Part shown: piece after piece, positions 1 to 64,000 of the stretch | Layout of the letters: the number at the start of each line of letters is the position of its first letter | How positions within the stretch are numbered: position 1 is the first letter of the stretch | From: Faecalibacterium sp. HTF-F | GTDB lineage: Bacteria > Bacillota > Clostridia > Oscillospirales > Ruminococcaceae | Direction of reading: 5' to 3' | Length of the DNA: 64,000 bases | Assembly: GCF_023347535.1 (NCBI RefSeq) | Contig: NZ_CP094473.1 | Span: forward strand, 1,674,001-1,738,000 | Position numbers and translations under genes: made by a program | The notes under the pieces: generated by a model | Databases searched by the model: none | The model's input: only the letters and a program-made list of their open reading frames with translations | Told to the model about the DNA's origin: nothing

Positions 1-30
1 CGTTTTTCGTTACGACCTTTTTGTGAAAAT

Positions 31-64
31 GTGTTTGGAGCAGCCCGCAGGCTGCGACAAACAC
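31..64. other. Strong hairpin near window edge
   Basis: A 7-bp outer stem (GTGTTTG/CAAACAC) and a 6-bp inner stem (GCAGCC/GGCTGC) are separated by opposed GA/GA bases and closed by a CGCA loop. No clear T-run follows on either strand. It could be the terminator or leader of a gene lying off the left edge. The tandem GA mismatch hints at a folded RNA, but function is unknown. Confidence 0.4.
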
Positions 65-129
65 GAAATAAATAATATAATTTCCTTATTTTATGCCCAA
101 AGCAAACGCGGCGGGCATTTCAAATCGTA

Positions 130-171
130 AAACAAAAACCGCCCGGCAGCTCTTGCGAACCGACGGGCGGG
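130..171 (-). terminator. Intrinsic terminator after oadB
   Basis: Read on the minus strand, CCGCCCG and CGGGCGG arms pair and are followed by TTTTTGTTTT. It lies about 25 bases after the oadB stop codon, so it ends the decarboxylase transcript. Confidence 0.75.
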
Positions 172-193
172 AAAATCGTTTTTCAGGAAATGC

Positions 194-1402
194 TTAGCCG
201 AAAATGTTGATCAGGATACCGGCAGCAACAGCGGAGCCGATAACGCCTGCCACGTTGGGGCCCATTGCGTGCATCAGCAGGAAGTTGGAGGGATTCTCGC
301 TCTGACCAACCTTCTGAGAAACACGGGCAGCCATAGGCACAGCGGAAACACCTGCGGAACCGATCAGGGGGTTCACCTGACCGCCGCTCAGCACATACAT
401 CAGCTTGCCGAACAGCACACCTGCGGCAGTGCCGAAGGAGAATGCGATCAGGCCCAGCACAATGATGAACAGGGTGCGGGTGTTCAGGAAGGTGTTTGCA
501 GAGGTGGTGCAGCCAACGGACAGTGCCAGGAAGATGGTGATGATGTTCATCAGCTCATTGCCGGCGGTCTTCTGGATACGATCCACAACGCCGCACTCCT
601 TCATCAGGTTGCCCAGCATCAGCATGCCGACCAGAACAGCGGCATCCGGCACGATCAGGGACACCACGATGGTGACCATGATGGGGAAGATGATCCTTTC
701 GGTCTTGGAAACCGTGCGCAGCTGCTTCATCACGACAGAACGCTCTTTCTTGGAAGTCAGAGCCTTCATGATGGGCGGCTGGATGACGGGCACCAGAGCC
801 ATGTAGCTGTACGCTGCAACAGCGATGGAGCCCAGCAGCTCAGGAGCCAGACGGGAGGTGACGAAGATGGCAGTAGGGCCGTCTGCACCGCCGATGATGG
901 CAATTGCAGCAGACTGCTTCTGGGTGAAGTCCACCAGACCGGTAGCGGTCAGCAGGCGAGCGCCCATATAAGTACCGAAGATACCGAACTGAGCGGCAGC
1001 GCCCAGCAGCAGGCTCTTGGGGTTGGAGATCAGGGGTGCGAAGTCGGTCATGGTGCCAATGCCCAGGAAGATCAGCGGCGGGTAGATGCCCAGCTTAACG
1101 CCCATGTAGAGCATATCGGCCAGACCGCCGTTGTTCAGGATCTCCACCCACATGGGGTGTTCCAGACCGTCACCAACGAAATACTGCATGTGGATGACGC
1201 CGCTGCCGGGCAGGTTTGCCAGGATCATGCCGAATGCCATCGGCAGCAGGATCAGCGGCTCAAATTCCTTGACGATGGCCAGGTACAGCAAAAAGCAGCC
1301 CACGCAGATCATGATCGCGTACAGGTAGCCGCCCGGCTCACCGAAGCGTGCAAAGCCGGAACTTTGGAAAATACCGACCAGAGTATCAATAAACTGTGTC
1401 AT
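194..1402 (-). CDS. oadB: Na+-translocating decarboxylase subunit beta
   Basis: This is the membrane beta subunit of a biotin-dependent sodium-pumping decarboxylase of the oxaloacetate/methylmalonyl-CoA/glutaconyl-CoA type. It couples decarboxylation of carboxybiotin to Na+ export. The 402 residues match the family length. Visible hallmarks are repeated hydrophobic segments, the segment IIGGADGPTAIFVTSRLAPE near residue 170, and a C-terminal NPSNFLLMHAMGPNVAG stretch, both conserved in OadB/GcdB/MmdB. The start has a strong GAGGAGG ribosome site 6-7 bases upstream. It lies 15 bases downstream of the gamma-like gene on the same strand, so the two are co-transcribed. The carboxyltransferase and biotin-carrier genes are not in the window, so the substrate cannot be decided. 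Confidence 0.93.
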   Translation of the reverse strand: MTQFIDTLVGIFQSSGFARFGEPGGYLYAIMICVGCFLLYLAIVKEFEPLILLPMAFGMILANLPGSGVIHMQYFVGDGLEHPMWVEILNNGGLADMLYMGVKLGIYPPLIFLGIGTMTDFAPLISNPKSLLLGAAAQFGIFGTYMGARLLTATGLVDFTQKQSAAIAIIGGADGPTAIFVTSRLAPELLGSIAVAAYSYMALVPVIQPPIMKALTSKKERSVVMKQLRTVSKTERIIFPIMVTIVVSLIVPDAAVLVGMLMLGNLMKECGVVDRIQKTAGNELMNIITIFLALSVGCTTSANTFLNTRTLFIIVLGLIAFSFGTAAGVLFGKLMYVLSGGQVNPLIGSAGVSAVPMAARVSQKVGQSENPSNFLLMHAMGPNVAGVIGSAVAAGILINIFG

Positions 1403-1417
1403 GCTCTTCCTCCTCTG

Positions 1418-1777
1418 TTAAAACGGTGCGGTGGTGTCATTCACGCCCGCATTGCCCCAGCCGTTCTTGCTGCGGCGCACGGCCTTGAGGGTGTATTTGC
1501 CGTTGCCCATTGCGTGGATCGCAGCCATAATGGCAGCGACCACATCGCCGGGGATGCCCTCTTCCACCTGAGGAGCGGGAGCGGCTGCGGCCTGCTGCAC
1601 GGGTGCAGCGGGCTTTGCGGCGGGAGCCTTGGCGGCTTCCTTTGCGGCCTTTTTCTTGGTACCCATCGAATCGAAGATCTTGCCTTCCAGCGTGATGATG
1701 GCCATCAGCAGGATAAGGATCAAGAACACCAGTACGATGCCGGTAATGGTAACGACCACGTCAAAACCTAAATCCAT
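1418..1777 (-). CDS. Na+-pump decarboxylase gamma (OadG-like) subunit
   Basis: A protein of 119 residues with one N-terminal membrane helix (about residues 8-30), then an Ala/Pro/Lys-rich linker (about 40-70) and a short C-terminal soluble segment. This is the layout of OadG/MmdD-type small subunits that anchor and help assemble sodium-pump decarboxylases. The ATG at 1777 is chosen because CAGGAGG stands 5-6 bases upstream; a longer reading starting ten codons earlier has no ribosome site. It directly precedes oadB. The proline/alanine linker resembles that of biotin carriers, but no biotinylation motif (MKM/MKL) is present, so it is not the biotin carrier itself. Confidence 0.75.
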   Translation of the reverse strand: MDLGFDVVVTITGIVLVFLILILLMAIITLEGKIFDSMGTKKKAAKEAAKAPAAKPAAPVQQAAAAPAPQVEEGIPGDVVAAIMAAIHAMGNGKYTLKAVRRSKNGWGNAGVNDTTAPF

Positions 1778-1846
1778 GGTTTTCCTCCTGTTTTTCAGAA
1801 TCCGCATCCGGCCCCGAGGTCGTCAGCAGAAAATCAATTTGGAAAT

Positions 1847-1875
1847 ATTATACCTTATTTTCCAATTCATTTCAA
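1847..1875 (-). promoter_or_regulatory. Sigma-70 type promoter for decarboxylase genes
   Basis: On the minus strand TTGAAA (1870-1875) is followed after exactly 17 bases by TATAAT (1847-1852), about 70 bases upstream of the gamma subunit start. Confidence 0.8.
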
Positions 1876-1964
1876 TAAAAACCGACAATTTTTCTTTTTG
1901 CCGCTTTCATTCGGGTGCATGGATAAATCGTGTCCGCCTTTTTCTCTGCTGCAGCCTGTCGGGC

Positions 1965-2990
1965 TTACCGGCGGCCGATGCGGGGCGTTGCGTCCATAAA
2001 ACCGGTCTCCAGCTTGTCGTTCAGGCCGAGACTCATGGCCGTGCCCAGCGCCACGCAGTTCACGGGGTCGGGCGAAACCGTCACTTCCACCTTGAGCTCC
2101 TCGCTCAGATACTCGGTCAGGCCATGCAGCTGTGCACCGCCGCCGGTGAGCATGACACCGTTGCGGTAGATATCACCGGCCAGCTCCGGCGGGGTCTTTT
2201 CCAGCACCTGATGGGCTGCGGTGCCGATCTGCTCGCTGAGCATCATGACCGGATCGTAGAGATCATCGGTGGAAACATTCACGCGCACCGGCAGGCCGGT
2301 GAGCAGGCTGCGGCCCTTGATCTCCATGGTCTCGTGGAAATCGGTCTTCTGGGGGCAGCAGGCCACATTCTTTTTCAGTTCCTCAGCGGTACGCTGGCCG
2401 ATGGCCACGCTGTATTTGTTGCGCACGAACTTGAGGATCTCTTCGTCGTAGTGGTTGCCGGCCACGCGCACACTGGTGGCCTTGACCTTACCGCCCAGAC
2501 TCAGCACTGCAATATCGGTGGTGCCGCCGCCGATGTCGATGATCATGCGGCCCTCCGGCTGGGTGATATCGATGCCGGAACCGAGAGCGGCGGCAATGGG
2601 CTCGTCGATCAGATACACCTGACGGGCACCAGCAGCCACCACAGCTTCCACCACAGCATCGCTTTCGATGCCGGTGATCGCAGCAGGCACGCAGACTGCC
2701 ACCCGGGGCTTGACCATATGGGAGTTGTAAACCTGCTTGACAAAGCGACAGATCAGCTCACGGGTCATGGTGTGGTCGCTGATAACGCCGTCTTTCAGCG
2801 GAAAGATCGCGGAAATATAGTTCGGGGTGCGGCCCACCATGGCCAGAGCCTTATCGCCGACTTCCAGCACGGTGTTTTTGCGCGTGTCCATTGCCACAAC
2901 GCTGGGCTGGTTGAGTACAACGCCCTGCCCCGCCTGTGCGATGATGATGGTGGTGGTACCAAGGTCGATACCGATATCGTTCTGTGCCAT
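1965..2990 (-). CDS. mreB: Rod shape-determining actin homologue MreB
   Basis: Actin-fold ATPase that forms membrane-associated filaments and directs lateral cell-wall synthesis. At 341 residues it has the usual MreB length. Sequence signs are the phosphate-1 motif IGIDLGTTT at residues 6-14, the phosphate-2 region IDIGGGTTDIAVLSLGG, and the adenosine motif VMLTGGGAQLHGL near residue 270. The ATG at 2990 follows AAAGGAAC by a normal spacing; the longer open frame upstream lacks a ribosome site and adds non-family sequence. It is not next to mreC or mreD here, which also occurs for mbl-type paralogues, so MreB versus Mbl cannot be separated from sequence alone. TATACT-like boxes lie 30-60 bases upstream. 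Confidence 0.9.
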   Translation of the reverse strand: MAQNDIGIDLGTTTIIIAQAGQGVVLNQPSVVAMDTRKNTVLEVGDKALAMVGRTPNYISAIFPLKDGVISDHTMTRELICRFVKQVYNSHMVKPRVAVCVPAAITGIESDAVVEAVVAAGARQVYLIDEPIAAALGSGIDITQPEGRMIIDIGGGTTDIAVLSLGGKVKATSVRVAGNHYDEEILKFVRNKYSVAIGQRTAEELKKNVACCPQKTDFHETMEIKGRSLLTGLPVRVNVSTDDLYDPVMMLSEQIGTAAHQVLEKTPPELAGDIYRNGVMLTGGGAQLHGLTEYLSEELKVEVTVSPDPVNCVALGTAMSLGLNDKLETGFMDATPRIGRR

Positions 2991-3142
2991 AAATTCTCTG
3001 TTCCTTTCTGGTTCCTCTATCGAAACAACGGCCTGTTGATGCAGGCCGGAAATCATACCAGCTTACAGTATAGCATAGTTGCCGTAAAAAGTATACCGGT
3101 TTTGAACGGCTTCCCGGGCAGATTCTGCTCTGCAGGCATCGG

Positions 3143-5362
3143 TCATTCCTCTGTTTTCATCTGCTCCGGCGGCAGCTCTGCCTGCAACAGATAGCACAGG
3201 CCGCTGTAGCGCAGATTCTGGCGGGTGTTTCCCATCATGCGGTTCACAACGTCCCGTCGGCCTGCCACGATGCACAGTTTGCGTGCGCGGGTAACGCCGG
3301 TGTAGAACAGGTTGCGGTAGCACAGCCGCGGCGGCACCTGCGCCACCGGCAGGATCACCGCCGGGAACTCGCTGCCCTGACTCTTGTGCACCGTGATGGC
3401 GTAAGCGATCTCCAGCTCGCCCAGGTTCTCTGCCGGATAGATCAGCCGCCGGTCATCCATGCGCACCACCATGGAGCGGTCACGGGGATTGATGCTCTCC
3501 ACGATGCCGATATCGCCATTGTAGGCACCCACTCCCTGTTCCCCGCCGATGCGGTTCCAGATGATCTCGTAATTGTTGCGCACCTGCATCACTTTATCGC
3601 CGACCCGGAATACCCGGGACGCGCTTTGCAGCTGAGGCTTGCCCTTCTGCTCCGGGTTGAGCAGATTCTGCAGCTCCACATTCAGCGCCTGCGTGCCGGT
3701 GGGGCCCAGCTTTGTGGGGCAGAGCACCTGAATATCCCGGATCGGGTCAAAGCCATAGCTGCGCGGCAGGCGGGTGGTAACAAGATCGCACACCAGCTTC
3801 CGGGCCGCATCGCCGTCCGATTCCAGAAAGAAGAAGTCGTCGGTCCTGCCGCCCTTCTGCAGCGGCTCGCTGCTGATGATGTGGTGGGCGTTTTCCACGA
3901 TCAGGCTGCGCGCCGCCTGCCGGAAGATCTCGTTCAGGCAGACCGTGGGCACCAGCCCGGAGCGGATCACCTCGCCCAGAATGTTGCCCGGCCCCACACT
4001 GGGCAGCTGGTCGGCATCGCCCACCATGATGATGCGGCAGCTGTAGCGCAGCGCCGCAATAAGGGCCTGAAACAGCTTCACATCCACCATGCTCATTTCG
4101 TCCAGAATGACCACATCGCACTTGAGCAGGTTCTTATCGTTATGGATAAAGCTGACCACGCCGCCGGTGTAGTCCACCTCCAGCAGACGGTGGATGGTGC
4201 TGGCCTTGCGTCCGGTCAGTTCGCTCAGGCGCTTGGCTGCGCGGCCCGTGGGGGCGCACAGCGCCACCCTCTCTGCCTGATCTTCCAGCAGCTGCAGGAT
4301 GGCGTTGACGGTAGTAGTCTTGCCGGTGCCGGGGCCGCCGGTGAGCACAAGGCAGTTCTCAGTCATGGCCTTGCGGATGGCTTCCTTCTGCAAAGGTGCA
4401 TAGGCAAAGCCCTGCGTCAGTTCCAGGATCTGAATGTTTTTATCCAGCCCACGGGCGGTGTTTTTGCCCCGTTTTGTCAGCATGGCAAGCCGGGCAGCAA
4501 TATCCTCCTCGGCTTCCAGCAGGTCGGGCAGATAGATATAAGGTGTGCCATCGAACAGCTTCACCCGCAGTTCTTCGGTTCGGATGCATTCATCCAGTGC
4601 TGCGGCCAGCTTTTCCGGCGGCTGATGGATGAAGCCCGCCGCCGTTTCCAGCAGCTGGGTGCGCGGCAGGCAGGTATGGCCGTTGCCTGCGTTGTGGCGC
4701 AGGGTGCGCAGCAGGGCTGCTTCCAGCCGCTGGGCGCAGTCGCCCTCCATATGGTAATACTGGGCGATGCTGTCCGCATGGCGGAAGTCCAGCTGCAGCG
4801 GTTCGCCGCAGAGCAGATAGGGATTTGCCGCAATGGCCTGCATGGCCCCGGGCCCAAAGGTGCGGAACACTTCCATCGCCCTGCGGGGGCTGATCTCGAA
4901 CTGAGCCAGATAGGCAATGAGCTCCCGCATCCCGAACATCCGCTTGAACTCCTGCTGGATACGGTCGGCCTTGTCGGCAGAGATGCCGGGCACCTGCGTG
5001 AGCCGGGCCGGGTCGTTGGCGATCACCTCCAGTGCCTCAGCCCCGAACAGATCGATGATCTTATCCGCTGTTTTGGCTCCGATATACGGCAGCGACTTGC
5101 TGGCCAGAAAGGCGTAGACAGCTTCCAGATCCTTCGGCATATCGGTCTCGCACTCCTGTGCGTGGAACTGGCGGCCATAGGTGGCGTGGTTCTCATACCG
5201 GCCGCGGCATACCACGCTTTCGCCTGCGTGCAGTTCCCCCACGATGCCGCACACCACCGTGACCACCCCGCCGCCGGATAGTTCAAACACGGTGTAACCG
5301 TTATCCTCATTTTCATAGATGATATCTTCCACGGTGCCTTCGATCTGTTCCAGTTCTGCCAT
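3143..5362 (-). CDS. recD2: ATP-dependent 5'-3' DNA helicase RecD2
   Basis: Superfamily 1B helicase of the RecD2 (RecD-like, RecBC-independent) family, acting in DNA repair and replication-fork handling. The 739 residues carry an N-terminal OB/helix-hairpin-helix half (for example VPGISADKADRIQQEF near 110-130), then helicase motif I GGPGTGKTTT (about residue 345), motif II VVILDEMSMVD, motif III MVGDADQLPSVGPG and a C-terminal motif VI region with YAITVHKSQGSEFP and TGVTRAR. The ATG at 5362 is preceded by GGAGGTGAGCGT; an in-frame start ten codons earlier lacks a ribosome site. It is transcribed alone, divided from the neighbouring lipoprotein gene by a terminator. Confidence 0.92.
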   Translation of the reverse strand: MAELEQIEGTVEDIIYENEDNGYTVFELSGGGVVTVVCGIVGELHAGESVVCRGRYENHATYGRQFHAQECETDMPKDLEAVYAFLASKSLPYIGAKTADKIIDLFGAEALEVIANDPARLTQVPGISADKADRIQQEFKRMFGMRELIAYLAQFEISPRRAMEVFRTFGPGAMQAIAANPYLLCGEPLQLDFRHADSIAQYYHMEGDCAQRLEAALLRTLRHNAGNGHTCLPRTQLLETAAGFIHQPPEKLAAALDECIRTEELRVKLFDGTPYIYLPDLLEAEEDIAARLAMLTKRGKNTARGLDKNIQILELTQGFAYAPLQKEAIRKAMTENCLVLTGGPGTGKTTTVNAILQLLEDQAERVALCAPTGRAAKRLSELTGRKASTIHRLLEVDYTGGVVSFIHNDKNLLKCDVVILDEMSMVDVKLFQALIAALRYSCRIIMVGDADQLPSVGPGNILGEVIRSGLVPTVCLNEIFRQAARSLIVENAHHIISSEPLQKGGRTDDFFFLESDGDAARKLVCDLVTTRLPRSYGFDPIRDIQVLCPTKLGPTGTQALNVELQNLLNPEQKGKPQLQSASRVFRVGDKVMQVRNNYEIIWNRIGGEQGVGAYNGDIGIVESINPRDRSMVVRMDDRRLIYPAENLGELEIAYAITVHKSQGSEFPAVILPVAQVPPRLCYRNLFYTGVTRARKLCIVAGRRDVVNRMMGNTRQNLRYSGLCYLLQAELPPEQMKTEE

Positions 5363-5448
5363 ACGCTCACCTCCTGCCAGATACACAATCATATGTAGTA
5401 TAACGCTTTTGGCGGGATTTGTAAATCAGAAGAGTCAACAGACAAACA

Positions 5449-5503
5449 CAAAACCGGAAGCACTTCACTCACACCTGTGTGTGGTGGTATGCTTCCGGTT
5501 CTG
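5449..5503 (-). terminator. Terminator after lipoprotein gene
   Basis: AACCGGAAGC and GCTTCCGGTT pair across about 29 bases that can themselves fold; on the minus strand the stem is followed by TTTTGTGTTTG. It directly follows the stop codon of the lipoprotein gene at 5509. Confidence 0.7.
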
Positions 5504-5508
5504 TTCGT

Positions 5509-6165
5509 TCAATCATTTATCACACGGTAATCCGACGGGATCGCGAGCACTGCTTCATCCGCAACGGGTTTCAGCTCAATGTTTTCCATGCCGACAATGG
5601 GTTCCACCAGAATAAAGCTCAGCTCGTTGCCATCGTAGCAGTAAGTATAGGTTGCATAAATGTTCTCCTGATGCACCTTGAGTGTTTCCGTGTCATACGT
5701 CTTATCATCTTTTTTGTATTTTCCTGCCGAAATGGAGCCAACGTTCTGATCGGTCGGCAGCGTAAAATAGCCGTAACACGCCCGGATGGAAGCAGCATAG
5801 CTATCTGCAGTCGGGCTGCCAGCCGGATACTTCCACCATTCTTTGTTGCCGCCTCTGGAACCTATCAGGTAAACATTGCCGTCAGCATCCACACGCAGCT
5901 TATGGTCGGCCGCGGTCTCATATCCGGCCTGTTTGCCCCTAATCGCGTATTTCAGCTCCACCTTCTGTCCACTGGCCATCATATCCGCCGTCAGGGTGTA
6001 CTCCTGCGCCTTGATACCCTTTGCATCAAAATATTGCTTGGTGCGGGAGTTCTGCCACGTCAGCTCTGCCGGACCCGCCGGGGCCGTCCCATCGCAGGCC
6101 GTCAGTCCGGTCAGGATCATCACCGCAGATAAAAAAACCGCTGCAAGCCGTTTTCTCAGTTTCAT
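5509..6165 (-). CDS. Putative lipoprotein of unknown function
   Basis: A 218-residue exported protein. The first 24 residues form a type II signal peptide with charged KLRKR start, hydrophobic core and lipobox LTAC, so the mature protein should be anchored at the outer face of the membrane by Cys. The rest is rich in Tyr, Lys and Asp and contains no motif I recognise; alternating polar/aromatic strands suggest a beta-rich domain. The ATG at 6165 is used because AGGAGG lies nine bases before it; the longer frame begins inside that ribosome site. It stands alone between two terminators, so context gives no role. Confidence 0.7.
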   Translation of the reverse strand: MKLRKRLAAVFLSAVMILTGLTACDGTAPAGPAELTWQNSRTKQYFDAKGIKAQEYTLTADMMASGQKVELKYAIRGKQAGYETAADHKLRVDADGNVYLIGSRGGNKEWWKYPAGSPTADSYAASIRACYGYFTLPTDQNVGSISAGKYKKDDKTYDTETLKVHQENIYATYTYCYDGNELSFILVEPIVGMENIELKPVADEAVLAIPSDYRVIND

Positions 6166-6292
6166 TTCGATTTTCCTCCTCAATCAAAACCTTCTGCTTC
6201 CAGAATTTCCCTTATTATCCCCCCCCCGAGGATTTTTGTCAAGAACTTTTTGAAATTTCAGCACTTTTGCAAAAAGTCGTTTTCTTCCACAC

Positions 6293-6328
6293 AAAAAAGC
6301 CAGCCAGACCCGAAGGCCCAGCTGGCTT
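6293..6328 (-). terminator. Terminator after MATE exporter gene
   Basis: On the minus strand AAGCCAGC-TGG-GCC pairs with GGT-CTG-GCTGGCTT around a UUCG-type tetraloop and is followed by TTTTTT. It is about 30 bases past the MATE stop codon. Confidence 0.85.
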
Positions 6329-6357
6329 GTGCTATTATAAATATTCCCGCTGCCGCG

Positions 6358-7731
6358 TCAGGCCTTTGCCGCCTGCGCGTCGTGCGCTTTCTCGATGTCC
6401 TTTTCCTTCTGCAGCTTTCTGCGCACCACAAAGTAGGCCGGAATGAGGAAGAAGCAGGCAAAGAACCACGCCACCGGGTTTGCGATGCAGGCCGCAAAGT
6501 AGCCCCACAGCGGCACGAACCAGAAGCCCACCATTGCGCGGGCCACCATTTCGGCCACGCCGGCGAACATGGCAAGACCGGAGAAGCCCAGCCCCTGAAT
6601 GGTGTAACGGTAGATGATGAGCACCGCCAGCGGGATATAGAAAACGCTGTTCCAGAAGATAAAGCTCTGAGCATTGGCCATGATCGCGGTCTCGCCCGCA
6701 TCGAGGAACAGGCCGATGAGCAGCTTATCCGTCACGCGCAGGATAAGGAAGGACGCAATGCTGTACACACAGCCAATGCCCAGGGCGGTGTTCACGCCGC
6801 GATTCACACGGCCAAGGTCTTTGGCGCCCATATTCTGGCTGGTGTAGGTGGTCATGGCGGTGCCGATGCTCTCCAGCGGCACGCTGAGGAACTGCGCCGC
6901 CTTGCCGCCTGCAGTCTGCGCAGCCACGATGTCGCTGCCGAGACCATTCACAGCGCCCTGCAGTACCACGCTGCCGATGGCCGTGATGCTGCACTGCAGG
7001 CCCATGGGGATGCCCATGTTGCACAGCTTTGCGCAGTGGGTCAGGCTGAAACGGCCCTCTTCCCTGCTCCAGCGCAGCTCCGGGTAGTGGCGCATGATGT
7101 ACAGCAGACTGCCAAGGCCCGCCACCGCCTGACTGAACACGGTAGCAAAGGCCGCACCGAATGCGCCCATGTTGAGCACAATGATGCAGGCAAGGTCCAG
7201 CCCGATGTTCAGCACGCTGGCCACCAGCAGAAAATACAGCGGGCGCTTGCTGTCGCCCAGTGCACGCATCAGGGCGCTGGTCACATTATAAAGCAGAGTG
7301 AAGGGGATGCCTGCAAAAATGGTGCGGATATAGATATCCGCAAGGTCGATGATATCGGCCGGGGTGTTCGTCCACACCAGCACCAGCCGGGTCATAGCCA
7401 CCGTAACGATGGTGAGCACCGTGGCAAAAGCGATGGACAGCCACACGGTATTGGCGGTGTAGCGGCGCATTTCCTTGTAATCCTTGGCACCGAAGGTCCA
7501 GGAAATCGGGATGGAAAAACCGCAGGCGATGCCGTTCACAAAGCCCAGCACCAGATAGTTCAAACCGCCCACGCTGCCCACAGCGGCCAGCGCTTCCACG
7601 CCCACAAAGCGGCCCACGATGATGGTATCGGCCAGATTATAGAACTGCTGGAACAGACTGCCCAGCATCAGCGGCACCGCAAACGCAAGGATCAGCTTCA
7701 GCGGACTGCCCTGTGTCATATCCTTTGTCAT
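6358..7731 (-). CDS. MATE family multidrug/Na+ antiporter
   Basis: Cation-driven exporter of the MATE family (DinF/NorM-like), expected in the cytoplasmic membrane. The 457 residues show about twelve hydrophobic segments in two similar halves, and the N-terminal PLMLGSLFQQFYNLADTIIV with VGVEALAAVGSVG is typical of clostridial MATE proteins. The charged C-terminal tail (RRKLQKEKDIEKAHDAQ) is cytoplasmic. The ATG at 7731 is preceded by AGGAGG seven bases away; the reading frame is open six codons further but lacks a ribosome site. It is a single-gene unit ending in a strong terminator. Substrate cannot be told from sequence. Confidence 0.9.
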   Translation of the reverse strand: MTKDMTQGSPLKLILAFAVPLMLGSLFQQFYNLADTIIVGRFVGVEALAAVGSVGGLNYLVLGFVNGIACGFSIPISWTFGAKDYKEMRRYTANTVWLSIAFATVLTIVTVAMTRLVLVWTNTPADIIDLADIYIRTIFAGIPFTLLYNVTSALMRALGDSKRPLYFLLVASVLNIGLDLACIIVLNMGAFGAAFATVFSQAVAGLGSLLYIMRHYPELRWSREEGRFSLTHCAKLCNMGIPMGLQCSITAIGSVVLQGAVNGLGSDIVAAQTAGGKAAQFLSVPLESIGTAMTTYTSQNMGAKDLGRVNRGVNTALGIGCVYSIASFLILRVTDKLLIGLFLDAGETAIMANAQSFIFWNSVFYIPLAVLIIYRYTIQGLGFSGLAMFAGVAEMVARAMVGFWFVPLWGYFAACIANPVAWFFACFFLIPAYFVVRRKLQKEKDIEKAHDAQAAKA

Positions 7732-7842
7732 GGCAAAACCTCCTACCACTCAGGGGATATCTGAAAGCAAAGAAACAAACCATGTTTTCAGCTTTTCAGA
7801 TGCGCCCCGGAAAAATCTGCTCAACGGCGTATTTTTGCCGTG

Positions 7843-7875
7843 AAAAACGCCCTGCCGGAAAAGGGCAGGACGTTG
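7843..7875 (-). terminator. Terminator of the amino acid ABC operon
   Basis: On the minus strand ACGTCCTGCCC pairs with GGCAGGGCGT around TTTTCC and runs into TTTTT. It is about 100 bases beyond the ATPase stop codon. Confidence 0.75.
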
Positions 7876-7977
7876 TGTGCATTCATGAATGGTATTATAG
7901 CGGAGTGACGCAGGATTTACAAGATTTGCATTGCATCAACATTTACGAATTTTTGCAGAAAGAATTGGTGATTTTGC

Positions 7978-8760
7978 TTATTCCGAGTAATGCGCAAGGA
8001 ACTGCTTGGTGCGCTCTTCCTGCGGGTGCTCAATGAGCTGCCGGGCAGGGCCTTCCTCCACCACAACGCCGCCATCCATGAACATGATACGGTCGGCCAC
8101 GTCACGGGCAAAATGCATTTCGTGGGTGACGATGATCATGGTGGTCTTACGGTCAGCAAGTTCACGCAGAACTTTCAGCACTTCACCGGTCAGTTCCGGG
8201 TCAAGGGCGCTGGTGGGCTCGTCGAAGCAGAGGATGTCCGGGTGCAGGGCCAGTGCGCGGGCAATGGCTACGCGCTGCTGCTGACCGCCGGAGAGCTGGT
8301 GCGGATAGTGGCCTGCACGGGCAGACAGGCCCATCTGGGCCAGAAGCTCCTGTGCCTGCTGTTCCAGCTGGGCATGGATGGCTTTTTTGTTTGCCTTGTA
8401 ATCCGGGCTCTCCTTTGCCAGCAGCTCACCGGCCAGCATCACGTTCTGCAGGGCGGTATACTGCGGAAAGAGGTTGAAGTTCTGGAATACCAGACCAAAG
8501 TGCAGCCGCTTTTTGCGCACCTCGCTTTCCCGTTGGGTGGCGGGGTCGGCGGCGTCCCACATGGTCTCGCCGTTCACCTTGATGATGCCGGCATCCGGCC
8601 TCTCAAGGAAATTCAGGCAGCGCAGCAGGGTGGTCTTGCCGGAACCGGACGAGCCTATGATGGCCAGCGCCTCACCCTGTTCAAGGTTCAACGAAATATC
8701 TTTGAGCACCTTGGTCTCGCCAAAGTTTTTGCCGATGCCGGAGGCTTCAAGCAGTGCCAT
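7978..8760 (-). CDS. Polar amino acid ABC transporter ATPase
   Basis: Nucleotide-binding subunit of an ABC importer of the polar amino acid family (GlnQ/ArtP/TcyC-like), 260 residues. Walker A is GSSGSGKTT near residue 36, signature LSGGQQQRVAIARAL near 155, Walker B ILCFDEPTSALDPE, and the switch histidine lies in IIVTHEMHFARDVADR. It is the third gene of the binding protein-permease-ATPase operon, 21 bases after the permease, with a GGAAGGA ribosome site. The family imports basic, acidic or sulfur amino acids; the exact substrate is not visible. Confidence 0.92.
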   Translation of the reverse strand: MALLEASGIGKNFGETKVLKDISLNLEQGEALAIIGSSGSGKTTLLRCLNFLERPDAGIIKVNGETMWDAADPATQRESEVRKKRLHFGLVFQNFNLFPQYTALQNVMLAGELLAKESPDYKANKKAIHAQLEQQAQELLAQMGLSARAGHYPHQLSGGQQQRVAIARALALHPDILCFDEPTSALDPELTGEVLKVLRELADRKTTMIIVTHEMHFARDVADRIMFMDGGVVVEEGPARQLIEHPQEERTKQFLAHYSE

Positions 8761-8781
8761 GATTCAGTTTCCTTCCTTTCA

Positions 8782-9432
8782 TCAGCGGAAATAATCCAGT
8801 TTCTTTTCAGCCCAGCCAAACAGCAAAGTCAGCGCGCCCACGAACACCAGGAAGAAGATGGCGGTGGAGAACAGCGGCCAGATCAGACCCTTTGCACTGT
8901 ATTCCTTGGCCATCATGATGATCTCCTTGTTGGCGATGGTGTTGGCCAGCGAGGTATCCTTGACGAGGGTGATGACCTCGTTGCCCATGGGGGCCAGAAT
9001 GCGCTTGACCACCTGCAGCAGCGTCACCTTGAAGAAGATCTGCGTTTTGGTCATGCCCAGCACCTGACCGGCCTCGGTCTGGCCCTTGGGGACAGCCTCG
9101 ATGCCGCCACGGTAGATCTCGGAGAAGTAGCAGGCATAGTTGATGGCAAAGGCCACCACCGCCGCCACCATGCGTCCGCCGGAGCCGGAGGGCCACGGAT
9201 TATTCATGCCCAGCAGGCCGGGGCCAAGGTAGATCACGATGATCTGCAGCATCAGCGGCGTACCGCGGATGACCCACACGAAAGTTTTCACCGCGCCGGA
9301 AAGCGGCTTGCACCGGCTCATGGAGCCGAAAGCGACCACCAGACCCAGCGGCAGCGCAAACAGCAGGGTCAATGCAAACAGTTCACAGTTGAGCAGAAAC
9401 GCGCCGGAAAGGCGCCCCAGAATCACAGACAC
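8782..9432 (-). CDS. Polar amino acid ABC transporter permease
   Basis: Membrane permease of the HisM/GlnP type, 216 residues with about five hydrophobic segments. The cytoplasmic coupling loop EAVPKGQTEAGQVLGMTKTQ (about residues 117-136) matches the EAA motif that docks onto the ATPase. The start is a GTG at 9432 with only a weak GGGTG ribosome site; upstream ATG codons are in other frames. It lies between the binding-protein gene and the ATPase, separated from the former by a hairpin that probably lowers its expression. Confidence 0.9.
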   Translation of the reverse strand: MSVILGRLSGAFLLNCELFALTLLFALPLGLVVAFGSMSRCKPLSGAVKTFVWVIRGTPLMLQIIVIYLGPGLLGMNNPWPSGSGGRMVAAVVAFAINYACYFSEIYRGGIEAVPKGQTEAGQVLGMTKTQIFFKVTLLQVVKRILAPMGNEVITLVKDTSLANTIANKEIIMMAKEYSAKGLIWPLFSTAIFFLVFVGALTLLFGWAEKKLDYFR

Positions 9433-9465
9433 AAGAACACACCCATCAATCCGTTTTTAATAAAG

Positions 9466-9491
9466 GGAACGCCCCGCTCAGGGGGCGCTCC
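9466..9491 (-). terminator. Intercistronic hairpin after binding-protein gene
   Basis: A 10-bp stem (GGAGCGCCCC with GGGGCGTTCC, one G-T pair) is followed on the minus strand by CTTTATT. Placed between binding protein and permease, it fits partial termination that keeps the binding protein more abundant than the membrane parts. Confidence 0.7.
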
Positions 9492-9512
9492 GTTCATTTT
9501 AAATGTAGATAC

Positions 9513-10355
9513 TTAATCGGCCAGAGCCAGATCGTACTTGTCGGCCAGAGCCTGCATGGTGCCGTCAGCCTTCAGCTCGTCAAAGACGGCATCCACAGCG
9601 GCGGCGGCATCGCTGTCCTTGCGGAAGGCCACGCCGTACTCCTCAGCGTTCAGCTCGTCCACGATCTTCAGGCTTGCATAGTCGGTGCCCTCACCGATCA
9701 TGGCGTTGGCCAGAGTCAGATCCAGAACAGCCGCATCTGCAGTGCCTGCGGCAACTTCCATCAGGCAGTCGGTCTGCACGCTCTTGGAAACGTAATCGGC
9801 CTGTGCCAGATTCTCGTCTCCTTCGATGGCAGCCTCACCGGCAGAGCCGGCTTCAGCCACTACGGTCTTGCCCACCAGATCTGCAGTGGAGCTGTAGTCG
9901 GTACCGTCCTTCACGACCACGACCTGTGCGTTCTTGGCGTAGGCCTTGGTGGTGGCGGTGTTGGCCATGATATCATCGGTCAGGGTCATGCCGTTCCAGA
10001 TGCAGTCGATGCTCTTGGCGTCCAGCTCAACCACCTTGGTGTCCCAGTTGATCTCTACAAACTCCGGCTCGACCCCCAGCTTTTCGCACACAGCCGTTGC
10101 CAGCTCGGTGTCAAAGCCGGTGAAGTTGCCGTCTTCATCGGTGTAGTTCATGGGTTCGTAGACGGTGTAGCCAATGACCATCTTGCCCTTTTCCTTGATG
10201 TAATCCAGATCACTGGCAGCGGTTTCGGCAGCAGAAGCGGCTGCGCTGCCGGACGCGGCAGAAGATGCCACGGTGGAAGTGGATGCGGCACCGCCGCAGG
10301 CGGCAAGGCTCAGTGCCATGGCACCGGCCAGAAAAGCGGAGACTAAACGTTTCAT
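9513..10355 (-). CDS. Amino acid ABC transporter binding lipoprotein
   Basis: Extracytoplasmic solute-binding protein of family 3, 280 residues. The signal peptide MKRLVSAFLAGAMALSLAAC ends in a lipobox LAAC, followed by a long Ala/Ser linker. The mature part begins with IKEKGKMVIGYTVYEPMNY and FTGFDTELATAVCEKLGVEP, the family 3 signature, and continues with a second lobe (VGKTVVAEAGSAGEAAIE). It delivers a polar amino acid to the permease and ATPase genes downstream. The upstream region has a palindrome that may be an operator. Confidence 0.93.
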   Translation of the reverse strand: MKRLVSAFLAGAMALSLAACGGAASTSTVASSAASGSAAASAAETAASDLDYIKEKGKMVIGYTVYEPMNYTDEDGNFTGFDTELATAVCEKLGVEPEFVEINWDTKVVELDAKSIDCIWNGMTLTDDIMANTATTKAYAKNAQVVVVKDGTDYSSTADLVGKTVVAEAGSAGEAAIEGDENLAQADYVSKSVQTDCLMEVAAGTADAAVLDLTLANAMIGEGTDYASLKIVDELNAEEYGVAFRKDSDAAAAVDAVFDELKADGTMQALADKYDLALAD

Positions 10356-10401
10356 AACAGGTTTCCTCCCTCGTTATTTCCCAAAAGATGTTCCCTCTCG
10401 G

Positions 10402-10423
10402 TTTAGCATTTTATCATGCTAAA
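10402..10423. promoter_or_regulatory. Palindrome upstream of amino acid ABC operon
   Basis: TTTAGCAT and ATGCTAAA are perfect inverted arms six bases apart, and GGTTTA/TTAAACC-like sequence extends the symmetry. A TAAAAT box on the minus strand falls inside it. It sits 47-68 bases before the binding-protein start and fits a repressor site over a promoter. The regulator is unknown. Confidence 0.5.
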
Positions 10424-10545
10424 GTGTTAAACCGTGACTATAGAATAGCGCGTTTGAGGGCATTTGGCAAGAGGAAATATAAAAGTTAGTGCATATTGTC
10501 CTTTATTTTTTTCTTTTCGTTTCGTCTCTTGTTGAATTGCACAAG

Positions 10546-10574
10546 TAAAAGAGGAAAGACACAGTGTCTTTCCC
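10546..10574 (-). terminator. Terminator after duplicated-domain lipoprotein gene
   Basis: GGAAAGACA and TGTCTTTCC form a perfect 9-bp stem with a 3-base loop; on the minus strand it is followed by TCTTTT. It is just past the stop codon at 10587. Confidence 0.75.
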
Positions 10575-10586
10575 CTTTCCGATTGC

Positions 10587-11618
10587 TTATTCTTCTGCGA
10601 ACGCTGCCAGTGCCGCCTTTTGCAGCTCTGTCACTGAAATAGTACATACAGCCGCAAGGTCGGCATCCGAGCCGTCATCCGGGATGGACGCCACCTCTGC
10701 GCGGGTCCGGCCCTTGAGGTAGTCGCACCAGCCCTCGCTGTGCTCATACCATTCTTTGTCCAGAGCGGATGCACCGCGCATCCCGTACTGATCGCCCTGC
10801 TCCAGCTTGGTTTTCACCAGCTCCGGTGCCGATACGGTGCCGTCCGCGCTCACCGTCAGGGCAGGCTCCGTCACGTCAGCGATGGCGCTGGTCACGCGGT
10901 CGTCGGCATCCAGCGTCAGAGCCGTCACCGTAATGTCCACCTGCGCGGTCACATCGTGGTCATCGTCGGCGGTCAGATCTTTGGTATCATTGCGCACCGA
11001 CACGCCCAGCACAGCACGGTCGCCGCGGGCCGAACCCACCGCCTTTGCGTTCTCACAGGCGCGCACCACTGCATCCCGATAGCCGTCCACTGCAATGGTA
11101 CAGCCGGAAAGCAGGTCGGCGTCCTTGGGCTTGCCGTCATCGTCGGTGGCAAGCTTTTTCACCTCGTCCGGCGTCTTGCCTGTGAGAAAATCGCCAAAGG
11201 CATCTGCCTGTTCTGTCCAGCCTTTTTTCAGCGAGGACACCGCAGCCAGCGGGTAGTCCTCCCCCTTCTGGCGCTTGGTAAGAGTTTCGCCGGGCATCGT
11301 CACCTTGCCGGTGCCGTCCCCTGTTACAGAGATCTCCACCTCATCCAGCATCACATCGGCCACTTTCCCCTCAGCATCCAGCAAAACGGCAGCAGCGATC
11401 GTGTTGATCTTCCCGGCACGCTCCTCTCCGTCCGCTTCCGTCAAGATGCCAAGGCCGGTGCGCCATGCGGCGTTCTGCGTGGTCTGGGACGAGCTGCCGC
11501 CCATGCCTGTGCTCATGCTTCCGGAAGAACCGGAGCCGCTCCCGCCGCAGGCGGTGAGTGTCAGCGCCGCCGCCAGCGTGCAGCCCAAAATCGTGCAGGA
11601 TATCTTTTTCGTTATCAT
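10587..11618 (-). CDS. Lipoprotein with two repeated domains, unknown role
   Basis: A 343-residue exported protein. The first 23 residues make a lipoprotein signal with LTAC lipobox, then a Gly/Ser/Met-rich linker. Two similar domains follow: residues about 55-190 and about 205-343. Matching blocks are KGEDYPLAAVSSLKKGWTEQ / QGDQYGMRGASALDKEWYEH, FGDFLTGKTPDEVKKLATDD / WCDYLKGRTRAEVASIPDDG, and ADLLSGCTIAVDGYRDAVVR / ADLAAVCTISVTELQKAALA. The pattern recalls uncharacterised clostridial secreted proteins often found with FMN-binding proteins, but no function can be claimed. The ATG at 11618 follows AAAGGGAG; upstream in-frame sequence has no export signal. Confidence 0.72.
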   Translation of the reverse strand: MITKKISCTILGCTLAAALTLTACGGSGSGSSGSMSTGMGGSSSQTTQNAAWRTGLGILTEADGEERAGKINTIAAAVLLDAEGKVADVMLDEVEISVTGDGTGKVTMPGETLTKRQKGEDYPLAAVSSLKKGWTEQADAFGDFLTGKTPDEVKKLATDDDGKPKDADLLSGCTIAVDGYRDAVVRACENAKAVGSARGDRAVLGVSVRNDTKDLTADDDHDVTAQVDITVTALTLDADDRVTSAIADVTEPALTVSADGTVSAPELVKTKLEQGDQYGMRGASALDKEWYEHSEGWCDYLKGRTRAEVASIPDDGSDADLAAVCTISVTELQKAALAAFAEE

Positions 11619-11719
11619 CGAAACGCTCCCTTTCCTGCCCCATCGTAAAGGGGCTTTTGGGCTAGTTTGCCCGGAAAGCAGCGGTTTTATTTTGTGTCTG
11701 CTGCAGTCTGTCGTTTCTT

Positions 11720-13261
11720 TTACATTAAAGGGCTCAGCAGCCGCAGCACGCTGTCCAGCACAGTGCCCAGCAGACCGGTATGGCAGTCCGATACCTGCAC
11801 CTCCCGGCATTTGAGCAGTGTATCCCGCACGTCATCCCGCAGGACGGTCACCTGACTGTTGTTCTGCAGCAGCACGCCGCACTCGAAGTGCAGGAACAGG
11901 CTGCGGTAATCCATGTTGATGCTGCCCACCACAGCGGTGCTGTCGTCGCTCACCCAGCACTTGGCGTGCAGGAAGCCGGGGGTGAACTCGTAAATGCGCA
12001 CACCCGCCCGCAAAAGCGGCAGATAGTACGACCGGCTCAACCGGAATACCAGCTTCTTGTCCGGGATGCCCGGCAGCACCAGACGGACATCCACCCCGCG
12101 CTTGGCAGCGTTTTTCAGCGCATCCAGCATTTCCTCGCCGATCGCAAGGTAGGGTGTATAGATGTAGACATACTGTTTTGCCTGCGCAAGGATATTCAGA
12201 TAAACGGTTTCTGCCATGGGCTCCTCGTCCAGCGGACTGTCTGCATAGGGCTGCACCACGCCGTCCGATGTCGGCGGCACCAGCGGCATGGGGCGAAACG
12301 CATCATAATCCGTCTCGCTGGGGCGAAAGGCATTCCAGAAGTTGAGGAACATCACCGTAAAGTTCCACGCGGCGTCGCCTTCCACACGCAGGGCTGCATC
12401 CTTCCAGTAGCCGAAGCGCTGCTCGGCGTTGATATACTCATCTGCCAGATTCACACCGCCGGTGTAGGCCACCGTACCGTCAATGACTACGATCTTGCGG
12501 TGGTCGCGGTGGTTCATCACCAGCGAGATCAGGGGCACCACCGGGTTGAACGGAATGCAGCGGATGTGCGCCCGCTCCATCCGCACGATAAAATCAGCAG
12601 GCAGGCCCAGCAGGCTGCCAAAATCATCGTAGATCAGACGCACATCCACGCCCTGTGCCGCCTTGCGGCGCAGGACCTTCTCGATGCCATTCCACATGCA
12701 GCCATGGCTCACGATGAAAAATTCCAGAAAGATGCTCTTTTGAGCCTTTTCCAGATCGGTCAGCAGCTGCGGATACATCGCTTCGCCACTGGCAAAATAC
12801 TGCGCACGGGTGTTCTGCCATGCCGGATAGGGACCATACTTTGCCACATAACGGCTCTGGCCCTGCCCGCCGGCATCCAGACTGTCCAGTACGCCCGGCT
12901 GCTGCTGCAGGTCTTTTTTATGTGCGCTGTCCACAGCATGCATTTTCAGGCTCAGGCGCTTGCTCGGGCGTTTGTTGCCAAAGGCCAGATACAGTGCACC
13001 GCCCAGCAGCGGCAGGATGCCGATCAATGCGATCCAGCCCACCTTATAGGCGCTGTTCTCGTCCTTGCGCACAAGGTACAGGATAATGAGCAGGCTCAGG
13101 GCGTTGAGCAGACCGTTCACCCATACACGGCCTGTACCGGTGGTAATGGAATAGAACACCCAGCACAGCCACAGCAGCTGCAGCGCTACCAGCACCACCG
13201 TGATGGTGACGCGGTTCAGGATGCGGTTAAAAAAGCGCATGATCGGCGAACGAAAAAACAT
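11720..13261 (-). CDS. cls: Cardiolipin synthase
   Basis: Phospholipase D superfamily enzyme that joins two phosphatidylglycerols into cardiolipin at the membrane, 513 residues. Three N-terminal hydrophobic segments are followed by two catalytic HKD motifs: HRKIVVID (about residue 245) within NHRDHRKIVVIDG, and HAKCWVSD (about residue 425). Both have the expected downstream GG/GS-N elements (TGGVNLADEY, VGSINMDYRS). GGAGG stands eleven bases before the ATG at 13261; a start at MRFFNRIL seven codons later is an alternative. It is transcribed alone. Confidence 0.92.
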   Translation of the reverse strand: MFFRSPIMRFFNRILNRVTITVVLVALQLLWLCWVFYSITTGTGRVWVNGLLNALSLLIILYLVRKDENSAYKVGWIALIGILPLLGGALYLAFGNKRPSKRLSLKMHAVDSAHKKDLQQQPGVLDSLDAGGQGQSRYVAKYGPYPAWQNTRAQYFASGEAMYPQLLTDLEKAQKSIFLEFFIVSHGCMWNGIEKVLRRKAAQGVDVRLIYDDFGSLLGLPADFIVRMERAHIRCIPFNPVVPLISLVMNHRDHRKIVVIDGTVAYTGGVNLADEYINAEQRFGYWKDAALRVEGDAAWNFTVMFLNFWNAFRPSETDYDAFRPMPLVPPTSDGVVQPYADSPLDEEPMAETVYLNILAQAKQYVYIYTPYLAIGEEMLDALKNAAKRGVDVRLVLPGIPDKKLVFRLSRSYYLPLLRAGVRIYEFTPGFLHAKCWVSDDSTAVVGSINMDYRSLFLHFECGVLLQNNSQVTVLRDDVRDTLLKCREVQVSDCHTGLLGTVLDSVLRLLSPLM

Positions 13262-13353
13262 CGGCCTGCCATCCTCCTTTATTATAATATGTGTAAGTAT
13301 AGCGCGGTTTTGCAGCTTTTTCAAGATTTGCGTTGTTTCCTGATTCGCCCCGC

Positions 13354-13394
13354 AAAAAGCCGACCGGAAAAATCCGCAGATTTTTCCGGTCGGC
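13354..13394 (-). terminator. Perfect-stem terminator after DegV gene
   Basis: GCCGACCGGAAAAATC and its exact complement form a 16-bp stem with a CGCA loop (13359-13394); on the minus strand TTTTT follows. It lies about 80 bases past the DegV-family stop codon. Confidence 0.8.
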
Positions 13395-13472
13395 AAACAA
13401 AGAAATGATTTTTTTCGTCAAAGAGACAGCTATTGCAGTTCCCGCGCAAATGCGGAGCCATTGAAAGCCGCT

Positions 13473-14318
13473 TTATGCTTCGGCTTCGCCGTCCTCAAAG
13501 CCCACCATCAGGCCGCCCTGCTCAGCGTAGTAGCTGCACAGGCCGCCGCACTCGGTGACATCCACCTGTGCGCCTGCAAACACCGCATGGATCATCAGCT
13601 TCAGGCGCTTGGCAGCTTCCGGGTTATCACAGTGGGCAATGTGCACTTTGCCATCGGTAAAGCCGTGATCCTTCAATTCCAGCACGATGCGCTCCAGTGC
13701 GCCGTGCTCGCCGCGGGTCTTGCACAGCACCTCCAACTCACCGCTCTCGCTGGCCTGACCAATGACCCGGATGCCCAGCATCCGTGCCACGGCGGCAACG
13801 GCGGGCTTCACACGGCCGTTGCGGGCCAGATTTGCCAGCGATTCCAGCGAAAACACCAGATGCGTGTGCTTGTGGTAAGCCAGGATCGCCTCACAGATCT
13901 CGTCAAACTCCATCCCGATCCGGACGAGGTCCCGCAGACGCTCTGCCAGCAGACGCAGCTCCGGCCCGGCAGACAGGCTGTCCAGAACAAAAATACGGGC
14001 CTCCGGGTGTGTTTCCTTGTATTCTTCTGCTGCCAGCAGTGCAGCATTGTAGCTGCCGGACAGTGTGCCCGTGATGGTGGCAACAAAGATCTGCTCTGCA
14101 CCCTCATAAGCAGCCAGCCAGTCTGCCACATTGGGGCAGGAGGTGCTGGTCTTGCCCTTGTAAGTACGCAGAGACCGGGCCATACCCACAGCATCCAGAG
14201 TGCCGTCATCCAGATATTCCTGTTCATCCGTGACGATCTTCAACGGCACACAGGCAAAATCCACGCCCGGCAGGGCATACAGGCTGGACGAAGAATCCAC
14301 AACGATCTTGGTTTTCAT
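13473..14318 (-). CDS. DegV family fatty acid-binding protein
   Basis: A 281-residue member of the DegV (FakB-like) family, which bind a fatty acid and, in characterised members, present it to the kinase FakA for entry into phospholipid synthesis. Family signs are the N-terminal KIVVDSSSSL, the TSCPNVADWLAAYEGAE segment near residue 75, TITGTLSGSYNAAL, and IFVLDSLSAGPELRLLAE. The ATG at 14318 is ten bases after GGAG; a GTG three codons earlier would be too close. No fakA is nearby, which is normal for this dispersed family. Lipid partner is unknown. Confidence 0.9.
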   Translation of the reverse strand: MKTKIVVDSSSSLYALPGVDFACVPLKIVTDEQEYLDDGTLDAVGMARSLRTYKGKTSTSCPNVADWLAAYEGAEQIFVATITGTLSGSYNAALLAAEEYKETHPEARIFVLDSLSAGPELRLLAERLRDLVRIGMEFDEICEAILAYHKHTHLVFSLESLANLARNGRVKPAVAAVARMLGIRVIGQASESGELEVLCKTRGEHGALERIVLELKDHGFTDGKVHIAHCDNPEAAKRLKLMIHAVFAGAQVDVTECGGLCSYYAEQGGLMVGFEDGEAEA

Positions 14319-14487
14319 AAAATGCACGCTCCAAATCTATTTTGTGATAGCAGGTCATTTTTGTATTTTCCGTGCCTTACACGCACTTCTGCCTGCATGG
14401 TTTTTCGGTTCACTGCAGACATCATAGCAGTTTTTCAAAAACCTGTCAAGGGATTTTATGCATTCTTTCAAAAGTTTTAAAAATCCG

Positions 14488-14516
14488 TTGACCAAAGTAC
14501 AGATTTGCGCTATAAT
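14488..14516 (+). promoter_or_regulatory. Promoter of DUF1836 gene
   Basis: TTGACC (14488-14493) and TATAAT (14511-14516) are 17 bases apart, about 70 bases upstream of the DUF1836 start. Confidence 0.8.
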
Positions 14517-14585
14517 ACCGCCATAAAACCATTTTCTGTATCCCGCGCAGCCCAGCTGCGCCAACCTTAGAGAACTGCTTACGAT

Positions 14586-15134
14586 ATGAAAACTGAAACC
14601 AAATGCCGCGTTGCGGCCTGCGCCGCCGGGTTTGCCCTGCCCCGGTACGCCGATCTTCCGCAGATGGGGCTTTACCTTGACCAGACCGTGCAGTATGTCA
14701 ACAGCTATTTCCGCACCTTTTGCGGCGTGGAGCTCACCTCTTCCATGGTAAGCAACTATGTCAAAAAGGGCATTTTGTCCCACCCGGTGCGCAAGAAGTA
14801 TGCCCGCGATCAGATTGCATCCCTGATGTACATTGCAGTCTCCAAGACCGTTCTTTCGATGGAAAACATCGATGCCCTGTTTAAAATGCAGCGGGCACAC
14901 TGTTCCGCCGGGGCAGCTTACGACTACTTCTGCGACGAGATGGAGAACTGCCTGCCGTTCGTATTCGGCTGCACCAGGGAGATCCGTGACCTTGCCGTGG
15001 ATGCCGCAGATGAAAAGCTGCTTCTGCGCAGCACGATTCTTGCAGCGGCAAACAAAATGTATCTGGACTGCTGCTTCAACGCCCTGCGGCAGGAGGAAAA
15101 CCTCTGGGACACCATTCTGCCCGATCTGGCATAA
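14586..15134 (+). CDS. DUF1836 domain protein
   Basis: A 182-residue protein of the DUF1836 family, common in Firmicutes. The motif LPRYADLPQMGLYLDQTVQY at residues 18-37 and MVSNYVKKGILSHPVRKKY (about 53-72) are the family hallmarks. The second has the look of a MerR-like winged helix, so DNA binding is plausible but unproven. The C-terminal half is helical. It has its own promoter and shares a bidirectional terminator with prfB. The ATG at 14586 has only a weak upstream ribosome site. Confidence 0.85.
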   Translation: MKTETKCRVAACAAGFALPRYADLPQMGLYLDQTVQYVNSYFRTFCGVELTSSMVSNYVKKGILSHPVRKKYARDQIASLMYIAVSKTVLSMENIDALFKMQRAHCSAGAAYDYFCDEMENCLPFVFGCTREIRDLAVDAADEKLLLRSTILAAANKMYLDCCFNALRQEENLWDTILPDLA

Positions 15135-15141
15135 GAATACA

Positions 15142-15179
15142 AAAAAGCCGTGCCTCCACAAAAGGAAGCACGGCTTTTG
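15142..15179. terminator. Bidirectional terminator between DUF1836 and prfB
   Basis: AAAAAGCCGTGC pairs with GCACGGCTTTT. The A-run before and T-run after the stem allow termination of both converging genes. Confidence 0.85.
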
Positions 15180-15197
15180 CATTTTATACGTTCAAGA

Positions 15198-16319
15198 TCA
15201 GGTATCCTGCAGTTCCCCGCGGCTTGCAGCCTTGAGGTATGCAAAGATGAAACCGTCCAGATCGCCGTCCATCACAGCGTCCACATTGCCGGTCTCGTAG
15301 TTGGTGCGGTGATCCTTGACCATGGTGTAGGGCATGAACACATAGCTGCGGATCTGGTGACCCCATGCGATCTCGTTCTGCACGCCCTTGATGTCGTCGA
15401 TCTTATCCATATGCTGCTGCTTTGCGATCTGATACAGCTTTGCCTTCAGCATTTCCATTGCGTAGTCACGGTTCTGGAACTGGCTGCGCTGGGTCTGGCA
15501 GTTGACCACGATGCCGGTGGGCTTGTGGATCAGACGGACAGCAGAAGAGGTCTTGTTGATGTGCTGACCGCCGGCACCGGAGGAACGGTACACCTGCATC
15601 TCAATATCCTCGGGGCGGATATCCACCTGAATGGTGTTGTCCAGCTCGGGCATCACTTCCAGCGAAGCAAAGCTGGTCTGACGGCGGGCATTGGCGTCAA
15701 AGGGCGACACACGCACCAGACGATGCACGCCGTTCTCGCTCTTGAGCAGACCGTAGGCGTTGGCACCCTTCACCATCATGGAGGCGCTCTTCATGCCGGC
15801 TTCATCGCCGTCCTGATAGTCCAGCACCTCCACGGTCATGCCGTGGTTGGAAGCCCACTTGTTGTACATGCGGTACAGCATTTCGGCCCAGTCCTGTGCC
15901 TCGGTGCCGCCGGTGCCGGCATGGAAGGTGAGGATGGCGTTGCTGTGGTCGTACTCACCGTTCAGCATCGTCATGAGCTGCAGCTCATCCACTGCCTTGC
16001 CCACAGCGTTCACGGACTCCTCTGCCTCGGGGATCATGGCAGGGTCGTATTCTTCATCCAGCATTTCCAGCATGGTCTCAGCGTCATCGTACAGGCCCTG
16101 CAGCTTTTCAAAACGGCTCAGCTTGCCCTTCAGGTCGCCCACCTCGTCAAACACCTTTTTGCTCAGGTCTACATCATCGTAAAAACCGGGGCGGGACATG
16201 GTGTGCTCCAGCTCCTGCACGCGCTTGCGGGAGGCATCGATGGCCAGAGCCTCTTCCAGGTCCTTGACCGCCTTGCCGTAATCGGCAAGCTGCACCTTCA
16301 GTTCGTCAATCGTGATCAT
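15198..16319 (-). CDS. prfB: Peptide chain release factor 2
   Basis: Class I release factor that reads UAA and UGA and triggers peptide release. The 373 residues contain the SPF codon-recognition tripeptide ([17 protein letters not shown]) and the catalytic GGQ loop ([17 protein letters not shown]). The ATG at 16319 is preceded by AGAGGAACTGAAAGA. Most prfB genes carry a programmed +1 frameshift near codon 25; here the frame is unbroken through [15 protein letters not shown], so this copy is not self-regulated that way. Monocistronic, ending at the bidirectional terminator. Confidence 0.95.
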
Positions 16320-16531
16320 TCTTTCAGTTCCTCTCGAAATGATAATAAGGTAAAGTCTTTCATTTTCAAAAGACACAGTTTATACACAGATACTTCACTA
16401 GTATACCGAGAATCTGTGTTAAAGTAAAGAGGTAAATGGATTATCCTGCTGGAATTTTGAAGATTTTTGCCTTTTCTTTTCGTTCTCAGGGGAGTATAAT
16501 ACCAGTATGAATCATATAACAGGAGGAAATC

Positions 16532-17503
16532 ATGCCGAAATATTATGGCTGTCCCTGCGAAGGCTGCGGCAGACCTCTGGCGCTGACCGATGATATCGTG
16601 GTCTGCCCGGACTGCGGCGCACCCTATCACCGCGAGTGCTACGAGAAGCTGGGCCGCTGCATCCATACCCCCGCCCACGGCGCAGGCTATGAATGGAAGT
16701 TTCCGTACAAGGATGAAGAACTGCGCACCTGCCCCAGCTGCGGTGAGCGCACCCTGCGTTCTGAGACGGTATGCCGCTGCTGCGGTGCCGTCATGCCGCC
16801 GGAGGATCAGTGCCCGGATCCTTCCGCCCAGACTGCTTCCGGCGCAGACCAGAACCGATTTGATTATGATGATCTTTACCGCCAGTACCAGCAGACCGTG
16901 GAAGAACCCACCCGCCGCAATGTACAGGCGGCCTTTGGCAAGGAAGAGCTGATCGACGGTATCCCCTACAGCGACTGGAACGATTACATCGGCAAGGCCG
17001 CGCCTGTCTATCTGAACGACTACAGCCGGATGCAGCTGCAGCACACCAAGATCTCCATGTGCCTCTCGGCGCTGGTGTTCGGTCCGTTCTATTTCTTCTA
17101 TCGCAAAGCGTGGAAGCCTGCCTTTGGTTTTCTGGCCGCAGAGCTGGTGCTGGCTCTGCCCACCCTGCTGAGCATGATGCAGGCCACCGGTAGTCCGCTG
17201 ACCGCCGGCATCAGCAGCACGGTCATCGTTATACTGTCCCGCATTATGACGGTGCTCAGTTTTGCGCTGGTGATGCTGCGCACTCTGTATGCCAAATGGC
17301 TGTATCGCAAAAGTGCAGCCGAACGCATCCGCCGCATCCGTGCCGAGTTCCCGGATGCTGCTCAGCGCCGTGCGGTCCTGTCTGCGCAGGGCGGCGTGAG
17401 CATCGCCGGTGTGATTGGTGCCTTTGTACTGCTGATGGTGCTGGGTGCCTGCGCTACCGTGCTCATGGGTCCGAATCTGGACGCTTTGGTCGGGATGTTC
17501 TGA
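16532..17503 (+). CDS. RING-like zinc protein with DUF2628-type membrane domain
   Basis: A 323-residue protein. The N-terminus holds a RING-type Cys/His pattern (CPCEGCGRP, CPDCGAPYHRECYEKLGRC), resembling prokaryotic RING family 1, then a second zinc ribbon (CPSCGERTL, CRCCGAVM). After an Asp/Gln-rich stretch comes a membrane domain (about residues 170-323) with three to four hydrophobic segments and the LSALVFGPFYFFYRKAWKPA motif typical of DUF2628. Related proteins are uncharacterised. A TATAAT box (16495-16500) and AGGAGG ribosome site precede it. It lies upstream of galU with a 63-base gap and may be co-transcribed. Confidence 0.75.
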   Translation: MPKYYGCPCEGCGRPLALTDDIVVCPDCGAPYHRECYEKLGRCIHTPAHGAGYEWKFPYKDEELRTCPSCGERTLRSETVCRCCGAVMPPEDQCPDPSAQTASGADQNRFDYDDLYRQYQQTVEEPTRRNVQAAFGKEELIDGIPYSDWNDYIGKAAPVYLNDYSRMQLQHTKISMCLSALVFGPFYFFYRKAWKPAFGFLAAELVLALPTLLSMMQATGSPLTAGISSTVIVILSRIMTVLSFALVMLRTLYAKWLYRKSAAERIRRIRAEFPDAAQRRAVLSAQGGVSIAGVIGAFVLLMVLGACATVLMGPNLDALVGMF

Positions 17504-17566
17504 TCTGCAATGCCGCCTGCAAAGGCTGGCATTGCGGATTTCAAAATAGTAAGGAGAATATGAATC

Positions 17567-18445
17567 ATGATGAAGAAAGTCACAAAAGCTGTCATTCCTG
17601 CCGCCGGTCTTGGCACCCGCGTGCTGCCCGCTACCAAGGCCATGCCCAAGGGTATGCTGCCCATTGTGGACAAGCCTGCCATCCAGTATCTGGTGGAAGA
17701 GGCGGTGCGTTCCGGTATCACTGATATTCTCATCATTCTGGGCCGCAACCAGAGCATCATTGAGGATCACTTTGACCGCAGCCCTGAGCTGGAAGAAAAG
17801 CTGGCAAAGCCCGGCAAGGAAAAGGCTCTGGAAGAATGTCTGGGCATTGCCAACATGGCAAACATCTTCTTTGTGCGCCAGAAGCAGACGCTGGGTCTGG
17901 GCCATGCCGTGAACACCGCCAAGGCCTTCACCGGCGACGATCCCTTTGTTGTCATCTACGGTGATGACGTGATCTGGGGCGAGGACCCGGTCTGCGCTCA
18001 GCTGATCCGCGCCTACGAGGAGTTCGGCCGCCCGGTCGCGGGTGTTTCCGCTGTGCCTTGGGAGGATGTGAGCCGGTACTGCAGTCTGAAGACCACCCCC
18101 ATCCACGACAACTACTTCTTTGTGGATGACATGATCGAGAAGCCCAAGAAGGGGCAGGAGTTCAGCAATTACTCCATTCTGGGCCGTGTGCTGCTGACTC
18201 CGCAGATCTACGAGATCCTCGCCCACACCAAGCCCGGTGCCGGCGGTGAGATCCAGCTGACCGATGCCATGGCCGAGTATGCCCGTACCTGCGGCGGAAT
18301 GACGGCCGTAGAGTTCACCGGAAAGCACTACGACATGGGCAACAAGCTCAAGGTGGTAGAGGCTCAGGTGGAGCTGGCCCTGCAGCATCCGGAGATCGGC
18401 GAAGCCTTCCGTGAGTACCTGAAGGAGTTCTGCAAGACACTGTAA
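17567..18445 (+). CDS. galU: UTP--glucose-1-phosphate uridylyltransferase
   Basis: Makes UDP-glucose from UTP and glucose-1-phosphate for cell-surface glycans and galactose use. The 292 residues have the nucleotidyltransferase signature VIPAAGLGTRVLPATKAMPK at the N-terminus, the sugar-binding segment LGLGHAVNTAKAF, and the metal-binding VVIYGDDVIW region. GEIQLTDAMAEYA near residue 224 is the family's C-terminal marker. Start ATG-ATG follows GGAG. galK is 11 kb away, so galactose genes are not clustered with it. Confidence 0.95.
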   Translation: MMKKVTKAVIPAAGLGTRVLPATKAMPKGMLPIVDKPAIQYLVEEAVRSGITDILIILGRNQSIIEDHFDRSPELEEKLAKPGKEKALEECLGIANMANIFFVRQKQTLGLGHAVNTAKAFTGDDPFVVIYGDDVIWGEDPVCAQLIRAYEEFGRPVAGVSAVPWEDVSRYCSLKTTPIHDNYFFVDDMIEKPKKGQEFSNYSILGRVLLTPQIYEILAHTKPGAGGEIQLTDAMAEYARTCGGMTAVEFTGKHYDMGNKLKVVEAQVELALQHPEIGEAFREYLKEFCKTL

Positions 18446-18446
18446 A

Positions 18447-18624
18447 AATGATGTTGCTGCGCAAATGATGTTCTTCAAATGATGTTTTGCTTCGCAAAAA
18501 TGATGTGCGCTGCGGCGCATGAAGGACGATACGACAGCAAAAAAAACACCCCGGAATGCGAAAGCTTCCGGGGTGTTTTCATTGCACCGCTGTGCGGTGC
18601 ACATCATTTGCGCAGAAACATCAT
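18447..18624. repeat. Hairpin array with ATGATGT boxes (palindromic repeat element)
   Basis: Four direct ATGATGT boxes (18448, 18465, 18479, 18500) are separated by small hairpins such as TTTTGC-TTC-GCAAAA and GCGC-TGCG-GCGC. On the other side of a central 12-bp terminator-like stem, the sequence at 18600-18624 is an inverted copy of 18447-18471 with one or two changes (AATGATGTT-CTGCGCAAATGATGT). A further stem GCACCGC-TGT-GCGGTGC precedes it. The whole is a near-symmetric folded element between convergent genes, like a REP or MITE-type repeat. No protein is encoded. Confidence 0.65.
18541..18579. terminator. Bidirectional terminator between galU and antiporter
   Basis: AACACCCCGGAA pairs exactly with TTCCGGGGTGTT, flanked by an A-run and a T-run. 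It is at the centre of the palindromic repeat element. Confidence 0.85.
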
Positions 18625-18627
18625 TCT

Positions 18628-19821
18628 TTATTCCGCCTGACTGGGGTGCAGCTGCGGCGGCATTTTGGTAAAGAGAGCCTTGAGCACCAGCGGCGTTGCC
18701 ACACTGGACACCACGATCAGCAGGATCACAGCGGTAAAGTAGACCGAGTCCACCACGCCGACATCCAGGCCCTTTTGGGCCACGATCAGTGCCACCTCGC
18801 CGCGGGTCATCATGCCAACGCCGATCTTGAGGGAGTCGCCCCAGTTAAAGCGGCAGAGTTTTGCGGCCAAACCGCAGCCGATGATCTTGGTGATAAGTGC
18901 CACAATGACGAAGCAGACACAGAACAGGAAGATTTCCGGCGTCAGGCCGCTGATGTCGGTCTTCAAGCCGATGGATGCAAAGAAGATGGGTGCAAAAATG
19001 ATATAATTGCTGATGTCCACGCGGCGCTCCACGTAGGGGGCATCGTCCATGGTGCACAGAACGATACCTGCGATATAGGCACCGGTGATATCTGCAATGC
19101 CGAAGTATTCCTCGGCGATGTAGGCCATGGCAAAGCAGAACGCCATGCTCACGATGGTGATGCGCTGGGTGTGGGGATTGCGCTTGTCCAGCCATGTCAT
19201 AGCAAAGTGAGCCACAACGCCCACGCCCACGGCAGTGGCAAAGAACAGCACCGTATTGATGAGCACCTTGCCCAGACCTGTGCCGGTACCAGAGCTTGCG
19301 CCCAGTACGCAGGTGAGGACTACGATGCCGATGACATCATCAATGACGGCGGCACTGACGATGGTAGTGCCGAGAAAGCTCTTCAGGTGGCCCAGCTCCT
19401 GCAGGGTCGCCACCGTAATGGACACGCTGGTGGCGGTCATGATGGTGCCGATGAACAGGGCACGGTAGAACTCAGGGCTGCCCACGGCAGAGAAGCCGTA
19501 GAACGCACTGTACAGCAGGGTGCCGCCCACCAGCGGAACGGCAACGCCCACGCAGGCGACCAGGGTGGCGATGGGGCCGGCTTTGATAAGTTCCTTCAGA
19601 TTGGTGCCAAGGCCCGTGGTGAACATCAGCATGACCACGCCGATCTCCGCAAAGGTGGAGATGGCATCACTGGTCTGCACGAGGTTCAGGATGCACGGAC
19701 CGATGAGCAGGCCGGCAATGATCTCGCCCACCACCTGCGGTGCCTTGCACTTGCGGGCCACAAGGCCAAAGAACTTTGCGCTGAGGATGATAATTGCCAG
19801 GTCACGGAAAACCAAATACAC
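18628..19821 (-). CDS. Kef-type / CPA2 cation:proton antiporter
   Basis: Membrane exchanger of the CPA2 family (KefB/NapA-like), 397 residues with about twelve hydrophobic segments. Hallmarks are QVVGEIIAGLLIGPCIL (residues 29-45), TATSVSITVATLQELGHLKS, the ion-site pair AAVIDDVIGIVVL (ND/DD motif) in the fifth helix, and MMTRGEVALIVAQKGLD in the tenth. There is no RCK/TrkA-N domain at the C-terminus. The start is GTG at 19821 with GGAAGGA six bases before it. K+ or Na+ specificity cannot be told. Confidence 0.88.
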   Translation of the reverse strand: MYLVFRDLAIIILSAKFFGLVARKCKAPQVVGEIIAGLLIGPCILNLVQTSDAISTFAEIGVVMLMFTTGLGTNLKELIKAGPIATLVACVGVAVPLVGGTLLYSAFYGFSAVGSPEFYRALFIGTIMTATSVSITVATLQELGHLKSFLGTTIVSAAVIDDVIGIVVLTCVLGASSGTGTGLGKVLINTVLFFATAVGVGVVAHFAMTWLDKRNPHTQRITIVSMAFCFAMAYIAEEYFGIADITGAYIAGIVLCTMDDAPYVERRVDISNYIIFAPIFFASIGLKTDISGLTPEIFLFCVCFVIVALITKIIGCGLAAKLCRFNWGDSLKIGVGMMTRGEVALIVAQKGLDVGVVDSVYFTAVILLIVVSSVATPLVLKALFTKMPPQLHPSQAE

Positions 19822-20011
19822 AAAGAATCCTTCCTTTACTATAAAATTCCTAGAACCATATATACTTTCCTTCCGAAGACGGATAACAGAGAACAGAGAA
19901 ACGGCCGATCCTCGGCTGCCCCGCCGTTCATCCTCTGAAAGCGACTATATTATAGTCCTCTTTCACAAAAAAATCAAAACATTTTTTGTTGTATCTTTTT
20001 TCAGAAAACAC

Positions 20012-20040
20012 TTGACAGATCCTTTACAGCTTGCTATAAT
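20012..20040 (+). promoter_or_regulatory. Consensus promoter of rpsF-ssb-rpsR
   Basis: TTGACA (20012-20017) and TATAAT (20035-20040) with 17 bases between them, a full consensus sigma-70 promoter. Confidence 0.93.
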
Positions 20041-20045
20041 AAGTT

Positions 20046-20134
20046 GCTGTCTGAACAGACACGCCGCACACAAGGCGCGACGCCGCGTTTTGTGTGTACC
20101 CTTGGTCCTGTGATTGCAGGACCCTTAAGTCCAA
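20046..20134 (+). ncRNA. Probable S6:S18-type leader RNA of rpsF operon
   Basis: About 110 bases separate the promoter from rpsF. They include a short hairpin GTCTG-AA-CAGAC, a longer stem between CGCACACAA and TTTTGTGTGT with CCG triplets near its base, and a hairpin GGTCCTG-TGATTG-CAGGACC. Bacterial rpsF leaders often fold into a site bound by the S6:S18 complex, with an essential CCG. The match here is by position and by the CCG beside the stem; I have not folded it formally. Confidence 0.45.
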
Positions 20135-20150
20135 AAGGAGGTGCTACAAA

Positions 20151-20435
20151 ATGGCAAAGTACGAAACCATGCTGATTACCAGCGCCGCTCTCGACGAGGA
20201 GGCTACCGCCGCTCTGGTTGGTAAGTTCAAGTCCCTGATCGAGGCTAACGGTACGATCGATTCCATCGACGAGTGGGGTAAGCGCCGTCTGGCCTATCCC
20301 ATCAACGACGAGGAGGAAGGCGTCTACACCGTGATCGACTTCACCAGCGAGCCCAGCTTCCCCGCTGAGCTGGACCGTGTGTACAAGATCACTGAAGGCG
20401 TTATGCGCAGCCTGATCATTGCTCACGAGGAGTAA
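20151..20435 (+). CDS. rpsF: 30S ribosomal protein S6
   Basis: 94-residue S6, binding S18 and 16S rRNA in the platform of the small subunit. YETMLITSAALDEEAT at the N-terminus and the central WGKRRLAYPINDEEEGVY are diagnostic. The ATG at 20151 lies nine bases after AGGAGG; the open frame further upstream belongs to the leader. First gene of the conserved rpsF-ssb-rpsR operon. Confidence 0.97.
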   Translation: MAKYETMLITSAALDEEATAALVGKFKSLIEANGTIDSIDEWGKRRLAYPINDEEEGVYTVIDFTSEPSFPAELDRVYKITEGVMRSLIIAHEE

Positions 20436-20465
20436 TCCTTCCGTGACAGAAAGGGAGACCGTAGT

Positions 20466-20948
20466 ATGTTGAATGTTGTTGCCATCATGGGCCGTCTTGT
20501 GGCGGATCCCGAACTGCGCACCACCCAGCAGGGTACCAATGTGTGCAGTTTCCGCATTGCCTGTGACCGCAATTTTGCGCGTCAGGGCGAGCAGCGTCAG
20601 GCCGATTTCATTGATATCGTCGCATGGCGCCAGCAGGCCGAGTTTGTTTGCAAGTATTTCCAGAAAGGCAGTCTGATCGCCATTGAAGGCAGTCTTCAGA
20701 CCCGCCAGTATCAGGACAAGAACGGCAACAACCGCACCGCTGTGGAAGTGGTAGCCAACAACATCAACTTCGCAGGCCCCAAGAGCAGCAATGCAGGCGG
20801 CGGAGCAAATTATCAGAATAATTCTGCTCCCGCCTACCAGAACGCAGCGCCTGCCCGCCCGGCTGCTGTGGAGGCAGCTCCCAGCTACTCTGCCGGCAAT
20901 GCAGACGATTTCGCTGTGATTGATGACAGCGACGACCTGCCGTTCTGA
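20466..20948 (+). CDS. ssb: Single-stranded DNA-binding protein
   Basis: 160-residue SSB that coats single-stranded DNA in replication and repair. The OB fold is visible (LNVVAIMGRLVADPELRTTQ, then FIDIVAWRQQAEFVCKYFQKG), followed by a Gly/Asn/Ala-rich linker (about 107-145) and the acidic tip DDSDDLPF that recruits partner proteins. It lies between rpsF and rpsR, the usual place in Firmicutes. Confidence 0.96.
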   Translation: MLNVVAIMGRLVADPELRTTQQGTNVCSFRIACDRNFARQGEQRQADFIDIVAWRQQAEFVCKYFQKGSLIAIEGSLQTRQYQDKNGNNRTAVEVVANNINFAGPKSSNAGGGANYQNNSAPAYQNAAPARPAAVEAAPSYSAGNADDFAVIDDSDDLPF

Positions 20949-20994
20949 CACGAAACGGTCAATCCGTTAAAAATTCAATAGGAGGTAATAAGCA

Positions 20995-21252
20995 ATGGCT
21001 TTTGAAAGAACCGAAGGCTCTCGCCCCGCACGCCCCATGCGTCGCGGCCGCAAGAAGGTTTGCAGCTTCTGTGTCGATCGCATCGACACCATCGATTACA
21101 AGGACGTGCCCCGTCTGCGTAAGTACGTCTCTGAGCGTGCAAAGATCATTCCCCGCCGTGTGACCGGCACCTGCGCTTATCATCAGCGCGCACTGACCAT
21201 CGCCATCAAGCGTGCTCGTCACGTTGCTCTGATGCCCTACGTCAGCGACTAA
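20995..21252 (+). CDS. rpsR: 30S ribosomal protein S18
   Basis: 85-residue S18. [14 protein letters not shown] near the N-terminus, then [19 protein letters not shown] and [19 protein letters not shown] are the family core. Two CxxC/CxxxH-like Cys pairs suggest the zinc-binding form of S18. It ends the operon, 40 bases before a strong terminator; no rplI follows. Confidence 0.97.
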
Positions 21253-21293
21253 TCTTTAAAGAATCAACCCAATCAAAATAATCAGCAATCAGC

Positions 21294-21335
21294 AAAGCGC
21301 TCTCACCGATGACAAGGTGGGAGCGCTTTTTTGTC
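21294..21335 (+). terminator. Terminator of rpsF-ssb-rpsR operon
   Basis: AAAGCGCTCTCACC pairs with GGTGGGAGCGCTTT and runs into TTTTTT. Confidence 0.9.
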
Positions 21336-21408
21336 TTTTCCTTTCTTCCCGGATGTGCTATACTGAGTTCAGGGGTTGTTTTATTATTTTTTGAGGAGGT
21401 TTTCTGTC

Positions 21409-22125
21409 ATGAAAAAACGGTATCTTAGACTTGCGGCGCTGACAGCCGGTGTGCTGCTGGCTGCACAGACCGGTCTTTCCGCTGCTGCGCTTTCTACCTT
21501 TGATGCAGCATACTACGCTGCACAGTATCCGGATGTTGCGGCCGTATGCGGCAATGACGAAGGCGCGCTGCTGCGTCATTATCTGGATCACGGCATTGAT
21601 GAAGGCCGCAAGCCTTCTGCGGACGGCATTGCCGGTGATGACGAGCTTTCTTTGACCGAAGCACAGTTTTCTTCCGTCTGGTCGCCGGTGGCCATCAACA
21701 AGCTGACCCACTACAAGTCCCTCAAGCGCAAATGCACCGATGAGGAGTTTGCGCAGGCATATCAGGAAGCGCTGAAGGTGGTCACACCGCTGGCGCTCAT
21801 GAGCCGGGAAGACCAGCTTTACGGCATTGCCTCTGCCCTGCGTGCGGTGGTGGATGATGGTTCCATGGCTTACTCCATGGAAGCCAACCACTACAACGAC
21901 CCCTACGGTTATTTTGTACTGCGCACAGCATCCTGTGCCGGGTGTGCCCGGGCCACCGCTCTGTGTCTGGACATTCTGGGCATCCCCTATGAGCATGTGA
22001 ACGAGAACCAGTACAGCCACCAGTGGTGCCGCGTGCCCATGGAGGACGGCAGCTACTGGATCTGCGACGCGTTCGGCCTGTACTGCGGCCCGGAGCCCGA
22101 ACCCTATCAGCACCCGTATTTTTGA
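21409..22125 (+). CDS. Secreted transglutaminase-like protein
   Basis: A 238-residue exported protein with an N-terminal signal (KKRYLRLAALTAGVLLAAQT, cleavage near AAALS). Residues 25-65 hold a short DAAYYAAQYPDVAAVCGNDE motif, which recurs in clostridial secreted proteins as a small repeat domain. The C-terminal half has a transglutaminase-like Cys-His-Asp arrangement: Cys in ASCAGCARATALCLDILGIP, His in NQYSHQWCRVPMEDG and Asp in SYWICDAFG. Such domains act as peptidases or crosslinking enzymes at the cell surface. The ATG at 21409 has GGAGG seven bases upstream. It is single and ends at its own terminator. Confidence 0.72.
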   Translation: MKKRYLRLAALTAGVLLAAQTGLSAAALSTFDAAYYAAQYPDVAAVCGNDEGALLRHYLDHGIDEGRKPSADGIAGDDELSLTEAQFSSVWSPVAINKLTHYKSLKRKCTDEEFAQAYQEALKVVTPLALMSREDQLYGIASALRAVVDDGSMAYSMEANHYNDPYGYFVLRTASCAGCARATALCLDILGIPYEHVNENQYSHQWCRVPMEDGSYWICDAFGLYCGPEPEPYQHPYF

Positions 22126-22155
22126 AAAAGCGGATAAACCATTTCAAAACCATGC

Positions 22156-22197
22156 AATGCCCGGCAGGCTGTGTTATCTGCCGGGCATTGTTTTTTT
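22156..22197 (+). terminator. Terminator after transglutaminase-like gene
   Basis: AATGCCCGGCAG pairs with CTGCCGGGCATT and is followed by GTTTTTTT. Confidence 0.9.
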
Positions 22198-22388
22198 ATT
22201 TCCTTTCCCCTTTTATAAAACCACTGCTCTATGTCGAAAAGTTACAAATCGGTACGGTTTTACCGGTTGTTTCTGATTTGTACCGGGAATTTGCGGAACT
22301 ATTGGCATGTTTTGATTTGCACGCAATCCAATCTGCACAAAAGCAGTTCCATATGTTATGCAATTTTCACGAAAACACTTTGGGGTTA

Positions 22389-22452
22389 TTGATTTTTTAT
22401 ACAAATTATGCCATACTATAGCCACTGAAAACGTTCCCGACAACGTTCCCGA
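22389..22452 (+). promoter_or_regulatory. Promoter and tandem operator before LacI gene
   Basis: A TTGATT box (22389) and TACTAT box (22414) are followed by two direct copies of AACGTTCCCGA at 22430 and 22442, twelve bases apart. AACGTT is the palindromic core of many LacI-family operators. Their position just after the promoter fits self-repression by the LacI protein. Confidence 0.5.
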
Positions 22453-22484
22453 ATATATTACCGAAAGTGAGGTACTCCGACAAA

Positions 22485-23492
22485 ATGCCGAATCTGACCA
22501 TCAAGGACATTGCCCGGATCAGCGGCTGCTCGGTGAGCACCATTTCTCGTGTCATCAACGACCGGCCCGACGTCCGGCCCGAGACCAAGGAACATGTGCT
22601 TACGGTAATGCGGGAGGCCGGGTTCGTGCCCAACACCAATGCACGACAGCTGAAGATCCAGCAGTCCCGCAGTCTGGTGTTCGTGGTCAAGGGTACCCGC
22701 AATCTCTTCTTCTCGGACTTCTTAGTCCAGCTGCAGCGGGCCGCTACCCTGTACGGCTACAATGGCATCGTTTCCTATCTGGATGAAAACGCCAACGAGA
22801 TCGATGCCGCCGAAAAGATTCTGCGGGAGATCAAGCCCAAAGGCATGATCTTTCTGGGCGGCAGCGTAGCCAACTTCAAAAAAGGCTTTGCCAACATCAC
22901 AGTCCCCTCGGTGCTGACCACACTGGTCTCCGACGAGCTGGACTTTCCCAATCTTTCCATGGTGGGCGTGGATGACCGCGCCGCAGCCTACGCTGCTGTG
23001 GACTACCTCATCCAGCAGGGACACCGCAAGATCGCAGTGCTGGGCGGTCCTGTCACCAGCTATCCCAGCGTGATGCGCCGCGAGGGTGCACAGCAGGCGA
23101 TGCGGGACGCAGGCATCCTGTTCAGCGACAAGCTGTACGGCTTGTCCAACTACGATTTTGAGTCTGCCTATCATGCTGTGAACAGCCTTCTGGCCCGCCG
23201 GGCCGACTTCACCGCCCTGTTCGCCATGAGCGATGTAATCGCTTTAGGTGCCATCCGTGCGCTGGTAAGCGCCGGGCTGCGGGTGCCGGAGGATGTCTCG
23301 GTGATCGGCTTTGACGGCATCACGATGTCCCGTTACTGCGTGCCCGTGCTGACCACCATCGTGCAGCCCAGCGAACAGATCTCGCTGCAGAGCATTGAGC
23401 TGCTGGTGCGGCAGATCGAGCACGGTGCACCGGCCCAGACCATCACCTTGCAGCCGGAGCTGCAGCAGGGTGAGAGCGTGAAGGCCATCTAA
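22485..23492 (+). CDS. LacI family transcriptional regulator
   Basis: 335-residue sugar-responsive repressor. The N-terminal headpiece LTIKDIARISGCSVSTISRV is the LacI helix-turn-helix, with hinge FVPNTNARQLK at about residues 50-60, then a periplasmic-binding-protein-like core (VGVDDRAAAYAAVDYLIQQG, and VIGFDGITMSRYCVP near residue 270). The ATG at 22485 is used because LacI headpieces start at this point; a GTG six codons before has no own ribosome site. It directly precedes a maltodextrin-type ABC operon with malQ, which it probably controls. Confidence 0.9.
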   Translation: MPNLTIKDIARISGCSVSTISRVINDRPDVRPETKEHVLTVMREAGFVPNTNARQLKIQQSRSLVFVVKGTRNLFFSDFLVQLQRAATLYGYNGIVSYLDENANEIDAAEKILREIKPKGMIFLGGSVANFKKGFANITVPSVLTTLVSDELDFPNLSMVGVDDRAAAYAAVDYLIQQGHRKIAVLGGPVTSYPSVMRREGAQQAMRDAGILFSDKLYGLSNYDFESAYHAVNSLLARRADFTALFAMSDVIALGAIRALVSAGLRVPEDVSVIGFDGITMSRYCVPVLTTIVQPSEQISLQSIELLVRQIEHGAPAQTITLQPELQQGESVKAI

Positions 23493-23504
23493 ACCTTGTA
23501 CTCC

Positions 23505-23527
23505 CTCCGTCAGGGGACGGAGATTTT
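23505..23527 (+). terminator. Hairpin between LacI gene and sugar binding-protein gene
   Basis: CTCCGTC-AGGG-GACGGAG followed by ATTTTAAAATAG. The T-run is short, so it may act as a partial terminator. Confidence 0.55.
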
Positions 23528-23563
23528 AAAATAGTTTATTTTTAATAAGAAGGAGAACTTATT

Positions 23564-24904
23564 ATGAAGAAAATGATCACTCGTCGTAACTTCCTGAAGG
23601 CCGCTGGTGTTTCCGCCGCTGCTCTGGGTCTGGCTGCCTGCGGCGGCTCTTCCAACAGCACCGCTTCCTCTGCTGCCGGTTCTGCCGCTGCTTCCAGCAC
23701 CGCTGCAAAGGCTGACGGCAAGGTCTACTACCTGAACTTCAAGCCCGAGCAGGATCAGGCCTGGCAGGATCTGGCTGCTGAGTACACCAAGGAGACCGGC
23801 GTGCCTGTGACCGTCGTCACCGCTGCTTCCGGCCAGTACGAGACCACCCTGATGAGCGAGATGGAAAAGAGCGAAGCTCCCACCCTGTTCCAGGTGAACG
23901 GCCCCGTGGGTCTGGCAAACTGGAAGGATTACTGCTATGATCTGTCCGGCAGCCAGCTGTACGGTGAGCTGACCAGCGATTCCTTCGCACTGAAGGATGG
24001 CGACGCTGTTACCAGCATCGCATACGTCATCGAGACCTACGGCATCATTTACAACAAGGAACTGCTGAGCGCCGCCGGCTACACGCAGGACGATATCAAG
24101 GGCTTTGCCGATCTGAAGAAGGTCGCTGACGATATTCAGGCACGCAAGGCTGAGCTGGGCGTGGACGGTGCTTTCACCTCTGCCGGCATGGACGGTTCTT
24201 CTGACTGGCGCTTCAAGACCCATCTGGCAAACCTGCCCATCTACTACGAGTACAAGGCAGACGGCATCAGCTCTACCGACGCCATCAAGGGCACCTATCT
24301 GGACAACTACAAGCAGATCTGGGATCTGTACATCACCGATTCCACCTGTGACCCCACCCTGCTGGCTTCCAAGACCGGCAACGATGCTGTGGCTGAGTTC
24401 GTGGGCAAGAAGGCTGTGTTCTACCAGAACGGCACCTGGGCTTACAGCGATGTGAAGGATCTGGGTGACGACAATCTGGGCATGCTGCCCATCTACATCG
24501 GCGTGGATGGCGAGGAGAATCAGGGCCTGTGCACCGGTTCCGAGAACTTCTGGTGCGTGAACAACACCTCTTCTGATGCCGACATTCAGGCTACTCTGGA
24601 CTTCCTGTACTGGTGTGTCACCTCCGAGACCGGTACCAGCGCAATGGCCGACGACATGGGCTTCGTCATCCCCTTCAAGGCTGCCAAGGACTCCACCAAT
24701 CCTCTGATCGCCATTGCAAACGATTACGTTGCCGCGGGCAAGACCAGTGTTGACTGGTGCTTCTCCACCATGCCTTCTGAGGAGTGGAAGAACGGCGTTG
24801 GTTCCGCTCTGACCGCTTACGCAGCAGGCACCGGCGACTGGGACGGCGTTGTGACCGCCTTCGTCGATGGCTGGGCTAAGGAGTACAAGCTGGCAAACGG
24901 CTAA
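23564..24904 (+). CDS. Sugar ABC transporter binding lipoprotein (Tat-type signal)
   Basis: 446-residue family 1 solute-binding protein. The N-terminus combines a twin-arginine motif (TRRNFLK) with a lipobox (LAAC, Cys at residue 26), so it may be exported folded by the Tat route and then lipidated. A Ser/Ala linker precedes the bilobed domain (for example AWQDLAAEYTKETGVPVTVV and VGKKAVFYQNGTWAYSD). With two permeases and malQ downstream it most likely captures maltodextrins or another oligosaccharide. No ATPase gene is in the operon; a shared MsmK-type ATPase elsewhere is expected. Confidence 0.9.
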   Translation: MKKMITRRNFLKAAGVSAAALGLAACGGSSNSTASSAAGSAAASSTAAKADGKVYYLNFKPEQDQAWQDLAAEYTKETGVPVTVVTAASGQYETTLMSEMEKSEAPTLFQVNGPVGLANWKDYCYDLSGSQLYGELTSDSFALKDGDAVTSIAYVIETYGIIYNKELLSAAGYTQDDIKGFADLKKVADDIQARKAELGVDGAFTSAGMDGSSDWRFKTHLANLPIYYEYKADGISSTDAIKGTYLDNYKQIWDLYITDSTCDPTLLASKTGNDAVAEFVGKKAVFYQNGTWAYSDVKDLGDDNLGMLPIYIGVDGEENQGLCTGSENFWCVNNTSSDADIQATLDFLYWCVTSETGTSAMADDMGFVIPFKAAKDSTNPLIAIANDYVAAGKTSVDWCFSTMPSEEWKNGVGSALTAYAAGTGDWDGVVTAFVDGWAKEYKLANG

Positions 24905-24939
24905 CCCCCTGGACAGATTCACTGAAACAGAACTGAATC

Positions 24940-24980
24940 GGGAGGCGGGCGAAGAAGTTCGCTCCGCCTCCCCTTTTTTG
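24940..24980 (+). terminator. Intercistronic terminator after sugar binding-protein gene
   Basis: GGGAGGCGGGCGAA pairs with TTCGCTCCGCCTCCC (one bulge) and is followed by CTTTTTT. Probably partial, lowering permease expression relative to the binding protein. Confidence 0.75.
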
Positions 24981-25009
24981 TTAACCACTCCGCATATAGG
25001 AGGTACATC

Positions 25010-25861
25010 ATGCAAAAAGCCATCAGTAAATACTGGCCGGTGTTCGTGCTGCCTACCCTCATCGCGTTCATCATCGGCTTCATCTGGCCCTTTATCTGGG
25101 GTATTTACCTTTCGTTCCAGCGGTTCACCACTGTGAGCAAGACCACCTTTGTGGGCATTCAGAACTACATCAGCGTATTTCAGGATGCCACCTTCCTGCA
25201 CGCGTTCGGCTTTACTGCGGCGTTCACTGTAGTATCCACCGTGCTCATCAACGTCTGCGCCTTTGCCATTGCGCTGGCGCTCACCCGCGGCATCCGCGGC
25301 ACCAACATCTTCCGTACCGTCTACTTCATGCCCAACCTGATCGGCGGCATCCTGCTGGGCTACATCTGGCAGATCCTGCTCAACGGTGTGCTGGCAAACC
25401 TGCAGAAGCCCCTGCTGGCGCTGGATGCCAAGGCCGGTTTCATCGGTCTGGTCATTCTGATGTGCTGGCAGCAGATCGGCTACATGATGATCATTTACGT
25501 TGCCGGCCTGCAGAGCGTGCCCGGTGACCTGATCGAGGCCGCTAAGATCGACGGTGCCAACGACCGCGAGATCCTGTTCAAGATCAAGATTCCCATGGTC
25601 ATGCCCAGCGTGACCATCTGCACCTTCCTGACCCTGACCAACAGCTTCAAGCTGTTCGACCAGAACGTTGCCCTGACCGCAGGCGAACCCGCCAACGCCA
25701 GTGAAATGCTGGCCCTGAACATCTACAACACCTTCTATGGCCGTTCCGGTGCCCAGTGGAAGGGCATCGGTCAGGCAAAGGCTGTGGTGTTCTTCCTGAT
25801 CGTTGTGGTCATTTCTCTGATCCAGCTCCACTTTACCCGTTCCAAGGAGGTGCAGCAGTAA
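25010..25861 (+). CDS. Sugar ABC transporter permease (MalF/LacF-like)
   Basis: 283-residue inner permease with six hydrophobic segments. The coupling loop EAAKIDGANDREILFKIKIP (residues about 180-199) is the EAA motif of carbohydrate importers. AGGAGG stands before the ATG at 25010. The stop codon overlaps the next permease start by one base (TAATG), implying coupled translation. Confidence 0.92.
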   Translation: MQKAISKYWPVFVLPTLIAFIIGFIWPFIWGIYLSFQRFTTVSKTTFVGIQNYISVFQDATFLHAFGFTAAFTVVSTVLINVCAFAIALALTRGIRGTNIFRTVYFMPNLIGGILLGYIWQILLNGVLANLQKPLLALDAKAGFIGLVILMCWQQIGYMMIIYVAGLQSVPGDLIEAAKIDGANDREILFKIKIPMVMPSVTICTFLTLTNSFKLFDQNVALTAGEPANASEMLALNIYNTFYGRSGAQWKGIGQAKAVVFFLIVVVISLIQLHFTRSKEVQQ

Positions 25862-26703
25862 TGCCTAAACAGAAAAAAATGTGGGATAACGTCCTCACCG
25901 TCATCATGTCTCTGCTGAGTCTGCTGTGGATCTACCCCATCGTGCTGATCCTGCTGAACAGCTTGAAGGTCGAGGGTACCTTTACCACCTCCACCGTGTT
26001 CAAGCTGCCTACCGCAGAGACCTTTGCGGGTCTGAGCAACTACGTTTACGGCGTCACCAAAATGGGTTTCCTTTCCAGCCTTGGCTACAGCCTTGTCATC
26101 ACCGTTACCAGTGTGGCGCTGATCCTGCTGTGCTGCTCCATGACCGGTTGGTACCTCACCCGCGTGAACAACAAGCTGAGCAAGTTCATGAACCTGCTGA
26201 TCGTGTTCTCCATGGTCGTTCCCTTCCAGATGGTCATGTTCACCCTGTCCAAGACTGCTGACCAGCTCAATCTGAACACCCCCTGGAACATCTGCATCAT
26301 CTATCTGGGCTTCGGTGCCGGTCTGGCCGTGTTCATGTTCACCGGCTTTATGAAGAGCGTGCCCATGGAGATTGAGGAAGCTGCCATGATCGATGGCTGC
26401 AACCCCATCCAGATCTTCTTTAAGGTCGTATTCCCCATCCTCAAGCCCACCATGATCTCCACCGCCATCCTCGAGACCATGTGGGTGTGGAACGACTACC
26501 TGCTGCCCACGCTGGTGCTGGACATCAAGAAGTATCGTACCATCCCCATGGCCATCCAGTATTTCCGCGGCGGCTACGGCCGTGTGGAGCTGGCTCCCAT
26601 GATGGCCTGCATCATCATTGCCATCATCCCCATCATCATCCTGTACATGACCTGCCAGAAGTACATCATCGAAGGCGTTGTGGCAGGTGCCGTGAAGGGC
26701 TAA
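25861..26703 (+). CDS. Sugar ABC transporter permease (MalG-like)
   Basis: 280-residue partner permease with six hydrophobic segments and the EAA loop EEAAMIDGCNPIQIFFKVVF. The ATG at 25861 shares a base with the stop of the previous gene. Upstream in-frame codons overlap the first permease and are not used. Together the two permeases form the channel of the importer. Confidence 0.92.
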   Translation: MPKQKKMWDNVLTVIMSLLSLLWIYPIVLILLNSLKVEGTFTTSTVFKLPTAETFAGLSNYVYGVTKMGFLSSLGYSLVITVTSVALILLCCSMTGWYLTRVNNKLSKFMNLLIVFSMVVPFQMVMFTLSKTADQLNLNTPWNICIIYLGFGAGLAVFMFTGFMKSVPMEIEEAAMIDGCNPIQIFFKVVFPILKPTMISTAILETMWVWNDYLLPTLVLDIKKYRTIPMAIQYFRGGYGRVELAPMMACIIIAIIPIIILYMTCQKYIIEGVVAGAVKG

Positions 26704-26716
26704 GGAGGTGCGCACA

Positions 26717-28180
26717 ATGCGTACAAGCGGCATTTTGATGCCTGTTTTCAGCCTGCCGGGCCCCTTTGGCATCGGTACGCTGGGAAAAGAGGCCTTTGCA
26801 TTCGTGGATTTTCTGGCCGAGGCGAAGCAGGCCTTCTGGCAGATCCTGCCCATCGGCCCCACCGGCTACGGCGACAGCCCCTACCAGAGCTTTTCTGCCT
26901 TTGCCGGCAACCCTTATTTCATTGATTACCGCCTGCTGGCTTCTGACGGCTGGCTGACCGCTGACGAGATTCCTGCGGAAAGGCCCGTCGGACCCATCGA
27001 TTATGGTGCGCTCTACAACGAGCGGCCCGTTGTCCTGAAAAAAGCAGCGGATCGTCTGCTGGCCTCCCCTTCCCCCGCTTATGAAGCCTTCTGCCGCGAA
27101 CACAGCTTCTGGCTGGAGGATTATGCCCTGTTCATGGCGGTGAAGGCCGCGCAGGGGCAGGCGGGCCTTGCCGACTGGCCAAACGCGCTGCGCTGCCGCG
27201 AGCCGGAAGCCATTGCCGCAGCCAAGGCAGAGCTTGCCGGGAGTATCGACTACTACAAGGCTGTGCAGTTCTTCTTCTACACCCAGTGGAGCGCCCTCAA
27301 GGCCTATGCAAACGCAAAGGGCATCCGGCTGGTGGGCGATATCCCCATCTATGTCAGCCCGGATTCCAGCGACCTGTGGACCCACCCGGAGCTGTTCCAG
27401 ACCGACGGCACCATGCACCTGACGCAGGTGGCCGGATGCCCTCCGGACGCATTTGCGGCAGACGGACAGCTGTGGGGCAACCCGCTGTATGATTGGCCCG
27501 TTCACAAGGCCACCGGCTTTGCATGGTGGAAGCAGCGCATGAAGTACGCCACCTCCATTTATGATGTGGTGCGCATCGACCATTTCCGGGGCTTTGAGAG
27601 CTACTACTGCATCCCCGCCGGGGACAAAACGGCGGCGAACGGCCATTGGGAAAAGGGCCCCGACCGGGACTTCATCCATGCCATGCACGAAGCGCTGGGC
27701 GATGGCAGCATCATTGCCGAGGATCTTGGCTACCTGACCCCGGAGGTCAAGACCATGCTTTCTGCCAGTGGCTACCCGGGCATGAAGATCATGCAGTTTG
27801 CCTTCGACAGCCGCGAGTCCGGCAACTATCTGCCCCACACCTACCACCGCAACAGCGTGGTGTACACCGGCACGCACGATAATGTGACGACAGAAGGCTG
27901 GCGCATCAACGCCAGTGCAGAGGACGTTGCCTATGCCTGCCGCTATCTGCGCTGCAAGCCCGAGGAACTGACCGAAGCCATGATCTGCGCCTGCCTTGCC
28001 AGTGTTTCGGACATGGCCATCATCCCGCTGGCAGACTGGCTGCATCTGGGCAGCGAGGCTCGCATCAACACCCCCAGCACGCAGGGTACCAACTGGCAGT
28101 GGCGGCTCTCCACCCCCCTGCCGGAAGGCCTTTCTGCTCACATTGCCGGTCTGACCGTGCTGTATGAGCGGGTTGCGTAA
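26717..28180 (+). CDS. malQ: 4-alpha-glucanotransferase (amylomaltase)
   Basis: 487-residue family GH77 enzyme that transfers alpha-1,4-glucan segments, allowing growth on maltodextrins. The nucleophile Asp lies in VVRIDHFRGFESYY, the acid/base Glu in SIIAEDLGYLTPEV and the transition-state Asp in YTGTHDNVTTEGW. The N-terminus LPSGILMPVFSLPGPFGIGT-like region (GILMPVFSLPGPFGIGTLGK) is typical. AGGAGG is eight bases before the ATG at 26717; a GTG three codons earlier is too close. It lies 13 bases after the permease, so it is part of the LacI-controlled operon. Confidence 0.95.
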   Translation: MRTSGILMPVFSLPGPFGIGTLGKEAFAFVDFLAEAKQAFWQILPIGPTGYGDSPYQSFSAFAGNPYFIDYRLLASDGWLTADEIPAERPVGPIDYGALYNERPVVLKKAADRLLASPSPAYEAFCREHSFWLEDYALFMAVKAAQGQAGLADWPNALRCREPEAIAAAKAELAGSIDYYKAVQFFFYTQWSALKAYANAKGIRLVGDIPIYVSPDSSDLWTHPELFQTDGTMHLTQVAGCPPDAFAADGQLWGNPLYDWPVHKATGFAWWKQRMKYATSIYDVVRIDHFRGFESYYCIPAGDKTAANGHWEKGPDRDFIHAMHEALGDGSIIAEDLGYLTPEVKTMLSASGYPGMKIMQFAFDSRESGNYLPHTYHRNSVVYTGTHDNVTTEGWRINASAEDVAYACRYLRCKPEELTEAMICACLASVSDMAIIPLADWLHLGSEARINTPSTQGTNWQWRLSTPLPEGLSAHIAGLTVLYERVA

Positions 28181-28198
28181 AATTTTGCATTCTCTTCA

Positions 28199-28234
28199 AA
28201 GCATCTGCACGGATCCGTGCGGATGCTTTTTATT
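28199..28234 (+). terminator. Terminator of maltodextrin operon
   Basis: AAGCATC-GCACG arms flank GATC and pair with CGTGC-GATGCTT, followed by TTTTATT. Confidence 0.8.
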
Positions 28235-28365
28235 ATTGCACCGGAACATTTTTTCGGAACCGGAATTGGGTCACGCCGCACGGTTTTACACTGACGTTCG
28301 TCATTTTGCCGCTTGCTTGTAACAATTTGTTCACAAATGTATCATGATTTTACGCAGCTCTGCTC

Positions 28366-28394
28366 TTGTTATTTTGACACAGTTATGCTACAAT
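28366..28394 (+). promoter_or_regulatory. Promoter of double-glycine peptide genes
   Basis: TTGTTA (28366-28371) and TACAAT (28389-28394) are 17 bases apart, 60 bases before the first peptide gene. Confidence 0.65.
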
Positions 28395-28453
28395 TCAGAT
28401 AGTATATTATCTGCCTTTATGCAGATTCCACTATGGAAAGGAGTTTTCCCATC

Positions 28454-28912
28454 ATGGACCATCTCTATCAGACCACCATGCTTTTACCGGCTTCCTACGC
28501 CGTTATTTCCGAAGAAGAAATGACCTATCTGGACGGCGGTAAGGAGATTCTTCTTGGCAGTGTGTTTGGCTACGACATCACCTTCAATACTGATCAGTTT
28601 GTCATCTTCTGCCAAAGCGCTCTTGTCAATGCGCTCCTTCTGGGCGGCAGCTATTCCCTCAGTTACATCAAAAACACCATTGTCAGCGGAGCCAACAATG
28701 GCCTGTCCCCGGCTGGCACCTTCTACCACACCTGGGATAAGCTGAACGGCTGGAGCAAGCTTGCTCTGTTTGGTATTGGTACTCTGGCAGGTTATTATGC
28801 ATACGGTCAGGTCGTAAGCATTATCCGTACGGTCAAGAACATCTACAACGACCTTGTGAACCCCATGCCTGTTTTCAACAACGGACAGGCTTCTGATACG
28901 GCAGCCGCCTGA
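28454..28912 (+). CDS. Small protein with double-glycine leader, bacteriocin-like precursor
   Basis: 152 residues. The first 29 residues end in EEEMTYLDGG, which matches the double-glycine leader of class II bacteriocins and related exported peptides: acidic EEE, hydrophobic residues at spaced positions, then GG. Cleavage by a C39-peptidase ABC transporter would release a 123-residue product with two to three hydrophobic segments (ALVNALLLGGSYSLSY, LALFGIGTLAGYYAYG). The ATG at 28454 follows GGAG. The next gene has a similar leader, so they look like a pair. No exporter is nearby. A secreted antimicrobial or signalling role is inferred only from the leader. Confidence 0.6.
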   Translation: MDHLYQTTMLLPASYAVISEEEMTYLDGGKEILLGSVFGYDITFNTDQFVIFCQSALVNALLLGGSYSLSYIKNTIVSGANNGLSPAGTFYHTWDKLNGWSKLALFGIGTLAGYYAYGQVVSIIRTVKNIYNDLVNPMPVFNNGQASDTAAA

Positions 28913-28967
28913 TTCCTGCGTTTGACCCTGAGGTAGCAGATCTATTTGTCGGAAAGGAGCTTCATCC

Positions 28968-29321
28968 ATGAAAAACCTTCAGATGCCTCATTCTTACGCC
29001 TCTGTCCCGGAAGAGGAACTGTATTCCATTTCCGGCGGCGGACCGTTGGGCGATGCGCTGGATCTTTTCTTCAGCAATCTGCGTCTGGATGATTTCTTCT
29101 TTGGCGGCGGGTTGATCTCGTTTTCCTTCACCTTTGTTCCTCTTCTGCTGTTCAATGTGGTAAAGACCGGCTTCAATTTTGTGGTCGGTGCTTATGACAC
29201 GATCTCCGACCTGTTCCATTTTTCCCGTGAGGAAAAGGAAATGGTGGAGTATCTCTCGGATCAGCAGCAACGAAAACAGCAGGCACAGCATCCGACCAAC
29301 GGCTTTATGTCTGGCTGCTGA
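28968..29321 (+). CDS. Second small protein with double-glycine leader
   Basis: 117 residues. The leader SYASVPEEELYSISGG (ending at residue 24) aligns with the SYAVISEEEMTYLDGG of the gene before it: shared SYA, EEE and terminal GG. The remainder is Phe/Leu-rich with one strong hydrophobic stretch (LISFSFTFVPLLLFNVV, residues 42-58) and a polar, Gln-rich tail ending in Cys. AAAGGAG precedes the ATG at 28968. It is 55 bases after the first peptide gene and shares its promoter and terminator. Function unknown; two-peptide bacteriocin is one possibility. Confidence 0.58.
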   Translation: MKNLQMPHSYASVPEEELYSISGGGPLGDALDLFFSNLRLDDFFFGGGLISFSFTFVPLLLFNVVKTGFNFVVGAYDTISDLFHFSREEKEMVEYLSDQQQRKQQAQHPTNGFMSGC

Positions 29322-29348
29322 TTTTATCCGTTTCTCATTCTTACACAT

Positions 29349-29389
29349 AAAAAGCATCTGCGGTATATATCACACCGCAGATGCTTTTC
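29349..29389. terminator. Bidirectional terminator between peptide genes and galK
   Basis: AAAAAGCATCTGCGGT pairs with ACCGCAGATGCTTTT; A-run and T-run on the two sides serve both converging units. Confidence 0.88.
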
Positions 29390-29400
29390 TTTTTGCTGTT

Positions 29401-30690
29401 TCAGCCTACCCGCACAGCACCTTGTTCCCGCAGGCGAAGCACATAGCAGCTGCCTGCACCGAACGCCCGCTCGATCTCGCTATGATAGCGTTCCAGCAGT
29501 TCCTTGGGCACATAGGCCTGAATGGTTCCTGCAAAGCCGCCGCCCTGCATCCGCCAGGCACCGCTGCCCTGCAGGATGCACTGGCTCAGCGCCAGCGCCA
29601 CGGAGAGCCCCTGATGCCGCACATCCGTGCTGCAATAGACATTCTGACACAACGCAAAAGAGGCCCGGCCACTTTCTAGAACCAGCGCAGCAAAAGCTGC
29701 AAACTTTCCCGCCTGCAGCGCGTCCCGCTGTGCAAGCGTACGGGTATTTTCTTCAAAATAGTGAATGGCCCGCAGCACAGCCCTGTCGCCGCATTTTCTG
29801 CGCAGCTCAGGCAGCGCCGCCCAGAATTCGCTTTCCGTCACCTGTCCCAGAACCTTTTTGCCCAACGTCCCGGCCACCTGCTCCATCTCTTTCCGGATGG
29901 CTGCAAACTCGCTTGTCAGTTCACTGTGACTGCCGCGCGTATCCGTAACGCACAGGCTCATACCCGGCGGCAGCAGGCCGTCCGTATGGATCTTTTCGAT
30001 CTGCGGCGATGCCGGATCTGCAAAGTCTGCAAAGATGATGCCGCCCACCGCACTGGTCAGCTGATCCAAAAGTCCGCTCGGCTTGCCAAAGTAGGTGTTT
30101 TCTGCGTACTGGCAGATCTTCGCCAGCTCCGTAGGGGCAAGGCCGCAATCGTACTCCCCGTTCCAGATGACCGCCATTCCCATTTCAAAGGCCGCAGAGC
30201 TGGAAAGTCCGGACCCGCGCAGCACATCGCTGGCAGTATAGGCATCAAAGCCGCCCACCTTTTTTCCAACGGTCCGGAACCCCTCCGCAATGCCGCGGAT
30301 CAGACTGGCGGAGTGGGTCTCCTCCCCTTCCTGCGGGCCTGCTACAGTCAGATCAATGACATCCAATTTGTTGAACCCACGGGACTTTACCCGGACATAG
30401 CCATCCGTATTGCGGGCTGCGACCGCCACAAGGTCCAGTGTCACCGCCGCCGCAAGGCCGTAACCGTGCTGGTGGTCGGTATGGTTGCCGCCCAGTTCTG
30501 CACGGCCCGGTGCTGAATAGACCTGCACCTGCCTGCCCGGGCCGAAATACAGCTCAAACTGTTCCAGTGCGGCGCAGTACCGCGCACGCTGGCGGCAAAG
30601 CTCCTGTTCCGTATTTCCGTACAATGCCCGGAGCTTTGGGTCCCACTCCCCTGCCGCGATCCGCTGCCGAAGCTGTGTGCTGGTCGCCAT
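29401..30690 (-). CDS. galK: Galactokinase
   Basis: 429-residue GHMP-fold kinase that phosphorylates galactose at O1, first step of the Leloir pathway. The galactokinase signature appears as GRAELGGNHTDHQHG (about residue 62), a variant of GRxNxIGEHTDY in which IGE is replaced by LGG. The GHMP motif is GSGLSSSAAFEMGM and the catalytic base region is LLDQLTSAVGG. The ATG at 30690 follows GGGAGGG; the longer open frame extends into the promoter. Divergent from an AraC regulator, which probably senses a galactoside. The GE-to-GG change in the signature is worth noting; the His and Asp of HTD are kept. Confidence 0.88.
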   Translation of the reverse strand: MATSTQLRQRIAAGEWDPKLRALYGNTEQELCRQRARYCAALEQFELYFGPGRQVQVYSAPGRAELGGNHTDHQHGYGLAAAVTLDLVAVAARNTDGYVRVKSRGFNKLDVIDLTVAGPQEGEETHSASLIRGIAEGFRTVGKKVGGFDAYTASDVLRGSGLSSSAAFEMGMAVIWNGEYDCGLAPTELAKICQYAENTYFGKPSGLLDQLTSAVGGIIFADFADPASPQIEKIHTDGLLPPGMSLCVTDTRGSHSELTSEFAAIRKEMEQVAGTLGKKVLGQVTESEFWAALPELRRKCGDRAVLRAIHYFEENTRTLAQRDALQAGKFAAFAALVLESGRASFALCQNVYCSTDVRHQGLSVALALSQCILQGSGAWRMQGGGFAGTIQAYVPKELLERYHSEIERAFGAGSCYVLRLREQGAVRVG

Positions 30691-30742
30691 GACGATCCCT
30701 CCCTCAGAATGCTGTCTTGAGATAGACGGGTTTGTTATGCCT

Positions 30743-30771
30743 ATTGTAATGCATCCAGCCCCTTTTTTCAA
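30743..30771 (-). promoter_or_regulatory. Promoter of galK
   Basis: On the minus strand TTGAAA (30766-30771) and TACAAT (30743-30748) are 17 bases apart, about 55 bases before the galK start. Confidence 0.8.
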
Positions 30772-30832
30772 TTTCCATCGCAGAAAAAGCACGAATTTTG
30801 GCGTCCAGCTCAAAGAATAAGATGTACTTTTG

Positions 30833-30862
30833 TTGAACTTGCAGGCAGATGTGTGGTATACT
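30833..30862 (+). promoter_or_regulatory. Promoter of AraC-type regulator gene
   Basis: TTGAAC (30833-30838) and TATACT (30857-30862) with 18-base spacing, 58 bases before the ATG. It faces away from the galK promoter. Confidence 0.7.
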
Positions 30863-30920
30863 TATCTCAATGTCGGGCAGAAAGCTGCCTGCAATATGAC
30901 AAAGTGGAGGAAACGCGGCT

Positions 30921-31781
30921 ATGGCGGACGTATACAAGCAATCCTTCAAGCAAAATTATACCAACAATATTGAGCTGTCCATTTTCAACTGCGGTATCGA
31001 ACGCTGTGCTCCGGGGCAGACCTGGGGCCCCGGCATCCGGGATCATTACCTGATCCATCTGGTGCTTTCCGGCAAGGGTGTATTCGAGGTGGGCGGCCGC
31101 ACCTGGGAAGTGAGCCCGGGAGATCTGTTCTTTGCACGGCCCAGCCAGCTCATCCGTTACACAGCCGATGAGCAGCAGCCGTGGGAGTACAGCTGGGTCG
31201 GTTTTAATGGCGCATGTGCCCATAAACTGACTGCACAGCTGCCTTTTACCGATGACTCGCCTGTGCATCACACACAGGATCCGGAGGGAATGCGTACCGC
31301 ACTGGCCAACATTTATTCCTCCCGTGGGCTGCAGCCTCAGGACGAAGCCGCCATGGTGGGATATCTGTACCTGTTCATTGCTTCCCTGATGAAGGAGACC
31401 AGCGTCGGCAAGCCTCACACGGCTTCTTCTTCCAGCCAGTATGTGCTCAATGCAATCAAGTATATCCAATTCAATTATTCTCACGATATCTCCATCGACG
31501 ATGTGGCAAAAAGTGTAGGCGTATCCCGCAGCCACCTTTATCGTGTGTTCATGTTGAATGTAGGCAAGAGCCCCATCGATTACCTTACCGAGTACCGTAT
31601 CAACGAAGCCTGCAAGCTGCTGCGTGCAGGCAATCTGTCCATTGCGGAGGTCGCTGTTTCGGTAGGCTTCTTCGACCAGTTCTATTTTTCGCGGGTATTC
31701 AAGCGTGCCAAGGGCGTGCCGCCCAGCAAGTATTTTGCGGCACAGGCAGATGCCCCTGCCGACGGCACCGACCACCAGTAA
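30921..31781 (+). CDS. AraC family transcriptional regulator
   Basis: 286-residue regulator with an N-terminal cupin ligand-binding domain (IHLVLSGKGVFEVGGRTWEV, then SPGDLFFARPSQLIRY) and a C-terminal double helix-turn-helix (about 185-280: DDVAKSVGVSRSHLYRVFML, then AEVAVSVGFFDQFYFSRVFK). This layout matches MsmR/RafR-type activators of galactoside or oligosaccharide genes. It is divergent from galK and 12 bases before rlmD, which may be read through from it. GGAGG precedes the ATG. Confidence 0.88.
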   Translation: MADVYKQSFKQNYTNNIELSIFNCGIERCAPGQTWGPGIRDHYLIHLVLSGKGVFEVGGRTWEVSPGDLFFARPSQLIRYTADEQQPWEYSWVGFNGACAHKLTAQLPFTDDSPVHHTQDPEGMRTALANIYSSRGLQPQDEAAMVGYLYLFIASLMKETSVGKPHTASSSSQYVLNAIKYIQFNYSHDISIDDVAKSVGVSRSHLYRVFMLNVGKSPIDYLTEYRINEACKLLRAGNLSIAEVAVSVGFFDQFYFSRVFKRAKGVPPSKYFAAQADAPADGTDHQ

Positions 31782-31793
31782 AGGAGACCCTTC

Positions 31794-33443
31794 ATGCCCT
31801 TACAGAAAAATCAAGTTCTCACTCTGCAGGTGGAGCGCCTGTCCAGCGATGGCAGCGGTGTCGCCCACAGCCCGGAGGGTGAGACCGTGTTCATTCCCGG
31901 TGCAGCGCCCGGCGATGAAGCCCGGGTACGCATCGTCAAGGACTGCAAGCGCTACGCTTTCGGCATTCTGGACGAGGTGCTCACACCCTCGCCCGATCGC
32001 ATCCCGGTGGACTGTGCTGTGGCCGGTCCCTGCGGCGGCTGCAGCCTGCGGCATCTGGACTATGCCGCCGAGCTCCGCGCCAAGCAGGAGAATGTTGCAG
32101 ACGCCTTTGCACGCATCGGCGGGCTGGATGTTCCGGTCCTTCCCATCGTAGGCTCCCCGGAGATCGACCGATACCGCAACAAAGTCCAGTTTCCGGTCGG
32201 AACAGACAAAGCCGGCCACCCCTGCATTGGTTTTTATGCCGGGCGTACCCACCGTATCGTTCCCTGTCCGGACTGCCGCCTGCAGCCCGGCGTACTGAAT
32301 GAGATCGGCAACACACTGTGCGCATTCTTTGCAGAAAAAGGCATCCACCCCTACAATGAGGAGACCGGCAAGGGCCTTGTACGGCATATTTTCCTGCGCC
32401 GCGGTGCACACAGCGGACAGATCATGGTTTGTCTGGTATGCACTCGTGCCAAGCTTCCTTCAGCCGAAAAGCTGTGCACCCGGCTGAAGGAGGCGTTTCC
32501 GGACATTGTCACCATCCTGCTGAATGTCAACGCAAAAAACACCAATGTCATCCTTGGTTCCGAGACTCACACCCTGTATGGACAGGGGTATATTGAAGAC
32601 ACCCTCTGCGGCGTCCCGGTGCAGCTTGGCCCGCTTTCGTTTTATCAGGTAAACACGCTTGCCGCTGAGCAGCTCTACGGCATCGCTGCCGAATACGCCC
32701 AGCTGACACCGGATGACCTTTTGCTGGATCTCTACTGCGGCATGGGCACCATCGGCCTTTCCATGGCAGACCACTGCCGTGAGCTGGTGGGCGTAGAGAT
32801 CGTACCCGAAGCCATCGAAAGCGCCAAGGCCAATGCCGCCCGCATGGGTACAGCGGTTTCCGCCAAGAGCCGCTTCTTCTGCGCCGATGCCGGGCAGGCG
32901 GCCGCACAGCTGGCCGCCGAGGGCCTGCACCCGGACGTCGTGATGCTGGACCCGCCCCGCAAGGGCTGCGACGAGGCCACCCTTTCTGCCGTGGTACGCA
33001 TGGCCCCCCGCCGGGTGGTCTACGTCAGCTGCAACCCCGCCACCGCCGCCCGGGACGCCGCATGGTTGGAACAAAATGGGTATCACGCAGAAAAAGTGCA
33101 GCCTGTGGATCTGTTTCCAAGGACGAAGCATTGCGAATGTGTCATTGCACTTTCCAAGGGTGAGATCGACTCCAAAAAAGTCCGTGTAGAGTTCTCTTTG
33201 GAGGGCATGGACACTTCAGGATTGCAAAAGGGTGCGACCTATCCTGAAATCAAGGCCCGTGTGTTGGAACAGACTGGGCTGAAGGTTTCTTCCCTGTATA
33301 TCTCGCAGGTCAAGCAGAAATGCGGTCTGGAGGTACGAGAGAGCCACCATAAGGCGAAGTCCGAAAATGTGAAGCAGCCTCAGTGTCCGAAAGAAAAAGA
33401 GGATGCGATCGTGGAAGCGTTGCGGCATTTTCAGATGATTTGA
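31794..33443 (+). CDS. rlmD: 23S rRNA uracil-C5-methyltransferase (RlmD-like)
   Basis: 549-residue RumA/RlmD-type enzyme making m5U in 23S rRNA. It has an N-terminal TRAM domain, the Fe-S cysteines in CAVAGPCGGCSLRHLDY with a fourth Cys in VPCPDC, the SAM motif LLDLYCGMGTIGLSM and the catalytic Cys in VYVSCNPATAARD. A C-terminal extension of about 95 residues (from about 455) beyond the catalytic core, containing GATYPEIKARVLEQTGLKVS, is common in Firmicutes members. Starts 12 bases after the AraC gene. m5U1939 versus m5U747 specificity is not certain. Confidence 0.9.
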   Translation: MPLQKNQVLTLQVERLSSDGSGVAHSPEGETVFIPGAAPGDEARVRIVKDCKRYAFGILDEVLTPSPDRIPVDCAVAGPCGGCSLRHLDYAAELRAKQENVADAFARIGGLDVPVLPIVGSPEIDRYRNKVQFPVGTDKAGHPCIGFYAGRTHRIVPCPDCRLQPGVLNEIGNTLCAFFAEKGIHPYNEETGKGLVRHIFLRRGAHSGQIMVCLVCTRAKLPSAEKLCTRLKEAFPDIVTILLNVNAKNTNVILGSETHTLYGQGYIEDTLCGVPVQLGPLSFYQVNTLAAEQLYGIAAEYAQLTPDDLLLDLYCGMGTIGLSMADHCRELVGVEIVPEAIESAKANAARMGTAVSAKSRFFCADAGQAAAQLAAEGLHPDVVMLDPPRKGCDEATLSAVVRMAPRRVVYVSCNPATAARDAAWLEQNGYHAEKVQPVDLFPRTKHCECVIALSKGEIDSKKVRVEFSLEGMDTSGLQKGATYPEIKARVLEQTGLKVSSLYISQVKQKCGLEVRESHHKAKSENVKQPQCPKEKEDAIVEALRHFQMI

Positions 33444-33484
33444 TAAGTTGAAGCAACCTGCTGATGCTAAACAGGAGGCATCGA

Positions 33485-35233
33485 ATGTCAAAATTAAACA
33501 TTGATCAAAAAAGCGTGCGGGCACTTTTCAGTGAGAAGAAGGCTGATTTCCTCATTCCGGATTATCAAAGGCCTTACGCCTGGGGAGAAAAGGAATGCCA
33601 GACTCTTTGGGATGACCTGTTCTTATTTGCATTTCCTGATAATGACTGCGACAAATTCAACAGTGACAGCGATGAGTATTTTCTCGGCCCCATCGTCACA
33701 TTTAAAAATGATGACGGTAAAATGGAGATTATTGACGGACAACAGCGCCTTACGACATTGATGCTGTTGCTTCGAGCTTTCTATGAAAAATATGGAAGCA
33801 TGAAGAACGATAAAGCTGTAAAGACCAGCAAGTTCATTGAGCAGTGCATCTGGAAAACCGATGAGTTTGGTGACCCGGACAAGTCAGCATTGAAAATCGA
33901 CTCAGAAGTCGCCACCGACAAGGAAAAGGGCGAATTTCTGAATATCCTGAAAACAGGAACCTTGTCTGATTGCGAAAAGAGCAGCTACGCCAATAACTAT
34001 CGCTTTTTTCAGCAAAAGATCGTAGACTTTCTGAATACTTACCCAGACTGGTTTTCCTTCTTTCCGATTCGGATCATGAACAACTGTATTTTGCTCCCGA
34101 TTGAAGCAGAATCTCAGGACACCGCTTTGCGAATCTTCTCGACATTGAATGACCGCGGAAAGCCACTGTCTGATGCAGATATCTTCAAGGCGCAATTTTA
34201 CAAGTATTACTCTGCCAAAGGCGAGCGGGAAGTCTTTATCCAAAAGTGGAAGGACCTCGAGGTACTGTGTGATTCTATTTTCCATCCTATTACCGGCACT
34301 CCGATGGATGAGCTTTTCACACGGTATATGTACTATGAACGTGCAAAGCAAGGCATCAAATCCTCGACAACGGAGGCGCTGCGCAAATTCTATGAGCGGA
34401 ATGCTTACAGCTTGCTAAAAAATGACCAGACTTTTGAAAATCTGATCGATCTTGCAAATTTCTGGAATGATGTGCAGAATCAAAATGTTGAGCGCTTCTC
34501 TGACCGAGTTCTTCGCAGGCTCTTTGTTCTGAACTACGCTCCCAACGGTATGTGGACCTATTTTGTTTCGGTCTATTACATGGCCAATCGGGATTCTGAT
34601 GGTCTACTGAACGACGATCGTTTCTATAGCTTTCTTAACAAAATCACCGCATTCATCTGGGCATATGCCGTTACAAATCCGGGCGTAAATGCACTGCGCA
34701 CTCCCATTTTTGCAGAAATGATCAACATTGTAACCGGGCAACCTGTTCGGTTTTCTGACTATTTGTTTGATACTCAGAAATTGCAGAACGCTTTTGACAA
34801 CTATACCTTCAGCAACAACCGCGCGATCACAAAGGCCATGCTGACATGGTGGGCATTCCAGAACTCCTCCCAGGAGCTCTTGTCCCTTGAAAGTGTACTT
34901 GAGATCGAGCACATCTACGCACGCAACCGCCAGGAAAAGGAGCACTCGCTTTCCAATCCGAGAAATGTTGAAAGCCTTGGCAACAAGGTGTTGTTGGAAA
35001 AGCGCATCAATATCCGCGCTTCTGATTATCGCTTCAGCGATAAGGTCAAGTACTATACCGGTTTTGAAAACAACCGGAAGCAGAAAAAAGAGGGTACAAA
35101 AATCAAGGAGCTTACTGACCTCGCTGCGAATGCCACAGATTTTACCGAATCTGACATTGTAGAGAGAAACGCCAAAATCATCCTCAACTTTATCACCTTC
35201 ATGCACAACAACGATCTTCTATGTGAAGATTAA
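33485..35233 (+). CDS. DUF262/DUF1524 GmrSD-like nuclease
   Basis: 582-residue protein related to GmrSD, a type IV system that cuts modified (glycosylated or methylated) phage DNA. The N-terminal DUF262 ParB-like NTPase motif is IIDGQQRLTTLMLLLRAF, preceded by LIPDYQRPYAWGEKECQTLW. The C-terminal DUF1524 His-Me finger nuclease has LEIEHIYARNRQ and LGNKVLLEKRINI. AGGAGG precedes the ATG at 33485. Codon use is clearly more AT-rich than rlmD, pointing to horizontal gain. Followed by a terminator and then a type I restriction operon. Confidence 0.85.
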   Translation: MSKLNIDQKSVRALFSEKKADFLIPDYQRPYAWGEKECQTLWDDLFLFAFPDNDCDKFNSDSDEYFLGPIVTFKNDDGKMEIIDGQQRLTTLMLLLRAFYEKYGSMKNDKAVKTSKFIEQCIWKTDEFGDPDKSALKIDSEVATDKEKGEFLNILKTGTLSDCEKSSYANNYRFFQQKIVDFLNTYPDWFSFFPIRIMNNCILLPIEAESQDTALRIFSTLNDRGKPLSDADIFKAQFYKYYSAKGEREVFIQKWKDLEVLCDSIFHPITGTPMDELFTRYMYYERAKQGIKSSTTEALRKFYERNAYSLLKNDQTFENLIDLANFWNDVQNQNVERFSDRVLRRLFVLNYAPNGMWTYFVSVYYMANRDSDGLLNDDRFYSFLNKITAFIWAYAVTNPGVNALRTPIFAEMINIVTGQPVRFSDYLFDTQKLQNAFDNYTFSNNRAITKAMLTWWAFQNSSQELLSLESVLEIEHIYARNRQEKEHSLSNPRNVESLGNKVLLEKRINIRASDYRFSDKVKYYTGFENNRKQKKEGTKIKELTDLAANATDFTESDIVERNAKIILNFITFMHNNDLLCED

Positions 35234-35248
35234 ATCCTTCTATGATCG

Positions 35249-35285
35249 ATGCCCGTCTGATTTTCAGGCGGGCATTTCTTTTTGG
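35249..35285 (+). terminator. Terminator after first DUF262 gene
   Basis: ATGCCCG-CTG pairs with CAG-CGGGCAT (one G-T pair), followed by TTCTTTTT. Confidence 0.8.
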
Positions 35286-35292
35286 CAAAATA

Positions 35293-35321
35293 TAGTCATT
35301 CTACAAAATCCGTGGTACAAT
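35293..35321 (+). promoter_or_regulatory. Probable promoter of hsd operon
   Basis: TAGTCA (35293-35298) and TACAAT (35316-35321) are 17 bases apart, with a 109-base leader before hsdM. The -35 box is weak. Confidence 0.5.
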
Positions 35322-35429
35322 AGATGCAAGAATCATTTTTGAGGAAAAGCATCCTGCTATCCGATTTATAGGACACCCATCGTTGTAAAATCAGGATGTC
35401 CACCTATCACAAAAAACAAGGAGCAACGT

Positions 35430-37187
35430 ATGCCAAACGATAAGATCACCGCCGTAGGTGCCAACATTGCCGAAAAAGCCGCCATGATCTGGAATGTAGC
35501 CGATATGCTGCGGGGGCCGTTCAAGCCCCACGAGTACGGTCTGGTCATTCTGCCCATGACCGTGGTGAAGCGGTTCCACGACTGTCTGCTGCCCACCCAT
35601 CAGGCAGTGCTGGACACCTACGAGAAGGTGAAAAAGCTGCAGGTCATCGACGGCTTTTTGCAGAAGGCCTCCGGCTACCAGTTCTATAACACCAGCCGGT
35701 TCACCTTCGAGACCCTGCTGGCTGACCCGGACAACATTGAGTCCAACTTCCGGGATTACCTGTCCGGTTTCTCTGCCAACGCACAGGATGTGCTGGCAAA
35801 GTTCGACTTTGACAACATCATCAAGCGGATGGTAGAGAGCAACACCCTCTACCTCGTTATCAAGGAGTTTGGCTCCGAGAAGGGATATCTTGGCCCGGAC
35901 AAGATCAGCGCCGTGGACTGCGGCTATATCTTTGAGGACCTGGTGCGGCGGTTCTCCGAAAGCTTTGGCGAGGAAGCCGGAGCGCACTTCACCAGCCGGG
36001 ATATCATCTACCTGATGACCGACCTGCTGCTGTCCGAAGCCGACCTCGATACCAGCAGCATGACCGTTTACGATATGGCCATGGGCACCAGCCAGATGCT
36101 GAGCTGCATGGAGGAGCGCATCCACGAGCTGAACAGCGACATTGAGGTGACCTGCTTCGGGCAGGAGTTCAACCCCTCCACCTTTGCCATCGCCAAGGCG
36201 GATATGATGATCCGCGGCGGCGACCCCAACAATATGCGGTTCGGTGATACTTTGTCGGAGGATCAGTTTCCCGGATTCACCTTCCAGTACATCATCTCCA
36301 ACCCGCCCTTCGGCATCGACTGGAAGCGGGAGCAGAAGGCGGTGGAAGCCGAAGCCGCCCGGGGCGAGATGGGGCGTTTTGCGCCCGGTCTGCCCAAGAT
36401 CAGCGATGGTCAGCAGCTTTTTGTGCTGAACGGCCTTGCCAAGCTGGCAAACAAGGGCAAAATGGCCATTATCCAGAACGGCTCTCCCCTGTTCAGCGGC
36501 GATGCCGGCAGCGGGCCCAGCAACATCCGGCAGTATATTCTGGAAAACGACTGGCTGGACTGCATCATCCAGCTTTCCACCGATATGTTCATGAACACCG
36601 GCATCTCCACCTACATCTGGGTGCTCAGCAAGGATAAGCCCGCCCACCGTGCAGGCAAGGTACAGCTTATTGACGCCAGCCACTGCTTTGAGCCACGCCG
36701 CAAGAGCATCGGCACCAAGCGCAACGACATCACCGATGCCTGCCGGGAGCTGATCGTCACCGCCTACGGCGAATCTGCCAACGGCAAGGTGTACGGCGAC
36801 AAAAACGGCATCTACTGCGAGAGCAAGGTGTTCGAGAGCGTGGAGTTCGGCTACAACAAGATCGTGGTGGAGCGCCCCCAGCGGGACGAGGCGGGCAACG
36901 TTATCCTGAAGCGCGGCAAACCTGTGCCGGACACCAGCCTGCGGGACACCGAAAACGTACCGCTGGTGCAGGATATCGACGCCTACTTTGCCCGGGAAGT
37001 TCTGCCCTACGCCCCCGACGCATGGATCGACCACAGCAAGACCAAGGTGGGCTACGAGATCCCCATGACCCGCTATTTCTACGAGTATCAGGCGCCGGAA
37101 GCCGTGGAGGATATCGTGGCGCGCATCACCGCACTGGAACAGGATATCTCCGCCGGGCTGGCAGAGCTGTTCCATAAGGAGGACTGA
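35430..37187 (+). CDS. hsdM: Type I restriction-modification DNA methylase (M)
   Basis: 585-residue M subunit that, with S, methylates adenine in a split recognition site and is needed for restriction by R. The N-terminal helical domain begins IAEKAAMIWNVADMLRGPFK. The catalytic N6-adenine motif is IISNPPFGIDW (motif IV). Motif I reads VYDMAMGTSQML rather than the common DPxxGxG, a variant I associate with this subgroup. AAGGAG precedes the ATG. The stop is two bases before hsdS. GC-rich, like hsdR and unlike hsdS. Confidence 0.93.
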   Translation: MPNDKITAVGANIAEKAAMIWNVADMLRGPFKPHEYGLVILPMTVVKRFHDCLLPTHQAVLDTYEKVKKLQVIDGFLQKASGYQFYNTSRFTFETLLADPDNIESNFRDYLSGFSANAQDVLAKFDFDNIIKRMVESNTLYLVIKEFGSEKGYLGPDKISAVDCGYIFEDLVRRFSESFGEEAGAHFTSRDIIYLMTDLLLSEADLDTSSMTVYDMAMGTSQMLSCMEERIHELNSDIEVTCFGQEFNPSTFAIAKADMMIRGGDPNNMRFGDTLSEDQFPGFTFQYIISNPPFGIDWKREQKAVEAEAARGEMGRFAPGLPKISDGQQLFVLNGLAKLANKGKMAIIQNGSPLFSGDAGSGPSNIRQYILENDWLDCIIQLSTDMFMNTGISTYIWVLSKDKPAHRAGKVQLIDASHCFEPRRKSIGTKRNDITDACRELIVTAYGESANGKVYGDKNGIYCESKVFESVEFGYNKIVVERPQRDEAGNVILKRGKPVPDTSLRDTENVPLVQDIDAYFAREVLPYAPDAWIDHSKTKVGYEIPMTRYFYEYQAPEAVEDIVARITALEQDISAGLAELFHKED

Positions 37188-37189
37188 CC

Positions 37190-38431
37190 ATGGCACGGAA
37201 AATGAAAGATAGCGGCATTGAATGGATCGGGGAGATTCCAGAGGGGTGGGAGGTTGTACAACTCAAACGCTTTGCTGAAGTTCACAATGGTCGTGAGATT
37301 GACGTTGAAGTCGATAGTACCGATTCTTCTGCCGTTGGAGTATATGGCTCTGGTGGAGTTTTTAAATACACCAATCGTGCACAATACAGTGGAAAAGCTG
37401 TTCTTTTTGGGCGAAAAGGAACTCTCGGCAAGCCCTTGTATGTTGAAGGACAACTATGGGCAGTAGACACCATGTATTTTCTCACTTACAGTAATCGCCT
37501 ACTTGAAAAATTCAGTTATTATCAATTTTTAGCCTTTAACTGGGCTCCTTATATCACTCACACTGCTATTCCTAGTGTTGTTGCATCTGAAATTGTTGCT
37601 TGTTATTTTCCTATTCCACCGCTAGAGGAACAGGCAAAAATCGCAGATTACCTTGATAATGGTTGTGCTTCACTTGATACCATCCTCGACAAAACTCGTT
37701 CCAGCATCGAGGAATACAAAAAGCTCAAGCAGGCAGTTATTACGCAGGCTGTGACCAAAGGCGTGCGTGGTGAGCGGGAGATGAAGGATAGTAAAGTTGA
37801 TTACATCGGACAAATTCCTGACGAATGGGTTCTTTGTAAACTCCGCAATATCGGTGATGCTCAAAACGGTATTAGTAAGGCCAGTGAATTTTTCGGTAAA
37901 GGAACACCATTTGTAAGTTATAGTGATGTTTATAAAAATTACTCTCTGCCTTTTTCCGTATCTGGATTAGTCGAGTCCACTCCAGAAGAACAAGAGCGAT
38001 ACTCTGTAAAGGAGGGAGACATTTTCTTTACCCGGACTTCCGAAACAATCGAAGAAGTTGGATTTTCTTGTGTTTGTGAAAAGGATATTCCCAATGCCAC
38101 GTTTGCTGGTTTTCTCATCCGAGTACGTCCATTTTCAGACAAATTGCATACACCGTATGCAAAGTATTATTTTAGAAGCTCTCACTTACGGTTTTATCTT
38201 GTTAAGGAAATGAATCTTGTAACACGGGCTAGTCTTGGGCAGAGCCTTCTTAAATCCATGCCTGTTTTGTTGCCACCACTTGAAGAGCAAAAAGAAATTG
38301 CTGCCTACCTTGACGCCAAGTGCGCCGAAATTGATAGGCTGATTGCAAAGAAGGAGCAGCTGGTAAAAGAACTGGAAAGCTATAAGAAAAGTTTGATTTA
38401 TGAGGTTGTAACAGGGAAACGGGAGGTGTAA
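37190..38431 (+). CDS. hsdS: Type I restriction specificity subunit (S)
   Basis: 413-residue S subunit with two target-recognition domains that define the DNA site. Each half starts with a matching phrase (MKDSGIEWIGEIPEGWEV at residue 4 and MKDSKVDYIGQIPDEWVL near 197), and each ends in a conserved helix (PPLEEQAKIADYLD, PPLEEQKEIAAYLDAKC). The terminal helix KKEQLVKELESYKKSLIYEV is the second spacer. The recognition domains are AT-rich, as if swapped in from another source. Confidence 0.92.
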   Translation: MARKMKDSGIEWIGEIPEGWEVVQLKRFAEVHNGREIDVEVDSTDSSAVGVYGSGGVFKYTNRAQYSGKAVLFGRKGTLGKPLYVEGQLWAVDTMYFLTYSNRLLEKFSYYQFLAFNWAPYITHTAIPSVVASEIVACYFPIPPLEEQAKIADYLDNGCASLDTILDKTRSSIEEYKKLKQAVITQAVTKGVRGEREMKDSKVDYIGQIPDEWVLCKLRNIGDAQNGISKASEFFGKGTPFVSYSDVYKNYSLPFSVSGLVESTPEEQERYSVKEGDIFFTRTSETIEEVGFSCVCEKDIPNATFAGFLIRVRPFSDKLHTPYAKYYFRSSHLRFYLVKEMNLVTRASLGQSLLKSMPVLLPPLEEQKEIAAYLDAKCAEIDRLIAKKEQLVKELESYKKSLIYEVVTGKREV

Positions 38432-38432
38432 A

Positions 38433-39416
38433 ATGGAAGAAAATAAATTCCAGGATGTTTTGGGCAATATTTTAATGGAAACACTATCAAATCGTGCGGA
38501 CGAATTGCAAAAAGAAGGAAAATCCATTTCAGACATTTCTAAAATCCTCAATGATGATAAAATATCTTCTATCGTTGAAAAACTTCTTGAGCGGGCTTCT
38601 TCCGACAATGTTTCCTTTTACAAATCACATCTTCATGAAATTATCGAAGATGCTGACATTGAAAAGAACCGCTTTCTTCAGCATCACCATTCAATCTGGG
38701 GGGAATGTTTTGAAGCCTCTCGTGTTATGTATATAATTGCTGTTGAGGGTGCGGAAGCTTTCTGTCATTATGTAACAGATAATATTCCGATTGATACCCG
38801 CGAATCAAAACAATTCACATTTTTGGCTCTTCAACACATTCATGGACGCGTTTGCCAACAGTTTGCTGAGGTTCTCTGTCTTATGGAAAATGGTTTCGCA
38901 GATGGAGCCTATGCTCGTTGGCGCTCAATGTTTGAATTGTGTTGCACGGCTACTTTTATTTCTGAACAGGGTGAACAGATTGCAAAACAATATATCGAGG
39001 CTTCTAAGTCCGACAAGCAAAAGTATGAGTGGACAAAAGGTGCAAAAGATCCATCTGGGAAAGAAATCACAATAAAAACTTTTGCTGCGCTCCAATCACA
39101 ATGTCATGTTAATGAAAAATGGAAACCACAATATAAGCTTGCCTGCTCTATCATTCATCCTACGCCTCAAGGAACAATGGGGCGTTTGTCTAACGCGGAT
39201 AATTCCAACTGTGTTCCTGTAGGACAATCAAATTTTGGCATTTCTATTCCTGCGGAGCATTCTGCCATATCATTAGCATGGGCAACCAACATTTTTCTTA
39301 CTGTGTTCACATATATGGATGGTCTATCAACTTGTGAAACTCTAAACAAATGGATTGATGTTATTCGTGCGTTATATTTTTCTGCAATGGACAATTATAA
39401 AGGAGGTAAAAAATGA
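38433..39416 (+). CDS. DUF5677-type protein within hsd operon
   Basis: 327 residues. The central segment LMENGFADGAYARWRSMFEL with FISEQGEQIAKQYIE matches DUF5677 proteins, which are helical and of unknown function. It starts two bases after hsdS and overlaps the next gene by four bases (ATGA), so it is part of the operon. AT-rich like hsdS. Its place between specificity and restriction subunits suggests an accessory or separate defence role; no catalytic motif is visible. Confidence 0.72.
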   Translation: MEENKFQDVLGNILMETLSNRADELQKEGKSISDISKILNDDKISSIVEKLLERASSDNVSFYKSHLHEIIEDADIEKNRFLQHHHSIWGECFEASRVMYIIAVEGAEAFCHYVTDNIPIDTRESKQFTFLALQHIHGRVCQQFAEVLCLMENGFADGAYARWRSMFELCCTATFISEQGEQIAKQYIEASKSDKQKYEWTKGAKDPSGKEITIKTFAALQSQCHVNEKWKPQYKLACSIIHPTPQGTMGRLSNADNSNCVPVGQSNFGISIPAEHSAISLAWATNIFLTVFTYMDGLSTCETLNKWIDVIRALYFSAMDNYKGGKK

Positions 39417-39970
39417 ACAGTCCTGATGTAAACGCTATTGTAGCTTCCGCTACAACAATAAATTGGGTTACAGACGTAATTGTTCCGTTGACTTCTGCGC
39501 TTATTGGTGGTCTAGTAGCACTGGTAGGCGTTTATATCACCCTATCCCATGAGCGCAATGTCCGAAAAGCTGAAATCTCCGCGAATGCAAGGCCCTTCTT
39601 CTCAATTTTCGGAATGTATGACCATGGTCGTTTTTCTAATGCTCAAGAACATGTATTTTCTTTCGTCTCTGGTGATATTTATGATGACAACCAATCTCAT
39701 CTCGTTGCAAATGTTGTTAATTCTGAAAAAATCGAATTTGTAATAAATGAATTTTGCATTGATGGTATTCATTATCATCCCCATGGATACGAAAAACAAT
39801 TCATTTCAAAAGGTTTAGTTTGCACAATAGTTATCAATATTAAAACAGGTGCAAATTTGTCCGATGCTTTAATGTATGTCACCGATATCAATTCCACAAA
39901 GCACATTTACAAATTAAAATGTAGAAATGAACTTGTTATCGATTTTGAAGAAGTTCAAAAGGAGGTCTAA
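39413..39970 (+). CDS. Membrane-anchored small protein within hsd operon
   Basis: 185 residues, one N-terminal membrane helix (about 20-45: [20 protein letters not shown]) followed by a basic stretch and a soluble beta-rich domain of unknown type. It overlaps DUF5677 by four bases and precedes hsdR by two bases. A membrane anchor beside DUF5677 suggests the pair may act together at the membrane. No family recognised. Confidence 0.62.
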
Positions 39971-39972
39971 CC

Positions 39973-42945
39973 ATGCCCCTCAACACCACCGAAAAGCAGT
40001 TTGAATCGGACATTGCGGCGGCGCTGCTCTCCCCTGCCGGGGGCTACACCCGCAACGGGGATTGCTACGACCCCAAGCTGGGGCTGTTTGTGGATACCCT
40101 GATCCGCTTTGTGCAAAAGACCCAGCCCAACGAGTGGGCATTTTTTGAAAAGCAGAACCCGGTAAACCCGGTGCGAAAATTCTGCACTGCCTTTAACAAT
40201 GCCTGCGATGCGGACGGACTGCTTTCGGTGCTGCGGTATGGGTTCAAGCACCGGGGACGGCGGTTCCGGGTGTGCTATTTTCAGCCGGAATCCGCGCTGA
40301 ACCAGAAGGACGCCCAGCGCTACGCTCAAAACGAGATCACCTGCAGCCGGCAGTGGTTCTACTCTGACACCACCCACAACTCGGTGGACATGGTGCTGGC
40401 GGTAAACGGCATCCCGGTGTTCGCCTTTGAGCTAAAGAACCAGTTCACCGGGCAGACCGTGGAGAACGCCAAGCAGCAGTGGATGCACGACCGGGACCCG
40501 CGGGAGGTGTGTTTCCAGTTCAACAAGCGCATTCTGGGCTACTTTTGCGTAGACCTGACCGAGGTGTGGATGGCCACCCGGCTGGCAGGCAAGGACACCC
40601 GCTTTCTTCCCTTCAATCAGGGCTCTAACGGTGCCGGACGGGACGGCGGCGCAGGCAACCCGCCCAACCCCAGCGGCTACCTTACCGCCTACCTCTGGGA
40701 AGAAGTGTTCCAGAAGGACAGCATGATGGACATCCTGCAAAAGTTCATGAGCCTGCAGGACGGCAAGACCCTGATCTTTCCCCGGTACCATCAGCTGGAC
40801 GTGGTGCGTAAGCTGGTGGCAGATGTGCGGCAGAAAGGTGCCGGGCAGCACTATCTCATCCAGCACAGCGCCGGGTCGGGCAAGTCCAACTCCATTGCTT
40901 GGACGGCGTACCGGCTGGCTTCCCTGTTCAACACCGAGAACAAGCCGGTGTTTGCCAGTGTCATCGTGGTGACTGACCGCACCGTGCTGGACGCACAGCT
41001 GCAGGAGACCATCTCCGGCTTCGACCATACGCTGGGTGCGGTGGAGGCCATCGGCGAGGACAAAAACTCCGGCGACCTGCGGGATGCCATCAACAACGGC
41101 GCACGCATCATCATCACCACGCTGCAAAAGTTCCCGGTCATCTATACTGAGGTAAACAAGACTGCCGGGAAGAACTATGCCGTTATCATCGACGAAGCGC
41201 ACTCCTCCCAGACCGGCACCTCTGCTTTAAAGCTGAAAGCCGCCCTTGCCGACACTGAGGACGCGCTGCGGGAATATGCCGAGCTGGAAGGCAAAGCGGA
41301 GGACGAGATCGACCCGGAGGATGCTCTGGTGAAGGAGTTGACCTCCCACGGGCGGCACAAGAACCTGTCCTTCTTTGCCTTTACCGCCACCCCAAAAGCC
41401 GCCACGCTGGAGCTGTTCGGCACCGAGTACCCGGACGGCAGCCACCACCCTTTCCACATTTACAGTATGCGGCAGGCCATTGAGGAAGGGTTCATTCTGG
41501 ATGTGCTGCAAAACTACATGACCTATTCCACCTGCTTTAAGATCGCCAAGACCATCCCGGACAACCCCGACCTGCCTGCCAGCCGGGCGGCAAAGCTCAT
41601 CCGCAAGTATGAAGAGCTGCACCCCTACAACATCAGCCAGAAGGCAAAGATCATTGTAGAGACCTTCCGGGAGACCACCAGCCACAAGATCGGCGGGCGG
41701 GGCAAGATGATGGTGGTCACCTCCTCCCGGCTGGCGGCGGTGCGGTACTTTCACGAGGTCAAGCGCTACATTGCGGAGCAGGGCTATGACGATGTGCAGA
41801 TCTTAGCGGCGTTTTCCGGTGCCGTACCGGACGGCGGCGTGGAGTACACGGAGCAGTCCCTGAACGTCCGCGCCGACGGCAGCCACATTACAGAGAGCCA
41901 GACCAAAAAGGAGTTCCACAACAACTTCAATGTGCTCATCGTGGCAGAAAAATACCAGACCGGTTTTGACGAACCGCTGCTCCATACCATGATCGTGGAC
42001 AAAAAGCTGAAGGGCGTCAAGGCGGTGCAGACTCTCTCCCGTCTGAACCGTACCTGTCCCGGTAAAATTGACACCTTTGTGCTGGATTTTGTGAACAAGG
42101 CGGAGGACATCCGGGAGGCATTCCAGCCCTTTTATCAGGAGACGTTTCTGGAGCAGGAGGTCAACACCGACCTCATTTACAAAACCCAGAAGGAACTGCG
42201 GAGCTTTGCGGTCTATTCCGATGCAGACGTGGAAGCCTTTGCCAAGGAGTATTTCCGCAGCACCAAGCAGGATAAAAACGCCGTGGGCCGCATGAGCAGC
42301 GTCTTGAAGCCGGTGGCAGACCGCTACAACCAGAAGACACAGGCCGAGCGGTACCAGTTCCGCCGCCTGCTGCGCAGCCTTGTCAAGTGGTACGGCTACG
42401 TTTCACAGGTGGCGCGGATGTTTGATGAAGAGCTGCACAAGGAGAACGTATTCTGCGCTTACCTGCTCAAACTGCTGCCGCCGGACGAGGTCTCTCCGCT
42501 GGACTTAGAGGGCAAATTACAGTTGGAGTATTACAAGCTGCAAAAGACCTTTGCCGGTGCCATCGAGCTGGAACACGCCAAGGGCGTCTACGAGCCAGTC
42601 ACCCAGAAAGGCGCTCTCGGCCACGACCCCAAGGAGCCGCTGGACGAGATCATTTTGAAGATCAACGAGAAGTTCAAGGGCGAGTTCACCAATGCCGACC
42701 GGGTGCTGCTTACTGCCCTGCATGACCGTCTGCTGGCCGACCCGAAGCTGGCAAAGCTGGCGCGCAGCTCCGACCCGCAGATCTTTACCGAGAGCATCTT
42801 CCCCAAAGCCTTTGACACCGCCGCACAGGACAGCTATCTTGAAGCGCAGGACACCTTCTCTTCCCTGTTTGAAGATACCAGCAAGTACAAGGCTATCATG
42901 TCAGCATTGGCAGAGTGGCTGTATGGAGAATTCCGCAAGAAGTAA
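39973..42945 (+). CDS. hsdR: Type I restriction enzyme R subunit
   Basis: 990-residue motor and nuclease subunit. The N-terminal PD-(D/E)XK nuclease centre is seen in [20 protein letters not shown] (Asp, then E-x-K), followed by TVENAKQQW. The SF2 motor has Walker [18 protein letters not shown] box [13 protein letters not shown], motif [13 protein letters not shown], and later motifs [16 protein letters not shown] and [11 protein letters not shown]. Full length, GC-rich. AAAGGAGG precedes the ATG at 39973. A terminator-like hairpin lies 185 bases after the stop. Confidence 0.94.
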
Positions 42946-43390
42946 AACAGTTTTCCCTTTTTATTTGCTTAAAGCAGCCTGCATCCACGGGATGCAGTTC
43001 AAGGGTTTGGGTGTTCCCAACAAGCATTTTGCAACGCAAATGGTGTTTGTATAGACAGACACATTGCTTGCGAGCACTATGAAGCCTCTCAACGCGACTT
43101 CCAAATTTGAAAATTATTTTGCAATCGAGACCGTCCGTTTTCAAGTTCAACTTGAAGCGGGCGGTTATTTTTCTGCACAAAAATTTTCGAATTTGCAACC
43201 GCAGCAAGCAGGGCGAGTTGGTGCCAACTCACAAGTTTTGAATCAGATTTTTCAAATCCGACTTCAAAAACGATTGTTGGGCTTCGCCAAAACCCGATAT
43301 TCAGCACATAAACTGTGCCGACTGCGTATCTTAACAGACGCTGAATAAGCAAATTTCTTGTAGAAAAAATCGTTTCCGAAAAATCGTCGT
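42946..43390. other. Intergenic stretch after hsdR
   Basis: No gene recognised in 445 bases. It contains the hairpin at 43130-43175, a short palindrome GAGTTGG-TG-CCAACTC at about 43213, and GCTGAATAAGCAAATTT at 43340-43356, which recurs with one change at 47040. It is probably the flank of the mobile element that follows. Confidence 0.5.
43130..43175 (+). terminator. Probable terminator of hsd operon
   Basis: ACCGTCCG pairs with CGGGCGGT (one G-T pair), enclosing TTCAAGTT-C-AACTTGAA, and is followed by TATTTTT. Confidence 0.65.
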
Positions 43391-43488
43391 TGATTCATTC
43401 AATATTGCACAAAACCGGAACTATTACTTCCGGTTTTGAAGGCAAAAAGCGGAAGTATCACTTCCTAAAAAATCGAGCAATTTTATGG

Positions 43489-43494
43489 TATGCT
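43489..43494 (+). promoter_or_regulatory. -10-like box 1 (TATGCT) of hairpin-linked promoter
   Basis: Lies 23 bases after the P hairpin ending at 43465. The transcript would run into the T hairpin at 43520 and end there as a short RNA. Confidence 0.45.
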
Positions 43495-43591
43495 CTATCC
43501 AGAGCCGTTCACAAGAACCGGACCTCCCAAGTCCGGTTTTCTCCCTCAAAACCGGACCTGATACGTCCTAAAAATACTTATTTGATTGTGA

Positions 43592-43597
43592 TAGGCT
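43592..43597 (+). promoter_or_regulatory. -10-like box 2 (TAGGCT) before structured RNA copy 1
   Basis: Lies 23 bases after the P hairpin ending at 43568, and about 15 bases before the conserved RNA-like repeat. Confidence 0.45.
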
Positions 43598-43610
43598 TTC
43601 TACAAGCCTT

Positions 43611-43726
43611 CATCGAACCTTGAGAACCGAATGACCGTCTGCATGGGATACCCGGCCATGACCCCGCAAGGGAGAGCCGGAAAACGCCGCTGGAAGGGGG
43701 TAGGAAGTCCGTGCAGAGAGAACGGC
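43611..43726 (+). ncRNA. Structured repeat, copy 1 (candidate small RNA)
   Basis: A sequence of about 115 bases that recurs at 44011-44130 at roughly 80% identity by eye. Pairings seen: CCGT with ACGG; CTGCATGGGA with TCCGTGCAG; CCGGC with GCCGG; and an inner CCC-GCAA-GGG hairpin. In copy 2 the same helices are kept by different bases (CCGCATGGA/TCCATGCGG and CTC/GAG), so changes are compensatory. It follows a -10-like box and is followed by a T hairpin (43762) that may end it. No open frame. I recognise no known RNA family. Confidence 0.6.
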
Positions 43727-43853
43727 ACCCAAAATTTGAAATCACGTTGATACGAAAAACCAGAACCAGTAGTTCCGATTTTGCCTTGAAATTCATTTCA
43801 TATCCCTTAAAAACCGGAACTACCAGTTCCTAAAAACAAAATTTACGATGTGA

Positions 43854-43859
43854 TACACT
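43854..43859 (+). promoter_or_regulatory. -10-like box 3 (TACACT) of hairpin-linked promoter
   Basis: Lies 23 bases after the P hairpin ending at 43830, within TGTGATACACT. The T hairpin at 43902 would end a transcript of about 55 bases. Confidence 0.45.
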
Positions 43860-43993
43860 AAGCCCACAGAAGCACATTCTTCATTGCTTTCACACCAGTT
43901 CAGGCATTGAATGTCCGATTTTTAGCAGAAATTCAAATCAACTTTCGTAAAAACCAGACATAATGTGTCCTAAAAAATCTCCCATGAATGTGT

Positions 43994-43999
43994 TAGCCT
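43994..43999 (+). promoter_or_regulatory. -10-like box 4 (TAGCCT) before structured RNA copy 2
   Basis: Lies 23 bases after the P hairpin ending at 43970 and leads into the second structured repeat and the ParB-like gene. Confidence 0.45.
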
Positions 44000-44010
44000 A
44001 GTTTCAAATC

Positions 44011-44130
44011 TATCATTGAACCTTGAGAACCAAATGACCGTCCGCATGGAATACCCGGCGATGATCTCACAAGAGCGAGCCGGAAGACGCCGCCGGAAGG
44101 GGGCAGGAGATCCATGCGGGGATAACGGCT
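44011..44130 (+). ncRNA. Structured repeat, copy 2, in ParB-like gene leader
   Basis: Second copy of the 115-base repeat. Helices CCGT/ACGG, CCGCATGGA/TCCATGCGG, CCGGC/GCCGG and CTC-ACAA-GAG are kept by bases different from copy 1. It ends 36 bases before the ParB-like start, so it would form the 5' leader of that mRNA. Copy 1 stands alone. One free copy and one leader copy could regulate each other or share a bound protein; this is inference. Confidence 0.6.
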
Positions 44131-44166
44131 GAACTACCAATAAATTTTTGAAAGGAGATTTTGCCT

Positions 44167-45240
44167 ATGAAGAAAAACAAGTTTGAATTTATCATTGATT
44201 CCGAATTTCAATCTCAGATTCCTGCATTGACCGATGAAGAATTTCAGCAACTGGAAGAAAACATCCTTTCAGAGGGCGAAGTCCTGTCTCCCCTGATCGT
44301 CTGGGGCAACATTCTTGTTGATGGTCATAATCGCTATAAGATTCTCCAGCATCACCCGGAAATTCCTTATACCACCCGTTCGATTTCCTGCACCTGCGAA
44401 ACCCGTGAAGATGTTCTGGCATGGATCTGCAAACATCAGCTGAGTCGTCGGAATCTGACACCCGAGCAGAAAAAGTTTCTGATTGGAAAGCAGTATCACT
44501 CTGAAAAATCCACTCGTGGGGGAAACCATGGCAATCAGTACACGCAGGTGGCAAACTGTCAAATTGACAATTTGCCATCGGTAGAAAACACGACCGAACG
44601 AATCGCCAAAGAAAACAATGTAAGCCCTTCTTTCGTAATTCGTGCCGAGCAGTTCATGAAAACCGTTGAGCTGATGGAAAAATACTGCCCCGGCATTCAG
44701 GAAGAAATCTTATCCGGAAAACTTAAGCTATCTCAGCGAGAGGCTACCATTATCCGTGGAACTCCCACGGAAGCATTGCCTACCGTGGTATCAACGTGGC
44801 GAGAGGGAAAGCTGAACGGTAAACCAGACGATAGTGCAGACACCTATGAAAATTTAGAATTGCTTTCCAAGGTCACCGAACGCAATTTCTCTAGTGCTGC
44901 CACATCGAAGATCCAAACGGCTGATCCACTCTCGGAGAATCGACCTTTTATTTCATCGGGAAAGCGCAGCACCGAACTCCAGACCATTCGTGAGCTAGGA
45001 GAAAAGATGGCAACGGTTGATCATGTCGCCGATGCCGAAGGAATGTTCAGTGAAATCAACAGTGCCTCTGATAGCTTTATTTTCCGTCTCGAACAATGCT
45101 TTGCTCTGTATCCCGACTTTCTGACAAATGTAGAGATTGAAGCAAAAGTTATTGCTGCTTTGCAAAAGGCAGAAAGCTATATTGTGCATCTGAAAGAACA
45201 GCATCGGCAGCATCTTCTGGAGACTACCAACAGCCAGTAA
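44167..45240 (+). CDS. ParB-like nuclease-domain protein
   Basis: 357 residues. The N-terminus (about 15-100) has the ParB/Srx fold pattern: FQQLEENILSEGEVLSPLIV, then GNILVDGHNRYKILQHH, and the basic segment ICKHQLSRRNLTPEQKKFL. A central HTH-like region follows (ERIAKENNVSPSFVIRAEQF, then GKLKLSQREATIIRG). The C-terminus is helical. GGAG lies nine bases before the ATG at 44167. It begins the replication module parB-repA-dnaC of the element, with its long leader holding the structured repeat. Partition or replication control is the likely role. Confidence 0.78.
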   Translation: MKKNKFEFIIDSEFQSQIPALTDEEFQQLEENILSEGEVLSPLIVWGNILVDGHNRYKILQHHPEIPYTTRSISCTCETREDVLAWICKHQLSRRNLTPEQKKFLIGKQYHSEKSTRGGNHGNQYTQVANCQIDNLPSVENTTERIAKENNVSPSFVIRAEQFMKTVELMEKYCPGIQEEILSGKLKLSQREATIIRGTPTEALPTVVSTWREGKLNGKPDDSADTYENLELLSKVTERNFSSAATSKIQTADPLSENRPFISSGKRSTELQTIRELGEKMATVDHVADAEGMFSEINSASDSFIFRLEQCFALYPDFLTNVEIEAKVIAALQKAESYIVHLKEQHRQHLLETTNSQ

Positions 45241-45241
45241 A

Positions 45242-46000
45242 ATGCTTTCCAAAAATTTGTTTGATGAAAAAACACTGGAGGTGAATTTTATTTCCGACTA
45301 CCTGACTGTTACTACACCTTTGCCGCAATATCTGCCCTATGCTCGCTTTCTACTGGATACAGACCTGAGCCACACAGCAAAATTGCTCTACACCCTGCTG
45401 CTGGACCGGGCAACACTTTCCCAAAAGAACAACTGGATGGATGAGCGCGGCTTCGTCTATGTAATTTTTCCCATTTCATCATTGAGCGAAGCCCTGCGAT
45501 GCAGTACCATGAGCACTAAACGTGCATTGCGCTCACTGGAGGATGCCGATCTGATCGAGCGCAGAAGAGGTCGCATTACTGTGCCCAACAGCATCTTTGT
45601 AAAAGTCCCGACAGAACAAAAATGTTCCTTTGCATGGAACGATTCTGCCCTATGCGATGGAACAGAAATGATACCTTCCACGGAACAAAAGTGTTCCACT
45701 AACCAACGTAATAAGAACAACCTGAAAGATAACCACCTGATAAAAACAACAGCTGCTCATTTGACCTTTGGCGAATATCAAAACGTCTTTTTAACAGAGA
45801 TGGAGTACAAGCGGCTCAAAGCCGACTTTTCCGGACTAGATGGCCTGATCGAACAGCTTTCAGCTTATATCCAGTCCACCGGCAAAAAATATGCCGACCA
45901 TGCCGCTACCCTGCGCATCTGGGCAAAACGGCAAAAGTCGGAACAAAAGCAAGCACCGGGCATCCCGGACTACACATTCAGGGAAGGAGAAAGCCTATAA
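45242..46000 (+). CDS. RepA_N-type replication initiator
   Basis: 252 residues. The N-terminal segment ISDYLTVTTPLPQYLPYARF, LSHTAKLLYTLLLDRATLSQ and FPISSLSEALRCSTMSTKRA LRSL region form the winged-helix domain of RepA_N initiators found on Firmicutes plasmids and Tn1549-type elements. A polar linker and a DnaD-like C-terminal part (FGEYQNVFLTEMEYKRLKAD) follow. It starts two bases after the ParB-like stop and overlaps the DnaC-like gene. It probably binds an origin in the hairpin region and recruits helicase through the DnaC-like protein. Confidence 0.82.
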   Translation: MLSKNLFDEKTLEVNFISDYLTVTTPLPQYLPYARFLLDTDLSHTAKLLYTLLLDRATLSQKNNWMDERGFVYVIFPISSLSEALRCSTMSTKRALRSLEDADLIERRRGRITVPNSIFVKVPTEQKCSFAWNDSALCDGTEMIPSTEQKCSTNQRNKNNLKDNHLIKTTAAHLTFGEYQNVFLTEMEYKRLKADFSGLDGLIEQLSAYIQSTGKKYADHAATLRIWAKRQKSEQKQAPGIPDYTFREGESL

Positions 46001-46833
46001 AGACGATCGAAAAAATTTTGGAACAGCTCCCATCCAGTATTCCCGAAAACACCGATGATTATTATGGCAAGGACGGCCTGCTTCATTGTGGAAAGTGTCA
46101 CACCCCAAAAGAAGCGTTCTTTGCAAAGGGCATTGCCCTGATGGGCAAAAACAAGCACCCAATCGAATGCATCTGCCAGCGCACGGAAAGAGAAAAACAA
46201 GAAGCCCTTATCAGCCAGCAAAAGCACAACGACCTTGTGCGGCGGCTGAAAGCAGAGGGATTTTCTGACCCGTCAATGCTGGACTGGACCTTTGAAAACG
46301 ACAATGGCCGCAGCCCACAGATGCACCACGCACACCGCTATGTAGAGCAATGGCAGACCATGCGCGCAGAGAACCTTGGGCTTCTTCTCTGGGGTGGTGT
46401 AGGCACCGGCAAGAGTTTCCTTGCCGGGTGCATTGCAAACGCTCTGATGGAGCAGGAAGTGCCTGTGCGTATGACAAACTTTGCCCGAATCCTGAACGAG
46501 TTGAACAGCAGCTTTTCCGGGCGGAACGATGTTGTGGACAATCTCTGTCGCTACCCCCTGCTCATCATTGACGATTTCGGCATGGAACGTGGCACCGAAT
46601 ACGCACTGGAACAGATCTACAACATCGTGGACAGCCGATACCGCAGCCGGAAGCCGCTGATCGTCACCACCAACCTGACGCTGGGCGAGATACGATACCC
46701 ACAGGATACCGCCCATGCCCGCATCTATGACCGCCTGCTGGAAATGTGCATTCCGATCTCCTGCATTGGGGTCAGCTTACGGAAGGAGAACGCACAGGAA
46801 AAGCTGGAACGCTTAAAAAGTTTAATCGGATGA
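45997..46833 (+). CDS. DnaC-like helicase-loader ATPase
   Basis: AAA+ ATPase of the DnaC/IstB group, about 278 residues. A zinc-binding N-terminus (LHCGKCHTPKEAFF, then IECICQRTEREK) precedes Walker A LLWGGVGTGKSFLAG, Walker B PLLIIDDFGME and sensor 1 PLIVTTNLTL. Start choice: GGAG is seven bases before an ATA codon at 45997 that overlaps the repA stop (ATAA where relatives have ATGA); the next start is a TTG at 46018 without a ribosome site. Loads replicative helicase for the element. Confidence 0.83.
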   Translation: MKTIEKILEQLPSSIPENTDDYYGKDGLLHCGKCHTPKEAFFAKGIALMGKNKHPIECICQRTEREKQEALISQQKHNDLVRRLKAEGFSDPSMLDWTFENDNGRSPQMHHAHRYVEQWQTMRAENLGLLLWGGVGTGKSFLAGCIANALMEQEVPVRMTNFARILNELNSSFSGRNDVVDNLCRYPLLIIDDFGMERGTEYALEQIYNIVDSRYRSRKPLIVTTNLTLGEIRYPQDTAHARIYDRLLEMCIPISCIGVSLRKENAQEKLERLKSLIG

Positions 46834-46901
46834 ATCAAAAAATATTTCTAAAAATCCGCCTGGACTGTCAAAGTTCTGCTACAAGGAAATGGAGTTGCCT
46901 A

Positions 46902-47048
46902 TTGAAAAAATACTATGACACCGAAACTGACAATGCATCCTTTGTACGCTGTATCGATGTTATGGCAAAGCTGATTCAAAAATATGGCTCAACTGTACTG
47001 GAGCAAAAGGAGTCTCCGCTTTGCGCGACCAACAATAAAGCTGCATAA
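46902..47048 (+). CDS. Small element protein, 48 residues
   Basis: TTG start at 46902 with GGAG seven bases upstream. The product is KKYYDTETDNASFVRCIDVM-like, then AKLIQKYGSTVLEQKE and a polar tail. It is polar and helical with no known domain. Its position just after dnaC matches that of small accessory genes of Tn1549-type elements. Could be chance, but ribosome site and composition favour a gene. Confidence 0.42.
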   Translation: MKKYYDTETDNASFVRCIDVMAKLIQKYGSTVLEQKESPLCATNNKAA

Positions 47049-47061
47049 GCAAATTTACACG

Positions 47062-47099
47062 TTGCGTAATTTTTATTTTTATGTTAAAATAATTGCGTA
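47062..47099 (+). promoter_or_regulatory. Promoter flanked by TTGCGTA repeats before HTH gene
   Basis: TTGCGT (47062) and TAAAAT (47084-47089) are 17 bases apart. TTGCGTA occurs again at 47093-47099, over the start of transcription. Direct repeats over both ends of the promoter fit binding sites for the HTH protein encoded next. Confidence 0.6.
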
Positions 47100-47128
47100 G
47101 CGTGTTTTATATATATGAGGGCAACTTT

Positions 47129-47344
47129 ATGGACTGCAAAGACAAAATCCTCGAACTGCGCGAATCGACCGGGATGAACCGCCGGGAGTTTTGCACTTTC
47201 TTCCAAATTCCCTACCGCACTGTAACAGAATGGGAACTCGGCCACCGCCATGCGCCAGAGTATGTACTCCGGTTGCTAGAGTATTATATCCAGCATGAAA
47301 ATCTCACACAACAACCAACCGCTGAAAGTGAGGATTTCTTATGA
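47129..47344 (+). CDS. Small XRE-type HTH protein
   Basis: 71 residues, essentially one helix-turn-helix: ILELRESTGMNRREFCTFFQ, then IPYRTVTEWELGHRHAPEYV. Such proteins repress the recombinase of clostridial elements. Its stop overlaps the recombinase start (ATGA), so the two are translationally coupled. The TTGCGTA repeats upstream are its likely operator. Confidence 0.8.
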   Translation: MDCKDKILELRESTGMNRREFCTFFQIPYRTVTEWELGHRHAPEYVLRLLEYYIQHENLTQQPTAESEDFL

Positions 47345-49014
47345 AAAAAGCACGCACCAAATGCTACATTTATACTCGCGTATCTACGGCCATGCAGGTG
47401 GACGGTTACAGCCTTGATGCACAGCGTGAAAAGCTGCGCAAATATGCCGATTATGAAGATATGGTCATTGCTGGAGAATATTCTGATGAAGGATTTTCCG
47501 GTAAGAACATTCAAGGTCGGCACGAATTTCAACAGATGCTGCGAGATGTGCAAGACTGTAAAGACGGCGTTTCTTATGTTCTGGTATTCAAACTCTCCCG
47601 TTTTGGGCGCAATGCGGCCGATGTTCTGAACTCCTTGCAGCTTATGCAGGATTTCGGTGTCAATTTGATTTGCGTAGAAGATGGCATCGACAGTTCCAAA
47701 GATTCCGGCAAGTTAATGATTTCCGTTCTTTCTGCTGTTGCTGAAATCGAACGTGAGAATATCCGTGCTCAAACGATGGCCGGCCGTGAACAAAAAGCCC
47801 GTGAGGGCAAATGGAACGGCGGCTTTGCACCCTATGGCTATAGGCTGGAAAATGGCGAGCTTTCGATTGCAGACGATGAAGTGGAAGTTATCCGTGTTAT
47901 TTTTGACCGCTTTATCCATACCAACGATGGTGTAGCAGGTATTGCCCGGTATCTGAACACCCATGGGTATGTGAAAAAGCTCCGTCAGAATGGAACTATC
48001 CCAAAGTTTTCTGCTGTATTTGTTAGAGGTATTCTGGACAATCCCATTTACTGCGGTAAGATTGCATTTGGTCGCCGCAAGGTTGAAAAGAAACTCGGCA
48101 CTCGAAACGAAATGCACGTTGTGAAGCAATCCGAGTTTCCCGTCTATGTCGGTCAACATGAAGCCATCGTTTCCGAGGACGACTGGAATCTTGCACAGAC
48201 AAAGCGTCAGCGTACCACAGGGCGGCGTGAAAAGGTCCGCGACCCAGACCACGCACATATTCTTTCCGGCATTCTGAAATGCCCCTGCTGTGGACGGAAT
48301 CTGTACGGAAATGTCTCTAAGGCTCACAGCAAGGATAACAAAACTCGTTACTACTACTTCTGCAAGAGTATCAAAGGGCAGACTGGACACGAATGTTCTT
48401 TCCGGTTGAACATTGAACAGAACGAAATCAATCAGATGGTCGCATCCATCGTATCCGCTATGGTTCACGACCCACGCTTCGTAGATGCCATCAAAGAGAA
48501 AATCGGTTCCGCAGTCGATACCAGCGAGTTAGACCGTCAGGCCGATGCAATCAAAGTGCAGCTCCGCCAGCGACTCAGTACGAAATCTCGTCTGGAGCAC
48601 CAGATGGACACACTGGACTTTAATGATCCCTATTATGACCGTAAGTCTTTGGATTTGCAGCGACGTTACGATGAGCAATATGAACTGATTGAGGACATGG
48701 AAACCCAGCTCGCTGAAATCCAAGGTCAGATTGATGACATTCATCAGGAGAAGATCACAGCTGACAACATCTATCACCTGCTTCTGGCCTTCGATGAAGT
48801 CTACAATGCCGCCACTGAGGTGGAGCAAAAGGAATTCATGCGCGCCTTCATCGAGCGCATTGATATTTTCCCGGAAAAACAGCCAAATGGCAACTGGATT
48901 CGGAACATTGTATTTGCCTTCCCTGTTCCCTATAATGGAAAAGAGATTCGAGAATTTCCCTTGGAATCGCAATCAACCGTTGAGTGCGTACTCTTGATGT
49001 CAAAAGCGCAGTAA
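47341..49014 (+). CDS. Large serine recombinase (integrase)
   Basis: 557 residues. N-terminal resolvase domain with CYIYTRVSTAMQVDGYSLDA, where the Ser of RVST is the nucleophile, and IAGEYSDEGFSGKNIQGR. A recombinase domain (GIARYLNTHGYVKKLRQNGT) and a zinc ribbon (CPCCGRNLYGN with later Cys residues) follow, then a coiled-coil C-terminus. It would integrate and excise the element at its right end. Distinct in sequence from the recombinase at 52496-54004. Confidence 0.92.
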   Translation: MKKARTKCYIYTRVSTAMQVDGYSLDAQREKLRKYADYEDMVIAGEYSDEGFSGKNIQGRHEFQQMLRDVQDCKDGVSYVLVFKLSRFGRNAADVLNSLQLMQDFGVNLICVEDGIDSSKDSGKLMISVLSAVAEIERENIRAQTMAGREQKAREGKWNGGFAPYGYRLENGELSIADDEVEVIRVIFDRFIHTNDGVAGIARYLNTHGYVKKLRQNGTIPKFSAVFVRGILDNPIYCGKIAFGRRKVEKKLGTRNEMHVVKQSEFPVYVGQHEAIVSEDDWNLAQTKRQRTTGRREKVRDPDHAHILSGILKCPCCGRNLYGNVSKAHSKDNKTRYYYFCKSIKGQTGHECSFRLNIEQNEINQMVASIVSAMVHDPRFVDAIKEKIGSAVDTSELDRQADAIKVQLRQRLSTKSRLEHQMDTLDFNDPYYDRKSLDLQRRYDEQYELIEDMETQLAEIQGQIDDIHQEKITADNIYHLLLAFDEVYNAATEVEQKEFMRAFIERIDIFPEKQPNGNWIRNIVFAFPVPYNGKEIREFPLESQSTVECVLLMSKAQ

Positions 49015-49065
49015 TATCGTGCGGTGATTCGTTTAATATTGTTTAGACATCATTTTACAGTCTGA

Positions 49066-49105
49066 ACCGTTCTCGTCCTTGGAAACAGGTCGAGGGCGGT
49101 TTTTG
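49066..49105 (+). terminator. Terminator-like hairpin after recombinase
   Basis: ACCGTTCTCG pairs with CGAGGGCGGT (with G-T pairs) and is followed by TTTTT. It lies just past the tentative right end of the element. Confidence 0.6.
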
Positions 49106-49263
49106 AGAATTTGGACAGTATCTAAATTGTAGCCACAGGGGTAACAGATAATTGAGTTTCTGGATTAGATGTTTGGGCTAACAGCAAATCCGGCAACTCA
49201 GGTATCTTGGGGTATTCAGTGTAGGATTTAGATGTCATCTATAAAGGAGGATAGCAAACAGAA

Positions 49264-50946
49264 ATGAGTACGAAAATCAAGGGTTCCGAATTTCCGCTTG
49301 CAAAGATTTTCAGTTCCGATTTTGATTACAATATCCCATCTTTCCAGCGCCCTTATTCCTGGACGGAAGACCAGACGCGAGAACTCTTCAACGATTTGCA
49401 CGATTTCTATGTAGAAGAGAGCTCCGAAGAACAATATTTTCTTGGCAGTATCGTTCTTGTAAAGGAAGATGACAAGCCGCACTCGGAAGTGATTGATGGG
49501 CAGCAGCGTCTTACCACTCTGACGATTCTTCTGGCTGCGCTGACTTCCAGGCTAACCGGGGACAATCGGGCGGATTTCAAAAACTATATCATCGAACCCG
49601 GTCGTGCCTCTCAGGGCATCGTTCCCAAACCGCGCCTGCAATTGCGCAAGGTGGACAATCCTTTCTTTTGCACTTATGTGCAGGAAATGCAATTTGATAA
49701 ACTGTTTGGTTTGAATCCTGATATGCTGCCAACAGAAGCGCAGCAGAACATTCTTCTCAATGCCAAATTGCTGATGGACCTTCTAGTGGCTAATTTTGCC
49801 TCGGAGGCCGAACTGGTTCGTTTTGGTGCTTTTCTGGTACAGCGCTGTCTACTGATTGTAGTATCTACCCCCACCGAGCAATCTGCGTTCCGCATCTTTT
49901 CGGTCATGAACAATCGCGGTATGGATTTGCTTGTCACTGATATCATCAAGGCAGATGTAATTGGAGCCATCACGCCAGACAGCCGGCAGCAGGATTACAA
50001 TGAAAAATGGGAATCCCTTGAAATTCAGCTTGGCCGATCCGGATTTAACGACCTCTTCGGCCATATCCGCATGATCCGGATGAAGGCCAAAGCCAAAAAA
50101 TCCCTGCAAGAGGAATTTTACAAGTTCGTTCTGCCTGCCATCACCTGTCCTATAGCTATTGATTTTATTGACAACACCCTAGAGCCCTTTGCAAACGCCT
50201 ATGACATAATTTCCAGCAGTCATTACGCTGGTGCCGAGGATGTTAATAACATACTCCGCTGGCTGAACCGGATTGATAACTCCGATTGGCTTCCAGTCGC
50301 CATGCTTTACTATGTGAAGCACAAAGACAATGCTGTGCTTCTACAGCGTTTTTTCAGCAAACTGGAACGCTTGGCTGCCTATATGCGCATTTCCTCTACG
50401 GATGTTACCCACCGAATCGACCGCTATGCCAAGGTTCTAGCCGATCTAGAAAACCCTGCTGTGGCAGACTTTGGTCCCTCTATCGAACTTTCTGCCGCCG
50501 AGATTCAGGACTTCCTCACACGCCTGGGTTCCGATGTCTATAAGATGACTTCCAACAAGCGCAACTATCTGGTACTCCGGCTCGACTCCTTTGTATCGGA
50601 TGGTTCGGCATACTATGATTCCAAACTTCTTACCATTGAACATGTTCTGCCCCAGACAGTTGCTCCCGGAAGTCAATGGGAAAAAGACTGGCCCGATCCT
50701 GTCGAGCGAGAAAAGTGGCTGCATAAACTCGGAAACATTCTGCCGCTTTCCAAACGAAAGAATTCACAGGCGCAGAACTACGAATTCCCAGTCAAAAAGG
50801 AAAAGTATTTCAAAACAAAAGGTGTTTCTTCCTTTGCACTGACTACACAGGTTCTTAATTACACCACATGGACTCCTGCTATTGTACAGAAACGACAGTC
50901 TGAACTTATTGAGATCTGCAAAAAGAAGTGGGATCTCATCCTCTAA
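49264..50946 (+). CDS. DUF262/DUF1524 GmrSD-like nuclease, second copy
   Basis: 560 residues, a second modification-dependent nuclease of the GmrSD type. DUF262 part: YNIPSFQRPYSWTEDQTREL, YFLGSIVLV and VIDGQQRLTTLTILLAALTS. DUF1524 nuclease: LLTIEHVLPQTV with LGNILPLSKRKNSQAQNYEF. It is only distantly like the copy at 33485, so it is not a recent duplicate. A GGAGGA site lies 13 bases before the ATG, rather far. It marks the right side of the defence island. Confidence 0.86.
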   Translation: MSTKIKGSEFPLAKIFSSDFDYNIPSFQRPYSWTEDQTRELFNDLHDFYVEESSEEQYFLGSIVLVKEDDKPHSEVIDGQQRLTTLTILLAALTSRLTGDNRADFKNYIIEPGRASQGIVPKPRLQLRKVDNPFFCTYVQEMQFDKLFGLNPDMLPTEAQQNILLNAKLLMDLLVANFASEAELVRFGAFLVQRCLLIVVSTPTEQSAFRIFSVMNNRGMDLLVTDIIKADVIGAITPDSRQQDYNEKWESLEIQLGRSGFNDLFGHIRMIRMKAKAKKSLQEEFYKFVLPAITCPIAIDFIDNTLEPFANAYDIISSSHYAGAEDVNNILRWLNRIDNSDWLPVAMLYYVKHKDNAVLLQRFFSKLERLAAYMRISSTDVTHRIDRYAKVLADLENPAVADFGPSIELSAAEIQDFLTRLGSDVYKMTSNKRNYLVLRLDSFVSDGSAYYDSKLLTIEHVLPQTVAPGSQWEKDWPDPVEREKWLHKLGNILPLSKRKNSQAQNYEFPVKKEKYFKTKGVSSFALTTQVLNYTTWTPAIVQKRQSELIEICKKKWDLIL

Positions 50947-50982
50947 ATTTCTCTAATACTCCTTATATTTTTAATTACAAAA

Positions 50983-51031
50983 AGCCGCCAGCGTATCATG
51001 TGAAAATCCATCACACTGTACGCTGGCGGCT
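50983..51031 (-). terminator. Terminator of the recombinase remnant
   Basis: AGCCGCCAGCGTA and TACGCTGGCGGCT form a 13-bp stem with an inner TGTGA/TCACA stem; the minus strand continues with TTTTT. It follows the recombinase fragment at 51060. Confidence 0.75.
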
Positions 51032-51059
51032 ATGCTTTATCCTCTATTCTTTTCATTTT

Positions 51060-51419
51060 TCACACAGGCACATCAATACTAACTCCAGACTTCAGTTCCA
51101 CGGTGTAGTGGTCATCCCAGACCGTGATTTGCCGGAGCCAGCGTTTGACCAGCTTTTCATCAAACTCGGTCAGCTCATTTCTCTGCTGCCCGATAAAATC
51201 CTGCAAGTCCTTGATGCGTTCCATCTGGATTGCCTTGGTGGTTTCATCGGAATCCGTCTGCTGCTGCAACTCTCGCAGATGGAAGATCTCCTCGGCAACA
51301 TCATCGTAGGCTTCCCGGTTGTTGGCACGGTTCAGCAATTCCTGTTGGAGCACCAGCAGCCGCTCCGCAATGCGGTCTTTCTGGGCAGAAGTATCATTCC
51401 GCAGCACAAGCATATCCAA
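51060..51419 (-). pseudogene. C-terminal fragment of a serine recombinase
   Basis: About 118 residues that match only the C-terminal coiled-coil part of clostridial transposon recombinases: AERLLVLQQELLNRANNREA, then VAEEIFHLRELQQQTDSDET, FIGQQRNELTEFDEKLVKRW and ITVWDDHYTVELKSGVSIDV. The catalytic domain and zinc ribbon are missing, and homology stops sharply at about 51419. It is debris of an older Tn1549-type insertion, with its terminator still attached. The TTG at its start is not a real start. Confidence 0.75.
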
Positions 51420-51593
51420 TCATGGATTTATGCTGGACTGATCTGGTCGGGCGCATTTGGCTGTCTGATCGCTGCTCTGAATTTCAGAAATGCAGATAAA
51501 GATGAACCTGATAAAAATAAAATCAAACCAGATTCCAACGGTATCTTCCACTCAAAAGTAACTGTAGGTACTCAATCCGACAATTCTATCTAA
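51420..51593 (+). pseudogene. Possible C-terminal gene fragment next to remnant
   Basis: On the plus strand an open frame from the junction encodes a hydrophobic stretch (YAGLIWSGAFGCLIAALNFR) and then a polar tail (NADKDEPDKNKIKPDSNGIF) ending at a stop at 51593. This reads like the end of a membrane protein whose front was lost when the old element was inserted or deleted. Weakly supported. Confidence 0.3.
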
Positions 51594-51639
51594 GTGACAC
51601 TTGACATTTTTAAGAAATACGCTTTCATGCGTAGTTTTA

Positions 51640-51686
51640 CTGTCAACAATTTATTTGTTGACAGTTTTTTATTTTCCTGCTATACT
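51640..51686 (+). promoter_or_regulatory. Promoter with palindrome over the -35 box
   Basis: TTGACA (51658-51663) and TATACT (51681-51686) are 17 bases apart. The -35 box is in the right arm of CTGTCAACAA-TTTAT-TTGTTGACAG, a perfect 10-bp palindrome. It is also followed by a T-run, so it may double as a terminator. Self-control by the HTH protein is likely. Confidence 0.7.
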
Positions 51687-51715
51687 CTATAAAAAGAAGC
51701 TGGAGGTGGTATGAC

Positions 51716-52324
51716 ATGGCAGAAACATTTGAACAGCAGATTTTAAATGTGTTCGGCACAACCGACATCAAAAAACTTCGTAGGATTTCAGATGATGCTG
51801 CAAAATACCGTAAAGCAACAACCAGTATCAAATCTCCTGCTGGCCGAAAGAACTCTTTCACCAACGCCCAGCGCGCACAAATTCTTGCATTGCAGGCATC
51901 TGGCATGGACATTGTTAAAATTGCGCGCACATACAACGTTTCTCGGCAAACCATCTACAACCAAATCAATCAAGCCCACCATTTCAGTAACGACCCCGAT
52001 GTTCAAATGCGCATGAATTTTATGAACCGGGATCAGCTTTGCACGGCTATCGACATCGATTTTAAACATGAAAAAATAAAAATTTGCAACTACACAAATC
52101 AGATTCCTCTTCGCGCATTTGGCATCATCGAGAATCCCACATGGAATGATTTTGAACGTTTTTTGGAAGACCGCTGTTTTCCTAAAAGTCGTGACCACGC
52201 TAAAACCATTCTGAAAGAAATGCAGCTCCCCTTTTACGATCCACTATTGATTGTTGAGAAAACACATGGTCGCATGGCTGGTGACCACCAGTGGATCATG
52301 ATTCTAAAGAAGGAGGATCAGTAA
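51716..52324 (+). CDS. HTH protein upstream of broken HipA/CtkA-like gene
   Basis: 202 residues. A resolvase-type helix-turn-helix spans about 45-85 (TNAQRAQILALQASGMDIVK, then IARTYNVSRQTIYNQIN). The C-terminal half (ITNYT..., PTWNDFERFLEDRCFPKSRD, and GRMAGDHQWIMILKK) resembles proteins I recall paired with HipA-fold kinases. The stop overlaps the next start (TAATG), so the two form an operon like a toxin-antitoxin pair. GGAGG lies upstream. With its partner cut, the pair is probably inactive. Confidence 0.65.
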   Translation: MAETFEQQILNVFGTTDIKKLRRISDDAAKYRKATTSIKSPAGRKNSFTNAQRAQILALQASGMDIVKIARTYNVSRQTIYNQINQAHHFSNDPDVQMRMNFMNRDQLCTAIDIDFKHEKIKICNYTNQIPLRAFGIIENPTWNDFERFLEDRCFPKSRDHAKTILKEMQLPFYDPLLIVEKTHGRMAGDHQWIMILKKEDQ

Positions 52325-52464
52325 TGGCAATAAATCTTAACACAGTTTCCCCCCTTCACAAAACCGGACATACATCAAAAGGTGACCAATTAAAATGGAC
52401 TACTAACAGAATCTGGTACAAAGCTGACTATAACATCGGTGTACAAGGGGTACAAACGAGATAA
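52324..52464 (+). pseudogene. 5' fragment of HipA/CtkA-like kinase gene, cut by transposon
   Basis: 46 codons from an ATG overlapping the previous stop. The product starts MAINLNTVSPLHKTGHTSKG and continues LKWTTNRIWYKADYN, which resembles the N-terminus of HipA-like (CtkA-type) kinases as I recall them; after about codon 38 the sequence turns into transposon DNA and soon stops. The rest of the gene should lie beyond the other end of the element, outside the window. Confidence 0.5.
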
Positions 52465-52495
52465 AATAGAAATGAGGGGCGATAGAGCGGAAATA

Positions 52496-54004
52496 TCAGA
52501 TTTTCCACTCTATCTGAACACGGTCGCTGGTGGCCTTGATTGTAGAGATCAAACCATCGGCGGCTTTTCTTTTGTCGTCAAAATCTATGCTGTCCCAGTT
52601 GTCGAGATAATAGGATAACTTCTTTATCTGCTGAGGAGATATGGTTTCAACGCTCAATTCAGCGATTGCCTTTGAAATGGTCTGGCGTCGGGTGTCCAGT
52701 TCTTCAATTTTTTTGTTAGCGTAGGCAAGCAAGGTCGCATTGGCTCCGGTTAGCGTATCCAGCAGCTTTTCAATTTCTGCCTCCACCTGTGCCAGCTCCA
52801 CTTGATAGGCGGTCAGTTTCGGATTGACTTTTTCCTCTCTGCCGTGGAGTATCTGAAAGTCTTTGAACTTTTCCTGCATGGCCGAGAAAATGAATTGCTC
52901 AAATTCTTCTTTGCGGATTTTCCCGCAGCCCGGACAGCCTTTGTTTTCCGTCCGTTTGGTACAGCGGAAATATCCGGTGCTGTTTGGTACATGGGTGGCT
53001 TTCAGAGCATACCCACAATGCCCGCATTTGATTTTTCCGGCCAGCCAAGTGTTCTTCGGTTTCCGTCCCTGCTGGAAGGTGGTATTTTCCATAAGTTTTT
53101 TCCGGCATTTCAGCCATGTGTCAGAGGAAATGAGTGCTTCATGGGGAGCGATAACAAGTATCTGGTCTTTTAAGCACCTGTCCTTGTCCTCTTTCACATC
53201 CCGCCCCTGATAGAGATAGCAGCCGTTTGTTCCGGCAAAGTCAGAAGCGTCATTGACAATCGCTGCACCCTGACTCTTGAAAAATTCGTACAGCTCCAAA
53301 TCGGCCTGTGCGTAAACGGGGTTTCTTAAAAGCTGGGAAAGAAATGTACGGAACATGGATTTTCCATAAATTTTTATATCATGTTCCTCGAAGTATCGGG
53401 TAATATCTCCGAAGGAGGTTTCCGGTTCAGCGTACATTTCAAACATCAGCCGAACATGGTCGGCGGCTACGGGGTCGGCAACCATTTTCTTTGTGCGGAT
53501 ACCCTCTACCACAGTAGGCTCTAACTGATAACCGTATGGCGCCTGCCCGCTCATGTGAAAGCCTTTCAAGCAACGGGAATAGTAGGCGTCCGTGACGCGC
53601 TTCTGGATTGTCTCACGTTCAAGCTGGGCGAATACAATGCAGATATTCAGCATGGCCCGGCCCATCGGGGTCGAAGTATCAAACTTTTCCGTGGATGATA
53701 CAAACTCCACATCGTACTCTTGAAACAGCTCCATCATCGTTGCAAAGTCCAGAATAGAGCGGCTTATACGGTCCAGCTTGTACACAATGACCCGCCGGAC
53801 CTTTCCCTTGCGGATCTCGCCCAACAGCTTTTGAAACTCCGGCCTGTCCGTATTTTTACCGGAATAGCCTTTGTCCTTGAATACCCGGCAGCTCCCACCT
53901 TTCAATTCATACTTGCAAAAGTCGATCTGACTTTCAATGCTAATACTGTCCTTGCGGTCTACTGACTGTCTTGCGTAAATACAATCTTCTCTGATAAATT
54001 CCAT
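52496..54004 (-). CDS. Serine recombinase of Tn1549-type element
   Basis: 502 residues. The resolvase domain begins EDCIYARQSVDRKDSISIES, with the nucleophile Ser in ARQS, and has GYSGKNTDRPEFQKLLGEIR and VYKLDRISRSILDFATMMEL. A recombinase domain (GDITRYFEEHDIKIYGKSMF) and zinc ribbon (CGHCGYALKATH, CPGCGKIRKEE) follow, then a coiled-coil end. The ATG at 54004 follows GGAG. A promoter with a regulatory block lies upstream. It moves the element by a serine mechanism with short core sites. Confidence 0.92.
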   Translation of the reverse strand: MEFIREDCIYARQSVDRKDSISIESQIDFCKYELKGGSCRVFKDKGYSGKNTDRPEFQKLLGEIRKGKVRRVIVYKLDRISRSILDFATMMELFQEYDVEFVSSTEKFDTSTPMGRAMLNICIVFAQLERETIQKRVTDAYYSRCLKGFHMSGQAPYGYQLEPTVVEGIRTKKMVADPVAADHVRLMFEMYAEPETSFGDITRYFEEHDIKIYGKSMFRTFLSQLLRNPVYAQADLELYEFFKSQGAAIVNDASDFAGTNGCYLYQGRDVKEDKDRCLKDQILVIAPHEALISSDTWLKCRKKLMENTTFQQGRKPKNTWLAGKIKCGHCGYALKATHVPNSTGYFRCTKRTENKGCPGCGKIRKEEFEQFIFSAMQEKFKDFQILHGREEKVNPKLTAYQVELAQVEAEIEKLLDTLTGANATLLAYANKKIEELDTRRQTISKAIAELSVETISPQQIKKLSYYLDNWDSIDFDDKRKAADGLISTIKATSDRVQIEWKI

Positions 54005-54052
54005 ATTGGGCTCCTTTCCTTGTTGGAATGGAGCTACCAACCTTACAACTAT

Positions 54053-54112
54053 ATTATACCATCAGCAGCCCCGGACAACAATGTTGCGAATGATTAGGGA
54101 AATCTGTCCCCA
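54053..54112 (-). promoter_or_regulatory. Recombinase promoter with shared regulatory block
   Basis: On the minus strand TTGTTG (54076-54081) and TATAAT (54053-54058) are 17 bases apart. The upstream block has GGACAG, CTAATC, TTCGCAACATT and TGTCC in fixed order, and the same block stands before the CD1845-type gene at 63587-63625. The outer GGACA/TGTCC parts are inverted, suggesting a dimer site. Confidence 0.65.
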
Positions 54113-54270
54113 TATTTTCTGAACACCTCATAAAGACAACGCTCAATTTCTTTTTTGCGCTGTGCTTTCTCCTTCGGGGGAAGTACCGGCGTGAGGCTTT
54201 CCAGCACAATGATCTTCCCTTGAAATGCGACAGACTTTGTTTCTCGTTCATAAGTGACAGCTTGCGTCAT
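54094..54270 (-). CDS. Small transposon accessory protein, 58 residues
   Basis: Starts TQAVTYERETKSVAFQGKII after Met and ends with a charged helix (KEKAQRKKEIERCLYEVFRK). AAAGGAGG lies seven bases before the ATG at 54270. It is upstream of the recombinase on the same strand and its end overlaps the recombinase promoter block. I recall similar short proteins beside recombinases of Tn1549-type elements; role unknown, perhaps an excision factor. Confidence 0.6.
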   Translation of the reverse strand: MTQAVTYERETKSVAFQGKIIVLESLTPVLPPKEKAQRKKEIERCLYEVFRKYGDRFP

Positions 54271-54379
54271 TGAAAACCTCCTTTGCGAAAGTGCGTGTAT
54301 ATGCCTGCCTTTCCCGCTTGTCCTGTGGGGAAATGTCAAAAGACGGCACCCAGCAGGTGCCGCCCTTTGAGCTTTCTCC

Positions 54380-54404
54380 ACTTCGGGTCGATGTGACCCG
54401 AGGT
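54380..54404. repeat. Dispersed element palindrome, copy 1
   Basis: ACTTCGGGTC-GATGT-GACCCGAGGT, directly after the stop of the 67-residue protein on the minus strand. No T-run. Confidence 0.7.
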
Positions 54405-54607
54405 CAGTAAGGACTGGAATGGTACTTTTCTTTGGCGTCCTCCACGCTGTTGAGGTCAAATACTTCATAAAGCTGTCCCACAACACGGCGAATATCCTTC
54501 TTTGAAAATCCGCAGTCCTCCATTGCCATAATGACATAACCACGGCAGGCGTCATTGCTCCATTCGTCCGGTTCCAAGCCGGGGATCATTCCAAACGCAT
54601 TTCCCAT
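54404..54607 (-). CDS. Small transposon protein, 67 residues
   Basis: Begins GNAFGMIPGLEPDEWSNDAC after Met, then MAMEDCGFSKKDIRRVVGQL and YEVFDLNSVEDAKEKYHSSP. Acidic and helical. AAAGGAGC precedes the ATG at 54607. Same strand as the sigma-like gene upstream and the 58-residue gene downstream. The KKDIRRVVGQLYEVFDL segment may be a helical DNA- or protein-binding element. No family recognised. Confidence 0.55.
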   Translation of the reverse strand: MGNAFGMIPGLEPDEWSNDACRGYVIMAMEDCGFSKKDIRRVVGQLYEVFDLNSVEDAKEKYHSSPY

Positions 54608-55115
54608 AAAGTGCTCCTTTTTTTGAAAAGATGGGGAGCCACGCCGGATTGGTTGGCCTATCACCAGACAGCATTGCCGGGGGCTCCCCATAGGTTTTCA
54701 CTTCATTTCAGACACACCGGACGGACATAGGCTTCATGCCCCATAGTATTTCAACTCTCCCCATTCTGATGGCAAGGCGTTCTCATTGCCTGCGACGGCT
54801 CACGGCTTGCAAAGCCGCTTCAACGCTCGGACTGTGACTAAACGCAAGTATCCGGGTTCTGCGCCTGTTCCGGTGGAGCCAGCCTTGCCCCACCTATGGC
54901 ATGGACCTGTTCGCTCGCTCAGTTTTACAAAGACTGTATTCTCTGAAATCCGAGGTCATGGCGGGTCTGTCACACAGCGCGTTCCCCTTCGTATCCGGGT
55001 GTCTTTTTATTCAATTTTCAATCTGCATGAGGCTTGTCTGAACCTCGGGTCATTGTGACCCGAAGTGTTTTGCCTCTCATAAACCATTTCATTTTCCGGT
55101 CTAAATCGGTACGCC
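54608..55115. other. Non-coding stretch inside transposon
   Basis: No convincing gene in about 500 bases. It contains palindrome copy 2 and several short hairpins (for example CGGCTTGCAAAGCCG at about 54804). A plus-strand open frame of 90 codons (54786-55058) has no ribosome site and opposes the module direction. A structured RNA or regulatory spacer is possible. Confidence 0.4.
55042..55066. repeat. Dispersed element palindrome, copy 2
   Basis: ACCTCGGGTC-ATTGT-GACCCGAAGT, about 50 bases past the end of the sigma-like gene on the minus strand. Confidence 0.7.
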
Positions 55116-55538
55116 TTACAAAGAATTTTTCAAAATTTTTTCTAAGTGCCGCAGACCTCGCTCGATTGCGACACGAATCACTTTTTCATGGACGCCCTCT
55201 GCCCGGGCAATGTCCTGTTTTGTCATGCCGAGAATGAAATGAGCATAAATCCGTTTTGCCTGTTTGTCCGGCAGACTGGCAATCGCCGCATGAAGCTCCT
55301 GCATGGTCACTTTCCGCTCATACAGTTCATGGGGAGATAAGGCAACAAAGACAGCCTCATGCTCCAGCCCGTCATCCCGATCAAGGGAATAGTAGGCTTT
55401 GTGGCGGTATGTACGCAGCCGGTAGGCCGCCTCTTTACGATCAAACTCTTTGAACATTTCTGCAACTTCTTCCGATACTTCCATGAAGCAATCCGATGTA
55501 TAGAATGGGTAGTAGTCCCGCAAATTGATAATAGCCAT
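55116..55538 (-). CDS. Sigma-70-like factor of Tn1549/Tn916-type element
   Basis: 140 residues. The N-terminal part (INLRDYYPFYTSDCFMEVSE) and the C-terminal sigma region 4-type HTH (LPDKQAKRIYAHFILGMTKQ, then DIARAEGVHEKVIRVAIERG) match the small sigma-like regulators of conjugative transposons. CGGAGG precedes the ATG at 55538; the open frame upstream has no ribosome site. It probably controls transfer or excision genes of the element. Confidence 0.8.
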   Translation of the reverse strand: MAIINLRDYYPFYTSDCFMEVSEEVAEMFKEFDRKEAAYRLRTYRHKAYYSLDRDDGLEHEAVFVALSPHELYERKVTMQELHAAIASLPDKQAKRIYAHFILGMTKQDIARAEGVHEKVIRVAIERGLRHLEKILKNSL

Positions 55539-55600
55539 ATTGACCTCCGTTTCGGTTGTTGGTTGACGAGTGACCGAAACGAAGGCGGCGGTGAGCGGCA

Positions 55601-55625
55601 CCGGGGAATGGCTTCGGGCCAACAT
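55601..55625. repeat. Dispersed element palindrome, copy 3
   Basis: GCTTCGGGCC-AACAT-GACCCGAAGC, about 65 bases upstream of the sigma-like gene. Confidence 0.7.
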
Positions 55626-55704
55626 GACCCGAAGCCGCCCCATAAGAACGCAAAAGCGCCCGGGCGGCATGAAGCCACTCGGACGCATGAAAATACATAT
55701 TCAA

Positions 55705-55812
55705 TTATGTGATATTTATTTTCACATCCATAACCAGACTGTCCCGGCGGCGGGGCAAGACTTTTTTTAATTGATGTAACTCATGGGTACTATGAACCAC
55801 TAACGCAGACAT
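55705..55812 (-). CDS. 35-residue basic peptide upstream of sigma-like gene
   Basis: The ATG at 55812 has AAGGAGG eight bases upstream. The product is SALVVHSTHELHQLKKVLPR after Met, then RRDSLVMDVKINIT: polar, basic, mostly helical in the first half. Too short for domain calls. The strong ribosome site, codon use and place at the head of the minus-strand accessory module make it a likely gene. Role unknown. Confidence 0.5.
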   Translation of the reverse strand: MSALVVHSTHELHQLKKVLPRRRDSLVMDVKINIT

Positions 55813-55882
55813 GGCGGCATCCTCCTTATATGCCGCCCTTGCTGATTGCATAAGGGTCGTCGGGTTTCTATTTTAGGCAAAA

Positions 55883-56102
55883 AGAAACGGCGGCTCTGAA
55901 TTTTTCAAAGCCGCCGAAGATAGTATAGGCGTGTTGATGTGTCTGCTGTACGACGGCTTTTTTCTTTTGCCGTCGTGCGGCAGATATACATATTCACTAT
56001 TTTGAAAATATAATATCAAAACTGTACGGATTCAGCATGAGTAAATCACGCATCTTTTCTGCGTGATTTACTCATGTTCTTTTTTTCTATGCACGCTATA
56101 CT
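55883..56102 (+). promoter_or_regulatory. Hairpin-rich leader of Bce-like transporter operon
   Basis: Three stems in a row: GGCGGCT/AGCCGCC (about 55885-55915); a 15-bp stem CTGCTGTACGACGGC with GCCGTCGTGCGGCAG (55943-55983); and a perfect 17-bp stem CATGAGTAAATCACGCA with its complement (56036-56076) followed by TTCTTTTTTT. TATAAT-like (about 56009) and TATACT (56097-56102) boxes bracket the last stem. It could be an attenuator, or the 17-bp repeat could be the response-regulator site over a -35 box. Confidence 0.6.
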
Positions 56103-56132
56103 GTCCGTGTACCACGAAAGGAGCGAATCATT

Positions 56133-56882
56133 ATGAGTACACTATTACAAGTAAAAAATATCACAAAAATCTATCCGAACCAGCCAAAGCCCGGTCTTGA
56201 CAATGTTTCCTTTGAGGTTACACAGGGGGAGTTTTTAGGCATCATGGGTGCGTCTGGCTCAGGAAAAACAACTCTCCTGAATGTTTTATCTACAATCGAT
56301 GTTCCGACTAACGGCCATATTGTCATGGGAAAAACCCATATTGAAAAGCTTGGCCAAAGACAGGCCGCTGATTTCCGTAAAAACAATCTAGGCTTTATCT
56401 TTCAGGAATATTTCCTTCTGGATAGTCTTACTGTACGCGAAAATATTGCAGTCCCATTGACTCTGCTTCACAAACCAGCGCAGGAGATTGATAGGAAAGT
56501 TAAGGAACTGGCCGAACTGTTTGGGATCGACTCTCAGCTTAAAAAATATCCCAGCGAATTGTCCGGCGGTCAACGGCAGCGTGTGGCGGCAGCGCGCGCA
56601 ATGGTAAAACGGCCTCCTCTGATTTTTGCAGATGAACCCACCGGTGCACTGGACTCCAGTTCCGCAACAGAACTGCTTACTGCATTGAAAGAGGTCAATC
56701 ATACTTTGGGAACCACAATCCTCATGGTAACACACGATCCCTATGCTGCCAGCTATACAGACCGTATCCTTTACTTCAAAGATGGACATATCATCTCCGA
56801 GTTGCAGCGCCATAATTCTGAACGCCGGTGCTTCTATGAGGCTATTATTCAGGAATCTGCCCGGCAGGACGAGAAACGGTAA
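56133..56882 (+). CDS. Bce/Sal-type ABC transporter ATPase
   Basis: 249 residues. Walker A GASGSGKTTLLNVLS (about residue 36), signature ELSGGQRQRVAAARAMV, Walker B PLIFADEPTGALDSS, and LMVTHDPYAASYTDRILYFK. The ADEPTGALDS form and short size mark the MacB/BceA group, which pairs with FtsX-like permeases to remove or sense peptide antibiotics. AAAGGAG precedes the ATG. Followed after 15 bases by its permease. AT-rich compared with host genes, so cargo of the element. Confidence 0.92.
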   Translation: MSTLLQVKNITKIYPNQPKPGLDNVSFEVTQGEFLGIMGASGSGKTTLLNVLSTIDVPTNGHIVMGKTHIEKLGQRQAADFRKNNLGFIFQEYFLLDSLTVRENIAVPLTLLHKPAQEIDRKVKELAELFGIDSQLKKYPSELSGGQRQRVAAARAMVKRPPLIFADEPTGALDSSSATELLTALKEVNHTLGTTILMVTHDPYAASYTDRILYFKDGHIISELQRHNSERRCFYEAIIQESARQDEKR

Positions 56883-56897
56883 CTGGGGGGTGAATAT

Positions 56898-58871
56898 ATG
56901 AACTTAACGACGATAGCGTTAAAAAACCTGAAACGAAACTTTTCCTTTTATTCACTGTATCTTGTGTCCGTTTCTTTCGTTTTGATGGTTTACTTTTGCT
57001 TTACTTCTTTTTCTATGAATGAGATTATCATGGCGAAAATCTCATCGGATGGCCGCGTAGAAATGATGTGCAGCGTAGTCGCAGTATTCATCATGGCGTT
57101 TGTTGTGTTTTATATGTTCTACTCGAACAACTTTTTCATGCGCCGCCGAATGAAAGAATTGGGGATTTATGCCCTACTTGGATACCGCAAAGTGGATATG
57201 CTTTGTCTGCTAACCATAGAAAATATTTTCATTTGCCTTGGGGGATTGTTCATTGGCATTTTAGCTGGTAGCCTGCTGCACATCGGCGTAACGGCAGGAA
57301 TTGTTGCTTTGCTTGGTCTGACGATTGATATGGGGGCAATTCCGTTTATCAATCCTCATGCTGTCAGTTTGATTTTCCTGTTTATCCTTGCTGTGCTGCT
57401 TACCCTTACGGTTTCCAATGCAGTATTGCTTCTAAAATCAACCCTTTTGGATTTAGTCCGACTAGAAAAAAAGGTGGAAAAACCTGTTTGTCCGAACATC
57501 ATTTTTTCCGTCATAGGAATTATTTCTCTGCTCGGTGGATATGCTCTGGCATTGGACATGGTTCGGGGTGCTCGCTCTGTCTGGACAACAATTGGATTTT
57601 ATCCTATTGCATTGTTGACACTGGTGCTGGTAGTAGTTGGCACAGTATTGTCCATTTATTCTTTTGCTCCCTTTGTATGCCAATGTATCAAAAATCGCCA
57701 TAGCGTTCTGTACCGGGAAAATACAATTATTGTAGTTCCTAAATTTATGCACCGCATCCGCTCCAATGCAAAATCGCTGATTCTTTTGGTTTTGCTTGCT
57801 GCCGGAACACTTGCCGTTTTTGGGGCAACCACACTTTCAGTCTGGTATCCTTACAGAGCTGTGGAGCGAATCATTCCTTCTGCCATTGAATACCGGATTG
57901 AGGACGAACAGCAGAGTAAAGACGCATTGGAGGCATTAGCTAAGGCTCTAAATGGACAGGAATGCCAGGTACAAGAAACCACCTTACTCAAAACCACAGC
58001 CATATCAGATCATCTTCCCTATGAATATAACATTAGCGGCGAAGAAATACGGACTCCGGGTTTTGAATGTATGAGTCTGACAGACTACAATACTTTATTA
58101 AGCAGTCAGGGAAAAGAAAGTACGATTTCTGAGCTTAGTGATACAGAATGTGTTTTAGTGAAATATCGCCCAGACCCGGAAAACAAGGATGTTGGTGCTG
58201 TTTATCGCCTGAACATTGGCAATGGAGGCACAACGGATGTGACAGTTGTTCAGACCACCTTGAATAATCCTATCGGGTTTGCAAATAGTGTTGCTACGCT
58301 TCTTGTCTCTGACCGGCTTTATCAGACCATAGCAAGCGGGCAGCCTGAACAGATCACTGTTGTCAGCATCAACGGAGGAACGACCCGTTCTGATGGGACT
58401 GCCTATACGATTTTGAAAGGTGCTATGCCCGAAAACATTTATCTTACAAGTGCATGGCAGCGGCAGACTGAAATTGTCCAGCTGAACAGTTCCACCTATC
58501 TGCTGATTGCATTTGCAACCATCATCTTCCTGATCGCAACCGGTAGCATCCTCTACTTTCAAAATCTATCTGCTGTCTCCTACGATCGGGATGATTACAA
58601 CATCCTTCAGCGCATGGGTTATAGCAGGGATACGATAAAAAGATGCGTCCGTCGGCAAATACAAATTTACTTTGTGATCCCTTATGTGATGGGTATGTTA
58701 CACAGCATTTTTGCTATTGTATGTTATAAATCTGCATTGATGGATGATGTGCTGGGTCAGGCAGGCGAGGTTATCCTGCCCATAGCCTTAGCTATCGGAA
58801 TTTTTTCTATCATTTATTTTATCTACTATCAGATAACTAAATATTCCTGCTATAAAGCAGCGATAAACTAA
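56898..58871 (+). CDS. Bce-type FtsX-like ABC permease
   Basis: 657 residues with about ten membrane segments and a large extracellular domain (about residues 320-545) between the seventh and eighth. FtsX-like cores are near 60-170 (MKELGIYALLGYRKVDMLCL) and 560-650 (DDYNILQRMGYSRDTIKRCV). This is the BceB plan, where the large loop contacts the antibiotic-lipid target. With the ATPase it should give resistance to bacitracin, nisin or similar peptides. Which one cannot be told. Confidence 0.88.
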   Translation: MNLTTIALKNLKRNFSFYSLYLVSVSFVLMVYFCFTSFSMNEIIMAKISSDGRVEMMCSVVAVFIMAFVVFYMFYSNNFFMRRRMKELGIYALLGYRKVDMLCLLTIENIFICLGGLFIGILAGSLLHIGVTAGIVALLGLTIDMGAIPFINPHAVSLIFLFILAVLLTLTVSNAVLLLKSTLLDLVRLEKKVEKPVCPNIIFSVIGIISLLGGYALALDMVRGARSVWTTIGFYPIALLTLVLVVVGTVLSIYSFAPFVCQCIKNRHSVLYRENTIIVVPKFMHRIRSNAKSLILLVLLAAGTLAVFGATTLSVWYPYRAVERIIPSAIEYRIEDEQQSKDALEALAKALNGQECQVQETTLLKTTAISDHLPYEYNISGEEIRTPGFECMSLTDYNTLLSSQGKESTISELSDTECVLVKYRPDPENKDVGAVYRLNIGNGGTTDVTVVQTTLNNPIGFANSVATLLVSDRLYQTIASGQPEQITVVSINGGTTRSDGTAYTILKGAMPENIYLTSAWQRQTEIVQLNSSTYLLIAFATIIFLIATGSILYFQNLSAVSYDRDDYNILQRMGYSRDTIKRCVRRQIQIYFVIPYVMGMLHSIFAIVCYKSALMDDVLGQAGEVILPIALAIGIFSIIYFIYYQITKYSCYKAAIN

Positions 58872-58877
58872 TAGCAT

Positions 58878-58918
58878 CGTAGGCAGTTGGAATCCAGTAT
58901 GAATCCCGACTGCCTACG
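58878..58918. other. Hairpin between permease and kinase genes
   Basis: CGTAGGCAGT and ACTGCCTACG form a 10-bp stem across 21 bases. The T-run is weak, so termination is uncertain. Confidence 0.45.
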
Positions 58919-58940
58919 GTGATTGCTCCATTTCATTTTC

Positions 58941-58969
58941 TTGCGGATATGGCACAAGTAGAGTAAAAT
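58941..58969 (+). promoter_or_regulatory. Promoter of two-component system genes
   Basis: TTGCGG (58941-58946) and TAAAAT (58964-58969) with 17-base spacing, just ahead of the kinase ribosome site. Confidence 0.65.
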
Positions 58970-58993
58970 AGAGAAAAGCAAGGAGGTGTTGCT

Positions 58994-60559
58994 GTGAAAC
59001 GAAAATATATGCTAAGACAAGGCTTGATGATTCTCAATCAGCTATTGCTTATCGTGTTTCTGTGCGTAATGAATACAATCGAAGCTACAATACCGGTAGA
59101 AAATATCGTTCATATTGGACTTCTCACATTTCTGTTTTGGGATGGCTACAACATATCCGGTAAAAATATAAGAGGGAATCCTGTCCTGTCACAATTTGCA
59201 ATTCTCCTAGTGTTATTTGGATGGCACTTTGGATTATCTTTGTTTGCTTCATATTCCCTTGCAGACATAGCATCAGTTGTGATTCTTCCAGTCTGTTTGT
59301 ATCAGCTGGTGAACTTTGTACAGGCGTTTCTTTTTCAGGGCGTCAATTACAAGGGAAGGAAGATATTCCTATCTGGGATAGCGATACTTTGCTTTACAGC
59401 AACTATGAGCTTTTTCTTTGACAGACGATGGTTTTATATCCTCTATAACATTCAGTTTCTATTTTCCTTCGTCTGGTGCATTGCCATATCCGTAGTTCAT
59501 CGTAAACGAATATGGTTTATTTTAAGGAGTCAAAGAAAGCAGCTATTATTTTCAGTGTTCTTTGTTCTGCTCCCATTTATGTGCTACATGACAGCTTTTT
59601 CTAGGAAAGAGAGTTATGTTAAACAGATGGGGTTATATCTGATCGTTGTGCTTACATTTGTAACTATACACAGTATTATTTTTGGGGCAGATCATAAGCA
59701 AAAGACATTTTTTTCATTAAGCAGGTCTGTAATTGCTATTTTTCTTTTTGTGTGTATGACCAGTTTCCTGTTGACCATATGGTTATTTGATTTGCCTATT
59801 TTAACGGTGATTACACTGATTTATCTGCTTGTGTTTTGGGTATTGCTTTATCGCCTGCTATTGTTCTGGAAAGCAGGAAAATTGGAAGATAACACCTCAG
59901 ATGAAGTTTCTTCATTTTATGAATACACAGTAGCACAAATCAAGCATGAAGAAGCTCTCCGAAAAGAGTTTACCAATTACCTGCACGACGATATTTTACA
60001 GGATCTTCTTTCCATGAAAAACCTGGTGCATAAAGCTAACCAGATTGAAATTCAGCAACTGCTGGAAGATACGTTGCGGAAACTCACATCTTCCATACGG
60101 TTCCAGATGCAGGCATATCATCCAAAATTATTAAAGAACTTGACATTCAAAGAGAATCTTCAAAGTGTTCTGGACTCTATTACTAATGACAGTGACACCT
60201 TAGTTGTTTTGGATTGCAGAGACGATATTTTTTTGGTGGAACCATACACTATGTTAATTTGTCGGTTTGCAAGAGAGTTGACCGTAAATGCCCTCAAACA
60301 TTCTCATGCAGTAAGAATTGATGTGAAACTGCAACAGGAACAAGATATGATTACCCTGCAAGTGTCAGACAATGGAACAGGATTTTCAAAAATACCTGAC
60401 GAGAACATCCTTCATCACGGACTTGCTTCTATTCAGGAGTCGGTGGCCTTTTTGAATGGCAAAATGACGATTAGAGCAAATCCGGGAGGTGGAACAAATA
60501 TCAATCTCTTAATTCCCATGAAAGGAGAGGAATCTTATGCGAGTTTTGTTGGTCGATGA
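58994..60559 (+). CDS. NarL-type sensor histidine kinase with multi-helix sensor
   Basis: 521 residues. About nine or ten membrane segments fill residues 10-300, with little extracellular sequence, so the signal may be sensed in the membrane or from the transporter. The dimerisation box is TNYLHDDILQDLLSMKNLVH (His near 331, HDxxxQ form as in HisKA_3), N box RELTVNALKHSHA, and G boxes DNGTGFSKI and NPGGGTNIN. GTG start at 58994 after AGGAGG. It ends inside the response-regulator gene by 23 bases. Not a BceS-type short kinase. Confidence 0.87.
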   Translation: MKRKYMLRQGLMILNQLLLIVFLCVMNTIEATIPVENIVHIGLLTFLFWDGYNISGKNIRGNPVLSQFAILLVLFGWHFGLSLFASYSLADIASVVILPVCLYQLVNFVQAFLFQGVNYKGRKIFLSGIAILCFTATMSFFFDRRWFYILYNIQFLFSFVWCIAISVVHRKRIWFILRSQRKQLLFSVFFVLLPFMCYMTAFSRKESYVKQMGLYLIVVLTFVTIHSIIFGADHKQKTFFSLSRSVIAIFLFVCMTSFLLTIWLFDLPILTVITLIYLLVFWVLLYRLLLFWKAGKLEDNTSDEVSSFYEYTVAQIKHEEALRKEFTNYLHDDILQDLLSMKNLVHKANQIEIQQLLEDTLRKLTSSIRFQMQAYHPKLLKNLTFKENLQSVLDSITNDSDTLVVLDCRDDIFLVEPYTMLICRFARELTVNALKHSHAVRIDVKLQQEQDMITLQVSDNGTGFSKIPDENILHHGLASIQESVAFLNGKMTIRANPGGGTNINLLIPMKGEESYASFVGR

Positions 60560-61142
60560 CCATGCGCTTTTTGCCAAAAGTCTTTCAATCGCCCTGTGTG
60601 ATTTTCCAGAAATCGATCAATTTTCCAGCACAAAAGATATTAAAAATTTGGAAAATCATATTACCACAGAGCAACCAGACATTTTACTGATTGATATTAA
60701 CCTAGGGGGGCTGACGAATGAGGATGGTTTAATGCTCACACAACATTTATTGAAACATTTTCCAGAACAAAAAATAGTTATTCTCTCTGGCTATAATCTC
60801 CCTGTTTATCATAAAGAGGCAAAACGAATTGGTGCAAAAGGATTTATCAGTAAAGATGTGGAACCGGATGAACTGCTCCATATTTTAATGGCTATCAGAA
60901 ATGGAACTACTTATTTCCCACAGGAAAAAATATTTATTGAAGATTTGACAGAGGGAGAAAAGAAAGTTCTCGAATTGGTATCAACTGGTGCCAAGCGTAA
61001 AGAAATTGCCAAACAACTTTTTATTAGTGAACGGACAGTATCAAATCACTTACAGCATATTTTTGAAAAGTTGCAGGTTGGGTCTACGGTAGAGGCAGTA
61101 ACAAAAGCAATTCAAATAGGCTATATATCTCCCGTGAAATGA
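60537..61142 (+). CDS. NarL/LuxR-type response regulator
   Basis: 201 residues. Receiver domain with VLLVDDHALFAKSLSIAL, phospho-acceptor Asp in DILLIDINLGG, and conserved Ser/Lys in VILSGYN and AKGFISKD. C-terminal LuxR HTH is LTEGEKKVLELVSTGAKRKE, then IAKQLFISERTVSNHLQHIF. Starts 23 bases inside the kinase gene. It likely activates the Bce-like transporter, possibly through the 17-bp inverted repeat at 56036-56076. Confidence 0.92.
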   Translation: MRVLLVDDHALFAKSLSIALCDFPEIDQFSSTKDIKNLENHITTEQPDILLIDINLGGLTNEDGLMLTQHLLKHFPEQKIVILSGYNLPVYHKEAKRIGAKGFISKDVEPDELLHILMAIRNGTTYFPQEKIFIEDLTEGEKKVLELVSTGAKRKEIAKQLFISERTVSNHLQHIFEKLQVGSTVEAVTKAIQIGYISPVK

Positions 61143-61213
61143 AATACTACTTAATGTAAAATTTCATTACATTCTCATAATTCAACCCGAAATGTAGAAT
61201 GATATAGGGTGAT

Positions 61214-61579
61214 ATGAGAATGAACCAAGATGAAAGAAGATTTGACTTTCACGGCCTCGGGGCAGCTCTCAAACGAGCCAGAGAAGAAAAGGGCTGGACA
61301 CAAGCCTATGTTGCGGAATTAGTAGACCGTGACTCCCGTACCATTATGAATATTGAGAACAAAGGTCAGTATCCCAGCTTCGACCTTTTTGTTAAACTCA
61401 TTACTATGTTTGACGTTTCAGTTGACCAGTTTATTCATGCGGACGGAGGGGCAAGGTCAAGTTCTTGCAGAAAGCACATTGATGTTCTTCTAAACTCCAT
61501 GAACGAAAAAGAGCTTGTCGTGATAGAAGCCACAGCCGAGGGCATTAAGAAAGCCAGAGAAACGGAGGTTCCAGAATAA
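61214..61579 (+). CDS. XRE family regulator of the transposon
   Basis: 121 residues with an N-terminal Cro/CI HTH: GLGAALKRAREEKGWTQAYV, then AELVDRDSRTIMNIENKGQY. The C-terminal part (SSCRKHIDVLLNSMNEKELV) is helical. Start may be 61214 or the ATG two codons later at 61220; the AGGG ribosome site suits the second. It follows the two-component genes and converges on the relaxase gene. Probably controls element or cargo expression. Confidence 0.8.
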   Translation: MRMNQDERRFDFHGLGAALKRAREEKGWTQAYVAELVDRDSRTIMNIENKGQYPSFDLFVKLITMFDVSVDQFIHADGGARSSSCRKHIDVLLNSMNEKELVVIEATAEGIKKARETEVPE

Positions 61580-61691
61580 GGGCCTCTGTTTTTTTGCGCC
61601 ATTTTAGGGGCTGCCGCTAAGTGGCAAGCAATGCCTCTGTGGCCACAAGTGGCACAAAGGCGGCTTGTTGGGGCTCGCCCCAAACCCGTAT

Positions 61692-61714
61692 CTTCGGGCC
61701 AACATGGCCCGAAG
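61692..61714. repeat. Dispersed element palindrome, copy 4
   Basis: CTTCGGGCC-AACAT-GGCCCGAAG, between XRE gene and relaxase, about 35 bases past the relaxase stop. Confidence 0.7.
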
Positions 61715-61748
61715 TGTCAGCGTCGCTTTGCTCCTTGTTTTCATAACC

Positions 61749-63164
61749 TTAACGCTCCTTTTCCTGCTTTCTTCCCGATTCGGTGTAGCCCATCAGAGTG
61801 TCAATGTTCGCTTTGATCGTGACGATCTCCTGCATATCCCGTCGTGCCTTTTGATATTCTCCATAGAGCTGTTTTTTCTTTGCTGTGAGCTTACGGCCTT
61901 CTTCCTTCAGCACATCCATTTTGGGGAGCTTCGCCCCGCCCAGCAGAGAGCGCATTTCCGTTTGTGCAGCCCGGTACAGTTCAAGGTCGGCCTCATGCTC
62001 CGCAAGGAATTTCCGGCTGTACTTCGTCGCCTTATACTGCTCAAAGACTGGACGGGTTTTGGCATACTGAACCGTTGCGGCCTTTAGCCCGGCATTGGTT
62101 TTCATGGCCTGCTCCGTCTGCTTGACCTGTTCGGAAATAACATGGAAACGGTCTGCCGCCTCGGTGGCTTTCTTCGCCAACTGCTCATAATCGGTCAGGT
62201 TATTGTCCTGTATATAGGCAAGAGCGGCGGCCATCTGCTTAATGTTAAATACCTTCGCCCAGCGTTCATATCCCGGCCCCTTACCGGCAGCCAGCTTTGC
62301 TTGAATATCCACCGCCAGACTGATTTTCCGCTCCGAGTGCCCGGGGCGTTTTTCTTTGCCCTCAATGGCGGCCAAAACATCTTGCAAGTCGTAGCCGTCC
62401 CCCAGCGTGGAGGCACGCAGACGGGTGAAGCGTTCCTGCCCTTGCCCGGTCAGCCGGAAACTGATACCGCCGCCCCGAACCTTCTTGACTTCATATCCGG
62501 CCCGTTTCATCAGGGCAAGAAATTCATCCAGATCGGCGGGGCGCTCGGCCAGTGCGGTATCAATGGCAAGGCGCAGTCGGTCCTGATAGGAAAGCGGCCC
62601 TTTCCGGTCTTTCTGCCACTCCCCATAGTTCCGATACTTGCCCTTGCTCCGGGGCTTCGGGTTCTCCACAATGGACAGCCCGTTTTCAAGACACAGCCTG
62701 TCAGAGAGCCGACGGAGGGCAAAGCTGGAACCCCAAAAGTTTCGGAATTTCCGGGTACAGTCAAGGATGGTGGAGTTGTAATAAATGTGACAATGGATGT
62801 GCTGCTTGTCAGTATGCGTGGTAACGATAAATGCGTGCCGCCCCTTTGTCCAGCGCATAGCCAGCTCATAGCCGATACGGTTCGCCTCCTTCGGGGTGAT
62901 CTCACCCGGATAGAAGGATTGTCGTATCTGATAGCACAGCACATCATTTTCTTTTTTCTGTTCTCGGCCCGTCATAGCGGCATAGCTGGCCTTTGCCAAA
63001 AGGAACTCGTCTGCCACGGTGGCCGGATCACATTCATAAGCGGAGATATACTTTCCGCTTTCTGTTTTCTCCGGGTCCTTGCCATAGTCCAGACAATCCC
63101 GGATTGCCTCGGCAATCGTTTCGCCTTCGCCCGCATGGCGCTGCAACAAAGTTGTGGTAGCCAG
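61749..63164 (-). CDS. Relaxase / mobilisation nuclease
   Basis: About 471 residues. It nicks the transfer origin and pilots single-stranded DNA in conjugation. The metal-binding motif is HAFIVTTHTDKQHIHCHIYY (His triad in HxDxxHxHxH form), preceded by QRHAGEGETIAEAIRDCLDY at the N-terminus. The C-terminal half is coiled coil (KEEGRKLTAKKKQLYGEYQK). The family start is ATTTLLQRHAGE-like; here that point is a CTG at 63164, seven bases after GGAGGG, with no ATG in frame. A TTG at 63149 is an alternative. No MobC gene is adjacent. Confidence 0.85.
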   Translation of the reverse strand: MATTTLLQRHAGEGETIAEAIRDCLDYGKDPEKTESGKYISAYECDPATVADEFLLAKASYAAMTGREQKKENDVLCYQIRQSFYPGEITPKEANRIGYELAMRWTKGRHAFIVTTHTDKQHIHCHIYYNSTILDCTRKFRNFWGSSFALRRLSDRLCLENGLSIVENPKPRSKGKYRNYGEWQKDRKGPLSYQDRLRLAIDTALAERPADLDEFLALMKRAGYEVKKVRGGGISFRLTGQGQERFTRLRASTLGDGYDLQDVLAAIEGKEKRPGHSERKISLAVDIQAKLAAGKGPGYERWAKVFNIKQMAAALAYIQDNNLTDYEQLAKKATEAADRFHVISEQVKQTEQAMKTNAGLKAATVQYAKTRPVFEQYKATKYSRKFLAEHEADLELYRAAQTEMRSLLGGAKLPKMDVLKEEGRKLTAKKKQLYGEYQKARRDMQEIVTIKANIDTLMGYTESGRKQEKER

Positions 63165-63215
63165 AAATCATCCCTCCTTTCCATGAGAAAGGGGCGGCCT
63201 ATTCAGACCGCCCCG

Positions 63216-63240
63216 ACTTCGGGCCAACATGGCCCGAGGT
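63216..63240. repeat. Dispersed element palindrome, copy 5
   Basis: ACTTCGGGCC-AACAT-GGCCCGAGGT, between the relaxase and CD1845-type genes. Confidence 0.7.
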
Positions 63241-63243
63241 TGT

Positions 63244-63534
63244 TTAACTTGCCAGAAACCGGTACAGAGCGGATTTGCCTCCATCCAGCGCCCAAAGAAG
63301 GGAGCCCGCCGCCGCTTGCAGTCCATACGGCGAAAGAAGGAAGGCAAGAAACAGAAATACAATCCCGCCTATGGGCGTCGGCGTGAAAAAGAGAGCGACA
63401 CCCAGCACCGCCAGGATCACAGAGGCAATCGTCAGCAGGACGGCACAAATCTCAAACAGAAACACCAGCAGAGCCGCCAGAAGGGACAGCGCCAAAGCAA
63501 AGGGAGCAACCAATATTTTCAGCAGTATCTTCAT
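63244..63534 (-). CDS. CD1845-type small membrane protein of transposon
   Basis: 96 residues, three hydrophobic segments: KILLKILVAPFALALSLLAA, VLLTIASVILAVLGVALFF and GGIVFLFLAFLLSPYGLQAA. The LSPYGL motif and size match CD1845-family proteins in clostridial conjugative transposons. AAAGGAGG is eight bases before the ATG at 63534; the TTG two codons earlier is closer to that site and less likely. Its promoter shares a regulatory block with the recombinase. Role unknown. Confidence 0.78.
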   Translation of the reverse strand: MKILLKILVAPFALALSLLAALLVFLFEICAVLLTIASVILAVLGVALFFTPTPIGGIVFLFLAFLLSPYGLQAAAGSLLWALDGGKSALYRFLAS

Positions 63535-63569
63535 CTTCAAAACCTCCTTTATCTATCCTTTCTACCTCT

Positions 63570-63625
63570 ATTTTATCATGCCTGCCCGGGGACATAAATG
63601 TTGCGAAAGATTAGTAAATCCTGTC
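63570..63625 (-). promoter_or_regulatory. Promoter of CD1845-type gene with shared regulatory block
   Basis: On the minus strand TTTATG (63593-63598) and TAAAAT (63570-63575) are 17 bases apart. The block GGACAG, CTAATC, TTCGCAACATT, TGTCC precedes it as it does the recombinase promoter. Confidence 0.65.
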
Positions 63626-63630
63626 CTAAA

Positions 63631-63655
63631 ACTTCGGGTCATGCTGGCCCGAAGC
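63631..63655. repeat. Dispersed element palindrome, copy 6
   Basis: ACTTCGGGTC-ATGCT-GGCCCGAAGC, beside the shared promoter block and upstream of the HNH gene. Confidence 0.7.
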
Positions 63656-63722
63656 TTGATGGTTTTATCTAAAAAGTTATGATATAATGAAATCAATATT
63701 TTGGTTAGACGAGGTGATGAAC

Positions 63723-64000
63723 ATGGGGAACAGCAGAGACGACTTTACTTCAGCAACAAAGGAATTACTGGCAAATCGGGTTGGTAGAAGATGTAGTAAT
63801 CCTGCTTGCCGAAAGTTGACTTGTGGGGCAAATACCAATCCTGAAAAAATTACAAATATAGGGGTAGCAGCTCATATCTGTGCAGCGGCTCAAGGCGGTC
63901 CACGCTATGACGATTCTATGACACCCGAAGAAAGAAAGTCGTTTGAAAATGGAATTTGGTTATGCCAGTCTTGTTCTAAATTGATTGATACGGATATTAC
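63723..64000 (+). CDS. HNH-type zinc protein, N-terminal part (cut by window end)
   Basis: The first 92 codons are in view. Pairs RCSNPACRKL and LCQSCSKLID give four cysteines flanking AHICAAAQGGPRYD, an HNH-like nuclease or zinc module. GIWLCQSC and MTPEERKSFENG are typical of an N-terminal domain fused to varied effectors in defence genes. GAGG lies eight bases before the ATG at 63723; an ATG two codons earlier is too close. A TATAAT box is about 50 bases upstream. The effector domain lies beyond the window. Confidence 0.6.
   Translation, partial: MGNSRDDFTSATKELLANRVGRRCSNPACRKLTCGANTNPEKITNIGVAAHICAAAQGGPRYDDSMTPEERKSFENGIWLCQSCSKLIDTDI

Follow-up and report, generated by a model that had tools for sequence, protein, structure and literature searches.

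ImmR of ICEBs1 is a small XRE regulator encoded beside its target promoter in a mobile element, and the single-pair loci described below are alike in this respect. One report mentions multiple ImmR sites and the possibility of looping (PMC4207663). The array in our window differs from the ICEBs1 system in that it holds putative operators of several specificities without a cognate regulator, each at a fixed spacing to a -10 box. RcoLS20 of pLS20 is an HTH regulator that works through two operators and DNA looping at the conjugation promoter; according to the same report, each operator contains several motifs (a1-a7 and b1-b4) and one lies more than 75 bp from the promoters (PMC4207663). In contrast, the array has single 15-bp palindromes 34 or 54 bp apart. 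With the Stl system of SaPIs (PMC6695447) the array would share the sensing of other elements by a dependent element. SaPIs sense through their own repressor, which binds helper proteins, whereas the array would use DNA sites for foreign regulators. canT of Tn916 is described as a leader RNA letting RNA polymerase pass terminators in an ICE (PMC11658703); it offers a precedent for antitermination in an integrative element. A literature search, whose coverage excluded most subscription journals, found nothing resembling the array.

Array layout and relatives

The window is a 64,000-nt stretch (G000:C1:1674001-1738000) of the 2.78-Mb genome of Faecalibacterium sp. HTF-F. The array occupies positions 43410-43999, 5' of an operon encoding a ParB-like protein, a RepA_N protein and an IstB/DnaC-like ATPase, which is followed by a gene for a large serine recombinase. 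An earlier note on this DNA had described eight 15-base palindromes forming four T/P pairs, with a -10 box always 23 bases after P. All eight palindromes were located in the window, and the boxes TATGCT, TAGGCT, TACACT and TAGCCT lie exactly 23 bases after P in all four units. In the following list the palindromes are unstranded.

43417-43431, T1 palindrome GGAACTATTACTTCC, with a terminator-like fold; same as the putative P operator of XRE locus L265
43451-43465, P1 palindrome GGAAGTATCACTTCC, proposed operator, 34 bp after T1
43489-43494, plus strand, -10 box TATGCT, with TGn before it
43520-43534, T2 palindrome GGACCTCCCAAGTCC, with a terminator-like fold
43554-43568, P2 palindrome GGACCTGATACGTCC, 14/15 identical to P of XRE locus L199
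43592-43597, plus strand, -10 box TAGGCT, with TGn before it
43617-43728, plus strand, copy 1 of a 112-nt structured RNA, starting with boxA-like ACCTTGAGAAC
43762-43776, T3 palindrome AGAACCAGTAGTTCC, 54 bp before P3
43816-43830, P3 palindrome GGAACTACCAGTTCC, 15/15 identical to P of XRE loci L198, L204 and L307
43854-43859, plus strand, -10 box TACACT, with TGn before it
43902-43916, T4 palindrome AGGCATTGAATGTCC, weak, 54 bp before P4
43956-43970, P4 palindrome AGACATAATGTGTCC, with no cognate XRE locus found
43994-43999, plus strand, -10 box TAGCCT, with TGn before it
44020-44131, plus strand, copy 2 of the 112-nt structured RNA, leader of the ParB operon
44167-45240, plus strand, ParB-like protein, named by eye, with no Pfam or NCBIfam match at E 0.001
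45242-46000, plus strand, RepA_N replication initiator
46018-46833, plus strand, IstB/DnaC-like ATPase
47341-49014, plus strand, large serine recombinase, Ccr-like but below the Ccr cut-offs

T and P start 34, 34, 54 and 54 bp apart in the four units, a regularity absent from the earlier note. Stem complementarity, which that note had reported, is imperfect: P1-P4 are paired at 6, 5, 6 and 4 of six positions, and T1-T4 at 5, 5, 4 and 4.

Two kinds of locus with such pairs were found in Faecalibacterium. Arrays, comprising that of the window and six relatives, have one to four units: four in the window, L193 (genome G396), L195 (G405) and L201 (G408), two in L194 (G401) and the phage-labelled record MT836687 (L020), and one in L327 (G419). 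By two DNA searches they occur in 6 of 31 Faecalibacterium genomes (G000, G396, G401, G405, G408 and G419). Array DNA also matched two phage records and no plasmid, and palindrome pattern scans of viral contigs gave no match. The same motif in the same setting is present in records of F. longum, F. prausnitzii, Faecalibacterium sp. An121 and I4-1-79. The second kind, type B, has a single T/P pair directly 3' of an XRE (HTH_3) gene and 5' of a leader with pemK RNA, after which come a small ORF and then a ParB-like gene. Searching by conserved peptides gave no ParB relatives in genome contigs or viral contigs, and the whole-genome search found relatives. Four type-B stretches, which also carry chromosomal genes, yielded 20 proteins; an integrase (L295) and fragments of recombinase (L297) are among them, conjugation genes are not.

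The spacing of 23 bases from P to the box is kept in all relatives examined, in 19/19 array contexts (window included) and 13/13 type-B contexts, these 32 contexts being partly homologous and the two group labels having been set by the analyst. L327, left out of these counts as well as of the covariation and T-P distance counts, likewise has its box at 23 by eye. Of 80 background hits of the palindrome pattern, none has a box at this spacing; 9 have TAnnnT elsewhere at 20-26. TG stands at the extended -10 position of 19/19 array boxes and 0/13 type-B boxes. T-P start distances were called in 32 of 33 contexts by taking the best palindrome within 22-89 bases of P, and were 34 (13 contexts), 54 (12), 33 (3), and 53, 36, 38 and 43 (one each). 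For the values 38 and 43 the script appears to have missed the T: by eye, T of L201 P4 lies at 54 and T of L283 at 33. A clear T is lacking for L195 P2. There are two classes of distance, 33-36 bp and 53-54 bp, separated by roughly two turns of the helix. For four of five palindrome types the array pair has the same distance as the type-B pair, and for the fifth the two are 36 and 34. In nine type-B loci no operator-like palindrome besides T was found upstream of P.

Matching between T and P within a pair, also claimed earlier, holds on average, with a mean of 3.41 mismatches against 5.29 in shuffles (22 distinct pairs), and breaks down in L180, L195 pair 4 and L327. The arms of P covary. Across 15 distinct P, position 4 is paired in 11/15 (5.2 in shuffles, p=0.0005), position 5 in 11/15 (6.2, p=0.007) and, less clearly, position 6 in 10 (8.7, p=0.09), p-values that are optimistic because the sequences are related. 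Loop positions 7/9 showed no covariation with P and T pooled (15/31 vs 15.3), the list of 17 T having been made by hand.

The earlier proposal that structure is kept instead of sequence, and that the sites therefore act in single-stranded DNA or RNA, is not supported by comparison with type B, as the palindromes recur base for base elsewhere, downstream of XRE regulator genes. Of the 11 distinct array P, three are identical to a type-B P (shuffle mean 0.069, p=0.00005) and five are within one mismatch of one (0.83 expected, p=0.0002); L195 P2 is the same as L197 P, and L195 P4 as L180 P. In four array/type-B pairs the palindrome is alike at 14-15/15 bases and the adjoining bases at 4-5/5 and 5-6/6. 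In the same pairs the 17 bases before the -10 agree at 3-6/17, those after it at 9-11/30, and the 19 bases further upstream at 6, 6, 8 and 11 of 19, the last value being P2/L199. Because the flanks are mostly unmatched, the palindrome appears to be mainly what the loci share, rather than a recently copied segment. Local conversion is a possible source of the shared palindromes.

Several single loci add to this picture. In L327 (1523-1571, G419) a pair-1-type T is followed, at 34 bp, by an L197-type P, as if unit 1 and a later unit had recombined, which shows that units recombine. The window's own genome has a type-B T/P pair at G000:C1:110088-110297 (L205); the XRE reading frame ahead of it matches the profile without its first third. 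Differently spelled palindromes stand ahead of the same boxA-like leader in L267 (3' of its XRE), L245 (near 1395) and L246, the one in L245, GGACTACGAGTCC, being about 24 bases before the -10 by eye; given these, the T/P architecture may be wider than the present motif. In L180, L197 and L204 a gene about 700-1260 bases upstream of P and 5' of the XRE gene resembles, by eye, sigma region 4/phage late-regulator proteins.

XRE regulators beside single pairs

The 3' end of an XRE gene lies 50-180 bases before P in L180, L196, L197, L198, L199, L203, L204, L265/L292 and L307, the nine type-B representatives covered by this range, and also in L320. All four XREs tested (L198, L180, L197 and L203) contain an HTH_3 domain (PF01381) above cut-off. 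The nearest solved structures include the ICEBs1 XRE regulator (PDB 7t8i), which we take to be ImmR, and a transposon-related DNA-binding protein (3ivp). Two XREs were compared with RstR-family repressors and both resemble them, at 50-52 bits, below the cut-off of 80. Twelve XREs, spread over 8 of 31 Faecalibacterium genomes, form the close cluster (>160 bits), and at E 1e-22 the XRE profile matched 9 of 396 genomes of the family; GGA...TCC palindromes were absent from the XRE loci outside the genus that were inspected. XRE queries matched no plasmid, three phage records (one close, L320) and 12 loci in viral contigs (one close, L307). In the viral contigs the L199 query gave no match and the L203 query one distant locus.

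The recognition helix has the form NISDRH-L/M-x-y, and its last residue, two after DRH[LM] or DRY[LM], tracks the half-site. In a grouping of residues made after seeing the data and spanning 9 loci, N or K goes with A at position 4 (8/8 P half-sites), R with C there (4/4), and S with G at position 5 (6/6 P half-sites); the T half-sites of 9 loci obey the same rule with no exception. In other regulators, contacts of Asn with A and of Arg with G are well known. L265 and L199, with 85% identity across 69 columns, have N and R, respectively, at the residue in question, with A and C at position 4 of the half-sites. L307 (GK) and L320 (RR), found later, carry half-sites of their type, but both are also related to known loci (over the HTH, 81% to L198 and 94% to L199, respectively). 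When palindrome distance was compared across seven types with the distance of the helix or of the whole HTH, Mantel tests were not significant (r 0.04-0.25, p 0.17-0.47).

No XRE of the family was found in the window or in the array stretches L020, L288-L291, L147 and L148, apart from a distant one at window 61208, which scores 31 bits and lies beyond the conserved module, and a score of 17 bits in L289. Likewise, none of the six array-bearing genomes, few for a judgement of co-occurrence, has a close XRE of its own array's type. G000, G396 and G401 have no close-cluster XRE; G405 and G408 have the 'MRN' type alone, and no array carries a P of this type; and G419 has XREs of the L180 and 'MRN' types, while its one-unit array has an L197-type P. 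Regulators of array types are present in 5 of 31 genomes (G367, G406, G407, G418 and G419). The ParB-like protein was considered as a reader of P and rejected: L193 has a different ParB although its P2 and P3 equal those of the window.

Proposed operators weighed against other readings

The architecture, the constant spacing, the palindromes shared with XRE loci and the lack of a cognate regulator in the window and array stretches make it likely that XRE dimers use the T/P pairs as operators and that the array is a row of promoters of several specificities, addressed to the regulators of other elements. Each pair would provide two operators for a small XRE-family (HTH_3) dimer. With the -10 box taken as -12 to -7, P would span -50 to -36, centred at -43, in a promoter without a -35; a scan of the array region for sigma-70 -35/-10 pairs called none (1.5 in shuffles). 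A centre at about -43 is the usual place of an activator touching sigma. Activation is the more likely mode because the promoters have no -35 and the site lies in this usual activator place. T would lie about three or five helical turns upstream of P, with two dimers on nearly the same DNA face, binding together. We infer XRE binding, its cooperativity, the sign of regulation and the response to foreign regulators from these geometric and comparative features.

As half-site bases vary by pair, each pair would be addressed to another member of one regulator family, and each regulator would normally come from a different small mobile element, in which its gene stands next to one T/P pair. The XRE of a type-B locus would control the operon of the element that carries it. 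Since the window and array stretches contain no XRE of the family, the array units would be set by regulators encoded elsewhere, and transcription of the ParB/RepA/DnaC operon would then depend on other elements. If separate regulators read separate pairs, the earlier argument that a protein-binding site would keep its sequence fails. T1/T2-type copies might also end incoming transcripts. Against the operator reading we count the Mantel result, the absence of a matching XRE from all six array genomes, P4 without a cognate, the T/P mismatch in the three loci named above, and the fact that transcription from P1 and P3 seems to reach no further than T2 or T4.

The same sites could be operators of XREs that repress. 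Extended -10 elements in the array promoters, and not in type B, mean that the array may fire unaided and be repressed; it would then be on unless all its different repressors were present, and so escape silencing by resident elements. The resemblance of two XREs to RstR-family repressors, the ICEBs1 XRE regulator among the PDB matches and the array genomes without matching regulators fit such a scheme. However, type-B promoters, with neither a -35 nor an extended -10, would hardly fire unaided, and the operator is clear of the -10 with no overlap, so we regard repression as rather unlikely. Folding bears on two further explanations. The earlier note had suggested hairpins acting in single-stranded DNA or RNA, for example as single-strand promoters; they could also be structural RNA signals. 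Arm covariation speaks for this view, as do P1 and P3, which form hairpins of 6 bp with a 3-nt loop. As single-stranded DNA the 15-mers fold at -0.1 to -3.4 kcal/mol, P1 and P3 at -3.4, P4 at -2.0 and P2 at -0.8; T1, T2, T4 and P2 are weak, at -0.1 to -1.1. Moreover, P is absent from its own RNA because it lies upstream of its own start site, and hairpins leave the two-class T-P spacing and the base-for-base sharing with XRE loci without a reason. Frpo and the N4 virion polymerase promoters need a stable hairpin in one DNA strand; in Frpo the -35 and -10 form within the hairpin, and N4 has a dedicated virion RNA polymerase. The array -10, in contrast to that of Frpo, lies 23 bases outside the hairpin. 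We find the hairpin explanation very improbable.

Terminator function, which the earlier note had read into all T hairpins, agrees with T1 and T2, folding well in RNA (-11.6 and -13.2 kcal/mol, A and T flanks included), but not with the weakly folding T3 and T4 (-2.0 and -3.5). A consensus terminator scan called none of T1-T4; its two minus-strand calls were P1 and P3, with 1.3 expected. One might thus propose back-to-back terminators insulating the promoters, T stopping rightward transcripts and P (GGA...TCCGGTTTT, minus strand) leftward ones, with stem bases drifting jointly since stems must pair. The covarying arms, the folds of T1 and T2 and the terminator-like P1 and P3 would suit this arrangement, which is nevertheless improbable: it explains neither the fixed 23 bases to the -10 and the 34/54 spacing nor the identical palindromes beside XRE genes with different flanks. 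Short terminated RNAs, as the earlier note suggested, are plausible from the layout, at about 40 nt from P1 to T2 and about 180 nt from P2 to T3. Alternatively, arms and pairs could be kept alike by mutation instead of selection, through template switching between inverted repeats that lie close together. In favour of this, T of L198 and T of L201 pair 2 are exact reverse complements of P, loop included, and T is one base off in L307 (whose pair sequences are those of L204), L292 and L193 pair 4. Template switching may contribute to T/P matching. As the whole explanation it has only a slim chance, leaving unexplained the sharing between unlinked loci with different flanks and the tie to XRE type.

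Within the reading of T/P pairs as XRE operators for foreign regulators, a broader proposal is quite possible, if tentative. A mobile element free of the regulator family would carry operator-promoter units of several rapidly diversifying XREs, so that other elements switch its replication/ParB operon; the array would act as an OR-type (escape-type if repressing) multi-input sensor of rival or partner elements, with units reshuffled between strains. If true, mobile elements would eavesdrop on one another via DNA sites, not proteins. The seven XRE types with matched 15-bp operators, some differing at few recognition-helix residues, form a natural series that could serve as a test bed for the diversification of HTH specificity.

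Leader RNAs and element setting

P2 and P4 lead into copies 1 and 2 of the 112-nt RNA. At gathering score Rfam, pemK included, gave no match to this RNA in the window; weak Rfam matches in the array region all scored below that threshold and were treated as chance. In a 20-copy alignment 8/19 consensus pairs change on both sides with pairing kept. The alignment used 20 of 30 RNA stretches; the others were four chance matches in the window, L010:22-145, L017:2796-2896, the shorter copies in L010 and L011, and, for both L006 and L007, one row of two that overlap. In single-sequence folding, with z-scores computed on stretches longer than the 112-nt element, copy 1 did not outdo its shuffles (z 1.15) and copy 2 did so only slightly (z -1.33).

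The RNA begins with ACCTTGAAAAC or a near variant. This stretch also stands ahead of the pemK RNA in type-B loci and in one 16S rRNA leader inspected (L222 1350), and as CCTTGAAAACTGAAT it occurs downstream of 6/6 16S genes of G000, in the 16S-23S spacers. We infer that it is a boxA-like antitermination signal. The boxA-like RNA would let P2 transcripts pass T3 and T4 into parB, and P1 and P3 transcripts, without it, would stop. A pemK RNA match (RF02913) lies a few hundred bases 3' of each of the 12 close XRE genes. The pemK leader and the window leader are alike in starting with a boxA-like stretch; they differ in that type-B loci match RF02913 and the window RNA does not. That such a stretch is common to an rRNA leader, rRNA spacers, pemK leaders and the 112-nt RNA suggests that pemK-type RNAs are antitermination leaders. 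The linked boxA-like leaders suggest that these elements have their operons transcribed with the help of the antitermination machinery of rRNA. Further copies of the 112-nt RNA are at L018 1913-2028 and in L019 (G000:C1:765862-765976). The RNA precedes ParB-like genes, and in L018 a gene taken by eye as a mobilisation protein; relatives are present in other genera of the family.

The recombinase downstream of the operon scored below the cut-offs for SCC-type Ccr recombinases (CcrB 190 bits vs 900, CcrC 170 vs 900, CcrA 125 vs 700). Comparison with the arrays L288-L291 and L020 placed the start of a conserved module near window 42975 in L288, L289, L290 and L020, and its right end near 46909 in L288-L290. 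L291 shares more on the left than window 42975 and has lost the middle, and L020 stops inside ParB. In G401 (L148 near 4775; L291 12760) the unit-2 RNA abuts the 3' end of the DnaC-like gene directly, units 3-4, ParB and RepA being absent. The cargo on the left is variable: the window has genes for type I restriction and GmrSD, and L289/L290 have genes for type III restriction. In the window (31794-42945) and L288-L291 the array module is bordered by changing restriction systems, the pattern of a defence cassette. Farther left, the window and L289 carry an RNA uracil-methyltransferase gene.
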